From Haladaptatus caseinilyticus (GTDB lineage Archaea > Halobacteriota > Halobacteria > Halobacteriales > Haladaptataceae): a DNA stretch of 64,000 nucleotides. Positions 1 to 64,000 of this stretch are shown here, one piece after another; within the stretch, counting starts at the first letter, position 1, and the number at the start of each line of letters is the position of its first letter. Made by a program: the position numbers and the translations under genes. The notes below the pieces were generated by a model. That model was not told where the DNA came from, ran no database searches, and was given only the letters and a program-made list of their open reading frames with translations. Location of the stretch: assembly GCF_026248685.1 (NCBI RefSeq), contig NZ_CP111036.1, positions 434,001-498,000 of the forward strand, written 5' to 3'.

Positions 1-321
1 GCAAAGATACTCCGCGACGACCCCGAAGTCGATTTCGACGTCGATGGCGAGATGCAGGCCGACACCGCAGTCGTCGAGGAAATCCTCACCGGAACCTACG
101 AGTTCTCAGACCTGGACCAACCAGCGAACGTGCTCGTCTTCCCGAACCTCGAGGCGGGTAACATCGGCTACAAACTCCTCCAGCGACTCGGCGGCGCGGA
201 GGCCATCGGGCCGATGCTCGTCGGCATGGACAAACCGGTCCACGTCCTCCAACGCGGCGACGAAGTGAAGGACATCGTCAACCTGGCAGGCGTGGCGGTC
301 GTGGACGCACAGAAAGAATAG
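1..321 (+). CDS. maeB: NADP-dependent malic enzyme, C-terminal end (partial)
   Basis: Open from the first base of the window, so only about the last 106 residues are present. The segment looks like the end of the phosphotransacetylase-like domain of long (about 750-residue) malic enzymes: it has the N(L)EAGNIGYKLLQRLGGAE stretch and the GPMLVGMDKPVHVLQRGD stretch typical of that domain. Malic enzymes decarboxylate malate to pyruvate with NAD(P) reduction. The alternative is a free-standing phosphate acetyltransferase, which shares this domain; haloarchaea usually carry the fused form, so malic enzyme is favoured. A T-rich tract just after the stop (around 342-362) may end the transcript. Confidence 0.8.
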   Translation, partial: AKILRDDPEVDFDVDGEMQADTAVVEEILTGTYEFSDLDQPANVLVFPNLEAGNIGYKLLQRLGGAEAIGPMLVGMDKPVHVLQRGDEVKDIVNLAGVAVVDAQKE

Positions 322-425
322 CATCCGCAAGCAGGGAGTAGCGTTTTTTGGTGGCGATTTTTTGCGTGAGCGGTGCCCACAGTGCCGTAGGCACGAGGAC
401 ACAGTATTGAGTAAAGCCGAACCCT

Positions 426-854
426 TCACCGAGGACGTCCGGAAACTCGTCCTTTCGAAACCGGTTCTTCCGACCCGGACATCGAATACAGGGGTCTCAC
501 GGGGACAACGGTATGCGTCTTCGCCACGCCGTCCTGATGACGCCGCCACTTGGTCGATTCGTATAGAACGTATCCATCGGGACAGCGTTCTCGGATTGCA
601 TCGATCAGATCCGTGAACCCGTCGGAGTCGAACCGCGCTTCCGAAACGTAATCCGTCTCGACGACGATCGAATCCCGCTGGGGAAGTCGGTCGAGTCGGC
701 CTTCACAGATGGTCTCGAACTCGTGTGCCAGCGCAGGGAGATCGGTGTCGAGCGGAAGCTTGACGTACGCCTGCCGGTAGTCAGGGCGGTTCGTTCGTCG
801 TTTCCAATATCGTCTCAGCGAGTCGAATATCCGCGTACCCATCGCGTGCCACAC
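426..854 (-). CDS. Hypothetical protein, 142 aa
   Basis: I do not recognise a family. The product is a mixed alpha/beta soluble protein with a basic N-terminus (RRYWKRR) and a central segment rich in acidic residues, including FDSDGFTDLIDAIRERCPDG. The composition of the middle part is typical of a haloarchaeal coding region. A second in-frame ATG lies four codons in (842) and may be the real start. The last 15 or so residues are low in acidic residues and may be a non-conserved tail. It runs opposite to its neighbours and has no clear partner gene. Confidence 0.55.
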   Translation of the reverse strand: MWHAMGTRIFDSLRRYWKRRTNRPDYRQAYVKLPLDTDLPALAHEFETICEGRLDRLPQRDSIVVETDYVSEARFDSDGFTDLIDAIRERCPDGYVLYESTKWRRHQDGVAKTHTVVPVRPLYSMSGSEEPVSKGRVSGRPR

Positions 855-1023
855 CTTACGGCAGTCCTCTCTGAGGGGTGTTGTAGTCGTTTCGTTGTCG
901 GTATCATACCGATTCGTGACCTATCACCGCCGTGGCCGGTTCGGTAGACAGTGCACAAGCCAAGCCGTCGAGCCTCGAATTTCAGGGAAGACGGTATGAA
1001 TATGCACGACGTTCCGATTCGAC

Positions 1024-1122
1024 ATGAGCAACGACCCGCATCAGTGCAAGGTGTGTGGGGCGACGTTCTGCACCGAACGGAAACTCCGAAAACACATGCG
1101 TGAGCAGGGACTCGTGGACTGA
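1024..1122 (+). CDS. 32-residue zinc-finger-like microprotein
   Basis: ATG at 1024 and TGA at 1120 define a 32-residue product with CKVCGATF near the N-terminus (Cys8 and Cys11), followed by a basic helix, RKLRKHMREQG, with a His at residue 25. This is the first half and helix of a C2H2 finger, but the usual second His is missing; Cys16 could supply a further ligand. Small single-domain zinc-finger proteins are common in haloarchaea, which supports it being real. It stands alone between divergent or convergent genes, 13 bp from the convergent end of the RNase H gene. A weak A/T-rich element lies about 25 bases upstream, suggesting a short leader. Confidence 0.55.
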   Translation: MSNDPHQCKVCGATFCTERKLRKHMREQGLVD

Positions 1123-1135
1123 ACGTCAGTATCGA

Positions 1136-1777
1136 TCAATCACCTGCGTGCCTGTTCGCCCGGGATGGCGGCGGGATCTGTGGTTCGCTCGATCCCGGAG
1201 CGTCGGGGAGCAGGCACCGCACCGGTTCGCGGTTCACGTGCGCGTACTCCTTCGGCGCGTTCGCCAAGGGGTGTGCGGGGTTGCAATCGCTCCGGATTTG
1301 GGCGGCCCGAAGTTCACCGAAACCGGCGATTCTGGCACGGATGCCGCGCCAGTGGAATCGCCCCGCAGAGGGAACGGTGAACGGTTTCGGGGGTCGCCAG
1401 TCGGTTCGATTGCTGGCGAGCACCGCATTGTTGACGTTGGCGGCGAGTTGGTCGTGGTCAACCAGCACACCGACTCGTGCATTCGCGGGGGCGCGAACGG
1501 CTAACACGTCGAGACCCAAGTGAAGTGCTCGGTATTCGGCGACGTTGTTGTCGGGGACATCATAGTCGGGGACAGAAAGCCGGGTGACACGCTTGCCATC
1601 GCGGGTTTCGATGATGACGCCGAGCCCGCCCTCACCGGCGTTGTGACTGTACGAGCCATCGGTGGCGACGTAGAAATCACGGTGGTGGGTATGGGGTGGA
1701 TGGGCGATGTGCGGCGTGGGCGACTCGTCGAACAAATCTCGCAGTGAGGGATGTCGGCCGTGAACGGCCATATTCAA
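1136..1777 (-). CDS. rnhA: Ribonuclease H-like protein, 213 aa
   Basis: Cleaves the RNA strand of RNA/DNA hybrids. The RNase H fold motifs are visible: ATDGSY (first catalytic Asp) near residue 40, NNVAEYRAL (Glu) near residue 80, and a VGVLVDHDQL segment near residue 103 carrying the third acidic residue. The N-terminal 35 residues are His/Pro rich and may be a linker. The C-terminal half, after about residue 125, resembles no domain I know and may be a haloarchaeal extension. The ATG at 1777 faces the transporter operon across a 124-base AT-rich spacer, so the two transcripts diverge. Confidence 0.75.
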   Translation of the reverse strand: MNMAVHGRHPSLRDLFDESPTPHIAHPPHTHHRDFYVATDGSYSHNAGEGGLGVIIETRDGKRVTRLSVPDYDVPDNNVAEYRALHLGLDVLAVRAPANARVGVLVDHDQLAANVNNAVLASNRTDWRPPKPFTVPSAGRFHWRGIRARIAGFGELRAAQIRSDCNPAHPLANAPKEYAHVNREPVRCLLPDAPGSSEPQIPPPSRANRHAGD

Positions 1778-1867
1778 CCTTTCGATGTCTGATTACATAA
1801 AAGTGAGGTTGTGTTCGACAATATATGTCATGAGATTATTAGACGCGGGGATTGATGACTTCTACCA

Positions 1868-1881
1868 CAGATATATATCTG
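1868..1881. promoter_or_regulatory. Perfect 14-bp palindrome containing the TATA box of the peptide-transporter operon
   Basis: CAGATATATATCTG is its own reverse complement. Its ATATATAT core lies about 27 bases before the ATG at 1902, the distance expected for an archaeal TATA box of a leaderless or very short-leader transcript. A dimeric regulator bound here would block TBP, so it is a plausible operator. That it is an operator is inference; the palindrome and spacing are seen directly. Confidence 0.5.
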
Positions 1882-1901
1882 AGAAACGGCCATAAGAGGG
1901 T

Positions 1902-3500
1902 ATGCCCGACGAGCAACTGAATCGGCGCACGTATCTGAAGCTTGCAGGTGGAGCCGCGGCAACGGCTTCGATCGCCGGATGCACGAGCGGAAACGGCAAC
2001 GGAAATCAGGACGGAACGACTACCGGCGGTAACGGTGGAGGCGGCGGACAGACGGGCGATTTCCCCGTCATCATCACTCAGGGGCAGATGCCATCGACGC
2101 TCGACCCCCACAACCATCGGGAAACAACGACGGACAACGTCGTCCTGCAGGCCTACGAAGGCTTGCTCTCCCGCGACCCGAAGGGAAAAATCACGAAGAA
2201 ACTGGCGACGAACTACGAACGTACCGGCGATAGGACGGTCGAGTTCACCATCCGCGACGACGTGAAATTCCACAACGGGGACAACCTGACTCCGGAGGAC
2301 GTCGCCTTCAGCATCAACCGCATCGTGAAATCGGACGTTGGTGGGTTGGAAAGTCCACAGAGCGACCAGCTTTCCGGCGTGACGGGCGCGAAAGTCAAAG
2401 ACGGCAAGATCGAGGTCACGTCCGACGGCGTCAACCCTATCGTGTTCGGCCTGTTCGCCACGTACTGTGACATCGTCCAGAAGAAGTGGATAGAGAACAA
2501 CAACAAGAACTTCATCGCCAAGAACATGAACGGCACCGGGCCGTTCAAGCTGCAGAACTATCAGGAGGACGTGAAGGTCGTCTTCCAGCGCAACGAGAAC
2601 TACTGGCGCGACCCGGCCGCCGTTTCACAGCTCACCTTCAACGCGGCGAAGGAGTCGAGCACACGAGTGAACCAACTCGTCAACGGCGAGACGGACATCG
2701 TCGTCAACGTCCCGCCACAGGACGCAGGACGCGTGAGAGGGTCCGACAAGTCGCGCCTCGCCGCGGTGCCGAGCACGCGCATCATCTACAACGCGATGCG
2801 CTACGACGTGGAGCCGTTCTCTAGCACGAAGTTCCGTCAGGCGATGAACCTCGCCATCGACCTGCCGAGCATCATCAAGAACGTCCTCTCCGGCTTCGCC
2901 GACCAGACCAGTCAACCGACGCTGGAGGGATTTACCGGCTACAATTCGAACGTCAAACCGTACGAGCAGAACAAAAAGAAGGCCGAGCGCCTCGTCCGGG
3001 AGAGTGGTCACGCCGGTGCGCAGATTACGCTTCACACGCCGGTCGGTCGGTACCTGAAGGACGTGGAAATCGCACAGGCCGTCTCCCAGCAAATAAACCA
3101 ACTCAGCAACGTCAACTGTTCCGTCCAACAGCGTGATTTCAACGCACTCGCCGGGGAGTTGGCCGACGGGGACATCAAAACAGGCCCACACTTCTACCTC
3201 ATCGGATGGGGTAATGCGACGTTCGACGCCAGTCAAACTATCATCCCGCTACTGACGAAGGATGGGGCGCTCACCTCCTACAGCAACGAGCAGGTGAACA
3301 AGCTGATGAAGGAGGCTCAGAACATGCCGGACGGCCAAAAGCGCAACGCGAAGCTGAAAGAGGTGAACAAGATCCTCCACAACGACGCGCCGTGGATATA
3401 CCTCAACCGGCAGTACAGCGTTTACGGCGTCAACCAACAGTTAAAGTGGGAAGCACGGCGCGATGAACTCATCGACGCCTACGCGATTTCGCAAAAGTAG
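1902..3500 (+). CDS. Peptide ABC transporter substrate-binding lipoprotein
   Basis: Extracytoplasmic solute-binding protein of family 5 (DppA/OppA type), 532 aa. The N-terminus has a twin-arginine signal (RRTYLKLAGGAA) ending in a lipobox-like IAGC with Cys near residue 27, followed by a Gly/Asn/Thr-rich linker, the usual anchor of haloarchaeal lipoproteins. The family hallmarks TLDPHNHRETTTDNVV near residue 65 and DDVKFHNGDNLTPEDVAFSINR near residue 120 are present. It is the first gene of a five-gene operon; 31 bases separate it from the first permease. The substrate is probably peptides, but family 5 members also bind nickel or sugars, so the ligand is unproven. Confidence 0.9.
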   Translation: MPDEQLNRRTYLKLAGGAAATASIAGCTSGNGNGNQDGTTTGGNGGGGGQTGDFPVIITQGQMPSTLDPHNHRETTTDNVVLQAYEGLLSRDPKGKITKKLATNYERTGDRTVEFTIRDDVKFHNGDNLTPEDVAFSINRIVKSDVGGLESPQSDQLSGVTGAKVKDGKIEVTSDGVNPIVFGLFATYCDIVQKKWIENNNKNFIAKNMNGTGPFKLQNYQEDVKVVFQRNENYWRDPAAVSQLTFNAAKESSTRVNQLVNGETDIVVNVPPQDAGRVRGSDKSRLAAVPSTRIIYNAMRYDVEPFSSTKFRQAMNLAIDLPSIIKNVLSGFADQTSQPTLEGFTGYNSNVKPYEQNKKKAERLVRESGHAGAQITLHTPVGRYLKDVEIAQAVSQQINQLSNVNCSVQQRDFNALAGELADGDIKTGPHFYLIGWGNATFDASQTIIPLLTKDGALTSYSNEQVNKLMKEAQNMPDGQKRNAKLKEVNKILHNDAPWIYLNRQYSVYGVNQQLKWEARRDELIDAYAISQK

Positions 3501-3531
3501 GATGTCGGAACTATCGATGAGGTGTCAGTAG

Positions 3532-4518
3532 ATGTCGATGGGTCGATTCATGCTCCGACGGAGCGTACAGGGGATATTCGTCATCTGGGGCGTCGTCACC
3601 GTGGTGTTTCTCCTGCGATTCATCACGCCCGGCGACCCCGTCACGTTTATCGCACCGTTGGACGCGAGTCCGCAGTTAAAACAGCGAATCGCGGTCGAAC
3701 TCGGGTTGAACAAACCACTGTACGTCCAGTATTTCGAGTATCTTGCGGGACTCCTGCAAGGGGATATGGGCTACTCGTACATCTCGGGAACGCAGGCCAG
3801 TACGCGGATCTTCAATCGCCTTCCGGCGACGCTCGAACTGGCGGTCGCGGCGAGTCTCGTCGCGGTCGTCATCTCGATTCCGCTGGGCGTCCTCAGTGCG
3901 ACGCGTCGTCACGAGCCGGCGGACTATCTAGCGACGACGTTCTCGCTGGCCGGTATCAGCACGCCGAACTTCTGGCTCGGCATTATGTTGGTACTGTTGC
4001 TGGCCGTCGGTGGGCCGCTTCCGACGAGTCAACGTGGAATCGGTCTGCTCCCCGCGATAGAGATGCTGTTCACGCAGGGGAGCTTCAACGGACTGGTGAC
4101 GTGGGCGACACACATCTTCCTCCCGGCGATAACGCTCGGGACGTACTTCACCGCCCTCATCACCCGTCTCACGCGGAGCGGCATGCTCGACGAACTGGGT
4201 AAGACCTACATCCGCGCATCGCGGGCGAAGGGACTGCCGGAGACGCTGGTCCGATACAAACACGCGCTCCGGAACACACTCATCCCCGTCATCACCGTCC
4301 TCGGACTGCAGTTGGGGACGCTCATCGGCGGCGCGGTCATCACCGAACAGGTGTTCGCGTGGCCGGGACTCGGGACCCTCATCATCAACTCCATCAACGC
4401 CCGTGATTGGCCGTTGATCCAGGGGTCGCTCATCGTCGTCGGCACCGGCTTCGTCGTTCTGAACATCTTCGTGGACGCGCTGTACGCCTACATCAATCCA
4501 CAGGTGGTGTACGAATGA
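3532..4518 (+). CDS. dppB: Peptide ABC transporter permease, DppB type
   Basis: Inner-membrane permease of 328 aa with about six membrane segments. The N-terminal TM followed by the FLLRFITPGDPV segment is typical of DppB. The cytoplasmic EAA loop, which contacts the ATPases, is at residues 225-250 (IRASRAKGLPETLVRYKHAL). The stop overlaps the start of the next permease (ATGA), indicating translational coupling. Confidence 0.92.
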   Translation: MSMGRFMLRRSVQGIFVIWGVVTVVFLLRFITPGDPVTFIAPLDASPQLKQRIAVELGLNKPLYVQYFEYLAGLLQGDMGYSYISGTQASTRIFNRLPATLELAVAASLVAVVISIPLGVLSATRRHEPADYLATTFSLAGISTPNFWLGIMLVLLLAVGGPLPTSQRGIGLLPAIEMLFTQGSFNGLVTWATHIFLPAITLGTYFTALITRLTRSGMLDELGKTYIRASRAKGLPETLVRYKHALRNTLIPVITVLGLQLGTLIGGAVITEQVFAWPGLGTLIINSINARDWPLIQGSLIVVGTGFVVLNIFVDALYAYINPQVVYE

Positions 4519-5531
4519 TTTCGCCGCGTACGCTTCGAAACCTCAAGCGGGAATACCGGCAGAGTTTGCTCGCGAAAATCGGCATCGTCGTCGTTATCGG
4601 TGTCATCTTCGTCGCGATGTTCGCACCGCTGTTGGCACCGCACAACCCGACTCGGCAGAACCTGGACGACTCCAATCTGCCGCCGCTGGGGTTCAGCAAA
4701 CAGACGACGGAGACGACCACTGAAATGGTCGATGGAGAGATAAAACTCATCAACAACACGAGCTACGTCGAAGCAAATCCCACGTATCCGCTCGGAACCG
4801 ACCAGCTCGGCCGGGACATGTTGTCGCGAGTGATCTACGGGGCGCGAACGTCGCTCCTCGTCGGCCTGTTCGGAACCGCGCTGGCCACGCTTATCGGCGT
4901 GACCGTCGGGCTGGTCGCGGGGTACTACGGCAAACTCGTGGACGACGCGCTGATGCGGAGCGCCGACATCATGCTGGCGTTTCCGTCGCTGGTGTTGGCC
5001 ATCGCGCTGGTTGGCCTGTTCAAGCGCGCAGTGATTACGTTCCCAGACCCGCTCGTGGCGCTGGGAGTCGTCTCCGGAATGCCCGCGAAAATCGCGCTTC
5101 CGGGGACGGTTATCCTCGTCGTTGCGCTCGTCAACTGGGTGTGGTTCGCCCGTGTCTCACGTGGTGAGGCCCTATCCGTGTCCGGTAAGGAGTACGTGAA
5201 AGCGTCCCGGTCAGTCGGGGCGCGAGACTCGTTCATCCTGCGCAAACACATCCTGCCGAACAGCGTGACGCCGATCATCGTGCTGGCGACCATCCAGATC
5301 GCCGCGATCATCCTGCTGGAAAGCGCGCTGTCGTACCTCGGATTCTCCGGGGTGAACCTCTCGTGGGGCTTCGACATCTCGCAAGGGCGGGATTATTTGG
5401 CCACCTCGTGGTGGATTTCGACGGTTCCCGGCTTAGCGATCGTCATCACCGTCATCGGCATCAACCTCGTCGGAGACTGGTTGCGAGACGCCCTCGACCC
5501 CGGTATCGAGGGCGAAGGAGGTGGCGTATGA
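4515..5531 (+). CDS. dppC: Peptide ABC transporter permease, DppC type
   Basis: Second permease, 338 aa. It has one N-terminal membrane segment, an external loop with YPLGTDQLGRDMLSR typical of DppC, then five more segments and an EAA loop (VKASRSVGARDSFILRKHIL). The start at 4515 is chosen because it overlaps the dppB stop by four bases; a longer open frame upstream only reads dppB in another frame. Its own stop overlaps the next ATG in the same way. Confidence 0.92.
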   Translation: MISPRTLRNLKREYRQSLLAKIGIVVVIGVIFVAMFAPLLAPHNPTRQNLDDSNLPPLGFSKQTTETTTEMVDGEIKLINNTSYVEANPTYPLGTDQLGRDMLSRVIYGARTSLLVGLFGTALATLIGVTVGLVAGYYGKLVDDALMRSADIMLAFPSLVLAIALVGLFKRAVITFPDPLVALGVVSGMPAKIALPGTVILVVALVNWVWFARVSRGEALSVSGKEYVKASRSVGARDSFILRKHILPNSVTPIIVLATIQIAAIILLESALSYLGFSGVNLSWGFDISQGRDYLATSWWISTVPGLAIVITVIGINLVGDWLRDALDPGIEGEGGGV

Positions 5532-6727
5532 GCGACCTGCTTCGCGTCCGCGACCTCTCGACGCGCTTCTTCACGGAGAAGGGGCAGGTCAACGCCTGTG
5601 AATCGCTCAGTTTCGACGTCCGGGAGGAAGAAGTGTTCGGCGTCGTCGGCGAATCCGGGTCGGGGAAGAGCGTCGCCGCGCTTTCCATCATCGACCTCGT
5701 GGAATCGCCGGGTAAAATCACCTCCGGCGAAGTGTGGTACCGGAACCCGACGCTCGCCGAGGAGACGAAAAGCGACCGGCCGGAGGCCGTCGATGGCGAG
5801 TTCGTCGATATTCGGCAGTTGACGACCCGCGAACGACGCGCCCTTCGGGGCCCGTCGTTCAGCATGATCTTCCAGGACCCGATGAGCAGTCTGAACCCGT
5901 CGATTACCGTCGGCGAACAGATCGCGGAAGCGGTCGAAGTCCAACGGCGAGCGCGGTCGAACCCACGCTCGACGCGCTCGCGGACGCAGGGGTACGGGCT
6001 TACCAACCTGATCGCGAGTACCGTCCTGCCGTCGCAGGATTACGTCAGCGAGGCGAGTCACGCGAAAGCTGTCTCCCTGCTGGAGCAAGTCGGCATCCCC
6101 GACCCTGCGGACCGCGCAGAGGAGTATCCACACCAGTTCTCCGGCGGGATGCTTCAGCGGGCGATGATAGCCCAGGCACTCGCGGGGGAACCGGACCTGC
6201 TCATCGCGGACGAACCGACGACGGCGCTGGACGTGACGATCCAGGCCCAAATATTGGACCTCCTGCGGGACTTGCAGGAGGACACCGGCATGAGCATCAT
6301 GCTCATCACGCACAACCTCGGCGTCGTCGCCAGGATGTGCGACCGCGTCGGCGTGATGTACGCCGGGGAGCTGGTCGAGCGCGGAACGCTCGAAGACGTG
6401 TTCGACACGCCGGTACATCCGTACACGCAGGGACTACTCGGGTCGCTTCCGGACTTGGAAGAACCCGACCCGCGACTACAACCGATCGAGGGGAACGTCC
6501 CCGACCTGCTGGATTCGGAGATGGAAGACCGCTGCTACTTCGCCGACCGCTGTCCGAAGGCGATGGAGGATTGCCTCTCCCATCCACCGATGTACGACGC
6601 GGGTGGAAGCGACGAACACGAAGCGCGCTGCGTGCTCACCCAAATGGAGTACGACGAATCGCGCGCGCTGTCGAGCGACCGGTTCGACCGCGACACAGCT
6701 GCCGAAAACGGAGGTGACGAATCATGA
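5528..6727 (+). CDS. dppD: Peptide ABC transporter ATP-binding protein, DppD type
   Basis: ATPase of 399 aa. Walker A is GESGSGKS near residue 43, the signature is [15 protein letters not shown] near residue 205, Walker B is [12 protein letters not shown], and the switch His is in LITHNLG. A roughly 40-residue insertion separates the Q-loop ([12 protein letters not shown]) from the signature. The C-terminal oligopeptide domain has the [14 protein letters not shown] cysteines that bind a cluster in characterised family members. The ATG at 5528 overlaps the dppC stop. Confidence 0.92.
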
Positions 6728-8037
6728 CTGAGCCACTCCTACGCGTCGAAGACTTACAGAAGTACTACTTCGAACGGGACACGTTGACCGACCGTCTGCT
6801 CGGACGGGAGCCGAAAAGCGTGAAAGCGGTCGATGGTATCTCGTTCGGGATACAAGAGGGCGAAACGCTTGGCCTCGTCGGCGAATCGGGCTGCGGAAAA
6901 TCGACCACCGGCGAAACGCTGCTAAGCCTACGCGAACCGACCAGCGGCCGGGTCGAGTTCGACGGCCAAAACGTCTACGAGATGGACGATTTGACCGAGT
7001 TCAGGAAGCGCGCACAAGTGGTCTTTCAGGACCCCTTCTCCAGTCTCGATCCGCGAATGACGGCGGGCGAAATCATCCGCGAACCGCTGGACGTTCACGG
7101 CATCGGGTCGCGGGGAGAACGCAGAGAACGCGTCCAGGACCTCATGGAACGCGTCGGTCTCTCGGCCGGGCAAATCGACCGGTATCCAAACGAGTTCTCC
7201 GGCGGCCAGCGCCAGCGAATCGGAATCGCGCGAGCACTCGCACTGGAACCCGATTTCGTCGTGTTAGACGAACCGGTGTCCGCACTGGACGTGTCGGTAC
7301 AGGCGCAGGTGCTCAACCTCCTGCAGGATTTGCAGGACGAGTTCGGCCTGACATATCTGTTCATCGCCCACGACCTCTCCGTTGTTCGTCATATCTCCGA
7401 CCGTGTGGCGGTGATGTACCTCGGCGAAATCGTGGAGGTCGGACCGGTAGACGAAATCTTCACCGACCCACAGCATCCGTACACACGGGCGTTGTTGGAG
7501 AGCGTTCCGCGCGCCGACACCAGCGAACAGGAACGGGATATCCACACGCTTTCGGGCGACGTGCCATCGCCACGAAATCCGCCGTCGGGCTGTCATTTCC
7601 GGACGCGTTGTCCGAACGTCATCCCGCCACAGAACGTGGACATCAACCAGTCCGCGTACCGCGAGGTGATGGATTACCGCGACCGTCTCGAATCCGACGA
7701 ACTCAGCGTCCAGAGTGTGCGCGAACTGGCCGCCGGACCGGACGAAGACCCGGCCGAACTGGACGAGGAGTCGCTCAAAGCGGAGCTATGGAACGAACTC
7801 TTCAACCACCAGCTAGAGGGTGAAAACCGAGCCACGGTCGCTGAATCGTTCGATCGGTTCGTGTCCGGCGACCACGAGGGTGCAATCGCGGTGATGCGGG
7901 ACCGATTCGAGAGCATTTGTGAACGTCAACGGCCGGTGCTCCAGAATCGCGAACACCCCGCCGCGTGTCATCTCTATGACCAACCGGAGCCGATCCAATC
8001 GGAGGGTGAAGGGGAAATAGAGTCGTCGGCTGATTAA
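6724..8037 (+). CDS. dppF: Peptide ABC transporter ATP-binding protein, DppF type
   Basis: Second ATPase, 437 aa, paired with DppD. Walker A is GESGCGKST near residue 56, the signature is [15 protein letters not shown], and Walker B is [12 protein letters not shown]. The C-terminus is longer than in bacterial DppF: an acidic stretch of about 100 residues separates [10 protein letters not shown] from the terminal CERQRPVL...HPAACHLY cysteines. Such an acidic insertion is common in haloarchaeal versions. It is the last gene of the operon. Confidence 0.92.
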
Positions 8038-8145
8038 CCGACACGGATCTCGAACTCTCGTTTTTCGGTAGTATCGACGCGCCGAATTCGCCGACGATAT
8101 CGGACGAAGAGTTATAAGCGAAGAGGCACTACTATAGTAACCCCA

Positions 8146-8808
8146 ATGGTCGCCGGCGAGTATGATTTCTGGCTTCTCGATCTGGACGGTACTCTCATCG
8201 ATATCGAACCGACGTACGTTCGCTCGGTATTCGACCGCGTGAGCGACCGCCTCGGACGGACGTTTACCGAATACGAATCCGAAATAATCTGGCACGGGCT
8301 TGGCGGGTCGCGTGATTCCCAACTGCGTGAGTGGGGTATCGACCCACCGACGTTCTGGGATGCCTTCCACTCGATAGAGGACCCACAAGTGCGGGCCGAG
8401 CACACGTTCCTCTACGACGACGCCGCCTTCGTCGCCGACCTGAACTGTCCCGTCGGGTTGGTCACACACTGTCAGCAGTTCCTCACCGACCCCGTCATCG
8501 ACCGCCTCGATATTCGGGACTGGTTCGACACCATCGTCTGCTGCGACGAGCGGTTGGGATGGAAACCCGACCCGGCGCCGATCGAGTACGCGATGGCCGA
8601 TATGGGCGTCGAAAACGCCGCCCACGGAGTTCTCGCGGGTGACGGATCGAGCGACATCGGCGCGGCGTGGAACGCGGGTCTCGACGCGGTTCACGTCGAA
8701 CGACACGATCCGCACCGTCGAAATCAGTGCGTTCTCGGCGATTACCGAGTGAACAGCTTCGACGAGCTATGGTCGAACCCCGGGAAGGCCATCGAGTATA
8801 CCGACTAG
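8146..8808 (+). CDS. HAD-superfamily hydrolase (phosphoglycolate phosphatase-like), 220 aa
   Basis: Phosphatase fold with motif I LLDLDGTLID at residue 12, a helical cap, motif II as VTHCQQ, the motif III Lys in GWKPDPAPI, and motif IV LAGDGSSDIGAAWNAG. A TATA-like TTATAAG lies about 35 bases before the ATG. The last 42 bases overlap the end of the convergent moeA2 gene, so the two C-termini share DNA on opposite strands. The substrate cannot be told from sequence. Confidence 0.88.
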   Translation: MVAGEYDFWLLDLDGTLIDIEPTYVRSVFDRVSDRLGRTFTEYESEIIWHGLGGSRDSQLREWGIDPPTFWDAFHSIEDPQVRAEHTFLYDDAAFVADLNCPVGLVTHCQQFLTDPVIDRLDIRDWFDTIVCCDERLGWKPDPAPIEYAMADMGVENAAHGVLAGDGSSDIGAAWNAGLDAVHVERHDPHRRNQCVLGDYRVNSFDELWSNPGKAIEYTD

Positions 8809-10728
8809 ATCGGAATCGAACGCGTCAGCCAACGCTTCGACGCCGGCCTTCGATTCGCGTTCCGGATTCATCAACACATGAACGCGTTCCTCGCCGAGTG
8901 GAACGAACCCCAAACCTAACTGTTCCGCAGTCGCACGCAATCCGAGTCCCGCGTCCGCCGACCCGGAAGCCACCTTCCGTGCCGGGCTTTCGTGAGCTTT
9001 CACCGTCAGCTCGAAGCCCGATATCGACTCCACGAGTTCGTGGCGAGTCGTCCCACGCTCGTCGGCGAGGTCGGCGATGGCGTTCCCGAGCGTGGTTCGC
9101 AAACCGGAGTCGGTGCCACGGTTGATGAACCGAAGGTCGCGCTCGACCAGGTCGGAAAGTCCCTCGATTTCCGCGGGATTTCCGTCGGGGACGACCAGAC
9201 CCCAGTCCCTGACGTAGGATGCGATTTCCGTTCCCGCACTCGCGTCGATGGGTGTGCTTGCTTGCGAATCGGGTGACGAACGCCGCTCGTCATTCGTTGC
9301 CACCGCGAAGTCCGGCACGCCGTTTCGTAGCCGTCGTAGTCCCTCCCGACTGCCGAATGCGAGATACCGAGGTGAATCGAGGCGGTCGAGAAGGCGCGAT
9401 AGTGCGGGGTCGTCCTCGCCGACGCCGAAAACGGAGGGTGGGCGCACGTCGGGTGAAAACAGGCGCACCTCGACCGGTTCTCCTTCCGCGAGGTAAGCGG
9501 TGTCCGGCGCGACGGTCACCACGCCGTCGGCCTCTACGAGGCTGGTCGTCGCGCCGCTTCCCTTATCGACTGGGTAGGCGAGTACGCGACCGTGTTCGTC
9601 TTCGACCAGCCCTGTCGGCATGAGTCGCATTCGTCCCTCCCCGTACCGTTCTTCCACGGCCATTCGAGCATCGATAGTCGCCGTGGTCGGTTCCGGAACG
9701 CCCGCCGCGTCCCGGATCGCAGGCGCAACGAACGTCCGAAAGATGGTCAACGCGGAGACGGGATATCCCGGAAGGCCGACGTACGCCGAGTTCGGAAACC
9801 GGCCGACGAGCATCGGTTTCCCGGGTTTAACGGCGACCCCGTGAAGGAGGAGTTCGCCCCGCGATTCGATGACTCGGTAGATTACGTCCACCGCACTCGC
9901 GCTGGTAGACCCCGAGGAGAGCACGAGGTCGCAGTCCTCGGCGGCCTCCAACAGCAGGCGCTCCATCTCGTCATAATCGTCGCCCGCGTGGGGATAGAGA
10001 ACCGGTTCGCCACCTGCCTCTTCGACCGCCGTGGCGATGGTGTAACTGTTGACGTCGTAGATCTGGCCGGACTGGTCGGAAAGCGGATTTCCGGGACGAA
10101 CGAGCTCGTCCCCGGTCGAAATGATACCGACACGGGGTTTCCCGCGAACCGGTACTTCGTCCACGCCGAGCGCGGACAGCAGGCCGATTTCACGCGCCGT
10201 GAGTCGTGTTCCCGGGCCGAGGGCGCGTTGCCCCGCGGAAACGTCCGCCCCAGCGAGCATCACGTGGTCGCCGGGTGCGAGCGCGGTCCGAATTTCGACG
10301 CCGCTCACGGCTTCACCGTTCGTCAGTTCCGAATCGTTTGGCGGCTCGCGTTCGTCCGTCCGTTCGACCATCACCACCGCGTCCGCACCCGGCGGCATCA
10401 CGGCACCGGTCGAAATTTCGACGGCTTCACCCTCATCGACTTCGACGCCGGGTTCCTCGCCCGCGTGAACTTCGCCGACGAGGTCGAGAACCACTGGGTC
10501 GGCTTCGTCCGCGCCGAACGTGTCTCGCGCTTTTACCGCGTAGCCGTCCATGCTCGCACGGTCGAACCCCGGTACGTCGCGGTCGGCATCCAATCGTTCG
10601 GCCAGCGCTCGGCCCCTCGCCTCCGTCAGCGAGACGCGTTCAGCTTCGGGGATCAAATCGAGCGATTCGATGGCTTCGTGAGCGTCCTCGGGTTCCGCGA
10701 GGTCACGGAATTCCTTGCGTTCGGTCAT
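8767..10728 (-). CDS. moeA: Molybdopterin biosynthesis MoeA fused to a substrate-binding-protein-like domain
   Basis: A 653-residue protein. Residues 1 to about 400 are MoeA, which inserts molybdenum into adenylylated molybdopterin: GFDRASMDGYAVKARDTFGA, PPGADAVVMVERT, ISTGDEL, SSGSTS, GVAVKPGKPMLVG and GLPGYPVSAL are all in order. The C-terminal 220 residues resemble the PBP-like domain found fused to MoeA in archaea, with FGSREGLRRL and EIASYVRDWGLVVPDGNP. This domain may sense molybdate or tungstate (inference). The ATG at 10728 overlaps the stop of the upstream moeA by ATGA; a longer frame upstream only shadows that gene. Confidence 0.9.
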   Translation of the reverse strand: MTERKEFRDLAEPEDAHEAIESLDLIPEAERVSLTEARGRALAERLDADRDVPGFDRASMDGYAVKARDTFGADEADPVVLDLVGEVHAGEEPGVEVDEGEAVEISTGAVMPPGADAVVMVERTDEREPPNDSELTNGEAVSGVEIRTALAPGDHVMLAGADVSAGQRALGPGTRLTAREIGLLSALGVDEVPVRGKPRVGIISTGDELVRPGNPLSDQSGQIYDVNSYTIATAVEEAGGEPVLYPHAGDDYDEMERLLLEAAEDCDLVLSSGSTSASAVDVIYRVIESRGELLLHGVAVKPGKPMLVGRFPNSAYVGLPGYPVSALTIFRTFVAPAIRDAAGVPEPTTATIDARMAVEERYGEGRMRLMPTGLVEDEHGRVLAYPVDKGSGATTSLVEADGVVTVAPDTAYLAEGEPVEVRLFSPDVRPPSVFGVGEDDPALSRLLDRLDSPRYLAFGSREGLRRLRNGVPDFAVATNDERRSSPDSQASTPIDASAGTEIASYVRDWGLVVPDGNPAEIEGLSDLVERDLRFINRGTDSGLRTTLGNAIADLADERGTTRHELVESISGFELTVKAHESPARKVASGSADAGLGLRATAEQLGLGFVPLGEERVHVLMNPERESKAGVEALADAFDSDLVGILDGLPGVRP

Positions 10729-11936
10729 GCGGACCACTCCCAGTTCGCCACGGCAACCGTTTCGCCCTCGGGAATCCCCTCCCGTTTTTCGGGCACTTCG
10801 ACCCAACCGTCGGCCAGCGCGACGCTGGAGAGCACGCCGGAACCGCTGGCACGTGTCGGGGTCGCTTCGCCATCGTCCAGCGTGACCCGGACGAACGAGC
10901 GAACACCTGGCTCGCTCCGGATTTTTCTGCCGAGTTCCGCCGTCGTCGTGGGCATGGATTCGAGCGGGAGGTGGCCCGTCCACTTCACCGCGGGACGGAG
11001 GAACTGCACCGCGTTGATGATGCAGGCGACGGGATAGCCCGGAAGCATCACGACTGGGGTGTTCGCGACGTCACCGAGTGCGACTGGATGCCCCGGTTTG
11101 AGGGCGACACCGTGAACGAGGAGTTCGCCGAGTTCCGAGACGACTTCCGGCAACAAGTCACGCTCGCCCACGGAGGACCCCCCAGTGGTGACGATGACAT
11201 CGTGGTCGAGATTCGATTCGATGGCGTCGCCGAGGGCGTCTTCATCGTCCGTGACGACGTCGTGATAGGTGGCCGTGCCGCCCCAGCGTTCGACGAACCG
11301 CGAGACGGTCAACCCGTTCGTTTCGACGACTTCGCCCGGTTCGGGGTCGGACTCGACCAGTTCCTCGCCCGTCGGAATTACGGCGACACGGGGGCGGTCG
11401 TACACCGTCAGTTCGCGGATGCCGACCGATTTCAACATTCCGAGGTCCGATGGCCTGAGTCGGTGACCGGGTTCGTAGAGCGACTGTCCTTCTTCTACGT
11501 CCTCCCCGACTGGGGCGACGTTTTCGCCCTCCGCGACGGCGTCGAACACCTCGATTTCCCCGCCGAACTCGTCGGTCTGTTCGATCATCACGACGGCGTC
11601 CGCGCCGTCGGGAAGGTCGCTTCCGGTGTGGACTCGGACCGCGGTGTTTGGTGCCATATCGTCACCCTGTCGCAAGATTTCGGGCGACCGTCCGCTCGCG
11701 CCGAAGGTGTCCTGCGCTCGCACCGCGAACCCGTCCATCGCCGCCCGCGAGTAATGCGGAACGTTTCGCGGGGCGACGACTCCCTTGGCGAGCACTCGTC
11801 CGTCCGCCGAATCGAGGGAGACGACTTCGGTGCGGTCGTGCCCGGTTACCGTTTCACGGAGCCGCCTGCGGGCATCCGCCACGCGAGTCGTCTCCTTGAA
11901 CCCGGACTGCTTTCTGTCCGGTTGGTGGTCGCTCAT
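10725..11936 (-). CDS. moeA: Molybdopterin biosynthesis protein MoeA (stand-alone)
   Basis: A 403-residue MoeA without the extra C-terminal domain. It has the expected motifs PHYSRAAMDGFAVRAQDTFG, LPDGADAVVMIEQT, VIPTGEELV, TTGGSSVGERDLL, GVALKPGHPVALG and MLPGYPVACI. It is the promoter-proximal gene of a two-gene operon with the fused paralog. Archaea often keep two MoeA copies, which may be specialised for molybdenum and tungsten or for insertion of the metal into different carriers; the sequence does not settle that. Confidence 0.9.
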   Translation of the reverse strand: MSDHQPDRKQSGFKETTRVADARRRLRETVTGHDRTEVVSLDSADGRVLAKGVVAPRNVPHYSRAAMDGFAVRAQDTFGASGRSPEILRQGDDMAPNTAVRVHTGSDLPDGADAVVMIEQTDEFGGEIEVFDAVAEGENVAPVGEDVEEGQSLYEPGHRLRPSDLGMLKSVGIRELTVYDRPRVAVIPTGEELVESDPEPGEVVETNGLTVSRFVERWGGTATYHDVVTDDEDALGDAIESNLDHDVIVTTGGSSVGERDLLPEVVSELGELLVHGVALKPGHPVALGDVANTPVVMLPGYPVACIINAVQFLRPAVKWTGHLPLESMPTTTAELGRKIRSEPGVRSFVRVTLDDGEATPTRASGSGVLSSVALADGWVEVPEKREGIPEGETVAVANWEWSA

Positions 11937-12184
11937 ATCCCATCCTTCGAGTCGGCGAGCAAAAAGGAAGCGGGGACACGTGTCGTGAAATCGACAACAG
12001 TTCCGGTATGACCTCCCCGACTATCTGGATAGATAGGTGCCACTGAGTACACAGGTCATAGGAATAGCTAAAACCCCAATAAGTACATGAACATATATGA
12101 TATACCCAACATATGTATAAAGGTTCGTAGTCACCCACCCTCCATACCGCACCCTTTTTCGCCTTTGCCTCCCAAAACGAAACC

Positions 12185-12541
12185 ATGTCAGCGCTGCGCG
12201 ATGCGTTGCGAGAACTCCCGGACGCCGTGTTCGCAGACCTACTGGAGAGCGAGGATGCGTACCTCCTCGTCATCGACATGCCCGGCGTCACCGAGGAAAC
12301 TATCGATATCGACGTGACAGATGGCCGCCTACAAATCGAAGCGCGGCGCGAGAAGGACGTTCCGATGGAGTTCGACTACCTGAGTGAGGAGCGTCCGCTG
12401 TTCCTCGACGCCGAACTCCCCCTCCCACCGGACGCCACCGGGTCAGGAGCGGAGGCCACCGTCGCGCGCGGTGTGCTCGAAATCACGCTTCCGAAGCGGT
12501 CGGCGACACCGGACCAATCCGTGCCTATCAAAGGTCGATAG
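12185..12541 (+). CDS. Small heat shock protein, Hsp20 family, 118 aa
   Basis: Alpha-crystallin-type chaperone core that holds unfolding proteins. The first strand is in YLLVIDMPGVTEETIDIDV near residue 25 and the conserved GVLEITLPKR near residue 95. The protein is short, with a minimal N-terminal arm, and has a terminal SVPIKGR carrying the I-x-I/V-like anchor. A TATA-like element (GTATAAAG near 12115) is about 70 bases upstream, inside an AT-rich spacer of about 170 bases containing several short ATATG repeats. It ends 5 bases before the kinase gene, so the two may be co-transcribed. Confidence 0.85.
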   Translation: MSALRDALRELPDAVFADLLESEDAYLLVIDMPGVTEETIDIDVTDGRLQIEARREKDVPMEFDYLSEERPLFLDAELPLPPDATGSGAEATVARGVLEITLPKRSATPDQSVPIKGR

Positions 12542-12546
12542 TCCAG

Positions 12547-14220
12547 GTGGTCTCTCTGGCATCCCTCCGCGCATATCGACGGTTCTTCGTCGTCGCATGG
12601 CACTTCCTGCCGCTCCTGCTTAGCTACGCCCGTGATCGAAACCGGTTTCTGGTGTTCGGTCCCTCCCGGCAGGTCGATAGTGAAACCCGAATCGAACGGG
12701 CGAACACGCTACTCGAATCGTTGTTGACCTTGGGGCCGACGTTCATCAAACTCGGCCAACTGCTCTCGACCCGGCCGGATATCCTCCCACCGGAGTACGT
12801 GGACGAACTCTCGAAACTCCAAGACGAGGTTCCGCCCGCCGAGTGGGGAAAGGCGGAGAAAGTGCTCGAAGCCGAACTCGGCCCGGTCGATAGCAACTTC
12901 GAGGAGTTCGACACGAGTGCGATTAGCGGCGCGAGTCTCGGGCAGGTGTACTCCGCACGGGTCGATGGCGAGCGAGTCGCGGTGAAGGTTCGCCGCCCCG
13001 GTATCGAGGAGTTGGTCGAAGCGGACCTGCGGGTCATCCGCTGGTCGCTTCCCATCTTGATGCGGTTTATCGGACAGGGACGGGCGTTCTCGCTCGAAAA
13101 CCTCGCCGACGAGTTCGCCCGGACGATTCGAGAGGAGATGGATTACGACCGGGAGGCCTCGATGCTCGAGGAGATTCGGTCGAACTTCGAGGACGAAGAC
13201 GATATCGCCATTCCCCGCGTCATCGAGAGTCACTCCGGACCACGCGTCCTCACGATGGAGTTCATCGGCGGGACGAAAATCAACCGCGTCGATGAACTGG
13301 ACGAGAAGGGAATCGACCGGCACGAATTGGCGACGACGCTCCAACGGGCCTACCTCCAGATGATAATTCAGGACGGCGTCTTCCACGCCGACCCACATCC
13401 CGGAAATCTGGCGGTCGAAGACGACGGTACCATCGTTTTCTACGATTTCGGTATGAGTGGACACGTAGACGACTTCATTCAGCGCAAAATCGTGGATTTC
13501 TACATCGCGGTCGCGAACCAGGACATCGACGGAATTCTCGATGCGCTCATCGAAATGGGGACCCTCAGCCCGGAGGCAGACCGCGCCACGATGGGGAGCG
13601 TGATGGAACTCGCCATCGAAGACGCCCGTGGCGAGGACATCGAGACCTACCGCGTCCAGCAAATCGTCGAACAGGTCGAAGATACGATTTACGAGTTCCC
13701 GCTCCGGCTTCCCTCGAACCTTGCGCTCGTCCTCCGGGTCGCGACGGTGGTCGAAGGCGTTTGTGTTACCTTGGACCCAGGGTTCGACTTCATCGCCGTT
13801 GCGACGGAGTATCTGACCGAGGAAGGCTACCGCGAAGAATCCATCAAGAAGTACGTCTCCGAGACTGGCGACCAACTGCAAGCCTCCGCCCAGTCACTCG
13901 TCAGAACGCCGCCGAAACTGGAGCGGACGCTGGACCGCATCGACCGTGACGACCTGTACGCCCGCGTCAGCATCGAGGACGACAACGACGTCTTCGACCT
14001 GCTAGCGAAGCGGCTCATCTACGGCATCCTCCTCGCGTTCGGCGGCCTGACGACAGCGGTGTTGTACGCGGCGGAGGCGGTTCCCGCTGCCGCGATTTCG
14101 GGCGTGATTTCGCTGATCATCGTCGGCCTCCTCTATCGGTCGTTCCGCAAGCGCAGGGGGATTCGAGCGACGCCGCAGTTCACGCGGCAGAACTTGCGGG
14201 AACGGCGCGGTGGAAAATGA
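12547..14220 (+). CDS. ABC1/UbiB-family atypical kinase, 557 aa
   Basis: Atypical protein-kinase-like ATPase of the AarF/UbiB/ADCK group, linked to isoprenoid lipid and quinone metabolism. Hallmarks are the KxGQ motif (FIKLGQLLSTRPDILP) near residue 78, the nucleotide loop (SGASLGQVY), the catalytic VFHADPHPGNL near residue 285 and VFYDFGMSG for metal binding. Two C-terminal membrane helices (about residues 490-535) anchor it. The start is GTG at 12547, five bases after the hsp20 stop. The substrate is unknown. Confidence 0.9.
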   Translation: MVSLASLRAYRRFFVVAWHFLPLLLSYARDRNRFLVFGPSRQVDSETRIERANTLLESLLTLGPTFIKLGQLLSTRPDILPPEYVDELSKLQDEVPPAEWGKAEKVLEAELGPVDSNFEEFDTSAISGASLGQVYSARVDGERVAVKVRRPGIEELVEADLRVIRWSLPILMRFIGQGRAFSLENLADEFARTIREEMDYDREASMLEEIRSNFEDEDDIAIPRVIESHSGPRVLTMEFIGGTKINRVDELDEKGIDRHELATTLQRAYLQMIIQDGVFHADPHPGNLAVEDDGTIVFYDFGMSGHVDDFIQRKIVDFYIAVANQDIDGILDALIEMGTLSPEADRATMGSVMELAIEDARGEDIETYRVQQIVEQVEDTIYEFPLRLPSNLALVLRVATVVEGVCVTLDPGFDFIAVATEYLTEEGYREESIKKYVSETGDQLQASAQSLVRTPPKLERTLDRIDRDDLYARVSIEDDNDVFDLLAKRLIYGILLAFGGLTTAVLYAAEAVPAAAISGVISLIIVGLLYRSFRKRRGIRATPQFTRQNLRERRGGK

Positions 14221-14306
14221 GGTCGGAGCCGGTGTAGTGGCTCGCCGACCAACGTGTCATCCGTATTCCAAACGACTTTTCACGATGCTAACTGGATAGT
14301 TCGAAC

Positions 14307-14672
14307 ATGTCCTCCAACGTTCGGTCTTCCGTCACGGCAACTGAAAAAGGGAGTCGCTGGTGGTTGCTCATCCTGCCCGGCTTAGTCACGACCATCGGTA
14401 CGGCAGTCACATCCGCCGTTTTCGATACGTCCGTGGCCGCCCTCTCGGTGCTTCCGGCACCCATCAGGTTCGTGTTCGGGGTTGCGGTCCTGACGGCGCC
14501 AGCCATCGTCGCTATCGGGATACACTTCGACCGCCAGTACGTCGCGTCGGTGTCGTCGTGGGAACCACGGTCGGAGTACGTTCTCCTCGGAATCGCCATG
14601 TGGTTCGGCGTCGGCATTCCGTTCGGTCTGCTGTACCTGTACCGGCGACACGAATACGTCGGGGTGCCGTAA
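14307..14672 (+). CDS. Small integral membrane protein, 121 aa
   Basis: Three predicted membrane helices at about residues 19-37, 50-68 and 92-113, with a basic C-terminus (YLYRRHEYVGVP). The segment between helices 2 and 3 has a single acidic patch (HFDRQYVASVSSWEPRSEY). I do not recognise a family; related small membrane proteins are common in Halobacteria. It follows the UbiB-like kinase by 86 bases and has its own likely promoter. Confidence 0.7.
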   Translation: MSSNVRSSVTATEKGSRWWLLILPGLVTTIGTAVTSAVFDTSVAALSVLPAPIRFVFGVAVLTAPAIVAIGIHFDRQYVASVSSWEPRSEYVLLGIAMWFGVGIPFGLLYLYRRHEYVGVP

Positions 14673-14747
14673 TCGTCCGTTTTCGTTTTTACACCCGGAT
14701 TTGCCACGTTCCGTAGCTTTTCGACTCCCGGTGACCAAGGGGTTCGT

Positions 14748-15812
14748 ATGCAAATCGAACCGTTCAAACTGGAGCGCTGGTTCGCCGAGTACGAACACGA
14801 GGCGGACATCATGTTGGCCGAGAGCGGCATCCGAAGCCTCGACACCGACCGCTTCGACACGAACCCCGGCGAGTTAGGCTACGTCATCCCGACGAACGGC
14901 GACCCCGACTTTCGGGCCGAAGTCGGCGAGCGCTACGACCGAACCGCCGACGAAGTGCTTTTCACCTGTGGGACGCAGGAAGCCAACTTTCTCGCGTTTC
15001 TGAGCCTACTGGGCGAAGGTTGCCATGCTGTCGTCGTGACGCCGACCTACCAAGCCCTCCACGCCGTGCCGGAGTCGCTGGGCGATGTCAGTCGAGTGTG
15101 GCTCGAACCGCCGGAGTGGGAACTGGACGTGGAAGCCGTGGCCGAGGCGATTCGGGACGAGACGCGGGTCGTCGTGCTGAACAACCCGAACAATCCGACC
15201 GGTCGCTATCACCCACAGGAGAAAGTCGAAGCGCTCTACGACCTCGCGAGGGACGCCGGGGCGTACCTGCTCTGCGATGAAGTGTACCGTCTGCTCGCGG
15301 AGGACCCACTGCCGCCCGTGGCGAGCATGGGCGAACACGGCATCAGCACGACGAGCCTCACGAAAGCATACGGACTCGCAGGATTGCGTTTTGGGTGGAT
15401 GGTCGGTGCTGAGGAAGTCGTAAACGGTGCGTGGGAGTGGAAGGACTACACGACCATCTCGCCGGGCATCATCGACCAGCACGTCGCTCGGCAGGCACTG
15501 GACGAGCAGGAAGACGATATCCTCGCCGAAAACCGCGCGTTGGCGGAACGAAATCGGGACCGGGTCCGTGAGTTCGTGGACGGGCACGGCCTCGACTGGT
15601 ACGACCCGGTCGGCGTCAACGGCTTCGTCTCGATTCCGGACGGATTCGAGAACGGAACGGAGTTCTGTCGCAGCGTCGTGGAAGAAGAGAGCGTGGTGCT
15701 GGCTCCGGGCGATTTGTTCGGCTACGACCAGTACTTCAGAATCGGATTCGGATTGCCTGCTGCGGAGTTGGAGGATGGATTGGAGCGGGTTTCGGCGTTT
15801 CTTGACCGGTAA
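14748..15812 (+). CDS. PLP-dependent aminotransferase, class I/II, 354 aa
   Basis: Fold-type I aminotransferase. The PLP Schiff-base Lys is Lys206 in STTSLTKAYGLAG, NNPNNPTG is at residues 145-152, and the cofactor-ring Asp/Tyr pair is in CDEVYR near residue 177. The phosphate-binding region is GTQEANF near 75. It is shorter than AspC-type enzymes and lacks the N-terminal arm, resembling the small aminotransferase/capreomycidine-synthase-like group. The substrate is not deducible. Confidence 0.88.
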   Translation: MQIEPFKLERWFAEYEHEADIMLAESGIRSLDTDRFDTNPGELGYVIPTNGDPDFRAEVGERYDRTADEVLFTCGTQEANFLAFLSLLGEGCHAVVVTPTYQALHAVPESLGDVSRVWLEPPEWELDVEAVAEAIRDETRVVVLNNPNNPTGRYHPQEKVEALYDLARDAGAYLLCDEVYRLLAEDPLPPVASMGEHGISTTSLTKAYGLAGLRFGWMVGAEEVVNGAWEWKDYTTISPGIIDQHVARQALDEQEDDILAENRALAERNRDRVREFVDGHGLDWYDPVGVNGFVSIPDGFENGTEFCRSVVEEESVVLAPGDLFGYDQYFRIGFGLPAAELEDGLERVSAFLDR

Positions 15813-16038
15813 AAATGAAATGGAATATTTCAGGCACGTCGGTTGGCGGTGTTGTAACTTACAGAGTACGAGGATTTCCCGCTGGAGCCAACTCCTTAGG
15901 GGATAGCTTCCAATCAAAGCGCACCATCCCCGCAACACTACATCCTCCGCAACCGGTTCCCTCACTCGCTGACGCTCGTTTCAGTCGTCCCTCTGTGCGT
16001 TTCTCGCGCGCCTGAGGAATGTCCTGGGATTTCGTCGT

Positions 16039-16668
16039 TCACACTCCGTCACTGGCTTCGAGATATTTTTCGAGCAAGGGTGGAAAGTCGCGCCCGCGGA
16101 GGTAGCGCAGGCCGAAATCCTCGGCCCAATTGACGATGCCGGTATCCTCGGTCACGACCCCGGCATCGAGTTCGCTGGCGAGAACGAGCAGGTCGAAATC
16201 CTCGCGGGAGTCGAGAACGCCGCGACGGAGCGTCGAACGATACTCGCTTCGGAGGTCGGAGATGACTTCGCCGACGTTCGCTTCGCCGCCGTCGAAGGCC
16301 TCTCGGACCGCGTTCTCGGAGACGCGTAACCCCCTGTCTACCCGGCCGCTCATCTCGTCGATAAACCGATAGACGAGTTCGGCGGGAATCATCACCTCGA
16401 ATCGGGCGGGGTTTTTCTTGATGACCCACGTCTCCAGTTTCGACAGGACGGATTCCGAAATGCCGCGTTCGCGGAGGATGACCGTGAGTTCGTTGTGGAC
16501 CGAGGGCGGGATGTAACAGGAGATGTTGAGCGACAGTTTCGCCGTCGCGATCGAATCGAGCAGGCGGTCGATGGCCGACTCCAAATCCTCGTCGTCGTCA
16601 CGTATCTCCTCCGTAAGAAAAACCGACGTATCGAGCACGAACCGCTGTTTAAGCGGGTGTTCCGGCAT
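16039..16668 (-). CDS. RNA ligase partner protein, PIN domain
   Basis: A 209-residue PIN-type nuclease-fold protein. The first acidic residue is in [14 protein letters not shown], with further acidic residues in [58 protein letters not shown], and a terminal FPPLLEKYL. This matches the archaeal family called RNA ligase partner, named because it usually neighbours an archaeal RNA ligase gene. No such ligase is visible in this window, so here it is separated from its partner. The biochemical role of the partner is not established. Confidence 0.75.
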
Positions 16669-17123
16669 GATTAGTGATTCGCGGGAGAAGACAAAAGCCC
16701 TTGCATGTTATTTGTTCACATCACTCATGTCGGAACCGCTGAAAAACGTTCATAACGATCGATGACTAACTACTAACTGTCGCAGGAGCCACGGGGACAA
16801 ACCGGACGGCCTACATCGATTGGATGTAGACGCGGAGCAAAAACCAAGCGGTCGGTCAAACGGCCACGAGGTCAACGCTCCGACGGAGAACCGCAACGTC
16901 TCAGTAATCGTCGATCAAGACGATTGTCAAGACCAAGTAACGGACGACGTGAAAACGGCGTTCGTGAAACTGGTGGAAACCAGCAGGGTCGTACGAGACG
17001 TGGAAAACGTCTCTCGTCCGGGTTCTATTCGTGGCTTTTGTGCCGTTCTTACTGTTATACGCCGACGAGCGACTGCGCACGAGTTCCAAACGGTTTATAC
17101 CGGAGCGAACGCAATCCCGCGGT
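16669..17123. other. 455-base gap with serial hairpins upstream of aIF5A
   Basis: No convincing gene on either strand. The + strand holds a series of short exact hairpins: CTACATC/GATGTAG (16811-16829), CGGAGC/GCTCCG (16833-16838 with 16877-16882), CGT-GAAA-ACG (16948-16957), CTGGT-GGAA-ACCAG (16970-16983) and GAGACGT-GGAAA-ACGTCTC (16995-17013). Two loops are GNRA tetraloops and one is GGAAA. Short protein-like bits in several frames do not join into one gene. It may encode a structured RNA or be a decayed gene. Confidence 0.4.
17094..17099 (+). promoter_or_regulatory. TATA box of aIF5A
   Basis: TTTATA centred about 27 bases before the ATG at 17124. At that spacing transcription would start at or very near the A of the start codon, so the mRNA is probably leaderless. 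Confidence 0.55.
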
Positions 17124-17504
17124 ATGGCGAAAGAGCAAAAGGAAGTCCGCGAACTTCAGGAAGGCAACTACGTCATGATGGACGACGCCGCATGTGTCAT
17201 CAACGCCTACAGCACCGCAAAGCCAGGTAAACACGGCAGCGCCAAAGCCCGTATCGAGGGCAAAGGCGTGTTCGACGGCAAAAAACGCAGCCTCAGCCAG
17301 CCCGTCGACGCGAAGATCTGGGTGCCGATCATCAACCGGAAACAAGGTCAGGTCGTCAGCGTCGAGAGCGACACCGTCGCGCAGGTCATGGACCTCGAAA
17401 CCTACGAGACCATCACCATCCAGACGCCCGAGGAGATGGGAATCTCGCCGGACGACGAGATAGAGTACCTCGAGATGGACGAACAACGCAAGATCGTCCG
17501 TTAA
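17124..17504 (+). CDS. eif5a: Translation factor aIF5A (hypusine-containing)
   Basis: Relieves ribosome stalling at proline runs and other hard motifs. The 126-residue product has the SH3-like N-domain with the hypusine loop [12 protein letters not shown]; the modified residue is predicted to be Lys36. The OB-fold C-domain follows (residues about 70-126, [21 protein letters not shown]). The start at 17124 is supported by the TATA spacing. The agmatinase-like gene begins one base after the stop and deoxyhypusine synthase lies 2.4 kb downstream, so target and modification enzymes are clustered. Confidence 0.96.
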
Positions 17505-17505
17505 A

Positions 17506-18309
17506 ATGTTTCCCGGCGCGTCCACTAACCGCGACAGTGCGGATTTCGTGGTGGTGGGTGCGCCGCTCGACGTGTCCACCACGTTTCAGCCCGGTACGCG
17601 GTTCGGTCCCGAACGGATCAGGCGATTCGCCCGAACGTTCGACGATTACGACCACCGAACCGGGCAGTTCTTTTCCGATCTCGCAGTGCACGACCACGGC
17701 GACGTTTACGCATGGGACGACGCAGAGGAGTATCTCGACTACGTCGAAGGCGTTCTCACCGACATCGTCTGGGACGACGCCCGTCCGCTCCTCCTCGGCG
17801 GCGAACACACCGTCACACTGGCAGGGGTCCGAGCAACCGAGCCGGACACCTTCGTCTGTCTCGATGCCCACCTCGATTTGCGAGACGCCTACGACGGCAA
17901 TCCCTTGAGCCACGCAACCGTTACACGGCACGTCCTCGACATCGCCGACCACGCCGTCATTCTTGGTGCTCGAACCGGAAGCGAGGATGAATGGGAGCGC
18001 GCCGCAGAATCCGACGTGACAGTCGTTCCACCCGAAGAGGTAGCCGATTGGGAACCCGATTTCGAGGGAACGACGTACCTCAGCGTGGATATCGACGGCG
18101 CGGACCCTGGATTCGCCCCCGGAACCGGCACCATGGAACCGTTCGGCCTCTCGCCACGGGAGATACGCGACGTGGTACGTGACGTAACCGAGGAAAGCGA
18201 CGTTGTCGGATTCGACGTCGTCGAGGTCAACGACCGAGACGACGGACAGTCGGCGTCACTCGGCGGAAAGTTGATGCGGGAATTCGTTTTTTCGGACGCA
18301 CAAAAATAG
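17506..18309 (+). CDS. speB: Agmatinase/arginase-family ureohydrolase
   Basis: A 267-residue metallohydrolase. The dinuclear Mn site motifs are LLGGEHTVTL (His101), CLDAHLDLR (Asp120, His122, Asp124) and SVDIDGADPGFAPGTGTMEP (Asp195, Asp197). It probably hydrolyses agmatine to putrescine and urea, or an agmatine-derived group on aIF5A. Established work in Haloferax links an agmatinase-like gene beside aIF5A to deoxyhypusination using agmatine. GGEHT replaces the commoner GGDHS. It starts one base after aIF5A, so it is co-transcribed. Confidence 0.9.
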   Translation: MFPGASTNRDSADFVVVGAPLDVSTTFQPGTRFGPERIRRFARTFDDYDHRTGQFFSDLAVHDHGDVYAWDDAEEYLDYVEGVLTDIVWDDARPLLLGGEHTVTLAGVRATEPDTFVCLDAHLDLRDAYDGNPLSHATVTRHVLDIADHAVILGARTGSEDEWERAAESDVTVVPPEEVADWEPDFEGTTYLSVDIDGADPGFAPGTGTMEPFGLSPREIRDVVRDVTEESDVVGFDVVEVNDRDDGQSASLGGKLMREFVFSDAQK

Positions 18310-18578
18310 GTGAAAGAACGGGGACGAGTTTGGTGTTCTACGCTTCGCCGGCAGTGGCTGCGACTTTTCGGGTAGTGTCGTCCCTCACGCGACTTCAGTG
18401 CAGGCCTCGGACGTGATGTCCTCGGCCCACACCAGCGCTCACCGCGACTTCTATCCGATGTATGGGACAAACGCTACTCACGCCGGGGCAACTGCTAACC
18501 GAAATCCGCTCACGTCGCTTTGCAAAAACCGAATCAGGAACTGCAAGTAGTCCGCGATCGAAACTGAGCGGCGCAGGG

Positions 18579-18677
18579 TTAGACCCTGAGCACGCGCCGA
18601 AGTTTGCTCACGATACGTCGCCTGAACCGTCGTGGCAGGCGTCGCCACGTGTACATCGCCTTTCGGAACTTGCCCAT
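18579..18677 (-). CDS. Candidate 32-residue, all-basic microprotein
   Basis: ATG at 18677 and TAA at 18579. The product begins MGKFRKAMYTWRRLPRR and has 14 Lys/Arg in 32 residues with no Asp or Glu, plus one Trp, which is remarkable in an acidic-proteome organism. A GAGGTG Shine-Dalgarno lies seven bases before the ATG (18685-18690) and an A/T tract suitable as TATA at 18717-18726, giving a predicted leader of about 20 bases. It is divergent to the NIF3-like gene. It could bind RNA or membranes; it does not match my memory of eL41. Function unknown. Confidence 0.5.
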   Translation of the reverse strand: MGKFRKAMYTWRRLPRRFRRRIVSKLRRVLRV

Positions 18678-18716
18678 GGTTTTACACCTCGATTACCGCT
18701 CGTCCCCGGAAAGGGG

Positions 18717-18726
18717 AATAAAAATA
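18717..18726 (-). promoter_or_regulatory. TATA-like tract for the basic microprotein
   Basis: Reads TATTTTTATT on the minus strand, about 45 bases before the ATG at 18677. Transcription would begin near 18697, leaving room for the Shine-Dalgarno at 18685-18690. Confidence 0.4.
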
Positions 18727-18806
18727 GGCCGGCATCGGTCTTAACCGTGATGGCAGGTGCCACGAAAGCCGGGACATACAAGCCGACAGCTACTCGATGG
18801 AGAGAT

Positions 18807-19568
18807 ATGAATCTCACAGACCTCGCCGAGAGGTACGACGAACGGCTCCGAACTGGCGATTTCGCGGACGTGGATGCGAGCGCGAACGGACTCCAAGTCG
18901 GTCCGGACGAGGCGGAAATCGAACGCGTCGCCTTCGCCGTGGACGCGGCGGAGCAAACCATCGAGGAAGCCTCAGCGTGGGGTGCGGACGCGCTGGTCGC
19001 TCACCACGGCGTGTCGTGGGGGGGCATCGAGCGCGTGACCGGGCGCGACTATCGCCGAATCGCGCCGCTCATCCGGAGCGATATGGCGCTGTACGTCTCA
19101 CATTTGCCGCTCGATGCGCATCCGGACCTGGGCAATGCGGCAGGAGTTGCCGACGTACTCGGGCTCGATTCCAGAGAGCCGTTCGGACGGATGGGACCGG
19201 AGCATATCGGCCAGCGCGGACGCGGGGAGTTCACCGTCCCGAAAATACACGACCGACTGGCCGCCGAACTCGACACGGGTGGACAGGAGGTACAGGTGTT
19301 CGATTTCGGCCCCGAAACAGTCGAGGACGTGGCCATCGTCACCGGAAGCGGCGTGGATTGGCTGGACGAAGCAGTGTCCGTCGGTGCGGACGCGCTGATC
19401 ACCGGCGAAGGAAAACAGAAGGTGTTCCACGAGGCGCGAGAGGCAGGCATCAACGTCTTTCTCGCGGGGCACTACGCCACCGAAACGTTCGGTGTGCAGT
19501 CCCTCCAATCGCTCACCGAGGAATGGGACGTGGAGACGACGTTCATCGATGTACCGACGGGGCTGTAA
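18807..19568 (+). CDS. NIF3-like (DUF34) metal-binding protein
   Basis: A 253-residue NIF3/DUF34 protein. The metal-binding His pair is in ALVAHHGVSWGG near residue 71, and the C-terminal part has DALITGEGKQKVFHEAREAGINVFLAGHYATETFGVQ near residue 200 with the conserved His and Glu. The family has been suggested to be GTP cyclohydrolase-like or a metal insertase, but its role is unsettled. The start is set at 18807 because the sequence matches the family from there (MNLTDLAERYDERLR); upstream in-frame sequence does not. It sits inside the hypusine cluster. Confidence 0.9.
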   Translation: MNLTDLAERYDERLRTGDFADVDASANGLQVGPDEAEIERVAFAVDAAEQTIEEASAWGADALVAHHGVSWGGIERVTGRDYRRIAPLIRSDMALYVSHLPLDAHPDLGNAAGVADVLGLDSREPFGRMGPEHIGQRGRGEFTVPKIHDRLAAELDTGGQEVQVFDFGPETVEDVAIVTGSGVDWLDEAVSVGADALITGEGKQKVFHEAREAGINVFLAGHYATETFGVQSLQSLTEEWDVETTFIDVPTGL

Positions 19569-19673
19569 CTACCGAATCGACGGTACTGAACTACTTACTC
19601 CACAGCGATGAACTACCCGATTGTTCACACTGATTTTTCCGGAATCGTCATACGATTTCATAGAAACAGGAGG

Positions 19674-19681
19674 TATTAAAA
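19674..19681 (+). promoter_or_regulatory. TATA-like element upstream of the structured leader
   Basis: TATTAAAA, preceded by purines that could serve as a BRE. It predicts transcription from about 19703, just before the first stem. The only AUG with a good protein downstream is 230 bases further on. Confidence 0.4.
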
Positions 19682-19702
19682 GGGGGAACGACAAAAAGGT
19701 GA

Positions 19703-19830
19703 ATGTGTCCTGCGGGTTTCAACGGCCCGAGAGGACCGCCGAGACCACCGGAGTCACGTCTCGGTCTCGCCGGACACGGGCCGCCGCCGACCGGCCCCGA
19801 TAGCCGAGCCCTCTGGTTGCGGCTAATCGA
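19703..19830 (+). ncRNA. Candidate structured RNA or leader of the deoxyhypusine synthase gene
   Basis: Four stems follow one another: TCCT/AGGA plus CGGG/CCCG (19708-19735); CCGAGAC/GTCTCGG, seven exact pairs with a 12-base loop (19739-19764); GGGCC/GGCCC (19778-19797); and GATAGCCG with CGGCTAATC, one bulged A (19799-19828). Together they cover nearly every base. It could be a free small RNA or a regulatory 5' leader. GC-rich DNA forms chance stems, so the call rests on the number and exactness of the stems together with the TATA spacing. Confidence 0.4.
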
Positions 19831-19933
19831 AGCACCGCTGACGTTCGACTCCGCGTTACGTGCGCCCTTGTGGCAGTCGGCAACACAGCTTCTAATCGGG
19901 GCATTGAACCACCTGCATGCGACAGAGTTGGAT

Positions 19934-20977
19934 ATGGACGATAGTCACGACGAGCAGGGAGACGAGACACACGGCGACCACGACGAACATCACGTTCACC
20001 GCGAGGAGTTCCACCATGACCCCATCGCCCACGCGGAAGTCCGGGCGGGAATGACGGTCGGCGAACTGGCGGACGAGTACGGTTCCGCAGGGGTCGGCGC
20101 GGCGAACCTTCACAAAGCCGTGGACATCTACGCCGAAATGTTGGGCGACGACGTGACCAACTTCTTCGGCCTCGCCGGAGCCATGGTTCCGACGGGAATG
20201 CGAAAGATCGTCACCGACCTCATCCGCGACGGTCACATCGACGCGCTGGTGACGACCGGTGCGAACCTCACGCACGACGCCATCGAAGGCATCGGCGGCA
20301 AACACCACCACGGACGCGACGAACAGAATGGAAAATCGATGCGCGAGCACGACGAGCAACTGCGTGACGAGGAGGTAGATCGGATTTACAACGTCTACCT
20401 TCCACAGGAGCATTTCGCGCTGTTCGAATCTCACCTTCGCTCGGAAGTCTTCCCTTCCATCGAGGAAACCGTCAGCATCCAGCGCATGACCGAAGAATTG
20501 GGCCGTGCCAACAGCGAAGTCAACGAGCGTGAGGGTATCGAAGAGGACGCCGGAATCGCCGCCGCGGCCTATGAAAACGGCGTTCCGATCTACTGTCCCG
20601 CGGTGCAGGACTCCGTCCTCGGTCTGCAAGCGTGGATGTACTCCCAGACCAGCGACTTCACGCTAGACGCCCTGAAGGACATGACCCACCTGACCGACCT
20701 CGCGTTCGAGGCCGACAAGTCCGGCGCGATGGTCGTCGGCGGCGGCGTGCCGAAAAACTACGTCCTCCAGACGATGCTCGTCTCCCCGAGCGCGTACGAT
20801 TACGGCGTTCAACTGACGATGGATCCGCCGGAAACCGGCGGCCTTTCGGGTGCAACGCTGGATGAGGCGCGGTCGTGGGGGAAGTTGGAGAAGGCGGCAC
20901 GCAACGTGTCCGTGTACGCCGACGCGACGATTACGCTTCCGCTCGTCGTCGCGGCGGCACGGGAACGTATCGAGTAG
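19934..20977 (+). CDS. dhs: Deoxyhypusine synthase
   Basis: Transfers an aminobutyl (or agmatine-derived) group to the hypusine Lys of aIF5A using NAD. The 347-residue product has the NAD-site LVTTGANLTHD near residue 105, GGKHHHG near 121, and the catalytic Lys274 in VVGGGVPKNYVLQT, so it is a true synthase rather than a lysine-less paralog. The N-terminus is unusually His/Asp rich (residues 1-35), possibly metal-binding or just haloadaptive. The ATG at 19934 is chosen because upstream in-frame residues are low-acid and unrelated. Confidence 0.93.
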   Translation: MDDSHDEQGDETHGDHDEHHVHREEFHHDPIAHAEVRAGMTVGELADEYGSAGVGAANLHKAVDIYAEMLGDDVTNFFGLAGAMVPTGMRKIVTDLIRDGHIDALVTTGANLTHDAIEGIGGKHHHGRDEQNGKSMREHDEQLRDEEVDRIYNVYLPQEHFALFESHLRSEVFPSIEETVSIQRMTEELGRANSEVNEREGIEEDAGIAAAAYENGVPIYCPAVQDSVLGLQAWMYSQTSDFTLDALKDMTHLTDLAFEADKSGAMVVGGGVPKNYVLQTMLVSPSAYDYGVQLTMDPPETGGLSGATLDEARSWGKLEKAARNVSVYADATITLPLVVAAARERIE

Positions 20978-20983
20978 CCCAAC

Positions 20984-21373
20984 TCAGTATCGGGTGAACG
21001 TTCCCGACCCGATCTCGATCTCGACGAGCGTGTTCTCCGGATATGCAGTTGCGCCAGCCCCGTAACGGGGATTGATGCGGGTGGCGGCCGCTCTCGTTTC
21101 TTCGTCATCCTCGATGACGGTGGCCGTCCCTTGCACTGTCATCATCCACTCCGCTTTTCCGTCGGTATCCTGCTGGAACGAAACGGCGACGCGCGGGTTG
21201 TCCCGAATGTTCGCGAGTTTTCGGCCGCCGGTTAGAATCGAAATCACTCCATCGTCGTAGTGATACCAGACCGGGGCAACGTGTGGATGGTCGTTCGAAC
21301 TGGTTGCGAGGTGGGCCATTACCGATTCTTCCGATAGGAGGGTTTCGGCTTCGTCGGGGAGCGCGTTCGTCAT
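20984..21373 (-). CDS. Pyridoxamine 5'-phosphate oxidase-family protein, 129 aa
   Basis: Split-barrel flavin/F420-binding fold. Landmarks are MAHLATSSNDHPHVAPVWYHYDDGVISILTGG near residue 20 and NIRDNPRVAVSFQQD near 55, which line the cofactor pocket in this family. It could be an F420-dependent or FMN-dependent reductase; the sequence alone does not tell which. It converges with deoxyhypusine synthase, leaving six bases between the stops. Confidence 0.85.
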   Translation of the reverse strand: MTNALPDEAETLLSEESVMAHLATSSNDHPHVAPVWYHYDDGVISILTGGRKLANIRDNPRVAVSFQQDTDGKAEWMMTVQGTATVIEDDEETRAAATRINPRYGAGATAYPENTLVEIEIGSGTFTRY

Positions 21374-21853
21374 GCCCTAGAAAACGGTGGATGAAGACAA
21401 GTGCTTTGGCGTGACTTTTTGTGCTCCGATGTGTAGGTCGAAACGGCCGATGACGAGACACGTGTTCTGAACTAGTCTGGCGGCTGGTTGTGAGGAACCC
21501 TATGAGTGCCGAGGCCAACTGCTTACGAAAGCGCCGATCACCTTTTTCAGAAAGCTACCACCGGCAGGTAGACGAGGTCGGAGATCGTTCGAGAGGCGGA
21601 TTCATCGGATGTTCGTCGGTACGAGCAAGCAGTGCAAAACGAGCACACGGTTGGATGTCCGGTCGAGATATGGAGATACTACGGAAGCCCGGGACGATTC
21701 CGACGAATCAACCATCGATTCCAAATGAAACCACGTATACGTAGCCAAATATCCATTAGAACAACCATGGTGAAGAGGTTTGTCTAAAAATAGCTGTTTT
21801 TTGCGGACAGATGCGGAACTCTTATCCGTGTACTTCATCTGTGTATAATCGTA
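21374..21853. other. 480-base gap without a supportable gene
   Basis: Short open frames on both strands here lack haloarchaeal composition and family similarity. The segment 21590-21745 has protein-like character in more than one frame (for example VREADSSDVRRYEQAV) but no start or continuation, so it may be a gene remnant. The last 80 bases are AT-rich and hold the likely promoter of the cold-shock gene. Confidence 0.35.
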
Positions 21854-22048
21854 ATGGCAAACGGTAAAGTTGATTTCTTCAACGACACAGGCGGCTACGG
21901 TTTCATTTCGACTGAGGATGCTGACGAGGACGTTTTCTTCCACATGGAAGACGTTGGCGGCGAGGATCTGACGGAAGGCACTGAAATCGAATTCGATATC
22001 GAACAGGCTCCGAAGGGGCCACGCGCGACGAACGTCGTTCGTAACTAA
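21854..22048 (+). CDS. cspA: Cold-shock domain protein, CspA family
   Basis: A 64-residue single cold-shock domain that binds single-stranded RNA or DNA as a chaperone. RNP1 is GGYGFIST near residue 13 and RNP2 is DVFFHMEDV near residue 26. It is full length for the family and strongly acidic. An AT-rich tract with TCTTATCC lies 30 to 35 bases upstream. Monocistronic. Confidence 0.95.
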   Translation: MANGKVDFFNDTGGYGFISTEDADEDVFFHMEDVGGEDLTEGTEIEFDIEQAPKGPRATNVVRN

Positions 22049-22244
22049 ATTCTCGTACTGTCGCACGGAGCGACACGACGAAACACCCTTTTTCAGCGAG
22101 ATAACTTACCGCGAGCAGTAGCTACGTAGCGAACGTCACTGCTGAACCGTACGAATGGAGAATCGGCAATGCACTCCGTTCCACACCGAGAGAACGTGGA
22201 ATCGACCGGTGAGACTCTTTACTGGTCGCCCGTCAATACGACGT

Positions 22245-23087
22245 ATGGGTAGTCACGCATCGCCACGAGTACCACACGATTTCCGGGAGCGGGTGGAGTT
22301 CTATCTCTTAGATCATCGGACACCGCTTGGAAAAGCAATCGACATCTGGCTACTGGTGCTCAATTTGGTGTTCGTCGGTGTTTTCGTGGCACAGACCTAC
22401 TCCGTTTCGGCGACTACGGAAGCGTGGCTGTGGCGCATCGAGGTCGGCATCGCGCTCGTGTTCGTGGTGGAGTACGTACTCCGACTGTACGGTGCCCCAA
22501 ATCGAGTGACTGAGTTTACCAATCCGTACACGATGGTGGATCTGCTTTCGGTGCTTCCGACCCTATCCGTGATATTCCTTCCCGTCTCGGTCGTCATCGT
22601 CAACGTCGGATTCTTACGAGTCCTTCGTATCGTCCGAGTGTTGCGGTTTTATCGGTTCACGCAGGACGAGGAGTTCTTTTTCGGTACCGTGTCCGTCAGC
22701 ACCCTCCGGGCCATGAAACTTCTCCTGACCGTACTAGTCATTTTCTTCGTCTCCGCCGGTCTGTTCTATAACTTCGAACACCGGGCGAACCCCGCCGTCG
22801 ACAACTTCGGCGACGCGTTTTACTACACGGTCGTCACGCTCACGACCGTCGGGTTCGGTGACATAATTCCGGTGACTCAAGCGGGACGCTGGGTGACGGT
22901 GGCCGGGGTTCTCACCGCCATCATCCTCATTCCGTGGCAGGCCGGGAAGATAGTGCGCGAATGGGCACATAGGGAGAAAGTCAATGTGACGTGCCCCCAA
23001 TGCGGGCTTTCATATCACGACCCGGATGCATCTCACTGTAAGGCGTGCGGGCACGTCATCTATCAGGAGTACGACTCACGACAGTAA
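22245..23087 (+). CDS. Voltage-gated potassium channel with C-terminal zinc ribbon
   Basis: A 280-residue six-helix ion channel. S4 carries regularly spaced Arg (FLRVLRIVRVLRFYRF), the pore has TLTTVGFGDIIP giving the K+ selectivity filter, and S6 follows. After S6 the cytoplasmic tail holds two CxxC pairs (CPQCGLSYHDP and CKACGHVIY, residues about 252-275), a zinc ribbon. Such a ribbon on a channel is unusual and could gate it by metal or redox, which is inference. The start at 22245 skips an upstream in-frame stretch with non-halophilic composition; a TATA-like ACTCTTTACT lies about 30 bases before it. Confidence 0.9.
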   Translation: MGSHASPRVPHDFRERVEFYLLDHRTPLGKAIDIWLLVLNLVFVGVFVAQTYSVSATTEAWLWRIEVGIALVFVVEYVLRLYGAPNRVTEFTNPYTMVDLLSVLPTLSVIFLPVSVVIVNVGFLRVLRIVRVLRFYRFTQDEEFFFGTVSVSTLRAMKLLLTVLVIFFVSAGLFYNFEHRANPAVDNFGDAFYYTVVTLTTVGFGDIIPVTQAGRWVTVAGVLTAIILIPWQAGKIVREWAHREKVNVTCPQCGLSYHDPDASHCKACGHVIYQEYDSRQ

Positions 23088-23137
23088 GCGGAACGCACGG
23101 GCGGATGGGCGTTTATGGCGTTCGTGTTCACCTCATT

Positions 23138-23277
23138 CGAGCCGATTACGCGGTAGCTGAAGGCCCGACAACCCGAGGCGAATCGAACGGGCTGCAATCG
23201 GCGCTGGAAGGGGACAAAACCCCCGTCTCGGGAACCAATCAGGTGGCCCCTTCCGGAGCGTGATCGGCGACGGCTCG
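23138..23277 (+). ncRNA. Candidate structured RNA of about 140 nt upstream of pckA
   Basis: The ends pair exactly: CGAGCC (23138-23143) with GGCTCG (23272-23277). Inside is one arm with GCCCG (23163-23167) and CGGGC (23188-23192), and a second with CGCTGGAAGGGG (23202-23213) and CCCCTTCC then AGCG (23247-23260), capped by CCCG-TCT-CGGG. GCCGAT (23141-23146) is also an exact partner of two ATCGGC copies (23197-23202, 23263-23268), so alternative folds exist. A TATA-like GTTTATGG at 23111-23118 would start RNA near 23138. No family recognised. Confidence 0.45.
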
Positions 23278-23334
23278 GTTCGAGAAATCGAATTCGGATC
23301 CCAAATCGGGAAATTATTTACTCAGTTCCGAAAT

Positions 23335-23356
23335 CACGATTCCGCCAAAAATCGTG
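23335..23356. promoter_or_regulatory. Inverted repeat upstream of the pckA promoter
   Basis: CACGATT, eight-base spacer, AATCGTG: an exact 7-bp dyad about 34 bases before the TATA box. The position suits an activator or repressor of gluconeogenesis. It is not the TACT-N7-GAGTA type of TrmB site known in Halobacterium. Confidence 0.35.
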
Positions 23357-23389
23357 TTATGACACCACTAAGGGCGCTGTAAACCGTGC

Positions 23390-23398
23390 ATAATTATA
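23390..23398 (+). promoter_or_regulatory. TATA box of pckA
   Basis: ATAATTATA centred about 23 bases before the ATG at 23417, predicting a leaderless transcript. Confidence 0.55.
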
Positions 23399-23416
23399 GG
23401 CGTCTACGTACCTCTC

Positions 23417-24940
23417 ATGAGTACGATGTCAGACAGTGGGCAGGCAGTCCGACCCCTGAAAGAGACGCTCCCTAATCCGACAGAGGCAGACAATGTCATC
23501 TATAATCCGTCACTCGAAGAACTCCGCGAGTTCTCGCGCGAGTTCGAAACCACGGCGGAGTTCGGTTCCCCGTCCTACGTGAGCCGCGAACGCTCGCGCA
23601 ACGCGGACAAGACGAAAAACGCCATCGACGACGAGTTTGGCGCGGAGGATTATGCACACCTCGAGGACGCCCTCGAATACGCGATGGACAACGAAATCCT
23701 CTGTGTGGACCGCCAAATGGGCCGTCATTCCGAACACTCCTACCGGTGCCGGTTGTACGTCCCGAAAGAATACGGGCGAATCGCCCTCGCGTGGGCGAAA
23801 CTGTTCGAACCCGTGAACGGTGAAGGTGAGCCCGATTTCGTCACCGTCCAAGTGCCCGACTGGGAGGAAATCGCGGTTCGAATCCTCCCCGAAGAGGGAC
23901 TCACCGCGGTTCTGGGAAGCGACTACACCGGCGAAGCGAAGAAGTCGTTCCTCCGACTGTTCATGTTTCACGCCAAGCGAAACGGTGGTCTCGGTCTCCA
24001 CGCGGGAAGCAAACGAGTCACGCTGCGTGACACCGACGGTGACCTCCAGAACGTCGGACAGGCGTTCCTCGGTCTCTCCGCGACCGGAAAATCGACGCTG
24101 ACCGCTCACGGCCTCTGGCTGGACGAGGAGGACGGCGAAACGGCAACGATGCTTCAGGACGACGTTTGTGCCCTCCTTCCCGACGGCTCTATCGCGGGGA
24201 GCGAAGGCAACGGCCTGTACGTCAAGACTATCGGACTGGATGCCGAGGAACAGCCCTCGATGTACGACGCCGTGACCCACGAATCGGCCGTGCTCGAAAA
24301 CGTCGATGTAGCGGACGACGGAACCGTGGATTTCGACAGTGACCGCCACACGTCCAACGGGCGAGCCATCATCCTCCGCGACCATCTGTCGTCCGCGGGC
24401 GAGGATATCGACCTCGATGGGGTGGACCAAATATTCTTCATCACCCGGAACCCGATCATGCCGCCGGTCGCCAAACTTTCGTCCGAGGAGGCCGCGGCGG
24501 CGTTCATGCTGGGCGAGTCCATCGAAACCAGCGCCGGTGACCCCTCGAAAGCCGGCGAGTCCATTCGCGTCGTCGGCACCAACCCGTTCATCGTCGGATC
24601 GAAAGGCGAGGAAGGAAACCGCTTCCGTAACCTCATCGACGACCTCGGTGTGGACTGTTTCGTCCTCAACACGGGCCACCTCGGCGGGAAAGATATCGGG
24701 GTCACCGAATCGGTGACCCTCCTCCGAGAGATCGCCCGCGGGACGGTCGAATGGACCGAGGACGAGGCCACGGGCCTCACCGTCCCGAGTTCGGTACCCG
24801 GAATCGATATCCAGGAGTTCGGCGTGGCCGACAACGTCGCCGACTACGAGTCGGAATTGGAGAACCTGCGTACCGAGCGTCAGGTCCACTTGGACACGTT
24901 CGAGGACCTGGACGAAGACATCAAGGACGCCGACTACTAG
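23417..24940 (+). CDS. pckA: Phosphoenolpyruvate carboxykinase (ATP)
   Basis: Converts oxaloacetate plus ATP to PEP, the entry to gluconeogenesis. The 507-residue protein has the kinase-1a P-loop as FLGLSATGKSTLTAHG near residue 217, kinase-2/metal site DDVCAL near 253, and RTS-like substrate residues (SPSYVSRERSRNADK) near residue 52. The ATG at 23417 fits the leaderless promoter; a second ATG three codons on is possible. The C-terminal tail after about residue 465 is strongly acidic. Ppc, the reverse-direction carboxylating enzyme, lies 19 kb away. Confidence 0.93.
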   Translation: MSTMSDSGQAVRPLKETLPNPTEADNVIYNPSLEELREFSREFETTAEFGSPSYVSRERSRNADKTKNAIDDEFGAEDYAHLEDALEYAMDNEILCVDRQMGRHSEHSYRCRLYVPKEYGRIALAWAKLFEPVNGEGEPDFVTVQVPDWEEIAVRILPEEGLTAVLGSDYTGEAKKSFLRLFMFHAKRNGGLGLHAGSKRVTLRDTDGDLQNVGQAFLGLSATGKSTLTAHGLWLDEEDGETATMLQDDVCALLPDGSIAGSEGNGLYVKTIGLDAEEQPSMYDAVTHESAVLENVDVADDGTVDFDSDRHTSNGRAIILRDHLSSAGEDIDLDGVDQIFFITRNPIMPPVAKLSSEEAAAAFMLGESIETSAGDPSKAGESIRVVGTNPFIVGSKGEEGNRFRNLIDDLGVDCFVLNTGHLGGKDIGVTESVTLLREIARGTVEWTEDEATGLTVPSSVPGIDIQEFGVADNVADYESELENLRTERQVHLDTFEDLDEDIKDADY

Positions 24941-25054
24941 CCCACGACGTCGCAATTTTTCCCACGTTGGGGTTGCGTATTTTTGGCTGTTTTTCCGTGG
25001 AGACCGGTTTCGCCGAGTTATGCACTCACATCGAACGGTGGTTCCAGTCGGCTG

Positions 25055-25542
25055 ATGCGGATAATTCGGCCGGGAACGGGGAAATCCACCTTCGCCAAAC
25101 GGTTGGGAGATGCACTGGACAGACCGGTCACCCACCTCGATGCCCATTTCTGGGAACCGGGGTGGGAAAAGCCTGATAGCGACGAGTGGGAGAGAACGCA
25201 TAGAACGTTCATCGGGGAATTGGAGCGGATACTGGATGGCAATTACGGGAGCACCTTCGACGCCGCGGACACCGTGATTTTGCTCATCGTATCGCGATAC
25301 GTCTGCCTCTTCCGGGTTATCAGGCGGTGGCTTCGGAACGACGGTCAGGCGCGCCCGGACATGGCCGAGGGCTGTGAGGAGAAAGTCGATCTCGAATTTC
25401 TACGGTACGTCTGGAACTTCCCGGTGCAAAAGATCCCTGCGATGGAACGAACGTTCGCACGGCTGGCGAGGAAACGGCCGTGATTCGACTGCAGTCGAAC
25501 GCGGAACGTGAGACGTTTCTCGACCGTCATCGGGTCGAGTAG
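25055..25542 (+). pseudogene. Decayed P-loop kinase (adenylate-kinase/topology-modulator-like)
   Basis: The frame from 25055 to 25483 clearly belongs to the small P-loop kinase family with GKST, LDRPVTHLDAHFWEPGW, DGNYGST and RPDMAEGCEEKVDLEFLRYVWNFP. It is damaged in three ways. The P-loop reads IIRPGTGKST and lacks the first Gly, as if three residues were lost. The FDAADTVILL region is short by about four residues. The family-like C-terminus (VIRLQSNAERETFL) is in another frame, 25494 to 25542, so a frameshift lies near 25480. A functional product is unlikely. Confidence 0.65.
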
Positions 25543-25581
25543 GTGTGCAGCGTTCGGATCGAATCCGAGACGGACGTCGTT

Positions 25582-25800
25582 TCAGTTCAACACGTCCACT
25601 TCGTTCGCCAAATCCCGCGGTTCATCGACGGGACCGTTCACGAACAGACCGTGGCCGATGATGGCGCTCGCGACGATCCCCGCCGCGATGATCGCCATCG
25701 GAAGGGATACCGAAGTCAGTATCCCGATACCGGCACCGATGCTCATACTCGCGGCGATACCGAACAGGACGAGGTCGTAGTACTGCCACGTGTATGCCAT
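25582..25800 (-). CDS. Small membrane protein, 72 aa
   Basis: Two membrane helices, about residues 8-30 and 33-53, joined by a tight turn, then an acidic cytoplasmic tail (GPVDEPRDLANEVDVLN). The codon choice and acid tail look haloarchaeal. No family function is recognised. The ORF is compact and has its own start (ATG at 25800). Confidence 0.65.
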   Translation of the reverse strand: MAYTWQYYDLVLFGIAASMSIGAGIGILTSVSLPMAIIAAGIVASAIIGHGLFVNGPVDEPRDLANEVDVLN

Positions 25801-25907
25801 GCGGACGAGTTGTGTCTCCAGCCACGAATAGCTAGGGACAAAATTGAGCGGCAGAAGCGTCGTGAAAGCAGTTCACGTGGTATCGAGTTCGATCGAGTGC
25901 TGTCGAA

Positions 25908-26564
25908 TCACGTACGCAATACCGAGCGCAGTTCACGAAGTCCGTCGATTTCGTAGGTCGGGGTAACCGAAAGCTCGTATGCTTCTCGATGTGGTCTGCG
26001 AATAAACGCCGAGTCGAGGTCGGCGTTGTGGGCCGCGACGATGTCACTTTCGCTGTCACCGACGAATAGCGCGGAGTCGGTCCCGATGTCGTCGAGTGCC
26101 CGTTCGAGATAGTACGGTTCGGGCTTCTTCCGATGGAACGCGTCGAGCGTCGGCGGTCTGCCGTAGTAGGTTTCGAACTGTTCCCTGAGGTCGAAGTGGT
26201 CGAGCATGAACTCGATGGTCGCGTGCTGGTTGGAGCTAACGAGACCAAGCGGACGGTCGACCGATTCCAGCGCGTCCACGTCGTCGTACGTCGTGGTTCG
26301 GCCCGCTCGAAGTTCGTGTAGTTGCGCCTCGGAGGCGGCGATGTCGCGGGCTTCCCAGAACTCGGCGGGGTCGAAATCGTGGGCGTCACAAACCGACCGA
26401 AGGTCCTTGGGGGTCACACTACGCGCGACAGCATCGAGCTGGTCGGCGTCGGGTTCCACCCCGAACTCGGCGAACGCGGATAGCGCGGCCTCCCGTAGCA
26501 CGGTCCCATCCGGCGGTTTTACCAATACACCGTCGTTGTCGAACAACACCGCGTCGTAGCTCAT
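25908..26564 (-). CDS. HAD-superfamily hydrolase, 218 aa
   Basis: Phosphatase of HAD subfamily IA. Motif I is VLFDNDGVLVKP (both Asp present) at residue 5, motif II is LVSSNQH, the motif III Lys is in RKKPEPYYLERAL, and motif IV is LFVGDSESDIVAAHNAD. The helical cap lies between residues 20 and 90. It is not closely similar to the HAD gene at 8146. The substrate is unknown. Confidence 0.88.
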   Translation of the reverse strand: MSYDAVLFDNDGVLVKPPDGTVLREAALSAFAEFGVEPDADQLDAVARSVTPKDLRSVCDAHDFDPAEFWEARDIAASEAQLHELRAGRTTTYDDVDALESVDRPLGLVSSNQHATIEFMLDHFDLREQFETYYGRPPTLDAFHRKKPEPYYLERALDDIGTDSALFVGDSESDIVAAHNADLDSAFIRRPHREAYELSVTPTYEIDGLRELRSVLRT

Positions 26565-26650
26565 TTTCGAAATCTGCTCGTGCGAGCGGCGTATGCCTTT
26601 TGTTTGCGATAGCCGGAACAGGTTCGTGTTTCGAACCCGAACGAGTATCG

Positions 26651-26896
26651 ATGGATCCGAACGCAGATTTCACCGACGAACAGGTCGGCAAGTCCGTCGT
26701 CGCCGCCGATGGAACCGAAGTTGGAACGGTAAATGAGGTTCGGAACGGAACGCTGTACGTGGACGTCGATTCCGATGCGAACGTGGACACTGCCGCCGAG
26801 CTCGGATGGGATGGAGTCGTTCACCAGTCGAGTCACGAACTGGACCGCCAATTCATCGCCGACATCGGCGACGACGTGATTCGGCTTTCCGTCTGA
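26651..26896 (+). CDS. PRC-barrel-like small protein, 81 aa
   Basis: The product begins MDPNADFTDEQVGKSVVAADGTEVGTV, followed by a beta-rich segment with VRNGTLYVDVDSD, the pattern of PRC-barrel domains that are widespread in Halobacteria. Eighteen residues of possible N-terminal extension were dropped because the family match begins at 26651. It is divergent from the HAD gene, with 86 bases between. The role is unknown. Confidence 0.75.
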   Translation: MDPNADFTDEQVGKSVVAADGTEVGTVNEVRNGTLYVDVDSDANVDTAAELGWDGVVHQSSHELDRQFIADIGDDVIRLSV

Positions 26897-27115
26897 ACGT
26901 CCTCCCTCGGAACTGTCGTGGGGGCGCGTGGCAACAGTCGCCGGTTCCTCGGACGATGACAGCGGATGCATCGTTCCGATATCGTAACCGCTGAGTGCCG
27001 TACGACGAGTTGCCTCCGAGAAACCCGTCCTCCCTTTCGGACAGGATTACCCCATTTCGATCCCCTAACTACGTCGAGTCATAACGGTGGGTATGAGTAC
27101 ACCGGCGAAAACGAC

Positions 27116-28048
27116 ATGGGGGACGTCCTGATGTCCGGGGAATCCGCCATTCGCCCTGACGAGTTCGTCCAGAATTTACGCCGATTCCGATACCGCGAGC
27201 TGCTGATGGCGATAGCGACGCTCGCCGTCGTCACCGGCGCTATTGGACTCTTTCCCGGCACCGCAAGCGTTGCGGACGGGGTAAAAGCGAACGCGACCAC
27301 GACCGACCTCCTCCTCTTTCTCGCCATGATCGTCCTCGCCGCAATGGTGAAAGGGATGGTCGGGTTTGGATTCGCACTCATCGCTACTCCGCTCGCGGCG
27401 ACCGTAATGAACGTCGAACTCGCGGTCATCGTCCTCGCAGTGCCACCGTGGATGATAAACGTCTTTCAGATAGGAGAAACCGACACCGGTCTCGATTTCG
27501 TCCGCAGGGAGTGGTCGCTTCTCGCGTTAGCACTCGTCGGGAGCGTCGCCGGCGTCGTCTTCTTCTCGGCGTTCCAGACGAGCGCGCTCATCACGTTCCT
27601 CATCGGCGTCGTGTTGTTTGGATACGTTCTGTTCCAAGTCGGGCAGAGTTTCGTCGCCGTCAAGGGTGCACACCACCCATTCGCGCTCGGCGTCGTCGGA
27701 CTGCTCGAAGGGTTTCTCCTCGGCGCGGCCAATCTCGGTCCGCTCCTTCCCGCCTATCTCCACACCTTTGAACGGGACACGGAGCGCTACATCGGCGGTT
27801 TGTCGATGGTTCTCGGCCTCGTTTTTACCGCGAGAATCGTCCAGATGTTGGCGACGGGCGTGATGACTGCCTATCACCTCTGGCTGGGGTCCACCATCGC
27901 CGTCGTCACGCTCGTCGGCCTGTTCGCTGGAACGTACCTCAGACGAATCGAGATCGACGAACGGCGATTCAACTGGCTCGTCGTCGCCGTCCTGCTCGCC
28001 GTCTCGCTGAAGATATTCTCGAAAACGGTTCCGGCGCTTTTTCTCTAA
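27116..28048 (+). CDS. Sulfite exporter TauE/SafE-family permease
   Basis: A 310-residue membrane protein with about eight helices. The TauE/SafE hallmarks are MVKGMVGFGFALIATPLAATV near residue 82 and the second repeat GLLEGFLLGAANLGPLLPAYLHTF near residue 202. The N-terminal 30 residues are cytoplasmic and Arg rich. Family members move small anions such as sulfite or sulfoacetate; the substrate is unknown. Two starts (27116 and 27131) are possible. Confidence 0.82.
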   Translation: MGDVLMSGESAIRPDEFVQNLRRFRYRELLMAIATLAVVTGAIGLFPGTASVADGVKANATTTDLLLFLAMIVLAAMVKGMVGFGFALIATPLAATVMNVELAVIVLAVPPWMINVFQIGETDTGLDFVRREWSLLALALVGSVAGVVFFSAFQTSALITFLIGVVLFGYVLFQVGQSFVAVKGAHHPFALGVVGLLEGFLLGAANLGPLLPAYLHTFERDTERYIGGLSMVLGLVFTARIVQMLATGVMTAYHLWLGSTIAVVTLVGLFAGTYLRRIEIDERRFNWLVVAVLLAVSLKIFSKTVPALFL

Positions 28049-28049
28049 C

Positions 28050-28361
28050 TCACTCGACCGTCACGACGTTCCACTCGTCGTCGGTCACGCGCTGTTCGGT
28101 GAGCGTCTCGCCGTCACCGAGGAGCCGGAACAGAAACCCGTCGCCGACCCGTTCGGTCTGGAGTCTGGTCGTCATCACGTCCGCGGTGACTTCGTCGCGC
28201 CGTTCGTCGGGGACCCAACCGTCCCGAACCGCGGTGAGCCCGTAATCGGTGTACGAAAGTCGGGTCGAGTTCTCGATGGTGCCATCGCTTCGAACTTCCG
28301 CGACGATTTCGTCCGTGGATTCGTTTTCCCGAACGATGAGGGTGTACGTCGTAAGTGACAT
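28050..28361 (-). CDS. Hypothetical protein, 103 aa
   Basis: An acidic, beta-rich small protein beginning MSLTTYTLIVRENESTDEIVAEV, with no recognised motif. The residue composition is typical of haloarchaeal coding sequence. It converges with the TauE gene, one base between the stops. I can offer no function. Confidence 0.65.
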   Translation of the reverse strand: MSLTTYTLIVRENESTDEIVAEVRSDGTIENSTRLSYTDYGLTAVRDGWVPDERRDEVTADVMTTRLQTERVGDGFLFRLLGDGETLTEQRVTDDEWNVVTVE

Positions 28362-28418
28362 ACCAATCGCTTCACTGCACGCATCTATCCGCGGCAGGGT
28401 TGCATGCGCAGGTCGTTT

Positions 28419-28727
28419 TTATTCGACTCGTTCCAGAACGATACCGTCCTCGAAACCGCCGCGCTCGTCCGCTTTCTCGGAGCGGAGTCGTTCCAGTTCG
28501 TCGGGCGAAAACCCCGCATGGTCGGCCAACGCATAGACGACTTCGAGAATATCGGCCAGTTCCTGCGGGTCGGCCGATTCGTGGAACTCGGCGACTTCCT
28601 CGTTCAGTTTTTCGCGGAGTCGGCGGGGGTATTCAGCATCGTCCGCGACGTGTGTCGTCGGATCCTCACCGTTCGCTTCGATGATAGTCGGTATTCGGTC
28701 ACGGACGAGTTTGTCGTACCGGGTCAC
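28419..28727 (-). CDS. MazG-like nucleotide pyrophosphohydrolase
   Basis: All-alpha NTP pyrophosphohydrolase of about 102 aa. The N-terminus YDKLVRDRIPTIIEANGEDP and the metal-binding EE...ADILEVVYAL pattern (KLNEEVAEFHESADPQELADILE) match the phosphoribosyl-ATP-pyrophosphohydrolase-like family. The GTG at 28727 is chosen because the family match starts at that point; an upstream ATG would add 20 unrelated residues. It may clean up damaged nucleotides. Confidence 0.78.
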   Translation of the reverse strand: MTRYDKLVRDRIPTIIEANGEDPTTHVADDAEYPRRLREKLNEEVAEFHESADPQELADILEVVYALADHAGFSPDELERLRSEKADERGGFEDGIVLERVE

Positions 28728-28817
28728 GTGACAACCGACGATGACGGTCGAAATAGGAATGTCGCTATCGACGAGTATCGTCTCCACAACTCAGGTTAGA
28801 TGGTTGGTAAACGGGAA

Positions 28818-29867
28818 CTACTCGGAACTGCCGTCTATCTCGCCATCGGGGTGTGCAACCGTGCGAAAGCGGAGTTTGAATGCGGCACCGTCGTCGTCGT
28901 TTTCGACCCAGATATCGCCGCCGTACTTTTCGAGCAGACGATCGACGAAAAAGAGGTCGAGGCCGTGACCGTGATGGAGCGGACTGACCTCTTCACGTCC
29001 GAAGATGAGGTCGTGTTCGTTCGGCGGGATTCCAGGGCCGTTGTCCGCCACTGTCAAGGTGACGAGTGTATCCTCGAGATCGAGACGAACCGTTACGTGC
29101 GGAACGGACGAATCGTTGTGTTCGACGGCGTTCTCGAAGACGGCGTCGATCGCAGTTCCGATAGCATCATCGGCGACTACCACGGCTGGTTCGATGCCGA
29201 ATTCGGCATCGAACTCGGCGTTCGGATATCGTTCTCGAACTTCATCGAGTTTGTTCCGCAGCAAGTCGTTGAGGCGAACAGGCACGAGCGACGGGTCGGT
29301 TCGTTGGGAGAGGAGTTCGTCCAAATTTCGAGCGGTTTCGGCGTATTTGATGATGGAATCGATCCGTTTTCGGGCAGTCGCGAGCGATTCTGTCAGCGCT
29401 TCGTCGTCGAGTTCGTCGGCGACGATATCGACGTGGCCGAGGACGACGTGCGCGTCGTTTCGAAGGTTGTGTCGGAGGACGCGATTCAGAATTCGTAGAC
29501 TCTGTTCGTACTGTCGTCGCTCGGTGAGGTCGGAGAAAAACCCGGCGTATCCACGGAGTTCCCCGTCAATTCGGACGGGAACGCACGAACCGCGCCCGTA
29601 GATCATTCGCCCATCCTTCGTCGTCGTCTCGAACCCACCCACCCACGGCTCACCAACGGCGAGCGATTCTATCATTTCACCATATATTTCAGGTTCGCTG
29701 AACAGTTCGAGTGGTGTATCGCCGACGAGTTCGTCCCTGCTATAACCGGTGAAATCAACGCACGCCTCGTTTACGTCCTGCACGATGAAGTTCGTGTCAG
29801 TAATAATAGCAGGATTTCTCGTCTGCCGAAACGCGGTCTTGTAGATGGTCGGATCGGTACTATCCAT
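28818..29867 (-). CDS. PAS-domain sensor histidine kinase
   Basis: A soluble two-component sensor of 349 aa. The N-terminal PAS domain (residues 5-125) contains IITDTNFIVQDVNEACVDFTGYSRDEL. The dimerisation/phosphoacceptor box is NRVLRHNLRNDAHVVLGH, with the His near residue 151. The ATPase has N-box VFENAVEHND, G1 DNGPGIP and G2 GHGLDLFFV. No response regulator is adjacent, which is common in haloarchaea. It shares a 125-base AT-rich spacer with the divergent terpene-synthase-like gene. Confidence 0.9.
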   Translation of the reverse strand: MDSTDPTIYKTAFRQTRNPAIITDTNFIVQDVNEACVDFTGYSRDELVGDTPLELFSEPEIYGEMIESLAVGEPWVGGFETTTKDGRMIYGRGSCVPVRIDGELRGYAGFFSDLTERRQYEQSLRILNRVLRHNLRNDAHVVLGHVDIVADELDDEALTESLATARKRIDSIIKYAETARNLDELLSQRTDPSLVPVRLNDLLRNKLDEVRERYPNAEFDAEFGIEPAVVVADDAIGTAIDAVFENAVEHNDSSVPHVTVRLDLEDTLVTLTVADNGPGIPPNEHDLIFGREEVSPLHHGHGLDLFFVDRLLEKYGGDIWVENDDDGAAFKLRFRTVAHPDGEIDGSSE

Positions 29868-29992
29868 GTCTCTACACCTATTCTTAATTCAAGGGATATA
29901 TTATTAACGAGAACAAAATACCATTCTAGACAGTTTCTAGAATATGTAGCAGAAATGTTTTTATTATCCATACAGTAAAAGGCCATACGAGA

Positions 29993-30976
29993 ATGCCACG
30001 TCAACAGCTCATCGACGAGCTACCGATTCCCCCGGACCATCTGACAGAGATCGTGACAGCGACGCTCCCGGAACCGGTTGCCGAGCTCTCGGATGAGTAC
30101 GACAGGGTGGTTGGCGACCGCGACCAGTTTCTTTGGCAGTGGATATACACGTTGTTTCCATCGTTTACGCTCTCGTCGGTATCTGCGGAATATGCGGAGC
30201 CCGCTCGAATCCAGAAGACGATTCTCACGATGTTCGTGACGCTCCTGGACGACTTGGCGGAAAAGGGTCACGATCAAAAGACGTTAGAGGAAGCGTGTCA
30301 AATCCCGTATCGGCCCGAAACGGTGAATCCCGACCGGAAGGGAGTCGACACGGAGCAGTTGCGATATATTCAGCGGGTTTGGTCCGCGTTCGAGGACGGT
30401 ATTCAGGACGCACCGAAACACGACGACTACAGGGATATTTTCGACTGTGACTTGCGCCAGACGCTCATCGGTATCGAATACTCCCGGGTGTTGAACGACC
30501 ACGTCGAAATTGCCAACATGGCCGGAATAGAGCATTATGACCCGCACAACATGTTGATGTTCCCGTATGCAGGTGTCGATCTGATGTTCTCGCCATCGTT
30601 CGACGATAGTGACCTTTCGACAGTACGGTCGGTTATCTGGGAACTACAACGAATGGCGAGAATCGGAAACTGGACGACGACGTGGGAGCGTGAACTCGGC
30701 GAGGGTGATTACACTGCTGGACCGGTCATCTACAGCCTCCAAGAGGGCCTCATCTCGATGGAGGATCTGAATCCGGACGACGAGAACGCTATCAAGCGAG
30801 TGACCGAACAGATCCGGTCACACGGTATCGAAGATCGGTTCATCAGTGAGTGGGAAGAGCGGTACGAAGCGGTAAAGGAACGACAGGAACGAGCCGACAG
30901 CGTGGATCTGGACTCGTTCGTCGAGGGAATGCGGACAGTACTCGCGTATCAACTCGCAGCACGTGGCAAAAAATAA
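29993..30976 (+). CDS. Probable class I terpene synthase
   Basis: A 327-residue all-helical protein. The Asp-rich metal motif is DDLAE (residues 86-90) in FVTLLDDLAEK. The second metal triad is Asn226-Thr230-Glu234 (GNWTTTWERELGEGD), fitting the (N/D)xxx(S/T)xxxE motif with the helix-lining pattern that follows it in terpene synthases. The 140-residue spacing fits bacterial enzymes, and a WEERY Arg-Tyr follows near 287-291. A possible pyrophosphate-sensing Arg is not clear. If active, it would ionise a prenyl diphosphate and cyclise it. No prenyltransferase lies nearby. AT-rich flanks on both sides and a TTTTATTA element about 35 bases upstream. Confidence 0.65.
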   Translation: MPRQQLIDELPIPPDHLTEIVTATLPEPVAELSDEYDRVVGDRDQFLWQWIYTLFPSFTLSSVSAEYAEPARIQKTILTMFVTLLDDLAEKGHDQKTLEEACQIPYRPETVNPDRKGVDTEQLRYIQRVWSAFEDGIQDAPKHDDYRDIFDCDLRQTLIGIEYSRVLNDHVEIANMAGIEHYDPHNMLMFPYAGVDLMFSPSFDDSDLSTVRSVIWELQRMARIGNWTTTWERELGEGDYTAGPVIYSLQEGLISMEDLNPDDENAIKRVTEQIRSHGIEDRFISEWEERYEAVKERQERADSVDLDSFVEGMRTVLAYQLAARGKK

Positions 30977-31123
30977 CGGACAAGACAATTCCGATATCAT
31001 ATATACTTTTCTGGACGTGAAATATATACCCGAACCGACGAGTTTCGAGGGATCATATGTACCGGTATCTAAATATATCGCTATTAGATACAGTGATAAT
31101 GACCGCGTTGAACACAACGAGTG

Positions 31124-32962
31124 ATGCTCGACGTACTCGGTCGCAGGGACGTGCTCGAACTGGTTTTCGCCAGTAGCGTATGGGCCAGTTACGATGAGGA
31201 GGAAGACGAAGGGACGACCACCGCGAGGGGGACCTCGACGAGGGTCAAAGCACAGGAAAGCGAGCACGCGGATGGTGGTCCGACGCTTACCCGTCTCGCC
31301 ACAACCGTTTCGGGTGCGGAGTTCACCGGCCTGTTTCTCACGGACGACGGACGACTGTTCTTCAACGTTCAGCACCCGTGGCCGGACAACCGTACTCCCT
31401 ACGACGAGGGGACCGTCGGCGCGCTCGTCGGCGCGAACATGTACGAACTCCCACGGGAGTTTTCGAGCGTGCAAGTGCCGAAAAACGAGCGCCAGAAAAA
31501 CGTGGTTCGAACGGCTGTCGGCCAACATCAACCGCTCGCCAACGGCGGCGACGTGACGGTCGACGGTACCGGCCTCGGTATTCCGTACACGAAGTCGGGC
31601 GAACCGATGACGGCGGGCGACAACCCGGACTTTAACGGGTTCGTCCCGGCCGACCGATGCGCAAAGACCGCGAAATCGGCAGGGAAAGGAAACCGAGAGG
31701 GATACCTGTTCACGAATTGGGAAACACAGCCCGGTATGGTTAGTCGCCTTCACATCCGTCAACGGGGCAAAAACGGTGCGTGGGAAGTCATCGAAAAGAT
31801 GAACGTCGATTTCGGCGGCGTCGAGGGCACCTGGAACAACTGCTTCGGTACGGTCACACCATGGCAGACCCCACTGACTTCCGAGGAGTACGAACCCAGC
31901 GCGGAGGCGTGGTTCGAACCGGACCAGCAGACCTACGGCAACGCCGAATCGGCGTTCGAAGATTACCTCGGCTACTTCGGCAACGCCTATCGCTACGGAT
32001 ATGTCGTGGAGATCGACGACCCGACCGGCGAGCCGTCACCCGAAAAGCGGTTCGCAATGGGTCGGTTCTCCCACGAGAACGCCGTCGTGATGCCCGACCG
32101 GAAGACGGCCTACATGAGCGATGACGGGACCGGAACCGTCTTTTTCAAGTTCGTCGCCGACCGCGCGGGCGACCTCTCCGCCGGAACGCTGTACGCGGCG
32201 AAGGCGAACCAGGACGGTGGGAGCGATCCGAACGCGGTCGGCTTCGACATCGAGTGGGTAGAACTCGCCAGTGCGAGCGACGACGAAGTCGAGTCGTGGA
32301 TCGCCGAATACGACGGCCAGAACCCAGAGGACGACCCGCAGTACATCACGGACGAGGACGTACGAATCTGGGCCGCCGGGAAGGCCGACGACGACCGCGT
32401 CGCGTTCCTCGAGTCGCGAAAGGCCGCTGCGGCGAAGGGCGCGACCGACGAATTCCGAAAGATGGAGGGCGTCAACGTTCCGTCGAACGCCGAGCCGGGC
32501 GATTACATGTATATGGCGATGTCCGAACTCAACGAGACGATGCTGTCTAACGAAGCGACCGACGAGTTCGACGACTCGCAGGACGATATCGAACTCAAAG
32601 GGAACGACTACGGCGCAGTCTACCGGATGCGACTCGAATCGGGGTACGACGTTTCCCGAATGGAACCCGTCCTCACGGGTGGCCCGGATGCCAACGTCTG
32701 TGGTGGCTGTCCGTACGACGCCGCGCCGAACTCGAAAAGCACGGTGTGTCAGAGCTGCGCGCACAACCCGAAGAAGGACGAGGACGGCGACTCGGGTACC
32801 GGCATGGCCGCGCTGAAAAACGGCTCCTTGATGGATCCCGAGAACACCATCGCCAATCCCGATAACATCGTCGTCATGCCCGACGGCCGTGTCGTCATCG
32901 GTGAAGACAGCGGTATCCACGAGAACAATATGCTGTGGGTCTACGACCCCGGCGAAGACTGA
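31124..32962 (+). CDS. PhoX/DUF839-family phosphatase-like protein
   Basis: About 612 aa, with the beta-propeller pattern of DUF839/PhoX alkaline phosphatases: FVPADRCAKT, LFTNWETQPGMVSRL, GTWNNCFGTVTPW for the calcium/iron site, then RFSHENAVVMPDRKTAYMSDD and NPDNIVVMPDGRVVIGED. Four Cys near the C-terminus (CGGCPYD and CQSC) add a possible metal site. The N-terminus has RRDVLELVFASSV, like a twin-arginine signal, followed by a short low-complexity linker, so export is likely but the signal is weak. The ATG at 31124 is preferred to GTG at 31121. Probably scavenges phosphate. Confidence 0.8.
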   Translation: MLDVLGRRDVLELVFASSVWASYDEEEDEGTTTARGTSTRVKAQESEHADGGPTLTRLATTVSGAEFTGLFLTDDGRLFFNVQHPWPDNRTPYDEGTVGALVGANMYELPREFSSVQVPKNERQKNVVRTAVGQHQPLANGGDVTVDGTGLGIPYTKSGEPMTAGDNPDFNGFVPADRCAKTAKSAGKGNREGYLFTNWETQPGMVSRLHIRQRGKNGAWEVIEKMNVDFGGVEGTWNNCFGTVTPWQTPLTSEEYEPSAEAWFEPDQQTYGNAESAFEDYLGYFGNAYRYGYVVEIDDPTGEPSPEKRFAMGRFSHENAVVMPDRKTAYMSDDGTGTVFFKFVADRAGDLSAGTLYAAKANQDGGSDPNAVGFDIEWVELASASDDEVESWIAEYDGQNPEDDPQYITDEDVRIWAAGKADDDRVAFLESRKAAAAKGATDEFRKMEGVNVPSNAEPGDYMYMAMSELNETMLSNEATDEFDDSQDDIELKGNDYGAVYRMRLESGYDVSRMEPVLTGGPDANVCGGCPYDAAPNSKSTVCQSCAHNPKKDEDGDSGTGMAALKNGSLMDPENTIANPDNIVVMPDGRVVIGEDSGIHENNMLWVYDPGED

Positions 32963-33199
32963 CTCCGCCGAGTCCGCTCGGCACGCTTCGCGCACCGACA
33001 TCGGAACCGATTTCGTTTCGAGTTTCGCCTCGACTTGCAACGTTGCTTCCACGGAGCGGCCGTTTTCGTCCCGATAGAACCCGTTTTCGACTCACAGCGC
33101 GCCGGGAGATGCGTCTCGGTGGCAAATATATATCGCACTACGGGTCAATTGACTCCAATTATGATACTATTTGACAAATTGCTTTCAAATACTCGAACG

Positions 33200-34191
33200 A
33201 TGTCACCGAGCCTACCGAACGTCGGACGTCGAACCTTCCTGCACAGCACTGCCGCCGCAACCGTCGTCTCCGCGACAGGTACCGTGGGAGGCCGCGAACA
33301 TGCGGACGAGGCGGACGACAGGATGGAAGAAGACGACGACTGCAACCAGCTGAACGTTATCGCGCACCGGGGGTTCGCCGGAATGAATCCCGAGAACACC
33401 GTCGGTGCGGTTCGGTCTGCCTCCCGCGGCGGTCACGGAAAGGGAATTCGCCCTGCCGCAGACATGGTGGAAATCGACGTGGTTCCCTGTAAGGACGGGG
33501 AAGTCGTCGTCTTTCACGATTCGGGGCTCAGCGAGCGCGACGGCGGCGAGCGTGGCCTCACTGATAAAAGCGGACTCGTGTGGGAGACCCCGTCCGAAGT
33601 CGTCCGTCGGGCGGAAGTGCTCGAAAGCGGGGAGACGGTACCGCTGCTGTCGGAACTCATGTCCGCGGTGCCATCCCACGTCGGTGTAAACGTCGAGTTC
33701 AAGAACCCAGGTTCGTCCGACCTTCGATTCGCGGAAAACTATCCGAAGACGAACTCGACGAGCAGAAAGCCATCTGGCGACCGTTCACCGAGCGCGTGCT
33801 CGATATCGTGTCGGGGTTCGAAAACGACGTACTCGTCTCCTCGTTCTACGAGGCCGCGCTGGCAACGGTCCGGGAGACCGACCCGTCGCTACCGACGGCA
33901 TTCCTGTTTTGGGACTCCATCGAAGAGGGGTTGGAGATAACACGAAAGTACGACTGTGAAGCGCTCCATCCGCCGTGGAACATGATTCGAGACACTCCGT
34001 TTTTCGGCGACGAATACTACCTTTCCGGCCCGTTTGCCGATATCGATCTCATCGAAGTCGCACACGAAGAGGGACGCACGGCAAACACGTGGACCGTCGG
34101 AACGGGGTATCAAGCGACCCAGCTGCGTGATGCTGGCGTGGATGGAATCATCGCCGATTACCCGGGTTTGCTCGGCTTCGACGGTCGATAA
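33200..34191 (+). pseudogene. Glycerophosphodiester phosphodiesterase, single frameshift
   Basis: Two reading frames together give one complete exported GDPD. The first has a twin-arginine signal (RRTFLHSTAAATVVSATG), the catalytic AHRGFAGMNPENT with His, Arg and Glu, and EIDVVPCKDGEVVVFHD. The second carries the rest: RVLDIVSGFENDVLVSSF, CEALHPPW and AGVDGIIADYPG. The frame changes at the A-run 33735-33738 (GCGGAAAACTATCC); one extra A would restore AEKLSEDEL. It could be a real null allele, a sequencing error or, less likely, programmed slippage. A TATA-like AAATATATAT lies near 33125. Confidence 0.8.
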
Positions 34192-34363
34192 CTACGTGCG
34201 CCGACCGGTAGCTCGTTTCACTCGGAGTTCGTAGACGACCGGTTCGACGATGGCGATATCCTCGTTGAGACGCTCTATTCTAAATCAAACTTATTAATTT
34301 ATTTTGAACTGGTAAATATATTATGAATAACCGATTTTAGTGTGGTGTGTGTATCCGCTTAGC

Positions 34364-35968
34364 ATGGCATCAGATTTCGGAGCACTGTCGCTGTTACCGC
34401 CGCTGTTGGCTATCGTATTGGCCATCGCCACGCGCCGAGCAATGCTGTCGCTGTTCATCGGCGTCTGGGTCGGTGGCATCATCTACTCCGGCAGTATCGG
34501 CGTCGCACAGATGTTCGACTGGATTATCGATTCCATCGGCGCGAGCACGTTCAACGCGAAAATCCTCGTGTTTACCCTGCTGTTAGGGGCCGGCATCGCG
34601 CTTATTTGGCGGTTAGGTGGTGCGTTCGCGATTACGCGCTTTGCCACCCGTAAAATCGATTCACACCGCAGAGCTGGCATTACGACGTGGTTGCTCGGAC
34701 TCCTCTGGAACTTCGACGATTACGCCAACAACGCCATCGTCGGCAGTTCGATGAAGGACATCGCCGACGAGATGCGGATGTCCCGCGAGAAGCTGGCGTA
34801 CATCCTCGACTCGACCGCCGCGCCGATGGCGACCATCGGGCTGTCCAGCTGGGTCGCGTTCGAAATCGGCCTTATCAGGAACCAGTACAAGGAACTCGGC
34901 ATCCAAGGGGAAACACCCACTGCGGCCACGACGTTCCTGCAGAGTATCCCGTTCAATATGTACTCGATACTCGCGTTGGCGATGGTCGGTATCATCGTCG
35001 TCACACAGCGGGATTTCGGCGAAATGCTCGACGCCGAAAACCGCGCACAGCGCACCGGAAACGTCATCCGTGAAGAGGCGAATCCGCTCCAAAGTATCAA
35101 AGAGGACTTGGGAGAACCCGTACTGGACAACGCACCCCTTCGGATGTTCTTCCTCCCAGTATCCGTGCTGGTCGCCACCGTTATCACCGGTGCGGCGGTA
35201 ACCGGGTATGCTCCGGATCGAAATCTCGTGCAGATATTCGAGAACACGGACATCGCGGGTGCACTCGTGTGGGGTTCGTTCGGGATGGTCGCGACATCCA
35301 TCGTGCTGTCGCAGGTTCACGATGCGATGAGTCTCGATGAAACGATGGACACGGTTCTGGACGGATTTGCAACGATGCTTCCGGCGGTCAGTATCCTCGT
35401 GCTGGCGTGGTCGATCGGTTCCGTTGCCAGCGCGCTCGGCACCGGCCAATTCGTCACGGGACTCGCCAAGGGAGTCGTCTCACCGATACAGCTCCCCGCC
35501 ATCATCTTCCTCACCTCGGCGTTCATTTCCCTCGCCATCGGTACGTCGTGGGGAACGATGTCGATCATGACGCCGATCGTGATACCACTGGCATGGAACA
35601 TCGGTGGCAATTCGCCATCGTTCATCGCCGTCGCCGTCGGTGCGATGTTCAGCGGTGCCATCTTCGGTGACAACTGTTCGCCAATTTCGGACACCACCAT
35701 CCTCGCATCGACGTTCGCGGGGTCCGACCACATCGACCACGTCCGCACGCAGATGTACTACGCAGGAACCGTCCTCATCGCGACGGCGGTTATCTACCTG
35801 CTGTACGGGCTCACGAACCTCAGTCCACTCGTGCTCCTTCCGTTGGGAATCGTGGTGCTGTTCGGACTGGTCTATGCGTTCTCGGAGATAGACGCGAAGC
35901 GCAAGAACATCTCCGCGAAGCCGGGATCGAAACAACATTCGAAACCCAACGTGACCAGCGACGACTGA
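34364..35968 (+). CDS. nhaC: Na+/H+ antiporter, NhaC family
   Basis: A 534-residue membrane protein with about 12 helices. Family marks are FDDYANNAIVGSSMKDIADEM near residue 120, where the acidic pair lies, and SLAIGTSWGTMSIMTPIVIPLAW in the second half, followed by FSGAIFGDNCSPISDTTILAST. It exports sodium in exchange for protons, matching a halophile's needs. The ATG at 34364 is preferred because the helix starts soon after. A very AT-rich promoter region (TTATTAATTTATTTTG near 34290) lies about 70 bases upstream. Confidence 0.9.
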   Translation: MASDFGALSLLPPLLAIVLAIATRRAMLSLFIGVWVGGIIYSGSIGVAQMFDWIIDSIGASTFNAKILVFTLLLGAGIALIWRLGGAFAITRFATRKIDSHRRAGITTWLLGLLWNFDDYANNAIVGSSMKDIADEMRMSREKLAYILDSTAAPMATIGLSSWVAFEIGLIRNQYKELGIQGETPTAATTFLQSIPFNMYSILALAMVGIIVVTQRDFGEMLDAENRAQRTGNVIREEANPLQSIKEDLGEPVLDNAPLRMFFLPVSVLVATVITGAAVTGYAPDRNLVQIFENTDIAGALVWGSFGMVATSIVLSQVHDAMSLDETMDTVLDGFATMLPAVSILVLAWSIGSVASALGTGQFVTGLAKGVVSPIQLPAIIFLTSAFISLAIGTSWGTMSIMTPIVIPLAWNIGGNSPSFIAVAVGAMFSGAIFGDNCSPISDTTILASTFAGSDHIDHVRTQMYYAGTVLIATAVIYLLYGLTNLSPLVLLPLGIVVLFGLVYAFSEIDAKRKNISAKPGSKQHSKPNVTSDD

Positions 35969-36022
35969 GTAGCATCGAAAGGGTATCTGCCACCCGGTTT
36001 TCTCACCATTCGAAGCGAAACG

Positions 36023-36688
36023 TTACTCCGCGGTCCGTCCCGACAGCGTCTCCGATAGCTGTTTGCTTACGCCGGAGAGGTACGCAGTTCCCCAGATGGC
36101 GACGATGAGCGCCCCCATCGTGTTGTAGAAGAGATCGAGCACCGTGTCGTCCAATCCGTACTGTGTGAGGATTTTGCCGATGTCGAGAAGACGGCCGATT
36201 TCGGCCGTGAGGAACTCGATGAGTTCCCAGACGACGCCGAAGGCCATGACGAACACGAGCAGGTAGATGAACATGAACCGTGGTGTCAGGTTCAGCCCAT
36301 CGGTATACTCGTCGATCGCGCGTGCTGTGGCGTACGCGGCCGCGGCGACGAGCGACGAGGAGAGCGCGTGAGTCATATGGTCCCACCACCACACCGACTT
36401 GTACGCACTCAGGTCGATGATTCCCGGAATCTGGAGCGTGCCGAACGCGTGGAGGAACATCGCGGTGGTAATCCACAGGACGAGGCCGACATCCATCGTG
36501 ATGCCGTAATCACGTTTCAACAGCGCGGGCAGTTGCGTGACGACCAGTCCGAGGAACGCGTTGACGATAATCCCGGTGTTCCCCTGCCAAATCCCCGCGA
36601 CGAGGATTCCGACGAGTCCGATCTGCATCACGCGGACGAGTTGGCCCTGTCGCTCCTTCGAAAGGCGGAGCCGTTCGCGTATTTTCAT
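36023..36688 (-). CDS. Integral membrane protein, 221 aa (operon with the next gene)
   Basis: About six membrane helices after a basic N-terminus (MKIRERLRLSKERQGQL). The hydrophobic half has WWWDHMTHALSSSLVAAAAYA and FGVVWELIEFLTAEIG, a pattern I associate with a small DUF2238-like family, but I am not sure. The ATG at 36688 overlaps the stop of the upstream gene (ATGA), so the two are translated together. No function known. Confidence 0.7.
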   Translation of the reverse strand: MKIRERLRLSKERQGQLVRVMQIGLVGILVAGIWQGNTGIIVNAFLGLVVTQLPALLKRDYGITMDVGLVLWITTAMFLHAFGTLQIPGIIDLSAYKSVWWWDHMTHALSSSLVAAAAYATARAIDEYTDGLNLTPRFMFIYLLVFVMAFGVVWELIEFLTAEIGRLLDIGKILTQYGLDDTVLDLFYNTMGALIVAIWGTAYLSGVSKQLSETLSGRTAE

Positions 36689-37278
36689 GCGTACTCCACC
36701 TCCTCCGCGAAACGAGCGTCGGCGCGTTCCCGTCGCCGGAAGTACCAGCGGAAAACGCCCCCAGCGATAAGTCCGCCCACGGTCGCTGCGATGAAAACGT
36801 ACATCAACTGATCGTTCGTTCGCACGAACGGCGTCCCCCACATATCGTGTGCAAAGCCGGCACCGACCGCCCAGAACCCGGCTACTGCCATCGTCGTGAT
36901 AACGACGAAAAACACCGCAAACCCCGGCGTCATCCGAACGGCGGTAAGCAGATGGAGATCCACGACGAGCAGCAGAGCCAGCGTAGCGATGGAAAGCGCG
37001 GAGACGAACTCCGTGGCGACATCCGGGCGAAAAACGCTCACCGCAAGTGGGAGGGCTGCAACCAGGAGGAACGGAAACGGAAGCATCTCCCGCCACGACC
37101 GACTGGCGACGGCCGGAGCGATTCCCACCGCGACGATCGCTATCGCGAACCCCGCCACGACCAACTGGTCGGACAGGATAGTTATTGTGGCAAGCGAAGC
37201 GACGATTCCGAGCAGTAACCACGACAGTGTGGCGTTCAACCCCGTATCCCGAACGAACCAATCCTCCAATTGCGTCAT
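36685..37278 (-). CDS. Integral membrane protein, 197 aa
   Basis: About six membrane helices. The C-terminal tail is charged (RWYFRRRERADARFAEEVEYA). A MWGTPFVRTNDQLMYVF segment precedes the last helix. It is the first gene of the pair, upstream of the 221-residue membrane protein and overlapping it by four bases, so the two may form one complex. I do not recognise a family. Confidence 0.7.
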   Translation of the reverse strand: MTQLEDWFVRDTGLNATLSWLLLGIVASLATITILSDQLVVAGFAIAIVAVGIAPAVASRSWREMLPFPFLLVAALPLAVSVFRPDVATEFVSALSIATLALLLVVDLHLLTAVRMTPGFAVFFVVITTMAVAGFWAVGAGFAHDMWGTPFVRTNDQLMYVFIAATVGGLIAGGVFRWYFRRRERADARFAEEVEYA

Positions 37279-37512
37279 CTGTGTCCCCCACCGAGGATAG
37301 TTGCACCGCCGAACGGATTCCGTATCCTCGCCCGGTAGACGACGGTCCGGAACATAAGCGCGATTTCCCTCGTTCAGTCACGTCGCTGGGATACGTTTTC
37401 CTCACGGTCGACGGAATCGACCGGAGACGACGGACACCAGCGGCCTCGTGCTGACCGACGAGGAGGCGGAACAATGACAACCCATTTGCGTCGATGCGCC
37501 CGAGTAACGGCT

Positions 37513-38199
37513 ATGGAATCGCCAGAAAACGGCGACAGGAAGGGTTTAGGGGACGGCGGCAAGCGATCGAGAAACGAACGAAGGCGGCCGGAAGACGAGC
37601 AGCGGCGGCCGGGAGACGATAACGAGTCGTCGGAGGGGGAGACGAAACGACCGGGAAGCGACGGGGAGCACGAACTGCAGGAGGAGTTCGAAACGGCGGA
37701 ACGTGCGCTCGCGTTTTACGAAAACAGCATGCACGACCACGTCAACGGGACGATGCAGGAGTTCATCGACGACCGCATCATGTTCTTCCTTTCGACGGCG
37801 GATGGAAACGGCGAAACGGACTGTTCGCCGCGGATCGGACCCGAAGGGTTCGTTCACGTATTAGACGAGAACCGACTCGCGTATCCCGAGTTTCGCGGCA
37901 ACGGCGTCCACGCCTCGTTGGGCAATATCGAGGAAAACCCCCACGCGACGATGCTCTTCATCGACTGGTGGGACACCACCGTCGGACTCCACGTCAACGG
38001 TCGCGCCTCGCTCCGTGAGGAGGTGCCCGAAATCGAGAACCCCCCGAAGACGGATCGACTGAAGGGATGGGTCGTCCTCGAAGTCGAGGAAGCGTACATC
38101 CACTGTGCGAAACACATCCCACAACTCAGCATCGAGGAGTTCGACCCGCCATGGGGAACGGACGACCCCGAGGCGAAACTGACCGGATATTTCGAGTGA
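37513..38199 (+). CDS. Pyridoxamine 5'-phosphate oxidase-family protein with disordered N-terminus
   Basis: A 228-residue protein. The first 70 residues are almost all charged or polar (RKGLGDGGKRSRNERRRPEDEQ) and probably disordered. The split-barrel flavin-binding domain follows: DDRIMFFLSTADGNGETDCSPRIGPEGFVHV and GNGVHASLGNIEENPHATMLFIDW. The conserved core begins at about residue 82 (MHDHVNG), so translation from a later ATG is possible. The cofactor may be FMN or F420. Confidence 0.82.
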   Translation: MESPENGDRKGLGDGGKRSRNERRRPEDEQRRPGDDNESSEGETKRPGSDGEHELQEEFETAERALAFYENSMHDHVNGTMQEFIDDRIMFFLSTADGNGETDCSPRIGPEGFVHVLDENRLAYPEFRGNGVHASLGNIEENPHATMLFIDWWDTTVGLHVNGRASLREEVPEIENPPKTDRLKGWVVLEVEEAYIHCAKHIPQLSIEEFDPPWGTDDPEAKLTGYFE

Positions 38200-38241
38200 A
38201 CGTTCGTGTCGTGAGTGTTACGAAATCGACCTCCCTCCGTC

Positions 38242-39042
38242 CTACAGTGATCCGAGCGTCACGTCGAGATAGAGCATCACGACGATACCGACCATCATTC
38301 CGAGAGTCGCCGCACGCTCGTTTCCGCGAGCGTGTGTCTCGGGGACGATTTCGTCGCTGATGACGAACAGCATACCGCCAGCGGCGAACCCCATCGCGTA
38401 GGGGAGGATCGGCATCGCGACCTGTACCGCGAGAGCACCGAAGACGGCGAGGGGAATCTCGACCAGTCCGGCCCGAATGCCCGCGACCGACGCGTAGAAC
38501 AGCGACCCCAGCCCGGCGTTTCGTGCGGCGACGGCGACTGCGAGTCCTTCCGGAATGTTTTGAATCCCGATCGCGAGCGTCAGCGCGAGCGCATCCCCGA
38601 GATTGCCGCCCCCGAATCCGACGCCGACGGCGAGTCCCTCGGGCATGTTGTGAAGCGTGATGGCGACGATGAACAGGAGGATGGAGGCAGTCCTGGGGTC
38701 GTTGGTACCGTTCGATCGAACGTCGCCCGTGATAACGACGTGGACATGGGGTACCCACCGGTCCGCCCGGTCGAGAACGAGGACGCCGAGCGCGAACCCG
38801 ACGACGACGGGAACGATACCACCGGCGTCGATACCGGGGAGAATGAGGCTCGTGAAACTCGCGGATAGCATGACGCCCGCGGCAAATCCCAGTGCCGAGT
38901 CCAGCGAGCGTTCGGAAGGGTTCTGCCAGATGAGGACGAGGAGTGCGCCGAGAGTGTTCAACACCGCGATGATGATGCCCCCAGCCAGTCCCCAGAGAGT
39001 GCGGTTATGTCCGACGACTTCGACGAACAACTGTTCCAACAT
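38242..39042 (-). CDS. ZIP-family metal transporter
   Basis: A 266-residue membrane protein with about eight helices. Helix 4 has HNMPEGLAVGVG and helix 5 has IQNIPEGLAVAV, the two metal-binding HxxPEG-type motifs of the ZIP (GufA) family that import zinc, iron or manganese. The loop between helices 3 and 4 carries HVHVV, a likely metal-sensing site. It runs opposite to its neighbours with short flanking spacers. Confidence 0.9.
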   Translation of the reverse strand: MLEQLFVEVVGHNRTLWGLAGGIIIAVLNTLGALLVLIWQNPSERSLDSALGFAAGVMLSASFTSLILPGIDAGGIVPVVVGFALGVLVLDRADRWVPHVHVVITGDVRSNGTNDPRTASILLFIVAITLHNMPEGLAVGVGFGGGNLGDALALTLAIGIQNIPEGLAVAVAARNAGLGSLFYASVAGIRAGLVEIPLAVFGALAVQVAMPILPYAMGFAAGGMLFVISDEIVPETHARGNERAATLGMMVGIVVMLYLDVTLGSL

Positions 39043-39137
39043 GGCCTTCGAGTCGTCCTATCAAACGAATCGAGACGACAAAAACCCCGCCGTCGAATGG
39101 GCATGAGAGTCATGGTCACCGAGGTTGACTGACGTGT

Positions 39138-39281
39138 ATGGGGGTTTGTGACATCTGCGAAACGCGCAAATCGAATGGGACGAAGTTAGTCGGCCGCACA
39201 GGGGAGCTGTGGGTATGTCGTGGCTGTATGATGCGGGCAGTGACTGGAAAGAAGGAGGAACTGTCGTTCATGAACTGGTAA
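39138..39281 (+). CDS. 47-residue zinc-ribbon microprotein
   Basis: ATG at 39138, TAA at 39279. The product starts MGVCDICETRKSNGTKLVG, continues to LWVCRGCMMRAV and ends KKEELSFMNW. The two CxxC pairs (Cys4/Cys7 and Cys27/Cys30) form a four-cysteine zinc ribbon. Small two-CxxC proteins of this size are frequent in Halobacteria, and some are needed for stress adaptation or biofilm; this one is unnamed. It lies 38 bases before the hydrolase gene and could be co-transcribed. Confidence 0.65.
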   Translation: MGVCDICETRKSNGTKLVGRTGELWVCRGCMMRAVTGKKEELSFMNW

Positions 39282-39318
39282 CCGAGTTTTATGTCGCTCG
39301 TCGTCGTGGTGAAACCCA

Positions 39319-40266
39319 ATGACGAGTACACGGGCGGGCGAAGCGTTCGAGGAGTCGTCGGAGACGCGCGAACTGTCGCGTCTGCGGTACGCGAAGAACA
39401 ACGCTGACTTCGAGAGCAACGGCACGCGATGTGCGGGATGGCTGTACACGCCGGAAGGCGAAACGAAACCACCCGTCGTCGTGATGGCGCACGGCTTTGC
39501 CGGGGAGCGGACGTTCGGTCTACCGACGATTGCAAAGCGGTTCGTCGCCAGCGGGATTGCGGTCTTTCTCTTCGACTATCGGAACTTCGGGGATAGCGAC
39601 GGGGAACCCAGAAACCTCGTGAGCTCGACTCGGCACGTCGCCGACTGGGAATCGGCCATCGATCACGTTCGCAGTCTCGACGCAATCGATCGGCGAAATA
39701 TCGCATTGTGGGGGACATCCTACAGCGGTGGTCACGTTATCGAAGCGGCGGCAGGAGACCACCGAATTACCGCCGTCATCGCGCAAGTTCCCTTCGTGGA
39801 TGGACGAACGGTTGCTCGGAATGCGGGAGTGAAGACGCTACTGAAAGGGATGGTTGCCGGTATCCGCGACATCGTTCGGAAATACACTTTTCGGAGTCCG
39901 TACACCGTACCGGTCGTCGGCGACACGGGCGAGTTCGCCGTAATGAATACGCCCGGTGCGAAAGCGGGTATGATGCATCTCGTTCCCGACCCACCGGTGT
40001 GGGAAAACGAGGTTCCGGCGCGCGTGTTTTTCGATATTCCGCGTTACCGACCGATTTCGGTGGTCGAGGACGTCCCGTGTCCGATACTCTTCGTGGCAGA
40101 GCGGGACGACGAAATCGTTTCTGCAGCCTCGGTCGAGGAGGCGGCGGAGAAAGCCGACGCACCCTATATCGAACTTCCCGGCGGGCATTTCGAGGTGTAC
40201 GACTCGACACTCGACTCGGTGGTAGGCTACGAGATTGCGTTCCTTGACGAACACCTATCGGAATGA
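39319..40266 (+). CDS. Alpha/beta hydrolase
   Basis: A 315-residue hydrolase. The oxyanion region is VMAHGFAGER (residue 56), the nucleophile elbow GTSYSGG has Ser134, the acid is likely Asp in VAERDDEIV, and the His is in GGHFEVY near residue 292. The arrangement matches the X-Pro dipeptidyl-peptidase/dienelactone-hydrolase-like group of serine esterases. It is cytoplasmic, with no signal peptide. The substrate is unknown. Confidence 0.85.
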   Translation: MTSTRAGEAFEESSETRELSRLRYAKNNADFESNGTRCAGWLYTPEGETKPPVVVMAHGFAGERTFGLPTIAKRFVASGIAVFLFDYRNFGDSDGEPRNLVSSTRHVADWESAIDHVRSLDAIDRRNIALWGTSYSGGHVIEAAAGDHRITAVIAQVPFVDGRTVARNAGVKTLLKGMVAGIRDIVRKYTFRSPYTVPVVGDTGEFAVMNTPGAKAGMMHLVPDPPVWENEVPARVFFDIPRYRPISVVEDVPCPILFVAERDDEIVSAASVEEAAEKADAPYIELPGGHFEVYDSTLDSVVGYEIAFLDEHLSE

Positions 40267-40338
40267 CAACCACTGAGAATCACTTCGGCAAAGAGTGTTA
40301 ATTTTATATACCTATGTCTTGTATTTTAGTATAGGAAC

Positions 40339-40734
40339 ATGGTACAAACTGTGGACGAACGGAATCAATGTGGTACGTCCGAGGGGCAAAACGAAATCGT
40401 ATCGCTCGACGATGTCTTCGAAGTCCTCACCTCTCCCCAACGACGGGCAATATTGTACGTTCTGTGTCAGTATCCGAACCCGATGAACGTTTCCGAGTTG
40501 GGAAAACGGGTAGCGACGGCAAACTGCAGCGGAGGCGACGTCGTTTGCCGGGAACAGCTCGTCACAACTCTGCACCACGTCCATCTTCCAAAGCTCGAAC
40601 AGTTTTCATTGGTAAACTACGACCGAGAAACGAACATCGTCGAGCCGAACCCATTACCGCGACGTCTCAAACGGTGTCTACGATTCGCGGCCGAAGACGA
40701 AATGCGGGAAAACGTGGAAGACGCGACGGCTTAA
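40339..40734 (+). CDS. HTH-type regulator, haloarchaeal DUF7344-like
   Basis: A 131-residue winged-helix protein. SLDDVFEVLTSPQRRAILYVLCQYPNPMNVSELGKRV is a typical haloarchaeal HTH beginning near residue 22, followed by LVTTLHHVHLPKLEQFSLVNYDRETNIV as the wing. Four Cys (CSGGDVVC and others) could bind metal. An AT-rich promoter lies in the 70 bases before the ATG. It converges with the membrane hydrolase gene, overlapping by four bases. Confidence 0.8.
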   Translation: MVQTVDERNQCGTSEGQNEIVSLDDVFEVLTSPQRRAILYVLCQYPNPMNVSELGKRVATANCSGGDVVCREQLVTTLHHVHLPKLEQFSLVNYDRETNIVEPNPLPRRLKRCLRFAAEDEMRENVEDATA

Positions 40735-41225
40735 CCGAAACTACGGCCGAGAACCCAGGCACTCGTTGCGAGCATCACCCCGACGGCGAAGAGCAGATAG
40801 TTCGCCGTCGGGTCGCTCGATAGCGTGATAGCGAGCGTATAGTGGCGGTCGGAGACGGGCCAGAACGGTCGAATTCCCATCGGAGTTATCACATCGGCGA
40901 GGAGATGAGAGACGATAGCGAGCGTACCGATCAGTAGCCCGAACAGGGCACACCACATACCAGCGGGGAACCCATTCGTGAATCCGGCGAAAAGACCACC
41001 AACGATACCAGCAACCAGTCCGACGAGAAGGGCGAACAGGAGGGAGTGTGTCGGTCCACGATGGTCGAGTCGGGTCGTCTTCGAATCGAGGTCGGGGAGC
41101 ATCGTTAGAACGAGAACTCCACTCCCACCGAGGAGCGCGAGGTCTAAGAGGCCAACTGCGACGAGAACGCCGCCGATCGGCGCATAGAGCGCGAGCGCGA
41201 CACCGTAATGACCCGGCCGGTACAT
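40731..41225 (-). CDS. Membrane-bound metal-dependent hydrolase, DUF457 (YdjM-like)
   Basis: A 164-residue membrane protein with four or five helices. The characteristic metal-binding motif is HRGPTHSLLFAL near residue 55, and the second is VSHLLADVITPMGIRPFWP near 106. It belongs to the group named LexA-binding/YdjM in bacteria, whose substrate is not settled. The gene is convergent with the HTH regulator. Confidence 0.82.
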   Translation of the reverse strand: MYRPGHYGVALALYAPIGGVLVAVGLLDLALLGGSGVLVLTMLPDLDSKTTRLDHRGPTHSLLFALLVGLVAGIVGGLFAGFTNGFPAGMWCALFGLLIGTLAIVSHLLADVITPMGIRPFWPVSDRHYTLAITLSSDPTANYLLFAVGVMLATSAWVLGRSFG

Positions 41226-41297
41226 GGGTACGCCACGAGTCGAATCCGGTTAATCCCGACGGAAACCTGTTTTACACGCCCACCCGTTTGACCCCGC

Positions 41298-41987
41298 ATG
41301 GACGGATTGACGGCGGTCGTCACGGGTGGAACACGAGGAATCGGGCTGCAGGTATCGCGTGCGTTCGCCGGAAAAGGCGCGAGCGTCGCGCTCTGCGGAC
41401 GTAACGCGGATGCGGTAGACGCGGCCGTCGAGGATATCGAAGCGATGGGTGGAACCGCGGTCGGACTCCGGGGCGACGTGCGCGACGAGTACGACACGGA
41501 GCGACTGATGGAAACCGCGGCCCGGGTCGGCAACGGAGGCATCGACATAGTCGTAGCAAACGCGGGCGTCTACCATGGAACGCCGGGCGAAACACCACTT
41601 ACGTCCGAGGCATACGCGTCCTTCGACGATACGCTCCGGACGAACTGTCGAGGAGTGTTTGCGACGGTTCGGGAGTCGTTGCCACATCTCACGGAAGACG
41701 CTCGCGTCGTGGTTCCGACGGGCGGAATCGGTCATAAAACGATGGCGGGATACGGTTCATATGCCGTATCGAAAGCGGGAGTGGAGGCGTTGGTTCGCGG
41801 ATTTTCGGCGGAAATCGACCAGACAGTCGTCGGACTGGACCCCGGTGTGGTTGCCACGGAAATGATGGGAGAAGACGGTCGAGACCCCGAAGCGGTCGCC
41901 GAAATGTTCGTTTGGGTAGCGACGGAGGCAGAGGGCGTGAACGGTGAGATCGTTGACTTGAAGGAGTGGCGACAAGCGACGCGGTAG
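41298..41987 (+). CDS. Short-chain dehydrogenase/reductase, 229 aa
   Basis: NAD(P)-binding oxidoreductase. The cofactor motif is VTGGTRGIG (residues 8-16), NAG is at 88-90, and the catalytic Tyr155 and Lys159 are in YGSYAVSKAG. The usual catalytic Ser about 13 residues before Tyr is replaced by Thr141/Gly (VPTGGIGHKTM), so activity may be altered. Substrate unknown. The first AUG at 41298 follows a TTTTACA-like element by about 25 bases. Confidence 0.85.
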   Translation: MDGLTAVVTGGTRGIGLQVSRAFAGKGASVALCGRNADAVDAAVEDIEAMGGTAVGLRGDVRDEYDTERLMETAARVGNGGIDIVVANAGVYHGTPGETPLTSEAYASFDDTLRTNCRGVFATVRESLPHLTEDARVVVPTGGIGHKTMAGYGSYAVSKAGVEALVRGFSAEIDQTVVGLDPGVVATEMMGEDGRDPEAVAEMFVWVATEAEGVNGEIVDLKEWRQATR

Positions 41988-42247
41988 CGGATTCGAGAAA
42001 ACGCGGTCGGTTTCGTCGGCGAACGGTAGACGCCGGAGAAAGCAGCCGAGTCCGGCGCTGCAACGCGCACACCGTTCCATCGTGACGCTATGGTCCGCTT
42101 CAGCGAGACGGGACCGTAAACGAGAACCGCAAACCACGTCGATGGTTCCATCGTTTTATCTTTCAACTTATTTATATTTCGGCCAACTCTCGGTATCGGG
42201 TAGAGCCGAAACGTTAAGTCAAATGTGTGAGAAAAGGAGTCTATCCG

Positions 42248-43024
42248 ATGGCGAGTGACGATGGAGGACGGACGGTCACGCCGGAGCTTCCCGACTCGGT
42301 ATCGCAGTGGCTAAACGAGAAAGCAACCGAACTTGGACGCTCCCGCCAGCAACTGCTCTCGGACTTGCTCGTCGCTCATCGAACACTCGACGAAGACGGC
42401 GAAGGAGACGGCGAACTCGACGCACCGCGCGACGAGTTCATGTCGAAACTGATCGATGTGCGCGAACGCGTCGTGCAAGTCAAACGCGAAACGGACGAAA
42501 AAGCGCCCGCCGACCACGACCATCCCGTTCTGCAGGCACAACTGGACGAGATTCAGCAGGCTGTCGAAACTCTCGATGCACTCGGCGAACGGGTTGCCGA
42601 AAATCGTGAACGCATGGACGGCGGGTTCGAGAACTACGAATCGGTGCTCGATTACGTAATCGAGACGACCGACGAACTGGAAACCAGACTCGACGTGCTC
42701 GCCCGTGCACTCGTCTCGGTTCGCGACCAAACGCGAACCCTCGCCACACGTAACATGGCACAGGTTGCCGTTGCCGAACTCGCTCGCACTGCGAATCGGC
42801 ACGGAGTCGAACGCGCCAACTGCGGCGACTGCGGGACGAGCGTCACCGTCTCACTGCTACCCGAACCGTCGTGCCCGCACTGCGACGCGACGTTCGAGGA
42901 TATCGAGCCGAAACAGGGATTTTTCGGCTCGAACCGGTTGGTCGTCGGTCGCCCACCCGCGTTGGAGGGTGACACGTTCGATACTACCGTGGACGAGTTA
43001 CTGGACGAGGTAGCAGAGAAATGA
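42248..43024 (+). CDS. CopG-like DNA-binding protein with coiled coil and zinc ribbon
   Basis: A 258-residue protein. The N-terminal segment PELPDSVSQWLNEKATELGRSRQQLLSDLLVAH resembles a ribbon-helix-helix CopG domain. The middle (residues about 60-160) is a long coiled coil (LDEIQQAVETLDALGERVAENRERM), and the end has CGDCGTSVTV and CPHCDATF, a four-Cys zinc ribbon. Shine-Dalgarno AAGGAG precedes the chosen ATG by nine bases. It begins a string of four genes, each of the first two junctions overlapping by ATGA. Confidence 0.75.
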   Translation: MASDDGGRTVTPELPDSVSQWLNEKATELGRSRQQLLSDLLVAHRTLDEDGEGDGELDAPRDEFMSKLIDVRERVVQVKRETDEKAPADHDHPVLQAQLDEIQQAVETLDALGERVAENRERMDGGFENYESVLDYVIETTDELETRLDVLARALVSVRDQTRTLATRNMAQVAVAELARTANRHGVERANCGDCGTSVTVSLLPEPSCPHCDATFEDIEPKQGFFGSNRLVVGRPPALEGDTFDTTVDELLDEVAEK

Positions 43025-43431
43025 CCGACGGAGCGGAGACTGAAAGGAGGGACACAGCGGGGAGCGACGAACCGCTCGCGAGGCTCGCGGCGGAAGCGGA
43101 ATCACGGCGACATAGCGGGGGGACCGCCGGGGAGTTCGACGACGTCTTCACCGAAACCACCGTAGAAGACACAGACGACCTGTGGGCCGACTTGGAGGCG
43201 GAAGACAGCGGTGACCTCGTCGTCTCCGCACCACGCGAGGAGAGCGAGGACGACCGGGACGTTCGGACGATTCCGAAAGCCACCTGTCACGGTTGTCCAC
43301 ATTTCGGCGACCCGCCGACCGTTCACTGTCTGCACGAGGGAACAAATATCATTACGATGGTCGACACTGAGCAGTTCCGCGTGGCCGATTGCCCGATGGT
43401 CGTGGACGAGGATACTACACTCACCAGATGA
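43021..43431 (+). CDS. Cysteine-rich conserved protein, 136 aa
   Basis: An acidic, low-complexity N-terminal 75 residues precede a compact domain with ATCHGCPHFGDPPTVHCLHEG and VADCPMVV (four Cys, two or three His), likely binding a metal or cluster. It overlaps the CopG-like gene upstream and the DedA gene downstream by four bases each. I do not recognise a named function; the tight fusion-like arrangement suggests it works with the CopG-like protein. Confidence 0.7.
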   Translation: MTDGAETERRDTAGSDEPLARLAAEAESRRHSGGTAGEFDDVFTETTVEDTDDLWADLEAEDSGDLVVSAPREESEDDRDVRTIPKATCHGCPHFGDPPTVHCLHEGTNIITMVDTEQFRVADCPMVVDEDTTLTR

Positions 43432-43952
43432 ACGGATTCACTGAAACGGCTATCTCTCTCATCCACCAGTACGGCTTTCTCGCCGTCTTCGTATTCGCGT
43501 TTCTAGAGTCTTCGATGTTGTTTCCGTTTCTACCCAGTGAACTCGTCGTTCCCGCCGCGGCGGGCGTGTTGGTTCGCGACCCTGTTTCGTTCGTCCTGTT
43601 CGTCCTCGCCATGACGGTTGGCACGACCGTCGGCAGTCTCTTCCCGTACCTCGTCGGCCACGGGGGACACGAAGCGCTCGACACGTACGGCGACTATCTG
43701 CGGATTTCGGACGACGAGGTAGACCGTGCGAGTCGCTGGTTTCGCAAATGGGGCGAACACTCCGTCCTCTGGGGTCGTCTTCTGCCAGTCCTTCGTTCGA
43801 TCATCTCGATTCTTGCGGGCTTCGCCGAGATGCGATTTTGGAAGTTCGTCGTCTACACGACGGTCGGCGCGCTCCTATTCAACGTCGCAGTTACGGGATT
43901 AGTGTATGTCGGCCGGGACGATCTACTTCACATGCTTTTCGTGCTTTCGTAG
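43428..43952 (+). CDS. DedA-family membrane protein
   Basis: A 174-residue integral membrane protein of the DedA/SNARE-associated group. Family marks are FAFLESSMLFPFLPSELVVPAAAG near residue 20 and the Arg-rich region FRKWGEHSVLWGRLLPVLRSIISILAGFAEM near 104, with about five helices. Such proteins have been linked to lipid scrambling and membrane energetics. The start at 43428 is chosen from the ATGA overlap with the gene upstream. It is 39 bases before the transcription factor S gene. Confidence 0.87.
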   Translation: MNGFTETAISLIHQYGFLAVFVFAFLESSMLFPFLPSELVVPAAAGVLVRDPVSFVLFVLAMTVGTTVGSLFPYLVGHGGHEALDTYGDYLRISDDEVDRASRWFRKWGEHSVLWGRLLPVLRSIISILAGFAEMRFWKFVVYTTVGALLFNVAVTGLVYVGRDDLLHMLFVLS

Positions 43953-43991
43953 TACGTGGTGTTTTTGAGTCTCGGCCCGCTATCCGCGGAC

Positions 43992-44321
43992 ATGCAATTC
44001 TGCGACGACTGCGGGTCCATGATGAAATCCATGGGATCGAAGATGGTCTGTGCGAACGACGACTGTCAGGCGACGACCGAAAAGGACGAAGAGCGCGCGA
44101 AGGAGTTCGTCTCCACCGAGGAACAAGGCGACTCGGAAGTCATCGAAACCGAAGAGGGCGCGGATTTCGAGGGGAAACCGACCGCAACCGACATCACCTG
44201 TGACAAATGCGGCCACGGCGAAGCGTGGTACACCATCAAACAGACCGCTTCCGCCGACGAACCGCCGACGCGCTTTTTCAAATGTAAGGAGTGTGGCTAC
44301 CGCTGGCGGGAGTACAACTGA
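43992..44321 (+). CDS. tfs: Transcription factor S (TFIIS/RPA12-like)
   Basis: Restores stalled RNA polymerase by stimulating cleavage of the transcript 3' end. The 109-residue protein has two zinc ribbons: Cys4, Cys7, Cys20, Cys25, and Cys70, Cys73, Cys98, Cys101. The acidic hairpin tip Asp89-Glu90 (ASADEPPT) that inserts into the polymerase funnel is present. The ATG at 43992 follows DedA by 39 bases. The separating linker is highly acidic, as is usual in halophiles. Confidence 0.95.
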   Translation: MQFCDDCGSMMKSMGSKMVCANDDCQATTEKDEERAKEFVSTEEQGDSEVIETEEGADFEGKPTATDITCDKCGHGEAWYTIKQTASADEPPTRFFKCKECGYRWREYN

Positions 44322-44380
44322 CAGTCGCAGTTTTTGACTTCAGACCGACGTTTTAGGTGTCGGGACCACCACTATATGGT

Positions 44381-47065
44381 ATGCGATTACATACCCGTGA
44401 CGTAAGCCAAGACGTCCACGAACTCGGCGGTCTGCTTGGCGACGTACTCTCTCGCCTCGGGTCGGAAGAAGCGTTCGAGGCGGTGGAGACCCTGCGTGCC
44501 GGATCCATCGATTATCGCCGCGGTAAGACGAGTTCACGGAACGAGATTCGAGACGAGATCAGCCAGCTCTCGCCGGAGTTGGCGGGACACGTCGCCCGAG
44601 CGTTCGCGACGTACTTCGAACTCATCAACCTAGCCGAAGAGCGCCAGCGTGTTCGGGCGATCCGCGAAGGAACACAGGAGGGAACGTTGGACGATAGCCT
44701 CTGTGCGACAGCCGAAACGCTAGCCGAGGAGGGTGCCGACCCGGAAACCGTTCAGCAGGTACTGAACGACGTGTGTGTCGTTCCGACGTTCACCGCTCAT
44801 CCGACGGAAGCACGGCGGAAAACCGTAAAGGCGAAACTTCGGTCGGTTGCAACCCTGCTCGCCGAGCTGGACGAGCGCAGACTGACCGACCAGGAGCAAG
44901 CCCGGTTGGAGCGAAAACTGGAGAGTGAGGTCGCTGGTCTCTGGGAGACGCGACAAGTCAGAAAACGACGACCGGACGTGACGGACGAAGCGAGAAACGT
45001 CCTCTGGTACCTCGAAAACGTCCTGTTCGACATCGTCGGCGAAGTGTACGACGAACTCGACCACACGGTTGGCGAGGCGTTCGATGCCGACGTGCCGGAA
45101 CTGTTCTCGTTTCGCTCGTGGGCCGGGAGCGACCGCGACGGCAACCCGTACGTTACACCGGAAATCACGGCAGAGACGCTCGAACGGCAGCGCGAGGTCG
45201 TACTGGAACGGTACCGCGACGAGTTGAAACGACTGTCCGGCGTTCTCAGTCAGGACGGCGACCGAGTCGAGACGGGCGATCGATTCGATGCGAGTTTGGA
45301 CAGCGACCGGGAACGGTTTCCCGTCATCGCCAAAACCGCGACTGAACGGTATCCGGACGAACCGTATCGGCAAAAGCTCGCGTTGATGCGTGTACGAATC
45401 GACCGCGTGGGCGACGTGCGACCCGGCGGTTACGGCGATGCCGACGAACTGCTCGCAGATGTCACCCTGATTGCCGACAGCCTCCGGCAAAACGGCGGCG
45501 AGGCGGTCGTCGAAACGGAAGTCGATCCGCTTTTGCGATGCGTCGAAACGTTCGGATTTTCGCTCGCATCGCTCGATTTGCGCGACCATCAGGAGAATCA
45601 CACGACGGCGATCGCAGAGGCGTTAGCCCGCGAAGGGTTCGATTACGACTCGATGGACGAGGACGAACGTGTCGAACTGCTCAGCGATGCGATTTTGCAA
45701 GACGAATCGATTATCGACCTCGACCCGGACGGACTCTCCGATACCGCGGGACGAGTGCTGACGCTGTTTTCCGAAACCGCCGATTGGCAGCGGGAGTACG
45801 GCCAGTCAGCCATCGACACCTACTGCATCAGCATGACGGAAGAAGCGAGTCACGTCCTCGAAGTGCTGTTTCTCGCCGATCAAGCCGGAATCGTCGATTT
45901 GCCGGGGTACTGTGGACTGGACGTCGTTCCACTGCTCGAAACCGAGTACGCCCTCTCGGGCGCTCGACGGATCATCGGGACGCTGTTCGAGAACGAAGCC
46001 TACACTGCCGCACTCGACGCCCGAGGATGGACGCAAGAAATCATGCTCGGCTACTCCGATTCGAACAAGGAGAACGGGTTCCTCGCCGCGAACTGGAGCC
46101 TCTACAAGAATCAGAAACGGCTCGCCGAAATCGCGTCCGAGTACGACGTGGCGCTCCGCCTGTTTCACGGACGTGGCGGATCGATTTCCCGCGGCGGTGG
46201 TCCAATGAACGAAGCGCTGCTCGCGCTTCCGCGCGAAACCGTGTCCGGGCAGGTGAAATTCACCGAACAGGGCGAAGCCATCGCGGAGAAGTACGCCAAT
46301 CCCGCGATCGCAGAACGCAACGTCGAACAGATGCTGGACGCCCAAATACGGGCTCGCTACGAATCGCTTCAACGGGACCGTGAGGAGGTGCCCGACGAGT
46401 GGTCGAACCTCATGGATATCGCCGCGGACGCCGCCCGTGATGCATACCGCGACCTCCTCGGCTCCGAGGGGTTCGTCACCTATTTCGAGCAGACGACGCC
46501 GATACAGGTCATCGAGGACCTCAACCTCGGGTCGCGCCCCGCCTCGCGGTCCGGCGAACGAACCGTGGAAGACCTCCGTGCGATTCCATGGGTGTTCTCG
46601 TGGACGCAGTCCCGCTGTATTCTCCCGGGGTGGTATGCCCTCGCCGTTGGACTCGATGCCGCGATCGAAGACGGCGAGATCGACACCCTCCGGGAAATGT
46701 ACGAAGAATGGCCGTTCTTCCGGACGACGCTCGACAACGCGACCCTGGCCCTCGCCCGTACGGATCTCGAAATCGCACGAGAGTACGCCACGCTCGCGTC
46801 GGACGACCTTCGAGAGGCGTTTTTCCCGCAGTTGGAAGCGGAGTACGAACGTTGTGTCGAACTCGTTACGGACATCACGGAACGCGACGAACTGCTCGAA
46901 CGAGAATGGCTTCGAAACAGCCTCGGCCGACGAAATCCGTACGTTGACCCACTCAACCTCCTGCAGGTGAACCTCCTTCGACAAACGCATCTCACCGAGA
47001 CGGAGCGCAGAGCACTCAGGCTCACGGTGACGGGTGTGGCGGCGGGGATGAAAAACACGGGATAA
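44381..47065 (+). CDS. ppc: Phosphoenolpyruvate carboxylase
   Basis: Carboxylates PEP to oxaloacetate, feeding the TCA cycle. The 894-residue protein is bacterial-type length. The motifs VVPTFTAHPTEARRKTV (catalytic His, residue about 140), GSDRDGNPYVTPE, the FHGRGGSISRGGGP loop near residue 600 and GSRPASR near 717 are all present. The start is placed at 44381 just after a TATATGG element; eight in-frame upstream codons have no support. Presence with PckA and malic enzyme gives both directions around the PEP/oxaloacetate node. Confidence 0.95.
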   Translation: MRLHTRDVSQDVHELGGLLGDVLSRLGSEEAFEAVETLRAGSIDYRRGKTSSRNEIRDEISQLSPELAGHVARAFATYFELINLAEERQRVRAIREGTQEGTLDDSLCATAETLAEEGADPETVQQVLNDVCVVPTFTAHPTEARRKTVKAKLRSVATLLAELDERRLTDQEQARLERKLESEVAGLWETRQVRKRRPDVTDEARNVLWYLENVLFDIVGEVYDELDHTVGEAFDADVPELFSFRSWAGSDRDGNPYVTPEITAETLERQREVVLERYRDELKRLSGVLSQDGDRVETGDRFDASLDSDRERFPVIAKTATERYPDEPYRQKLALMRVRIDRVGDVRPGGYGDADELLADVTLIADSLRQNGGEAVVETEVDPLLRCVETFGFSLASLDLRDHQENHTTAIAEALAREGFDYDSMDEDERVELLSDAILQDESIIDLDPDGLSDTAGRVLTLFSETADWQREYGQSAIDTYCISMTEEASHVLEVLFLADQAGIVDLPGYCGLDVVPLLETEYALSGARRIIGTLFENEAYTAALDARGWTQEIMLGYSDSNKENGFLAANWSLYKNQKRLAEIASEYDVALRLFHGRGGSISRGGGPMNEALLALPRETVSGQVKFTEQGEAIAEKYANPAIAERNVEQMLDAQIRARYESLQRDREEVPDEWSNLMDIAADAARDAYRDLLGSEGFVTYFEQTTPIQVIEDLNLGSRPASRSGERTVEDLRAIPWVFSWTQSRCILPGWYALAVGLDAAIEDGEIDTLREMYEEWPFFRTTLDNATLALARTDLEIAREYATLASDDLREAFFPQLEAEYERCVELVTDITERDELLEREWLRNSLGRRNPYVDPLNLLQVNLLRQTHLTETERRALRLTVTGVAAGMKNTG

Positions 47066-47112
47066 CACCTCCACGACAAACGTTACGGACGTGATCGAAA
47101 AACCGGTATCGC

Positions 47113-47943
47113 TCAGGGTTGCGCGATAGTCAACCAGAAGAAGAAGACGACAGCACCGCCGAGCGTCGTGCTGGCGACCGCATGCGTCCTGAGTTTATCG
47201 AGGAGGTGATGTGCATCGTCGGAGAGTTGGGCGACCTCGTAGATTTCGCCGCCGAGTTCACAACGCGGGAGGAAATCCATCGCGACGTGGAGGAAGACGC
47301 CCGCCGCAAAGCCGAACACGAGACCGTTAACCGCGTCGGTCGAGGGGAGGTCGAGAAGTCCAGAGAGGATGGCTGTGATGCCGACACCGGCCGCGGGAAG
47401 GAGGAGAACCGAGGCTGGTTTGCCCGCGCGTTGGAGGCGGTGAGCGGCGACGTAGCCAGCGGGGCCCTTGTGGGAAACGATGGCGAGTCCGAGCAGTAGG
47501 CCGAGGTCCGGCATGTTACCGTACACGAGTCCGATGATGGCCCCTGCGGTAAGCGAATGTGCGGTCAGTTCGAGCGCGGCGTGGTCGAAGGGAACGTCCA
47601 AGTGCATCAGTCGGTGGCCGATGGTGTGCGCCCCGAAGCCGGTTAAAATACCGAACGCGATACCGAAACCGCCGAATTCCGGATGGTGTCCGATCGCGCC
47701 AGGGACGAGGAAAACGGCGGCGCTAGTTATCATCGCGCCGCTGGCCAGTCCAAACGCCCAGACGAGCTTTCTCGCGTGCGTAGATTCACCCGCTCGTGAA
47801 CCGAGGACGGCGGCACCCGCCATCGCACCGAACGCGACCCATGCAACGGCGAGAACCTTGTACAGCCCCACCGAGAGCGCAACGCCCGAGAGAATGACGA
47901 GCGTACCGAATCCGAGAAGACCGATTCGAGACAGTCGTGCCAT
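47113..47943 (-). CDS. ZIP-family metal transporter, second copy
   Basis: A 276-residue membrane protein with about eight helices. The metal site residues are in FGAHTIGHRLMHLDVPFDHAALELTAHSLTAG and LAIVSHKGPAGYVAAHRLQ, where HKGPAG corresponds to HxxPEG of ZIP, with Glu replaced. The sequence diverges from the ZIP at 38242, so a different metal preference is possible. It converges with ppc with 47 bases between. Confidence 0.78.
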   Translation of the reverse strand: MARLSRIGLLGFGTLVILSGVALSVGLYKVLAVAWVAFGAMAGAAVLGSRAGESTHARKLVWAFGLASGAMITSAAVFLVPGAIGHHPEFGGFGIAFGILTGFGAHTIGHRLMHLDVPFDHAALELTAHSLTAGAIIGLVYGNMPDLGLLLGLAIVSHKGPAGYVAAHRLQRAGKPASVLLLPAAGVGITAILSGLLDLPSTDAVNGLVFGFAAGVFLHVAMDFLPRCELGGEIYEVAQLSDDAHHLLDKLRTHAVASTTLGGAVVFFFWLTIAQP

Positions 47944-48027
47944 GTTTATTAAACTCGGTGTTCATCTTATTAAGTCGTCGGTTCTCGGCCACAACATTAA
48001 TTTATTGTGATAATAACGGGACGAGTA

Positions 48028-48270
48028 ATGCAGACGAAGACGGTTCGAAACATTCTCCCACCTGGTCGTGCAGTGCAAGCATTCGTCCTGGTTTCTTTGT
48101 TCGCGGGAACGGTTCCATTCGCGGACGCAGTCGTATCCGGAACGCTTTCGCGTCTCGGGGTTTCCGTCGGCGGTGCCGAACTCTTTCCGTTGCTTTCGAT
48201 GGCTACGATCGGTACGTCGGCCAGCGTTTCGTTCTGTTGTCTCGCGTGCTGGCGCTCTTTGCAGGCGTAA
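48028..48270 (+). CDS. Small membrane protein, 80 aa
   Basis: Two hydrophobic segments (about residues 18-38 and 52-72) and a CCLACW Cys cluster near the end. No family is recognised. The start at 48028 is chosen over a non-halophilic seven-codon extension upstream. It ends four bases before the YqjF gene, so it is probably co-transcribed with it. Confidence 0.6.
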   Translation: MQTKTVRNILPPGRAVQAFVLVSLFAGTVPFADAVVSGTLSRLGVSVGGAELFPLLSMATIGTSASVSFCCLACWRSLQA

Positions 48271-48274
48271 CGTC

Positions 48275-48955
48275 ATGCGTGCACTCCAGTTCGCGTGGCG
48301 GGACTGCCTCTTCGTTCACTGGCCGATCGAACGTGACACGCTTCGAACCGCCGTTCCGGACTCGCTCGCACTCGACACGTACGATGGTCAAGCGTGGGTC
48401 AGCGCCCTCGCGTCCACTGTCGAGCGGGCTCGACCGCCGGGCGTACCAGCGCGACTCGGACTGACGTTTCCGCAGGTCAACTTCCGAACCTACGTCCGGC
48501 TAGGTCACACGCCGGGGGTCTACTTTCTAAGCCTCGATGCCGCCAGTCGGCTCGCAACTCGCATCGCACGAACAGCGTACCGACTGCCGTACTATCACGC
48601 GAATATCACCACGGAGGTGGATACCGACTATCACGTTCGAAGTCAGCGTATTCAACCGGGCGCACCGCCGATGGAATTCGAGGCGACCTACGACACCGAA
48701 GGGTCGGCATACACGTCGAATTCGGGGTCGCTCGGGAGTTTCCTCGCGGAACGTTACCGCCTGTTCGTCCCGCAGGCGGGACTCACGACACGTATCGAAC
48801 ACGACCCCTGGTATCTGTACCCCACCACCGCCGATGTACGCGCGAATTCGCTGTTCGAGTCGGTTGGACTGACCGAACCGGAAGCGAGCCCCCGCGTTCG
48901 ATACTGTCCCAGAATGGAATTTCTCGTCCACACACCGACTCGAATCGACGGATAG
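48275..48955 (+). CDS. YqjF-family (DUF2071) protein
   Basis: A 226-residue protein. The N-terminal FAWRDCLFVHWPIERDTLRTAVPDSLALDTYDGQAWVSAL and PQVNFRTYVRL, with a later FFSLDAASRLATRIARTAYRLPYY-like helix, match the acetoacetate-decarboxylase-like fold of DUF2071. The biochemical role is not established. The ATG at 48275 is the first that gives the family's N-terminus. Confidence 0.82.
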   Translation: MRALQFAWRDCLFVHWPIERDTLRTAVPDSLALDTYDGQAWVSALASTVERARPPGVPARLGLTFPQVNFRTYVRLGHTPGVYFLSLDAASRLATRIARTAYRLPYYHANITTEVDTDYHVRSQRIQPGAPPMEFEATYDTEGSAYTSNSGSLGSFLAERYRLFVPQAGLTTRIEHDPWYLYPTTADVRANSLFESVGLTEPEASPRVRYCPRMEFLVHTPTRIDG

Positions 48956-49068
48956 GGAACTGGAATCGATTCGATTTGTCTTGGTACATCCACGAGACCG
49001 ATCCGGTCACCTTCCTGACGCCGCGCTTGGTTAGTTCAGTATCGGACGATTCGAAGGAGAATCGAGTT

Positions 49069-49590
49069 CTACCAAGAAACGTCGAACGTCCGTTCGTTCG
49101 TCGTCTCGTCTTCCTCGACTTCGACGAACGCGCCGTTACTGTTGAACTTCTTGGCAATTCCCTCGACGATACCCTGGTCCATCGACAACGGGTATGGCGT
49201 ATCACACACCATTCGTCCCCCCGTCTCGCCGGTCTTCTCGAACTCGTAATAGCCGACATCGCCTTTGTGGTGCATTTGATACACGTCATCGAGGCTGTTC
49301 AATGCGGCTTCGACGCTGTCGATGGCCGGCGGCCACTCGACGGTTTCCGGAATCTCCTTGCCGATCGTCTTCACCGTTTGTGGGCCGATAGAGTCCACGA
49401 GTTCGTCGAGTGCGGCGAGTGCGTTTTCGAGCGAATACCATTCGCCTTGTTGTGGTTCCGGAATACCGTGACTTTCGAGAACATCGATAACACGGGTTCG
49501 GTACGCACCCGAGAGTCGAGATACACCCTCGACGATGGAGGAGAGCGAGTCACCCTTTACTTCTGCATCTGCCGTCATTGTCTGCGCCAT
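49069..49590 (-). CDS. Conserved haloarchaeal protein, 173 aa
   Basis: An acidic mixed alpha/beta protein. The segment GEWYSLENALAALDELVDSIGPQTVKTIGKEIPETV near residue 50 resembles the Trp-Tyr plus IGP pattern found in the V4R/heme-NO-binding-like family and in DUF2378 proteins, but I am not confident. No Cys/His pattern that would bind heme is obvious. The gene starts in an AT-rich 200-base spacer shared with the divergent methyltransferase-like gene. Confidence 0.6.
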   Translation of the reverse strand: MAQTMTADAEVKGDSLSSIVEGVSRLSGAYRTRVIDVLESHGIPEPQQGEWYSLENALAALDELVDSIGPQTVKTIGKEIPETVEWPPAIDSVEAALNSLDDVYQMHHKGDVGYYEFEKTGETGGRMVCDTPYPLSMDQGIVEGIAKKFNSNGAFVEVEEDETTNERTFDVSW

Positions 49591-49792
49591 GAAATATCCG
49601 TTCAGATAGCCATATTAAATATCTTACTATTATCAAACTATATAATTATGCGGATAGATGATTCATTTCGATCAACCAACCGATAGCGATCTCTTTCTTC
49701 CGAAAATCCCTGTCGAAATTACAGTCATCGGACTATGAGTCTCGTATAGTTCTTCCCATACTCTTATTATATATTATGATTTATACTATCAT

Positions 49793-50524
49793 ATGAATAT
49801 AGAAGACAAACTGACAAAACCCGACTCATCGCCCGAGACGTATGAAATCGAGGATGTGGCGTTCATCGGTCGCACACTCGATGAGTACGTACGTATGTTC
49901 GACCTCGACCTCGACGACCTCGCTGACGCCTCGATTCTCGACTGTCCATCGGGGGCCTGCGCTTTCGTCGCCGAAGCGACGAAGCGTGGAATTTCAGCGG
50001 TCGGGGCGGACGTGATGTACCGATCGGATTACGACGACCTCGACGAACGCGGCGAGGTCGATATCGAGATGGCGCTTGAGGGTTTCGACGGCGTCGAAGA
50101 CCTGTTCGAATGGGAGTTCTACGGCAATGTGGACGGCGTCCGAGAACGCTGGACGAACGCATACGAAACGTTCATCGACGATTACCCCGCCGGTCTTGCC
50201 TCCGAACGGTACGTTCCCGCCAAACTCCCGAGCCTTCCGTTCGAGGATGACGAGTTCACCCTCACACTCTCGGCGCATTTGCTGTTGCTCTACGCCGACC
50301 GACTGAGCCACGAATTCCACGTCGAATCCCTCCGTGAGCTCGCACGGGTAACCGAAAACGAGGTTCGAGTTTACCCGCTTGCGGATTTCGAAGGAACACC
50401 GTACGCGCGATTGGACGAAATTCTCGATGCGTTAGAGGAAGACGGCCACGGCGTCGAAATCAAGGCAGTTCCGTTCGAGTTCCAACGCGGTGCCAGCGAC
50501 ATCCTCGTCATCGATTGCGCCTGA
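49793..50524 (+). CDS. SAM-dependent methyltransferase-like protein, 243 aa
   Basis: Rossmann-type SAM-binding pattern: ILDCPSGACAFVAEATKRGISAVGADVMY (motif I plus the acidic residue of motif II) near residue 48, and LPFEDDEFTLTLSAHLLLLYAD, where motif IV lies, near 168. The substrate cannot be predicted. It precedes the glycosyltransferase by 191 bases and has its own AT-rich promoter. Confidence 0.75.
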   Translation: MNIEDKLTKPDSSPETYEIEDVAFIGRTLDEYVRMFDLDLDDLADASILDCPSGACAFVAEATKRGISAVGADVMYRSDYDDLDERGEVDIEMALEGFDGVEDLFEWEFYGNVDGVRERWTNAYETFIDDYPAGLASERYVPAKLPSLPFEDDEFTLTLSAHLLLLYADRLSHEFHVESLRELARVTENEVRVYPLADFEGTPYARLDEILDALEEDGHGVEIKAVPFEFQRGASDILVIDCA

Positions 50525-50715
50525 TTGCAACTGGTACCCGGTTCGTTCGCTGCTGACAAACCGCTCCCAGTACGGACTCCTCCAACCGATTCATTACGTT
50601 CGGGGTGCACGTTACCTCTCGTCGTTCGGATTCAGTCGTGTTCTACTGTCTGCTATTTATCCACTACAAACACAAAATCCAAATATACTTGCCGCGGCAC
50701 CGTAGAGAGTTCCCC

Positions 50716-51672
50716 ATGAGTCGGACCGTCGCCGTCGCACATTATCCGGAGGGTGCTGGTCACGCGACCCGGATGCTCGCCGTGGCACAGGCACTGGAAG
50801 GGCCGGAAACCGACGTCGTTCTCGCCGGTGGTGGCCCCGGGTCACGGTTTATCGAGTACAACGGATACGAAGTGTACCGCCCGGCGACAGTCGATTATAT
50901 CGGCGACTATCAAGGTGGGTCGATTCTCGATGTCGTCACGAGGAGCGTTCCAAACAGTCTCAAACGGGTGTTCGATTTTGCTCGATGGCTTCGTCGGGAA
51001 GACCCCGCAGCGCTCGTTACCGACGACATGTTCGCCGCGATGGCGGCCCAGTTCACTGCCACGCCACTGTACGTGCTCACGCACAACGCCGCGTCCTACT
51101 ACGACGCCGCGATCCAAGAAGCGTTCACGTGGTTGTTGAATCAGTATCAACTCTCGGTCGCCCGTGCGTTCCTCTATCCTGCCGTCTGGCCGCCGGACCA
51201 GGGTGACCCGCCAGGCGTCGTTCATATCCCACCGATCGCACTCGAACCCAACGGCGCACAAGCGCCGGACGACGTCGGCGTTCTCGTGGTTCCGAGTACC
51301 TACTCCACGAACTTCGGTGAGCTCGCGCGAATGCTCCGGGAAGAGGGCCACACAGTGACGCTCGTCGGCGACGACGACTGGGAATGTGCTGCGTCGCTCC
51401 TTCCGTGGATTCGGTCAGCAGACATGGTCGTCTGTTCGGGCTACTCCACGGTCATGGAGGCCGCCGTCGCCGGAACGCCGTGTATCATCTACCCCTTCAC
51501 CGACGAACAACACGGTGTCTCACGGGTCATCGAACGCAGAGGCCTTCGCGGCTTCCAGGTCGAACACTCGACTCCACACATCCTGCGGGCGGTGCGCCAT
51601 CCACCGGAAGCACCCAGTCACGAAAACGGTGCGAAGCGGGCCGCGGAGTTCGTGCTCAACCACATGGAGTAG
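50716..51672 (+). CDS. Glycosyltransferase, GT28/MurG-like, 318 aa
   Basis: GT-B fold enzyme. The N-terminal domain begins AVAHYPEGAGHATRMLAVAQAL and has VLAGGGPGSRF; the C-terminal domain has VVCSGYSTVMEAAVAGTPCIIYPFTDEQHGVSRVI, the nucleotide-sugar pocket of the GT28 group. Acceptor and donor are unknown, but UDP-GlcNAc-type donors are usual. The start at 50716 is the one giving the family's N-terminus. It lies 69 bases before the RFAP-synthase-like gene and may be in one operon with it. Confidence 0.82.
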   Translation: MSRTVAVAHYPEGAGHATRMLAVAQALEGPETDVVLAGGGPGSRFIEYNGYEVYRPATVDYIGDYQGGSILDVVTRSVPNSLKRVFDFARWLRREDPAALVTDDMFAAMAAQFTATPLYVLTHNAASYYDAAIQEAFTWLLNQYQLSVARAFLYPAVWPPDQGDPPGVVHIPPIALEPNGAQAPDDVGVLVVPSTYSTNFGELARMLREEGHTVTLVGDDDWECAASLLPWIRSADMVVCSGYSTVMEAAVAGTPCIIYPFTDEQHGVSRVIERRGLRGFQVEHSTPHILRAVRHPPEAPSHENGAKRAAEFVLNHME

Positions 51673-51741
51673 CAAACACGCGATACCACGGTAATTTGCC
51701 ACTGCCGAAATCGGCTTTTTCCCTTCCACTGACGTGTACGT

Positions 51742-52713
51742 ATGGTACAGGTGACGGTCGGGGCGCGACTCCACTTCGGATTCCAGAACCTCTCGCTCGC
51801 CCACGAGCGACTGTACGGCGGGCTTGGAGTCGCGCTCGAATCACCGATCGTCTCAGTCGAGGCAAATCCAGCAAACGAGCTACGATGCGACGATTCCCGC
51901 GCACGGGAGTACGCTCGCTGTGCCACGGATATTTTGGGCGTTCCGGGCGTGAATCTGCGAGTGCACGAAACCCTGCCAAGCCACGTCGGACTCGGTAGTG
52001 GAACACAGCTCGCGCTCACGGTCCTCGCCGCAGTTGCGCGGGCGTACGACCGCCAGCCGATGATCCACGAGAACGCACCCGAACTCGACCGTGGCGGGAG
52101 AAGCGGCGTCGGCGTTTCGACGTTCGAGCGAGGCGGGTTCGTCGTCGATGCGGGCCATCCGACGGAGCGGTTCACGACTGCCCGCCCTCGTCGCGGCGAG
52201 TGGTCAGTGCCACCAATCGTGGCCCGTCGACCGATTCCCCCGGAGTGGCGATTCGTCATCGTGCTTCCCGAGTCCGAACCGGGGAGAAGCGGCGACGAGG
52301 AGGACGAGAGCATGCGTACCGTCGTCGAGCGGGCGGACCCCACCATCGCGAACGACATTTCCGTAGTGCTCCTTCGGCGAGCGCTTCCGGCAATCGCACG
52401 CGACGACCCCGTGGAATTCGGGAATGCAGTGGCCGAAATCGGCCGGTTGAACGGTGCTTGGTACGCCGACGAACAGGGTGGTGTCTATCGTCCGCCGGTC
52501 GGTGAACTCGTGACGCTGATGGAAGAATCCCCCGCGATTTTCGGTGCGGGTCAGTCCTCGTGGGGACCTGCCGTATACGGCGTGACGACGCGAAATCGGG
52601 CGGACAGAGCGGTCGAAGTCGCACAACTGGCGCTCGATTCGGCGGGGGTCGGCGGCGACGTGCTGGTTGCTCGGCCACGGAACAGCGGCGCGAGCGTAAA
52701 CGGTAAGCAGTAG
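51742..52713 (+). CDS. Beta-ribofuranosylaminobenzene 5'-phosphate synthase-like GHMP protein
   Basis: A 323-residue protein of the GHMP fold. The glycine-rich phosphate motif is LPSHVGLGSGTQLALTVLAAVARAY near residue 81, and the rest matches the RFAP-synthase family that makes the first committed step of methanopterin synthesis. Haloarchaea lack methanopterin, so a related pterin or folate-like role is inferred rather than shown. Start at 51742 follows a ribosome-site-poor 69-base spacer. Confidence 0.82.
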   Translation: MVQVTVGARLHFGFQNLSLAHERLYGGLGVALESPIVSVEANPANELRCDDSRAREYARCATDILGVPGVNLRVHETLPSHVGLGSGTQLALTVLAAVARAYDRQPMIHENAPELDRGGRSGVGVSTFERGGFVVDAGHPTERFTTARPRRGEWSVPPIVARRPIPPEWRFVIVLPESEPGRSGDEEDESMRTVVERADPTIANDISVVLLRRALPAIARDDPVEFGNAVAEIGRLNGAWYADEQGGVYRPPVGELVTLMEESPAIFGAGQSSWGPAVYGVTTRNRADRAVEVAQLALDSAGVGGDVLVARPRNSGASVNGKQ

Positions 52714-52730
52714 GCCCGATTGTCACCCAC

Positions 52731-53567
52731 ATGAACAGAATTCCGTTCGGCGTTTCACAGTTCGATTCGCTCGTCGGCGGGGGGTCCCCACCTGGAAGCG
52801 TCGTTCTCTTGGCAGGTGATGCCGGGGCGGGTGCGCGCGAGTTCGCGTACACCAGCGCGATGATGAACGCCCTCGGACACGCGAACTCGACCCTTTTCGA
52901 CCTTCATTACGGAGCAGTCGATTCGCGTGCCACGCTTCCACGAGCGGTCCATTATATTTCATTTACCGCCAGCTCTAGGGAGATTCACGCAGAGGTCACG
53001 CATACCATCGACGAGGAACTCGTGTCGCCCGCGTTCGAGGCGGTTCGGTTCGAAGATCTCTCGACCGAATATTTTCAGCTGAGTCCGATTCCCCACGACT
53101 GGTACGTCGAACGGCGACGTACCATCGCCGACCTCGGGAGGAGCCACGACCGCCGGGACATCCTCGAAGCCCTCGGTGAGTATCTCACGAAGCACGCATC
53201 CGACAACCTCGTCGTCATCGACTCGCTTACCGATCTCGTGTCCCTCCCTGACGAGCAGGTTGACTGGCACGAGATTCCGATGCTGTTGAAGGGAATGAAA
53301 AAGGCCTCGCAGTCGTGGAACGGCCTGATTCTCGTGCTTCTCGACCAGGAAAGTCTGACGAGCACGCAGATAGGCGAACTGATGGGTGCGACCGATGGAA
53401 CCATCAGTTTCGAATGGGAGCGCGGCGGCAACGAACGCGCGCGAACGATGTTCGTTCGTGAGTTCCGGGGCGTCCTCTCTCGAATCGAAGAGGAAGATAT
53501 CATTCGCTTCGAAATCGAGATTCAAGACGACGGATTGGACATCAGTAACGTTCGTAAGATTCGGTAA
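52731..53567 (+). CDS. KaiC/RAD55-like RecA-fold protein with degenerate Walker A
   Basis: A 278-residue RecA-superfamily protein. The P-loop position reads GDAGAGAREF (residues 29-38): the Lys-Ser/Thr is replaced by Ala-Arg, so ATP hydrolysis is doubtful. Walker B is NLVVIDSLTDLVSL near 167. The degenerate P-loop is shared by a haloarchaeal HTR-like subgroup. It starts 17 bases after the RFAP-synthase-like gene and is likely in the same operon; function unknown. Confidence 0.8.
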   Translation: MNRIPFGVSQFDSLVGGGSPPGSVVLLAGDAGAGAREFAYTSAMMNALGHANSTLFDLHYGAVDSRATLPRAVHYISFTASSREIHAEVTHTIDEELVSPAFEAVRFEDLSTEYFQLSPIPHDWYVERRRTIADLGRSHDRRDILEALGEYLTKHASDNLVVIDSLTDLVSLPDEQVDWHEIPMLLKGMKKASQSWNGLILVLLDQESLTSTQIGELMGATDGTISFEWERGGNERARTMFVREFRGVLSRIEEEDIIRFEIEIQDDGLDISNVRKIR

Positions 53568-53791
53568 CCCCGAAACGACGATGGTTCGCTTATTGCCGTT
53601 CGAACGAAGCCAAATCGATGGTACGAGATACCGACGTTCGCCCAGTACGGGTCGTTGTTCGTCGTTCGGGAGTGGTGTGCGCCGAAGGAGATGGTCGGTA
53701 TCCGGGACGCTTCCGCCCACTTCGTTCATGTGCGTTGCGCTATGCGGCACTCGGCATTCGGTTGGATTTTTCCCTTACGTCCGTGTTTCGC

Positions 53792-53796
53792 AAAAA
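53792..53796 (-). terminator. Oligo-T terminator after tRNA-Pro
   Basis: Five T on the minus strand start one base after the discriminator A; short T runs end transcription of archaeal tRNA genes. Confidence 0.5.
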
Positions 53797-53797
53797 G

Positions 53798-53868
53798 TGG
53801 GACCGCCGAGAGTCGAACTCGAGTCCTACGGACCCCATCCGCAGAGGATACCACTACCCCACGGTCCC
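53798..53868 (-). tRNA. trnP: tRNA-Pro (GGG anticodon)
   Basis: Folds into a full cloverleaf on the minus strand: acceptor GGGACCG/CGGTCCC, D arm with A14, G15, G18G19 and A21, anticodon stem TGCGG/CCGTA with the 7-base loop ATGGGGT (anticodon GGG at 53834-53836), four-base variable loop with C48 to pair G15, and T arm TCGAG/CTCGG with loop TTCGACT. The 13-22 pair is a T-T mismatch. The 3' CCA is not encoded and discriminator is A. There is no intron. It reads Pro codons CCC and CCU. Confidence 0.93.
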
Positions 53869-53912
53869 GCGGCATTTCGGAAAAGGCGAGTGCGTGAGTT
53901 AAGCCCTTCGCT

Positions 53913-54971
53913 TCACTCCTGCTCTCTCGGAACGACGAGGTCACCATCGTCACGCACCGCAAGACTGGCTACGGGGTCGTTTTCGTAGGCCGAAACGCCG
54001 TGATATCGGCCAACGACGTAGCCGTCGTGGTCGCTCTCTATCGACGTTTTCGTGTCGCCGTGGGGCGTTACGATGTCCGCGATAACGTCACCCTGCTCGA
54101 AGGAATCACCCGCCTCGACACGATGGCGGACGATTCCGGCCGTGTCGGTGTGAGGATGGACCGCCCGCTTGACCGGGTAATCGACGGGCGCGTCGAGACC
54201 GGTCGGATCCGGACCACCCGGGAGCATGTCGAGTTCGCGCATGACGTTCAGTAGCCCAGTCACGCCGTGTTCGCGGATATCCTCCGCTACAACCTCGAAC
54301 CCGCCGAGTTCGACGGTGAAGGCCGGGATTCCGGCGTTGTTGAGGGCGGCCCCCGCTGTCGAGCGCTGGAGATTCTGTTCGACGTACTCCTCGGCGGCGT
54401 ACTCGTTGATGACCGGGAAGTCGTAGGCGTCTACCAGCCGTTCGAGTTCGTCGACGAGTCGATTTGCTTCGTCCTCGGTTCGCTCGCTGCCGTGGAGAAC
54501 CCGGTCCCGAATCACGAACGGAATCGACCCGACTTGGGCTGTGTGGAGGTCGATAAGCACGTCGGCGGAATCCTCGAACGCGTCGTAAATCCGCCCGTCG
54601 ATGAGTTCCTGTACGCGCGGTGGGCGTGAGCTATCGGCGTCCGGGTCCGGAAAGTATCTGTTCGGGTCGTCACCGTGATAGGGGGACGTTCGGGACGTCT
54701 GCCGCAGACCGGCGGGGTTGAGGTTCGGAAGACAGACGACAGTGCCTCGAATCCGGGATTCGAGGCGCTCTTTCATCACGTCCTGTGCGGTGGCGAGTGC
54801 GGTCACTTCGTTGCCGTGAATCGAAGCCGTAATCCAGAGCGTTGGGCCGTCCTCTTCGCCCTCCGCGATGAGTACGGGGAGTCGTTCCGGAGTGCCGGTC
54901 GGGAGGTCGGTAACGTCGAACCATCCGGTGGCGAGTTCGCCGGGGGAGGATTCCGCGGTGCCGATTTTCAT
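53913..54971 (-). CDS. Succinylglutamate desuccinylase/aspartoacylase-family protein
   Basis: A 352-residue zinc carboxypeptidase-like hydrolase. The zinc ligands are in SIHGNEVTAL (His, Glu) near residue 53 and DLHTAQVG (His) near residue 153, with a catalytic Glu in the FTVELGG stretch near 235. The C-terminal quarter is a beta-barrel domain (VEAGDSFEQGDVIADIVTPHGD) as in the biotin-like AstE-type group. Possible roles are amide hydrolysis of small acyl amino acids. The start at 54971 gives the family N-terminus (MKIGTAESSPGEL). Confidence 0.85.
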   Translation of the reverse strand: MKIGTAESSPGELATGWFDVTDLPTGTPERLPVLIAEGEEDGPTLWITASIHGNEVTALATAQDVMKERLESRIRGTVVCLPNLNPAGLRQTSRTSPYHGDDPNRYFPDPDADSSRPPRVQELIDGRIYDAFEDSADVLIDLHTAQVGSIPFVIRDRVLHGSERTEDEANRLVDELERLVDAYDFPVINEYAAEEYVEQNLQRSTAGAALNNAGIPAFTVELGGFEVVAEDIREHGVTGLLNVMRELDMLPGGPDPTGLDAPVDYPVKRAVHPHTDTAGIVRHRVEAGDSFEQGDVIADIVTPHGDTKTSIESDHDGYVVGRYHGVSAYENDPVASLAVRDDGDLVVPREQE

Positions 54972-55445
54972 ACCCGGAGGTTCTCGGCCGGAAGTAAAAA
55001 ATCGCGTGTAGCGGCAGTGAGAGGGAAACGAACCGGTGATGTGCCCAGGTTTTTGACACCCCCGGGAGGAGTTCGACAGCACGGATTGAGGGGACCGTCG
55101 ACGTCGTCCTTAACTCGACCCCTCCGACGTCGTTTCCACCGTCGATGTATCACACCCGTTCCGTGTCGTGAAAAAGTCCGACCGAATACCGAATCGTACG
55201 CGTCGAGGTTTTCCCTCGAAATCGGTGGCCCTCGGTTCTCGGACGTCACCGTCGTGAGCGCACCGATGCTGCGCAAGCCGACGGTCGCCATATTCACGGA
55301 AGAAAATCCAGCGAAGGACGTCCGCCGGTCCATAGCATCACTGAGAAGATATATAGATAAACCCCTTTTGTGGAAGCCATGGGGCATTTATTGACAAAAT
55401 AGTTAGACAAACGATGATTTTTCGACAGTATGGAACCCGGGGTGA
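54972..55445. other. 474-base gap between the desuccinylase and truB genes
   Basis: I see no supportable gene. An open minus-strand frame (54968-55387) ends with an ATGA-type junction on the desuccinylase start, and a TATCTATATAT element lies near 55350-55360 with the right spacing. Its product has few acidic and many basic residues and no family similarity, so it is not called. Otherwise unremarkable except for the A/T-rich part 55350-55430. Confidence 0.4.
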
Positions 55446-56318
55446 TCACACCAGCACGCGCTCCAGCGCGACGACTTCGTCCGTCTCCGCGTCGGCATCG
55501 CCGACCATCCGTCCGAGACAGACTGCCGTGCCGTTCGGCGTAAAACAGGCGACGAGTTGGTCGCGTTCCGCATCGTCCGCGTCGATTACGCCGGGTGCGT
55601 ACACCGGTGCGCCGTTTGCGACCTGGACGGCCGCGTTCGGAGCGATGGTTACCGACGGGAGGTGTGTCAGCGCGCGCTCCGCCGGGTGGACGATTTCGCG
55701 CAGCCAGTCGTCCTTCCCCGTTTCCCGCCATCGTTCGAGGGCGTCCGAGAGGTCGTGTAGGGTAACGAGGTCGGTGTCGTCGAAGGGGTCGGTTCCGGTT
55801 CGGCGGAGATGCCCCATGTGTGCGCCGGTACCAAGCGCGAGTCCGATGTCGTGACTGAGCTTTCGGATGTAGGTACCACTTTCACAGCGAATCCGCAAGA
55901 GCGCCTGTCTGTCGCGGACTTCGAGCACGTCCAGTTCGTAAATCTCGCGCACGCGAAGTCGGCGGGAGACGGCGCTCTTTCGCGGTGGTTTCTGATACAG
56001 CGGGGCTTCGAACTCTTCGACGATGGCTTCGATGTCGCCCGGCGGTTCGTCGTGCAGTTCGAGCACGGAGACGTACTCCTTCGCCCCTTCGAGAAACACC
56101 TGTGAGACACGAGTTGCGACGCCGGTCAGCACCGGCAAACAACCCGTTACCTTGGGGTCGAGGGTCCCGGCGTGGGCCGCCTGCTCCACGTCACAGCGGT
56201 CACGAACCCATGCCGCGACCTGATGGGCGGACGGACCGGGCGATTTGTCGAGGTTGATGACGCCGAATTCGAGGAGTTCCTCGGGCGAACGGTCGTCTGG
56301 TGGGGCGCGAAGCGTCAT
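55446..56318 (-). CDS. truB: tRNA/rRNA pseudouridine synthase, Cbf5/TruB type
   Basis: A 290-residue RNA pseudouridine synthase. The catalytic Asp is in HAGTLDPKVTGCLPVLTG near residue 44, with the conserved Tyr region SGTYIRKLSHDIG and LRRTGTDPF, and a C-terminal PUA domain (PNAAVQVANGAPVYAPGVID). Archaeal versions act with H/ACA guides and on tRNA position 55. It starts one base inside the stop codon of cmk (TAATG), so the two are coupled. Confidence 0.93.
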   Translation of the reverse strand: MTLRAPPDDRSPEELLEFGVINLDKSPGPSAHQVAAWVRDRCDVEQAAHAGTLDPKVTGCLPVLTGVATRVSQVFLEGAKEYVSVLELHDEPPGDIEAIVEEFEAPLYQKPPRKSAVSRRLRVREIYELDVLEVRDRQALLRIRCESGTYIRKLSHDIGLALGTGAHMGHLRRTGTDPFDDTDLVTLHDLSDALERWRETGKDDWLREIVHPAERALTHLPSVTIAPNAAVQVANGAPVYAPGVIDADDAERDQLVACFTPNGTAVCLGRMVGDADAETDEVVALERVLV

Positions 56319-56896
56319 TAGAAGTCGTACGAGACGCCGGTAATCGGGTACTTGCCTTCGTCTGCCGACGGGTCGTAATCCTCGACGGCGGTCGTCAGCA
56401 TGTCGAGCACGTCCTCGGGGTCCCACCGCGCGGTGTTGATACTCAGGTCGTAGATGGTGAGGTCGGTGATGTCGATGTTGTAATACTCATCGTATCGCTG
56501 TGCCTCACTGCCCGCACGAGCACGGGTTTCGGTCGCCGCCTGTTCGACGGCTTTCTCCTCTCGGTCGGCGATTCGAGCCGCACGAACGTCGAGCGGAGCG
56601 TCCAGCCAGATCCGGAAATCGGCGTGCTCCCCGGCGAGCCATCCCGCGAGGCGGGATTCGAGGACGACATCGTCGCGTTCGACGGCGATTTCGCGGAGTC
56701 GTCTGTCCAAATCGCGGTCGATCTCCTCGTCTTCTTCGGCGAGTTTGTTGAACTCCAGCGGCGTGAGGTCGCGCTCCGCGGCGAGTTCGCGAAAGATATC
56801 GCCGCCGCTCACGTGTTCGAGTCCGAAAATCTCGGCGAGTCCCTCGGCGGTCGTACTCTTCCCACTCCCCGGTGGACCGGAGACTGTCAGTAGCAT
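56318..56896 (-). CDS. cmk: Cytidylate kinase, archaeal type
   Basis: Phosphorylates CMP to CDP. The 192-residue product has Walker [18 protein letters not shown] at residue 6, [13 protein letters not shown] for substrate binding, [22 protein letters not shown] (Walker B region), and [22 protein letters not shown], the archaeal cmk signature near residue 138. It forms an operon with truB, with DUF106 upstream, an order conserved in archaea. Confidence 0.93.
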
Positions 56897-56935
56897 ATTC
56901 CCTCTCGAACGGGAACCAAGAAAGAGGTTTTGAAC

Positions 56936-57865
56936 TTACGTCGGCGTCGTCTGGATGTTCAACGCCTTGCGGATGAGTTGCGTGAACGCCATCGAGCAGA
57001 GGAAGTACCAGACGATCCACGCCTGCATCGGGCCGATGACGCCGGTTTGCCACCCTGCTTCGCCTACGAATGGAAGAACGATCTTCGTCGGGAGGACCGA
57101 CCCCGTCTTGTCGCTGATCCGCCAGTACATCCAGAGGAAGACGGGGATGGTGATGAACATCGTCCAGACCATCGGGCGGAACTGCTCCTTGAACATGCCC
57201 GCCTGGTCGCCCATGGCTTCCATCTGCTCCTCGCGGATGCGCTCCATCGCCTGCTCGTCGCCGCGCTCTTTGGCCTCCTTCTGGCGCTTTTGGATGTCCT
57301 TCATCCGTTCCTGGTACGCGCCCATCTTCTCCATGTTCATCAGGTTGTCCTGCAAGAGCGTGGAGTAGAGTCCAGTCAGCATGGCGAGGATCATGATGAC
57401 GACGTAGAACGGAAGCGTCGACTCGACCGGACCCAAGAAGACATCGACCGCACCGCCGACGACGTTCCGAACCGAATTGATGGAGTAGCCCGCGAACAGG
57501 CCGATACTGGCCACCGCCGCGAGTTTGTCCCATTTCGACCACGTCGTCCCTTCCACGTCGTCCACGTCGGTGGATGACGTGGACGTGGTACCCCCGCTCG
57601 AACCGTCGAGCGCGCTTCCGACCGCGTCGGGGTCGGCGAGTTCGAATCCGCGGTCGCCATCCACGAGGATACCCTTCTCTATCATGCGACCCCACTGGCC
57701 GCTCGTGATGTCGTCGCTCACGTCGCTCCACTCGACCTCGTCCGATCCTTCGTCGGTGTGTTCGTACACGACCGAGAGGGCGTCGGCCATCGCCGCGTCC
57801 TCGGCGATGAGCGATTCCACTTTCTGCGCTGTCCGTGCCATTAGGTGGGTTTTGGAATCCGCCAT
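56936..57865 (-). CDS. DUF106 membrane insertase-like protein (Oxa1/EMC3-related)
   Basis: A 309-residue membrane protein with an acidic N-terminal region (residues 1-105), about three helices (SIGLFAGYSINSVRNVVGGAVDVF, LPFYVVIMILAMLTGLYSTLL, and FITIPVFLWMYW), and a charged coiled coil (MKDIQKRQKEAKERGDEQAMERIREEQ). This is the archaeal Oxa1/YidC/EMC3 superfamily, which inserts membrane proteins. A second ATG eight codons in (57841) fits the common family N-terminus. Adk, the usual neighbour, is not adjacent. Confidence 0.88.
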   Translation of the reverse strand: MADSKTHLMARTAQKVESLIAEDAAMADALSVVYEHTDEGSDEVEWSDVSDDITSGQWGRMIEKGILVDGDRGFELADPDAVGSALDGSSGGTTSTSSTDVDDVEGTTWSKWDKLAAVASIGLFAGYSINSVRNVVGGAVDVFLGPVESTLPFYVVIMILAMLTGLYSTLLQDNLMNMEKMGAYQERMKDIQKRQKEAKERGDEQAMERIREEQMEAMGDQAGMFKEQFRPMVWTMFITIPVFLWMYWRISDKTGSVLPTKIVLPFVGEAGWQTGVIGPMQAWIVWYFLCSMAFTQLIRKALNIQTTPT

Positions 57866-58098
57866 TAATCAACCTTCGCCATCGACACGAGGAGCGAAAA
57901 TCGTGGTTCGATACCGATACGGTGTCGTCGGTGGGGACTGCCGACTCCGATACGACCGTCGCCCCACCGCAGCAGCCGCGGTCCATCCCAACCGATTCCC
58001 ATCTCCCCTTTCGTTCGTCTTTTGTATCGATTTCCTGACGGCGTTGGCAACAAAATTTTTCGTCGTTCCCACGGTTCCTTCCGATGGAGGACAGACCG

Positions 58099-58305
58099 AT
58101 GACGGAAATCTACCAGCGACTGGAAGCGGAGTTGGAGAAGAAAGGCGAAATCATGGTGAAGACGGCTGGTGGCGAGGAACTCGAACTCCACACCCACAAC
58201 GTCGAGTTCGAGGAAGAACCGTACATCAAAATCGAGGCCGACGACGAAATCCACTGGGTGGACGCGAACCATATCGCCCACTACTGGATTCACGAGGAGA
58301 TTTAA
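58099..58305 (+). CDS. Small conserved protein, 68 aa
   Basis: An acidic, beta-rich product starting MTEIYQRLEAELEKKGEIMVKTAGG, with an LHTHNVEFEEEPYIKIEADDEIHWVDA core and HIAHYWIH near the end. An earlier ATG (58084) adds five residues but has no support. Similar short proteins occur in Halobacteria, with no assigned function. Its stop overlaps the end of the convergent permease gene by four bases. Confidence 0.65.
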   Translation: MTEIYQRLEAELEKKGEIMVKTAGGEELELHTHNVEFEEEPYIKIEADDEIHWVDANHIAHYWIHEEI

Positions 58306-60602
58306 CTCGAACTCGGCTCGGCTTCTTTTGTGCGATCGCGTCCGAACTTACGGAGCGTCCGGTAGAGTGGAAACAGCGCATCTTCCAACCGTCCGGAGAC
58401 GCCAGTCGGGTGCGAGCAGACGATAACGGGAACACCCGCGAGTTTGGCGTACGAGACGACGCGGTCGGGCGTACTGCCGAAGACCCATCGTTTCAGTAGG
58501 CGGGTGCGTGACGCCCCGATAACGAGGACGCCGCCGCGCTCCGCGGTTTCCGCGACGAGTCCTTCCGCAACCGTATCGGACGACGTTTCGTGACTGTGTA
58601 CCGACGGAACGTCTCCGAGTTCCGAGAGCGTCTCCTCGATGTCCTCCGCAGTGCCACCTTCTCCACCAGGCGTGACGCTGACGACGTGAACGTCGGACCC
58701 GCTTCGTCCGAGTTCGTTAACGAGGGAAAGCGCCGTGCTGTGGTGTGGACCACCGCCAGCACCGACGGTGACGGTGTCGAGCGACGACTCGGCCGTGAAC
58801 CCGTCCACGAACAGCACGTCGCAGGGCGAATCGTACTCGACTTCCTCGGCGATGTCCTCGTGTTCGTCCGGATATCCCATCAGAATCAGGTCGGCGTCGT
58901 CCTCGCGGGCAGTGTGGAGGATGTCGAAGGAGACGCTCCGACAGATGTGCCCTTCGACGGTGTACTCCACGTCCACGTCGGCGTCGTCCATGATTTCGAG
59001 CAGTCGGTCCGCCCGTGCGTCGGCGACGTCCTCGACGCTCTCGCCCGGGGTCTGTTCGGGGATTTGCGTGACGTTGACGATTTGAACGACGGGGTTCTCG
59101 CCGCGGAGGGACCCGACTCGTCCGGCCAAACGCACGTGTTCGGGCGCACGGTGCATTCGCTCGACGGGGACGAGAACGCGATATCTGTCGTCGTCGGATT
59201 CCCCGCCGTTCGTCGTCGGCGAACGCGCGGGAACGGTTCGCGAGATCATCTCGTCCACGTTCGGCGCGCCGCCCCAGGCGAGATACGCCACGACGAGGAG
59301 CGCCTCGATGGCGATGCCGACCGCAATTCCGCGAGGCGGAAGGTTCGTGATGAGCGCGAGGTTCGCCAACACGCCGAGTATCGGCAACCACGGGACGAAC
59401 GGCACTTCGAGCGGTCGTTCCATCTCCGGGAACCGACGCCGGGAGAGGATGAGCGCGACGTTGACGACCGCAAGCGGCGCGAGCAGGTTCAGGTTGGCAA
59501 ATCCGGTCAGTGCTTCGAGACCCAGATGGAGTGGACCGAATCCACCGTCGGCCGGAAACAGCGCGATGAACGTCAGCACGAGCGCGACGATAGTCCCCGT
59601 ACAGGCGGCGACGCTCCAAAGCGGCGTCCCGTACTCGGGATGGATGCGCGAGAACTTCCGAGGTGCCTGTCCCTGTCGCCCCATCAGTGACCCGATTCCG
59701 CTGGCCGCGAGAATCGAGGCGTTCGAGGCGCTAACCATGCTGAAGATGGCTCCAGCAACGATGAGCCATTTTCCGAACGAACCGAGGAAATCCGCCGCGA
59801 CCTTCCCCATCGCGGTTTCGCCCTGATTGGCGATGATCTGCGGATCCGTCGGCGAGTTCATCATCGCCACGATGACGAAGATGTACAGCACGGTGACGGT
59901 CACAATGCTCGCGCCGATCGCTTTCGGCACCGTCTCCTTTGGATCGATGATCTCACCCGCGCTGGCCGCGATGGCCGAGAACCCGAAGAACGTGATGAAC
60001 GCGACGGCGGCGATGGAGACGATTCCCGTCGGACTCCCCTTCGCGAAGCCACCGACGAAGGTATCGACCGTTTCGGCCGGTGCTTGATAGGCGAGCGCAC
60101 CACCGATGAACGCGAGCAGGACGGCGACTTTCGCGCCCGTGACGAGTACCTGAAACGTCCCGCTCTCCTCGGTTCCACGGGCGTTCAACACCCCGAGGAG
60201 GATTGCGGTGGCGATGGCAACCGTCCCGTGCGGAATCGAGATTCCATGCGGGATGATGAACTGGTGAAACCACTCGCCCATCGTGGCGAGGTAGAACGCG
60301 GTCGTCGCGGAATACCCCAAAAACAGGGAGGCGCCGACCGCGAAGAGCAGGCGGTCGTCCTCGAACGTGCGCGACGAAAACAGGTATCCACCGCCGTTTT
60401 CGGCGTAGATGGAGGCGAACTCGGAATACGAGGCCGCCGTCACCCCCGCGATGGCCGCCGCGATGACGAACGAGATGATAGCGTTACTGCCGATCGCCGC
60501 GACAGCAGTTCCGGAAAGCGAGAAAATACCCGCGGCAATCATCGTCCCCAGTCCTATCGCGAAGGCGACACGGAATCCCAACGTACGGGTATGTTCTACC
60601 AT
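58302..60602 (-). CDS. APC-family amino-acid permease with universal stress domains
   Basis: A 766-residue transporter. Residues about 1-430 form twelve helices, with IGLGTMIAAGIFSLSGTA near residue 15 and FFGFSAIAASAGEIIDPKETVPKAI near 200, as in cationic amino-acid/antiporter carriers. Two Usp-like domains follow (about 500-620 and 650-766; LMGYPDEHEDIAEEVEYD and VIGASRTRLLKRWVFGSTPD), probably binding nucleotides as regulatory modules. The start at 60602 is set by the family N-terminus. It diverges from its paralog with 128 bases between. Confidence 0.9.
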   Translation of the reverse strand: MVEHTRTLGFRVAFAIGLGTMIAAGIFSLSGTAVAAIGSNAIISFVIAAAIAGVTAASYSEFASIYAENGGGYLFSSRTFEDDRLLFAVGASLFLGYSATTAFYLATMGEWFHQFIIPHGISIPHGTVAIATAILLGVLNARGTEESGTFQVLVTGAKVAVLLAFIGGALAYQAPAETVDTFVGGFAKGSPTGIVSIAAVAFITFFGFSAIAASAGEIIDPKETVPKAIGASIVTVTVLYIFVIVAMMNSPTDPQIIANQGETAMGKVAADFLGSFGKWLIVAGAIFSMVSASNASILAASGIGSLMGRQGQAPRKFSRIHPEYGTPLWSVAACTGTIVALVLTFIALFPADGGFGPLHLGLEALTGFANLNLLAPLAVVNVALILSRRRFPEMERPLEVPFVPWLPILGVLANLALITNLPPRGIAVGIAIEALLVVAYLAWGGAPNVDEMISRTVPARSPTTNGGESDDDRYRVLVPVERMHRAPEHVRLAGRVGSLRGENPVVQIVNVTQIPEQTPGESVEDVADARADRLLEIMDDADVDVEYTVEGHICRSVSFDILHTAREDDADLILMGYPDEHEDIAEEVEYDSPCDVLFVDGFTAESSLDTVTVGAGGGPHHSTALSLVNELGRSGSDVHVVSVTPGGEGGTAEDIEETLSELGDVPSVHSHETSSDTVAEGLVAETAERGGVLVIGASRTRLLKRWVFGSTPDRVVSYAKLAGVPVIVCSHPTGVSGRLEDALFPLYRTLRKFGRDRTKEAEPSSS

Positions 60603-60730
60603 ATCCGGAAGCGTACCGTATCGGGTTAAAGAAACGTTGGGGCTGAATGTGCAAGCAACGGTGCGACCGACAAATTTCCAATAGCTATCGCGGGCCACCA
60701 AACCTTTCGTACACCCATCCTTTAGCTCGG

Positions 60731-63154
60731 ATGATGACTGACAGTTCTACCGAAACTACGACCGACTCTGCGGATATTCAGACCGAACTCGACCGCGACA
60801 TCGGTCTCGTCGGCGCGGTTGCGCTCGGCGTCGGGACGATGATCGCGGCGGGCATCTTCGTCCTCTCCGGGTTGGCGGTGAGCAACGTCGGCGCGGCCGC
60901 CATCGTCTCGTTTCTCGCGGCCGCGCTGGTGGCGAGTTTCACCGCGTTCGCCTACGCGGAGTTCGCGGCCATCTATCCCGAAAGCGGTGGCGGCTACATG
61001 TACGTTGCCAACGTGTTCGATACCGATCTGACCTACATCGTCGGGTGGTCGATGATCCTCGGCTATCCCGCGAGCGCCGCCTTCTATCTCGCTAGCTTCT
61101 CCGACTGGTTCTACCGGTTCATCTACCCGGCGCTGTCGATTCCACAGGCGATACCCTACTGGATTGCGGGACTCGTCGTCCTCGCCCTGCTCGTCGGGGT
61201 GAACCTCAAAGGGACCGAGGAGACGGGTCTCTTCCAAATCGTCGTCACCGGGCTGAAGGTCGCCCTCATTATCCTCTTCCTCTACGGTGGCCTCCAAGGG
61301 TTCGATGCCTCCGTCGTCACATCGTCCATGACGGATAACCTGAACGACCTGCGCCAACTCGGCCTGACGACCGCACTGGTGTTCATCACCTTCTTCGGCT
61401 TCGAAGCTATCGCAACCAACGCCGAGGAAATCGAGAAGCCGAGCGAGAACATCCCCCGTGCCATCTTCATCAGCATGGGCTTCGTTACGGTCATCTACGC
61501 GCTGGTTGTGGTCGTCATCGTGCTGGCCGTCAACAACGGGGAGTTCCTCGAATTCCTCGCTCAACAGGCCGGACTCTCCGGATCGGAGGCTGCGAAGAAC
61601 TTCGTCGCACAGAACGGCGAGATCTCGATGGGACGGGCGGCTCAGTACTATCTCGGTGATTTCGGTTTCTACGTCATCATCGTCGGCGCGCTGTTCTCGA
61701 TGCTGTCGGCCGCGAACGCGACGATTCTCGCGGGGTCACGGGTCAAGCTCGCGATGGCCCGCCGAAACCACCTGCCGGAGCAGTTCGAGGACCTCCACCC
61801 CTCGCTGAACACGCCATACAAATCCGTCCTGCTGACGGGGGGACTCATCACCTTCTACATGGTCGTGTTCACGGTGTTGCTCGGGACGCCACCGGGTGCG
61901 GAAGAGGGAGCGACGATGGGGGTCAACAGCCTGCTGTCGTCGCTCGGAGTTGGACTGCACGTTCCGCACGTCTTCCACCTCGGCCTCCATGCTGTCACCC
62001 ACTTTGCGGACTTCATGCTGCTCGGCGGCCTCATCTTCGTCAATCTCGCCCTCATCCAGTCCCGCCGAAAACGGCCGAACATCGACCGAGGATTTACCGT
62101 GCCCTTCGTCCCGTGGGTTCCGATTATCGCGGTCATCGCGAACCTCGTCCTGCTGGTCAACGTCGAACCGAAAGCGTTCGTCGTCGGTCTCCTCGCGCAA
62201 GTCATCGGCATCGGGTTCTGGTTCGCGTGGAAAGCCACCGACCCGGAGGAAACGCAGTTCGAACGCGCGACGCCGACGGTCGTCACCGAACGCGAACCGT
62301 CCGACGGCCGGGAGTACCAACTCGCAGTGCCCATCGCCAACCCCGAGCACGTAGAGCAGATGATGGAAACGGCGATCGATATCGCCGAAGACAGGAACGG
62401 CGAACTGCTGGTGCTTTCGGCCGCGCTCGTTCCCGAACAGACGCCTATCTCGGAAAGCTACCGTTCCGTCGATGAGGAACGAGAGGTCCTCCGCAAAGCG
62501 ATGTCCTCCGCCGAGGATTCGGACGTGCCGGTGAACGGCATCGTCCGAATCGGCCACCGCGCCTCCGACGCCATCCTACATACGGTCGAACAGCACGACA
62601 GCGATGCGGTGCTTATCGGATGGCGCGGTCGGGGGTCACACCGTAGGGAAGTCGTGCTCGGAAGCACCGTCGATAGGGTCGTCGAGGAAGCCCCCTGCGA
62701 CGTGTTCGTGGAGAAAATCGGCCCGCAAACCGCGGATACCGATTCCGTTTTGGTCCCGACGGCGGGCGGTCCCCACGCCGAGCTGGCGAGCAAGGCTGCC
62801 CGCGCTATCGCGCGTGCCGAGGATGCGACGGTCGAAGTCGCACACGTTGTCCCCCCAACCGCCTCGGACGCGGAGCGCGAATCGGCCCGCGAAACGCTGT
62901 CAGAGACCGCAGTGGTGTTGGACGGCGTTTCGGTTACGCAGTCGGTACTCGAAGGGGAGGACGTCGCGGCGACGATCGTCGAACGAACCGACGACCACGA
63001 CCTCACCGTCATCGGCGCGACGCGTGAGAGCGAACTTCAACAACTCGTTTTCGGCGCGCTGCCCGAAACCGTCGGGCAACGCGCCAAATCGACCGTCATC
63101 ATGACGAAACGGAACCTCGGGATCACCTCGCGGTTCGCCCGGTGGCTCCAGTAA
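60731..63154 (+). CDS. APC-family amino-acid permease with universal stress domains, paralog
   Basis: An 807-residue paralog of the gene at 58302, same architecture: N-terminal Thr/Asp-rich tail (residues 1-20), twelve helices (LGVGTMIAAGIFVLSGLA; FFGFEAIATNAEEIEKPSENIPRAI), then two Usp-like domains (VLIGWRGRGSHRREVVLGSTVD near 660; LTVIGATRESELQQLVFGALPE near 780). In the first Usp domain the Gly-rich nucleotide loop is intact. It is probably a tandem divergent duplication; TrkA follows by 77 bases and may be co-transcribed. Confidence 0.9.
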   Translation: MMTDSSTETTTDSADIQTELDRDIGLVGAVALGVGTMIAAGIFVLSGLAVSNVGAAAIVSFLAAALVASFTAFAYAEFAAIYPESGGGYMYVANVFDTDLTYIVGWSMILGYPASAAFYLASFSDWFYRFIYPALSIPQAIPYWIAGLVVLALLVGVNLKGTEETGLFQIVVTGLKVALIILFLYGGLQGFDASVVTSSMTDNLNDLRQLGLTTALVFITFFGFEAIATNAEEIEKPSENIPRAIFISMGFVTVIYALVVVVIVLAVNNGEFLEFLAQQAGLSGSEAAKNFVAQNGEISMGRAAQYYLGDFGFYVIIVGALFSMLSAANATILAGSRVKLAMARRNHLPEQFEDLHPSLNTPYKSVLLTGGLITFYMVVFTVLLGTPPGAEEGATMGVNSLLSSLGVGLHVPHVFHLGLHAVTHFADFMLLGGLIFVNLALIQSRRKRPNIDRGFTVPFVPWVPIIAVIANLVLLVNVEPKAFVVGLLAQVIGIGFWFAWKATDPEETQFERATPTVVTEREPSDGREYQLAVPIANPEHVEQMMETAIDIAEDRNGELLVLSAALVPEQTPISESYRSVDEEREVLRKAMSSAEDSDVPVNGIVRIGHRASDAILHTVEQHDSDAVLIGWRGRGSHRREVVLGSTVDRVVEEAPCDVFVEKIGPQTADTDSVLVPTAGGPHAELASKAARAIARAEDATVEVAHVVPPTASDAERESARETLSETAVVLDGVSVTQSVLEGEDVAATIVERTDDHDLTVIGATRESELQQLVFGALPETVGQRAKSTVIMTKRNLGITSRFARWLQ

Positions 63155-63231
63155 CCGCCGCTGTTCGAAAAGAGAAATATCCTTACCCTACCGGTGGAAA
63201 GACCCGACAAGAATGACACGGAGGGTAATGC

Positions 63232-64000
63232 ATGCGCGTCATCATCGTCGGCGCTGGTGAGGTCGGTTCGTCCATCGCCGAGAGTCTCGCCGATAACCAC
63301 GAAGTGGTCGTCGTCGACCAGGACGGGGAGCGCGTGGACTCGCTCACCTACTCGCTCGACGTGCTCGCAATCGAGGGTGATGGGACCTCGCTCGACACGT
63401 TACGGGACGCCGGTATCGAACAGGCCGACATGATAATCGCCAGCACCGACGACGACGAGACCAACCTCGTCATCTGCGGGACGGCGAAAACGATAGACGA
63501 CCCGTTCACCATCGCGCGGGTGAAGAAGGTGGACTACCTCGACACGTGGGATCACGCCGAGCAGGGCGCGTTCGGCGTGGATTTTATGGTCTGTACGAAC
63601 CTGCTCACCGCGATGGATATCGTCCGTGTTATCGGCCTTCCCGCCGCGCGCGACGTGGATCCCTTCGCCGGCGGCGAGGTGCAGATGGCTGAGTTCGAAG
63701 TCCGCGCGGAGAGTCCGGTCGCGGACCAGACCGTTCGTCAGGCGGACCGATTCGACTCGCTCACGTTCGCCGCGATCATCCGTAACGGCGACGTCGCGAT
63801 CCCCCGCGGTGAGACGGTGATCCAAGCCGACGACAAAGTCGTCGTCATCGGCAGTCCGGAGAGCGTCCAACAGTTCGCGCTCGAAGTCGCACCCGACGAA
63901 ACGCCGAGTGCGGACAAGGAGTTGGTCATCATCGGTGGGAGCGAAATCGGGTTCCATACCGCCAGGTTGCTCGAAAATCGGGATTTGCGACCGAGACTCA
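63232..64000 (+). CDS. trkA: TrkA-type K+ uptake regulatory protein (partial, 5' end)
   Basis: The window cuts it after about 256 residues. RCK domain 1 has the nucleotide fold VGAGEVGSSIAESLADNHEVVVVDQDGERV at residue 6, with DGTSLDTLRDAGIEQADMIIASTDDDETN. A TrkA_C domain follows (residues about 135-225; PVADQTVRQADRFDSLTFAAIIRNGDVAIPRGETVIQADDKVVVIGS), then a second RCK begins (LVIIGGSEIGFHTARLLEN). It binds NAD and gates the Trk K+ channel. A GAGGG Shine-Dalgarno lies seven bases upstream. Confidence 0.92.
   Translation, partial: MRVIIVGAGEVGSSIAESLADNHEVVVVDQDGERVDSLTYSLDVLAIEGDGTSLDTLRDAGIEQADMIIASTDDDETNLVICGTAKTIDDPFTIARVKKVDYLDTWDHAEQGAFGVDFMVCTNLLTAMDIVRVIGLPAARDVDPFAGGEVQMAEFEVRAESPVADQTVRQADRFDSLTFAAIIRNGDVAIPRGETVIQADDKVVVIGSPESVQQFALEVAPDETPSADKELVIIGGSEIGFHTARLLENRDLRPRL

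Follow-up and report, generated by a model that had tools for sequence, protein, structure and literature searches.

Introduction

Plants, fungi and bacteria are the classical sources of class I terpene synthases; reports from archaea are recent and sparse. In the well-studied bacterial enzymes, a diphosphate-sensing (effector) arginine is located on helix G about 46 residues before the NSE motif, and a C-terminal RY pair is found in addition. The bacterial class I sesqui- and diterpene synthases (PF19086), for instance the 10-epi-cubebol synthase ScCubS (7zrn), hydropyrene synthase (8b4m) and T-muurolol synthase (9hqm), are the systems to which the haloarchaeal family described here can best be compared. 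Both consist of a single all-alpha domain of about 300-340 aa, and in both the metal-binding motif DDxx(D/E) precedes Nxxx(S/T)xx(K/R)E. The proteins are 12-15% identical, the member studied here falls below Pfam detection, and the archaeal family lacks both the conserved RY pair and the helix-G arginine and displays an NSE motif of the form N-W-x-x-T-W-x-R-E-x-x-E-x-D that is fixed across its members. Farnesyl and geranylgeranyl diphosphate synthases (PF00348) have the common isoprenoid synthase fold and the first aspartate-rich motif, but the protein studied here differs from them by the absence of the second DDxxD and by the lack of any sequence match.

Archaeal terpene synthases were earlier characterised by heterologous expression in yeast, according to a 2026 paper on solubility (PMC13235557). 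This paper (ref. 21) and the MARTS-DB paper (PMC12797696, ref. 48) both cite the same study of terpenoid biosynthesis in archaea by Samusevich et al. (bioRxiv 10.1101/2024.01.29.577750). As far as these citing papers describe them, the enzymes of Samusevich et al. resemble the present family in being terpene synthases from archaea. No description of the haloarchaeal synthase family by name was present in the literature found. Archaeal terpene synthases are an already known kind of enzyme; the present gene is marked by its distinctive motif form, and its sensory neighbourhood is noteworthy.

The probable synthase gene in Haladaptatus

The window analysed is a stretch of 64,000 nucleotides from Haladaptatus caseinilyticus (contig NZ_CP111036.1, positions 434,001 to 498,000), the genome of which comprises 4.82 Mb in 7 contigs. 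At 29993-30976 on the plus strand, it contains an intact open reading frame with an ATG start and a length of 327 aa. From its predicted fold and conserved motifs, this gene is judged with a probability of roughly 87% to encode a class I terpene synthase made of one alpha-bundle domain.

Copies of the gene were found in H. pallidirubidus, H. litoreus, H. salinisoli and H. halobius, with 87%, 84%, 73% and 71% identity to the window protein, respectively. Differences between the Haladaptatus copies fall mostly on third codon positions (29/18/141, 43/19/125 and 64/38/158 at codon positions 1/2/3), a pattern typical of a protein-coding gene under purifying selection. In H. pallidirubidus (L001:8001-8981) the reading frame is interrupted by one TAG, at W227, and in H. 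halobius (L004:8001-8909) by two in-frame stops. Both are probable pseudogenes, assembly errors being the alternative. If the stops are genuine, some species can do without the gene, a point that counts against the synthase reading.

Metal-binding motifs and conserved residues

The first metal-binding motif, D86-D87-L-A-E90, is encoded at 30248-30262 (plus strand) and lies at the C-terminal end of a helix spanning residues 65-90, the equivalent of helix D. The second one, an NSE/DTE motif N226-W-T-T-T230-W-E-R-E234 that includes R233 and is preceded by R223 (30659-30694, plus strand), is found about 140 residues further on, near the C-terminal end of helix 205-236, the equivalent of helix H, so that the order of the motifs in the model is that expected for helices D and H. 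It is directly followed by the stretch L235-G-E237-G-D239 (30695-30709, plus strand). The original prediction had placed the open reading frame, DDLAE at residues 86-90, the N226/T230/E234 triad and a GEGD stretch after it in the same way, and all were found there, GEGD at residues 236-239.

In an alignment of 28 homologues, D86, D87, E90, R223, N226, T230, R233, E234 and D239 are invariant. Conservation was also followed in 41 representatives of the archaeal family that are less than 70% identical to one another: D87 and T/S230 are present in all 41, N226, E234 and D239 in 40 and E237 in 38, and the segment from R223 to the end of the NSE motif is kept in 40. Both motifs are intact in 40 of the 41 when an asparagine is allowed at D86; the sole exception is a short and probably decayed copy (L102). 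Chance has to be considered here, since a DDxx[DE] and [ND]xxx[ST]xxxE pair separated by 120-160 residues arose in 1.5% of 20,000 shuffles of the window protein. The protein being an acidic haloarchaeal one, the motif pair alone is weak evidence on a genome-wide scale; its conservation throughout the aligned family is strong evidence.

The family departs from the bacterial pattern in other respects. No conserved arginine was found about 46 residues before N226, position 180 not being basic in most of the 41 representatives, and no conserved C-terminal RY pair was found in the same set (R290 in 12/41, Y291 in 20/41). The C-terminal WEERY that had been pointed out beforehand does exist at residues 287-291, but only W287 is conserved and the stretch cannot be taken as a family feature. 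For lack of a conserved helix-G arginine and RY pair, the family is not filed in the canonical bacterial-type terpene synthase subfamily, and these absences also count against the synthase reading. In addition, W227 and W231 around the NSE motif as well as N186 are invariant in the family, which to our knowledge is unusual.

These same deviations favour an enzyme of class I terpene-synthase fold with an unusual substrate or reaction: instead of being a classical cyclase, it might for example release a linear prenyl alcohol, or use a prenyl diphosphate that is C25 or lipid-linked. Archaea use both GGPP and GFPP for their lipids. Nothing specific speaks against such an activity, but the metal motifs and the fold are as in ordinary cyclases, and it is considered a minor possibility. 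It is a sub-case of the terpene synthase reading and not exclusive of it.

Predicted fold and profile matches

The AlphaFold2 model of the window protein, built from the 28-sequence alignment, reached a pLDDT of 92.8 and a pTM of 0.92 and is all helical, as had been anticipated. When it was compared with the PDB by Foldseek, the first match was 10-epi-cubebol synthase (7zrn; E 5e-5, TM about 0.6), and further matches comprised VenA, BcBOT2 and the aristolochene, taxadiene, T-muurolol and hydropyrene synthases, with FPP synthases interspersed. With TM-scores of 0.5-0.6 the similarity is moderate, and FPP synthases come close in score, which counts against the synthase reading. L082, a homologue that shares 22% identity with the window protein and comes from another class of the phylum, was given a model of its own (pLDDT 90.7); the 50 best matches listed for it are terpene synthases, among them hydropyrene, Sat1646, T-muurolol, BjKS and isoprene synthase. 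The predicted fold of the window protein is the isoprenoid-synthase alpha-bundle, and structure prediction returned this bundle, not another fold, in two divergent members of the family.

Terpene-synthase profiles, PF03936 and PF19086, had been proposed as a further check and gave a mixed outcome. The window protein itself has no match in Pfam or NCBIfam at E<=10, which is another point against the synthase reading, but some of its relatives match one or both profiles. Counting matches up to E 10, PF19086 (Terpene_syn_C_2) matches 22 of the 28 aligned members, with a best E of 2.3e-8, and PF03936 matches 10 of the 28 weakly. A relative that is 51-53% identical to the window protein (G046/L011) reaches 33.4 bits with PF19086 against a cut-off of 23.7, the match covering residues 76-250 and profile positions 3-180 of 199 and spanning both motifs. 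Scores above the PF19086 cut-off were obtained in 8 of 59 relatives' genomes, every one at the site of a synthase-family gene.

Searches of the PDB sequences with phmmer and with the family profile gave no significant relative among solved chains, which also counts against a synthase. The best profile match was Arabidopsis TPS18 (7bzb, E 0.56), a similarity that is sub-threshold only: an arginine three residues before the NSE asparagine and an E-x-x-x-G-(D/E) after the motif align locally with the plant-type C-terminal domain (PF03936), and the archaeal family has no N-terminal beta domain of the plant enzymes. Matches obtained by phmmer to de novo designed or P-loop-fold proteins were rejected as chance. 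Taken together, the class I terpene synthase reading is supported by the alpha-bundle fold of the models, the conservation of both metal motifs and the relatives above the PF19086 cut-off; the precursor enzymes encoded in the same genome and the adjacent regulators also speak for it.

The common superfamily fold and the presence of human and insect FPP synthases among the Foldseek matches would also suit a sequence-diverged, chain-elongating prenyl diphosphate synthase of the FPP/GGPP synthase type. This is very unlikely, because the window protein has no PF00348 match while two true polyprenyl synthases, located elsewhere in the same genome, score E 4e-68 and 2.5e-55. Moreover, the second aspartate-rich motif is replaced by the invariant N-W-x-x-T-W-x-R-E, and the matches listed for the distant L082 homologue are terpene synthases and not FPP synthases.

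Distribution of the family

The family is widespread. A protein search found it in 54 of 195 related genomes and an alignment-based search in 121 of 391 Halobacteria genomes (~31%), representing 39 of 86 genera. In a sample of the phylum it was present in 40 of 393 genomes, members outside Halobacteria included. Such enzymes had been thought to be hardly described in haloarchaea; with 121 of 391 genomes the family is common, and previous reports of archaeal terpene synthases exist (cited in PMC12797696 and PMC13235557). A family gene was also found in six haloarchaeal plasmid records, in each of which it is annotated "hypothetical protein". Given this spread and these labels, archaea may routinely make cyclic or otherwise modified terpenoids.

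Among viral contigs, 37 pattern matches gave no confirmed relative, and by this search the synthase is not virus-borne. Some genomes hold two or three family copies (L100, L101, G213 and G273), those of L101 (G320:C14:19391-21701) forming a tandem and those of L100 (G018:C1:3302986-3309209) lying close together. Distant synthases from outside Halobacteria (L082, L083, L084) carry DDxxD together with NxxxTxxxE.

Gene neighbourhood

The neighbour of the synthase gene on the opposite strand (28818-29867, minus strand) encodes a divergently transcribed histidine kinase of 349 aa with Pfam PAS and HATPase_c domains. A close homologue of this kinase is the divergent neighbour in all Haladaptatus loci examined, and homologues are also found near the synthase elsewhere, in divergent orientation at 0.1-0.2 kb (L097) or directly downstream in Salinigranum (L106). 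In other loci the place is taken by regulators of other types: a Bat-like PAS-GAF-BAT-HTH_10 protein (L064, L066, L098, L099, L105), with HalOD1 between the synthase and the Bat-like gene in L064 and L095, an HVO_A0261/FilR1-type regulator, mostly followed by HalOD1 (L065, L067, L069, L076, L077), or a KaiC-like ATPase (L072). Outside Halobacteria, a PAS-PAS-HisKA_2-HATPase kinase (L082, L084) and a multi-PAS kinase (L080) were observed. The synthases of L082, L083 and L084 lie directly downstream of a kinase-sized open reading frame of 493-495 aa on the same strand, with a gap of 41-252 bp.

In a divergent set of 31 loci (less than 60% identity), a sensory or regulatory gene is located at most 1 kb from the synthase in 15; roughly half lack one, but the pairing is repeated in different genera with regulators of different types. 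The first kilobase holds such genes at a density of 2.6 per 10 kb, compared with roughly 0.2-0.5 per 10 kb between 2 and 6 kb, an at least 5-fold contrast that is inflated by the query regulators having been drawn from these neighbours; owing to the same bias of the query set, the enrichment p-value of 1e-6 is indicative only. When the loci that supplied query regulators were dropped, most of the near matches remained.

The suggestion that the PAS kinase might regulate the synthase gains support from this recurrence of sensory and regulatory neighbours across the family, and the kinase may be considered a candidate regulator. The recurrent pairing also provides a direct entry point to the question of when the terpenoids are produced. 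The gene had also been described as standing alone. This holds for biosynthetic genes, an all-against-all comparison of neighbouring open reading frames having revealed no common tailoring enzyme, but not for the neighbouring regulator, which recurs. Other scanned neighbours, such as a metallo-beta-lactamase fold protein, a cobalamin adenosyltransferase and a diol dehydratase reactivase among others, have no common theme.

A tentative and rather doubtful extension would be a terpene synthase family spread across the archaea that makes a signalling terpenoid or one under environmental control, organised as a conserved sensor-to-terpene module. It would build on the location of the synthase beside light-, redox- or oxygen-type sensors in haloarchaea (PAS kinases, Bat-like PAS-GAF-HTH_10 proteins, HalOD1, KaiC-like ATPase) and beside PAS-PAS-HisKA_2 kinases in a distant archaeal branch. 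We know of no earlier description of such a module.

The sensory genes that recur in the neighbourhood, together with the in-frame stops in two Haladaptatus species, could also be explained by a catalytically dead protein that has kept the isoprenoid-synthase fold and serves a regulatory role. This is very unlikely, the catalytic residues being among the most conserved positions.

Proposed chemistry and control

Besides its two polyprenyl synthases, the genome has three squalene/phytoene-type (SQS_PSY, PF00494) genes, also located elsewhere than the synthase, and with these enzymes FPP and GGPP are expected in the cell. That the window gene itself encodes a head-to-head condensing enzyme of, or related to, the squalene/phytoene synthase type is extremely unlikely: haloarchaea make squalene and C50 carotenoids and the fold class is the same, but the protein has no PF00494 match beside the three genuine genes, and its motifs are DDxxE and NSE, not the paired DxxxD of SQS_PSY enzymes.

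For the class I terpene synthase, a mechanism can be proposed by analogy with the established chemistry of these enzymes. Three Mg2+ ions would be held by D86/D87/E90 and N226/T230/E234 and would bind the diphosphate group of the linear prenyl substrate, FPP or GGPP, aided by the conserved basic residues R43, K75, R212, R223 and R233. The diphosphate would then be ionised and leave, and the carbocation would cyclise or be quenched to give a terpene hydrocarbon or alcohol. Given the absence of any recurrent tailoring enzyme beside the gene, the synthase may itself make the end product, which could be volatile or membrane-soluble. Judging from the recurrent gene neighbourhood, expression would probably be under environmental control through the adjacent sensor or regulator, that is the divergent PAS histidine kinase in Haladaptatus and Bat-like or HVO_A0261-type transcription factors in other genera.

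Putative promoter region and flanking genes

The kinase and synthase genes share a divergent intergenic region of 125 bp (29868-29992), which was aligned across 6 Haladaptatus loci. It is AT-rich, as had been noted for the flanks, and the GC content of 29001-30000 is 52.8% compared with about 60% in most of the window. Its last part at about 29942-29980, AATATGTAGCAGAAATGTTTTTATTATCCATACAGTAAA, is largely conserved in the intact Haladaptatus copies and may represent the BRE/TATA of the synthase promoter. In these copies, the conserved block ATGTAGCAGAA(A/G)(T/C)GTTTT(T/C)ATTATC(C/G)ATACA(G/C)TA ends shortly before the start codon, and TTTATTAT is a putative TATA element of a near-leaderless transcript.

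Upstream of the putative promoter, a perfect inverted repeat, ATTCTAGA-5-TCTAGAAT, is present at 29923-29943. It is unique in the window, where 0.08 occurrences would be expected by chance (up to 3 mismatches), and is a possible candidate operator. As a conserved operator it was rejected, the perfect repeat not being kept in the other species compared.

Downstream, at a distance of 145 bp and on the same strand, a PhoX-type alkaline phosphatase gene (PF05787) is located at 31121-32962 and is preceded by AT-rich DNA; it gave no sign of a link to the synthase. It is followed at 33035-34191 (plus strand) by a glycerophosphodiester phosphodiesterase gene (PF03009) that is split over two frames, profile positions 1-116 lying in the open reading frame 33035-33940 and positions 123-243 in that of 33580-34191, which reflects either a frameshifted gene or a sequencing error.
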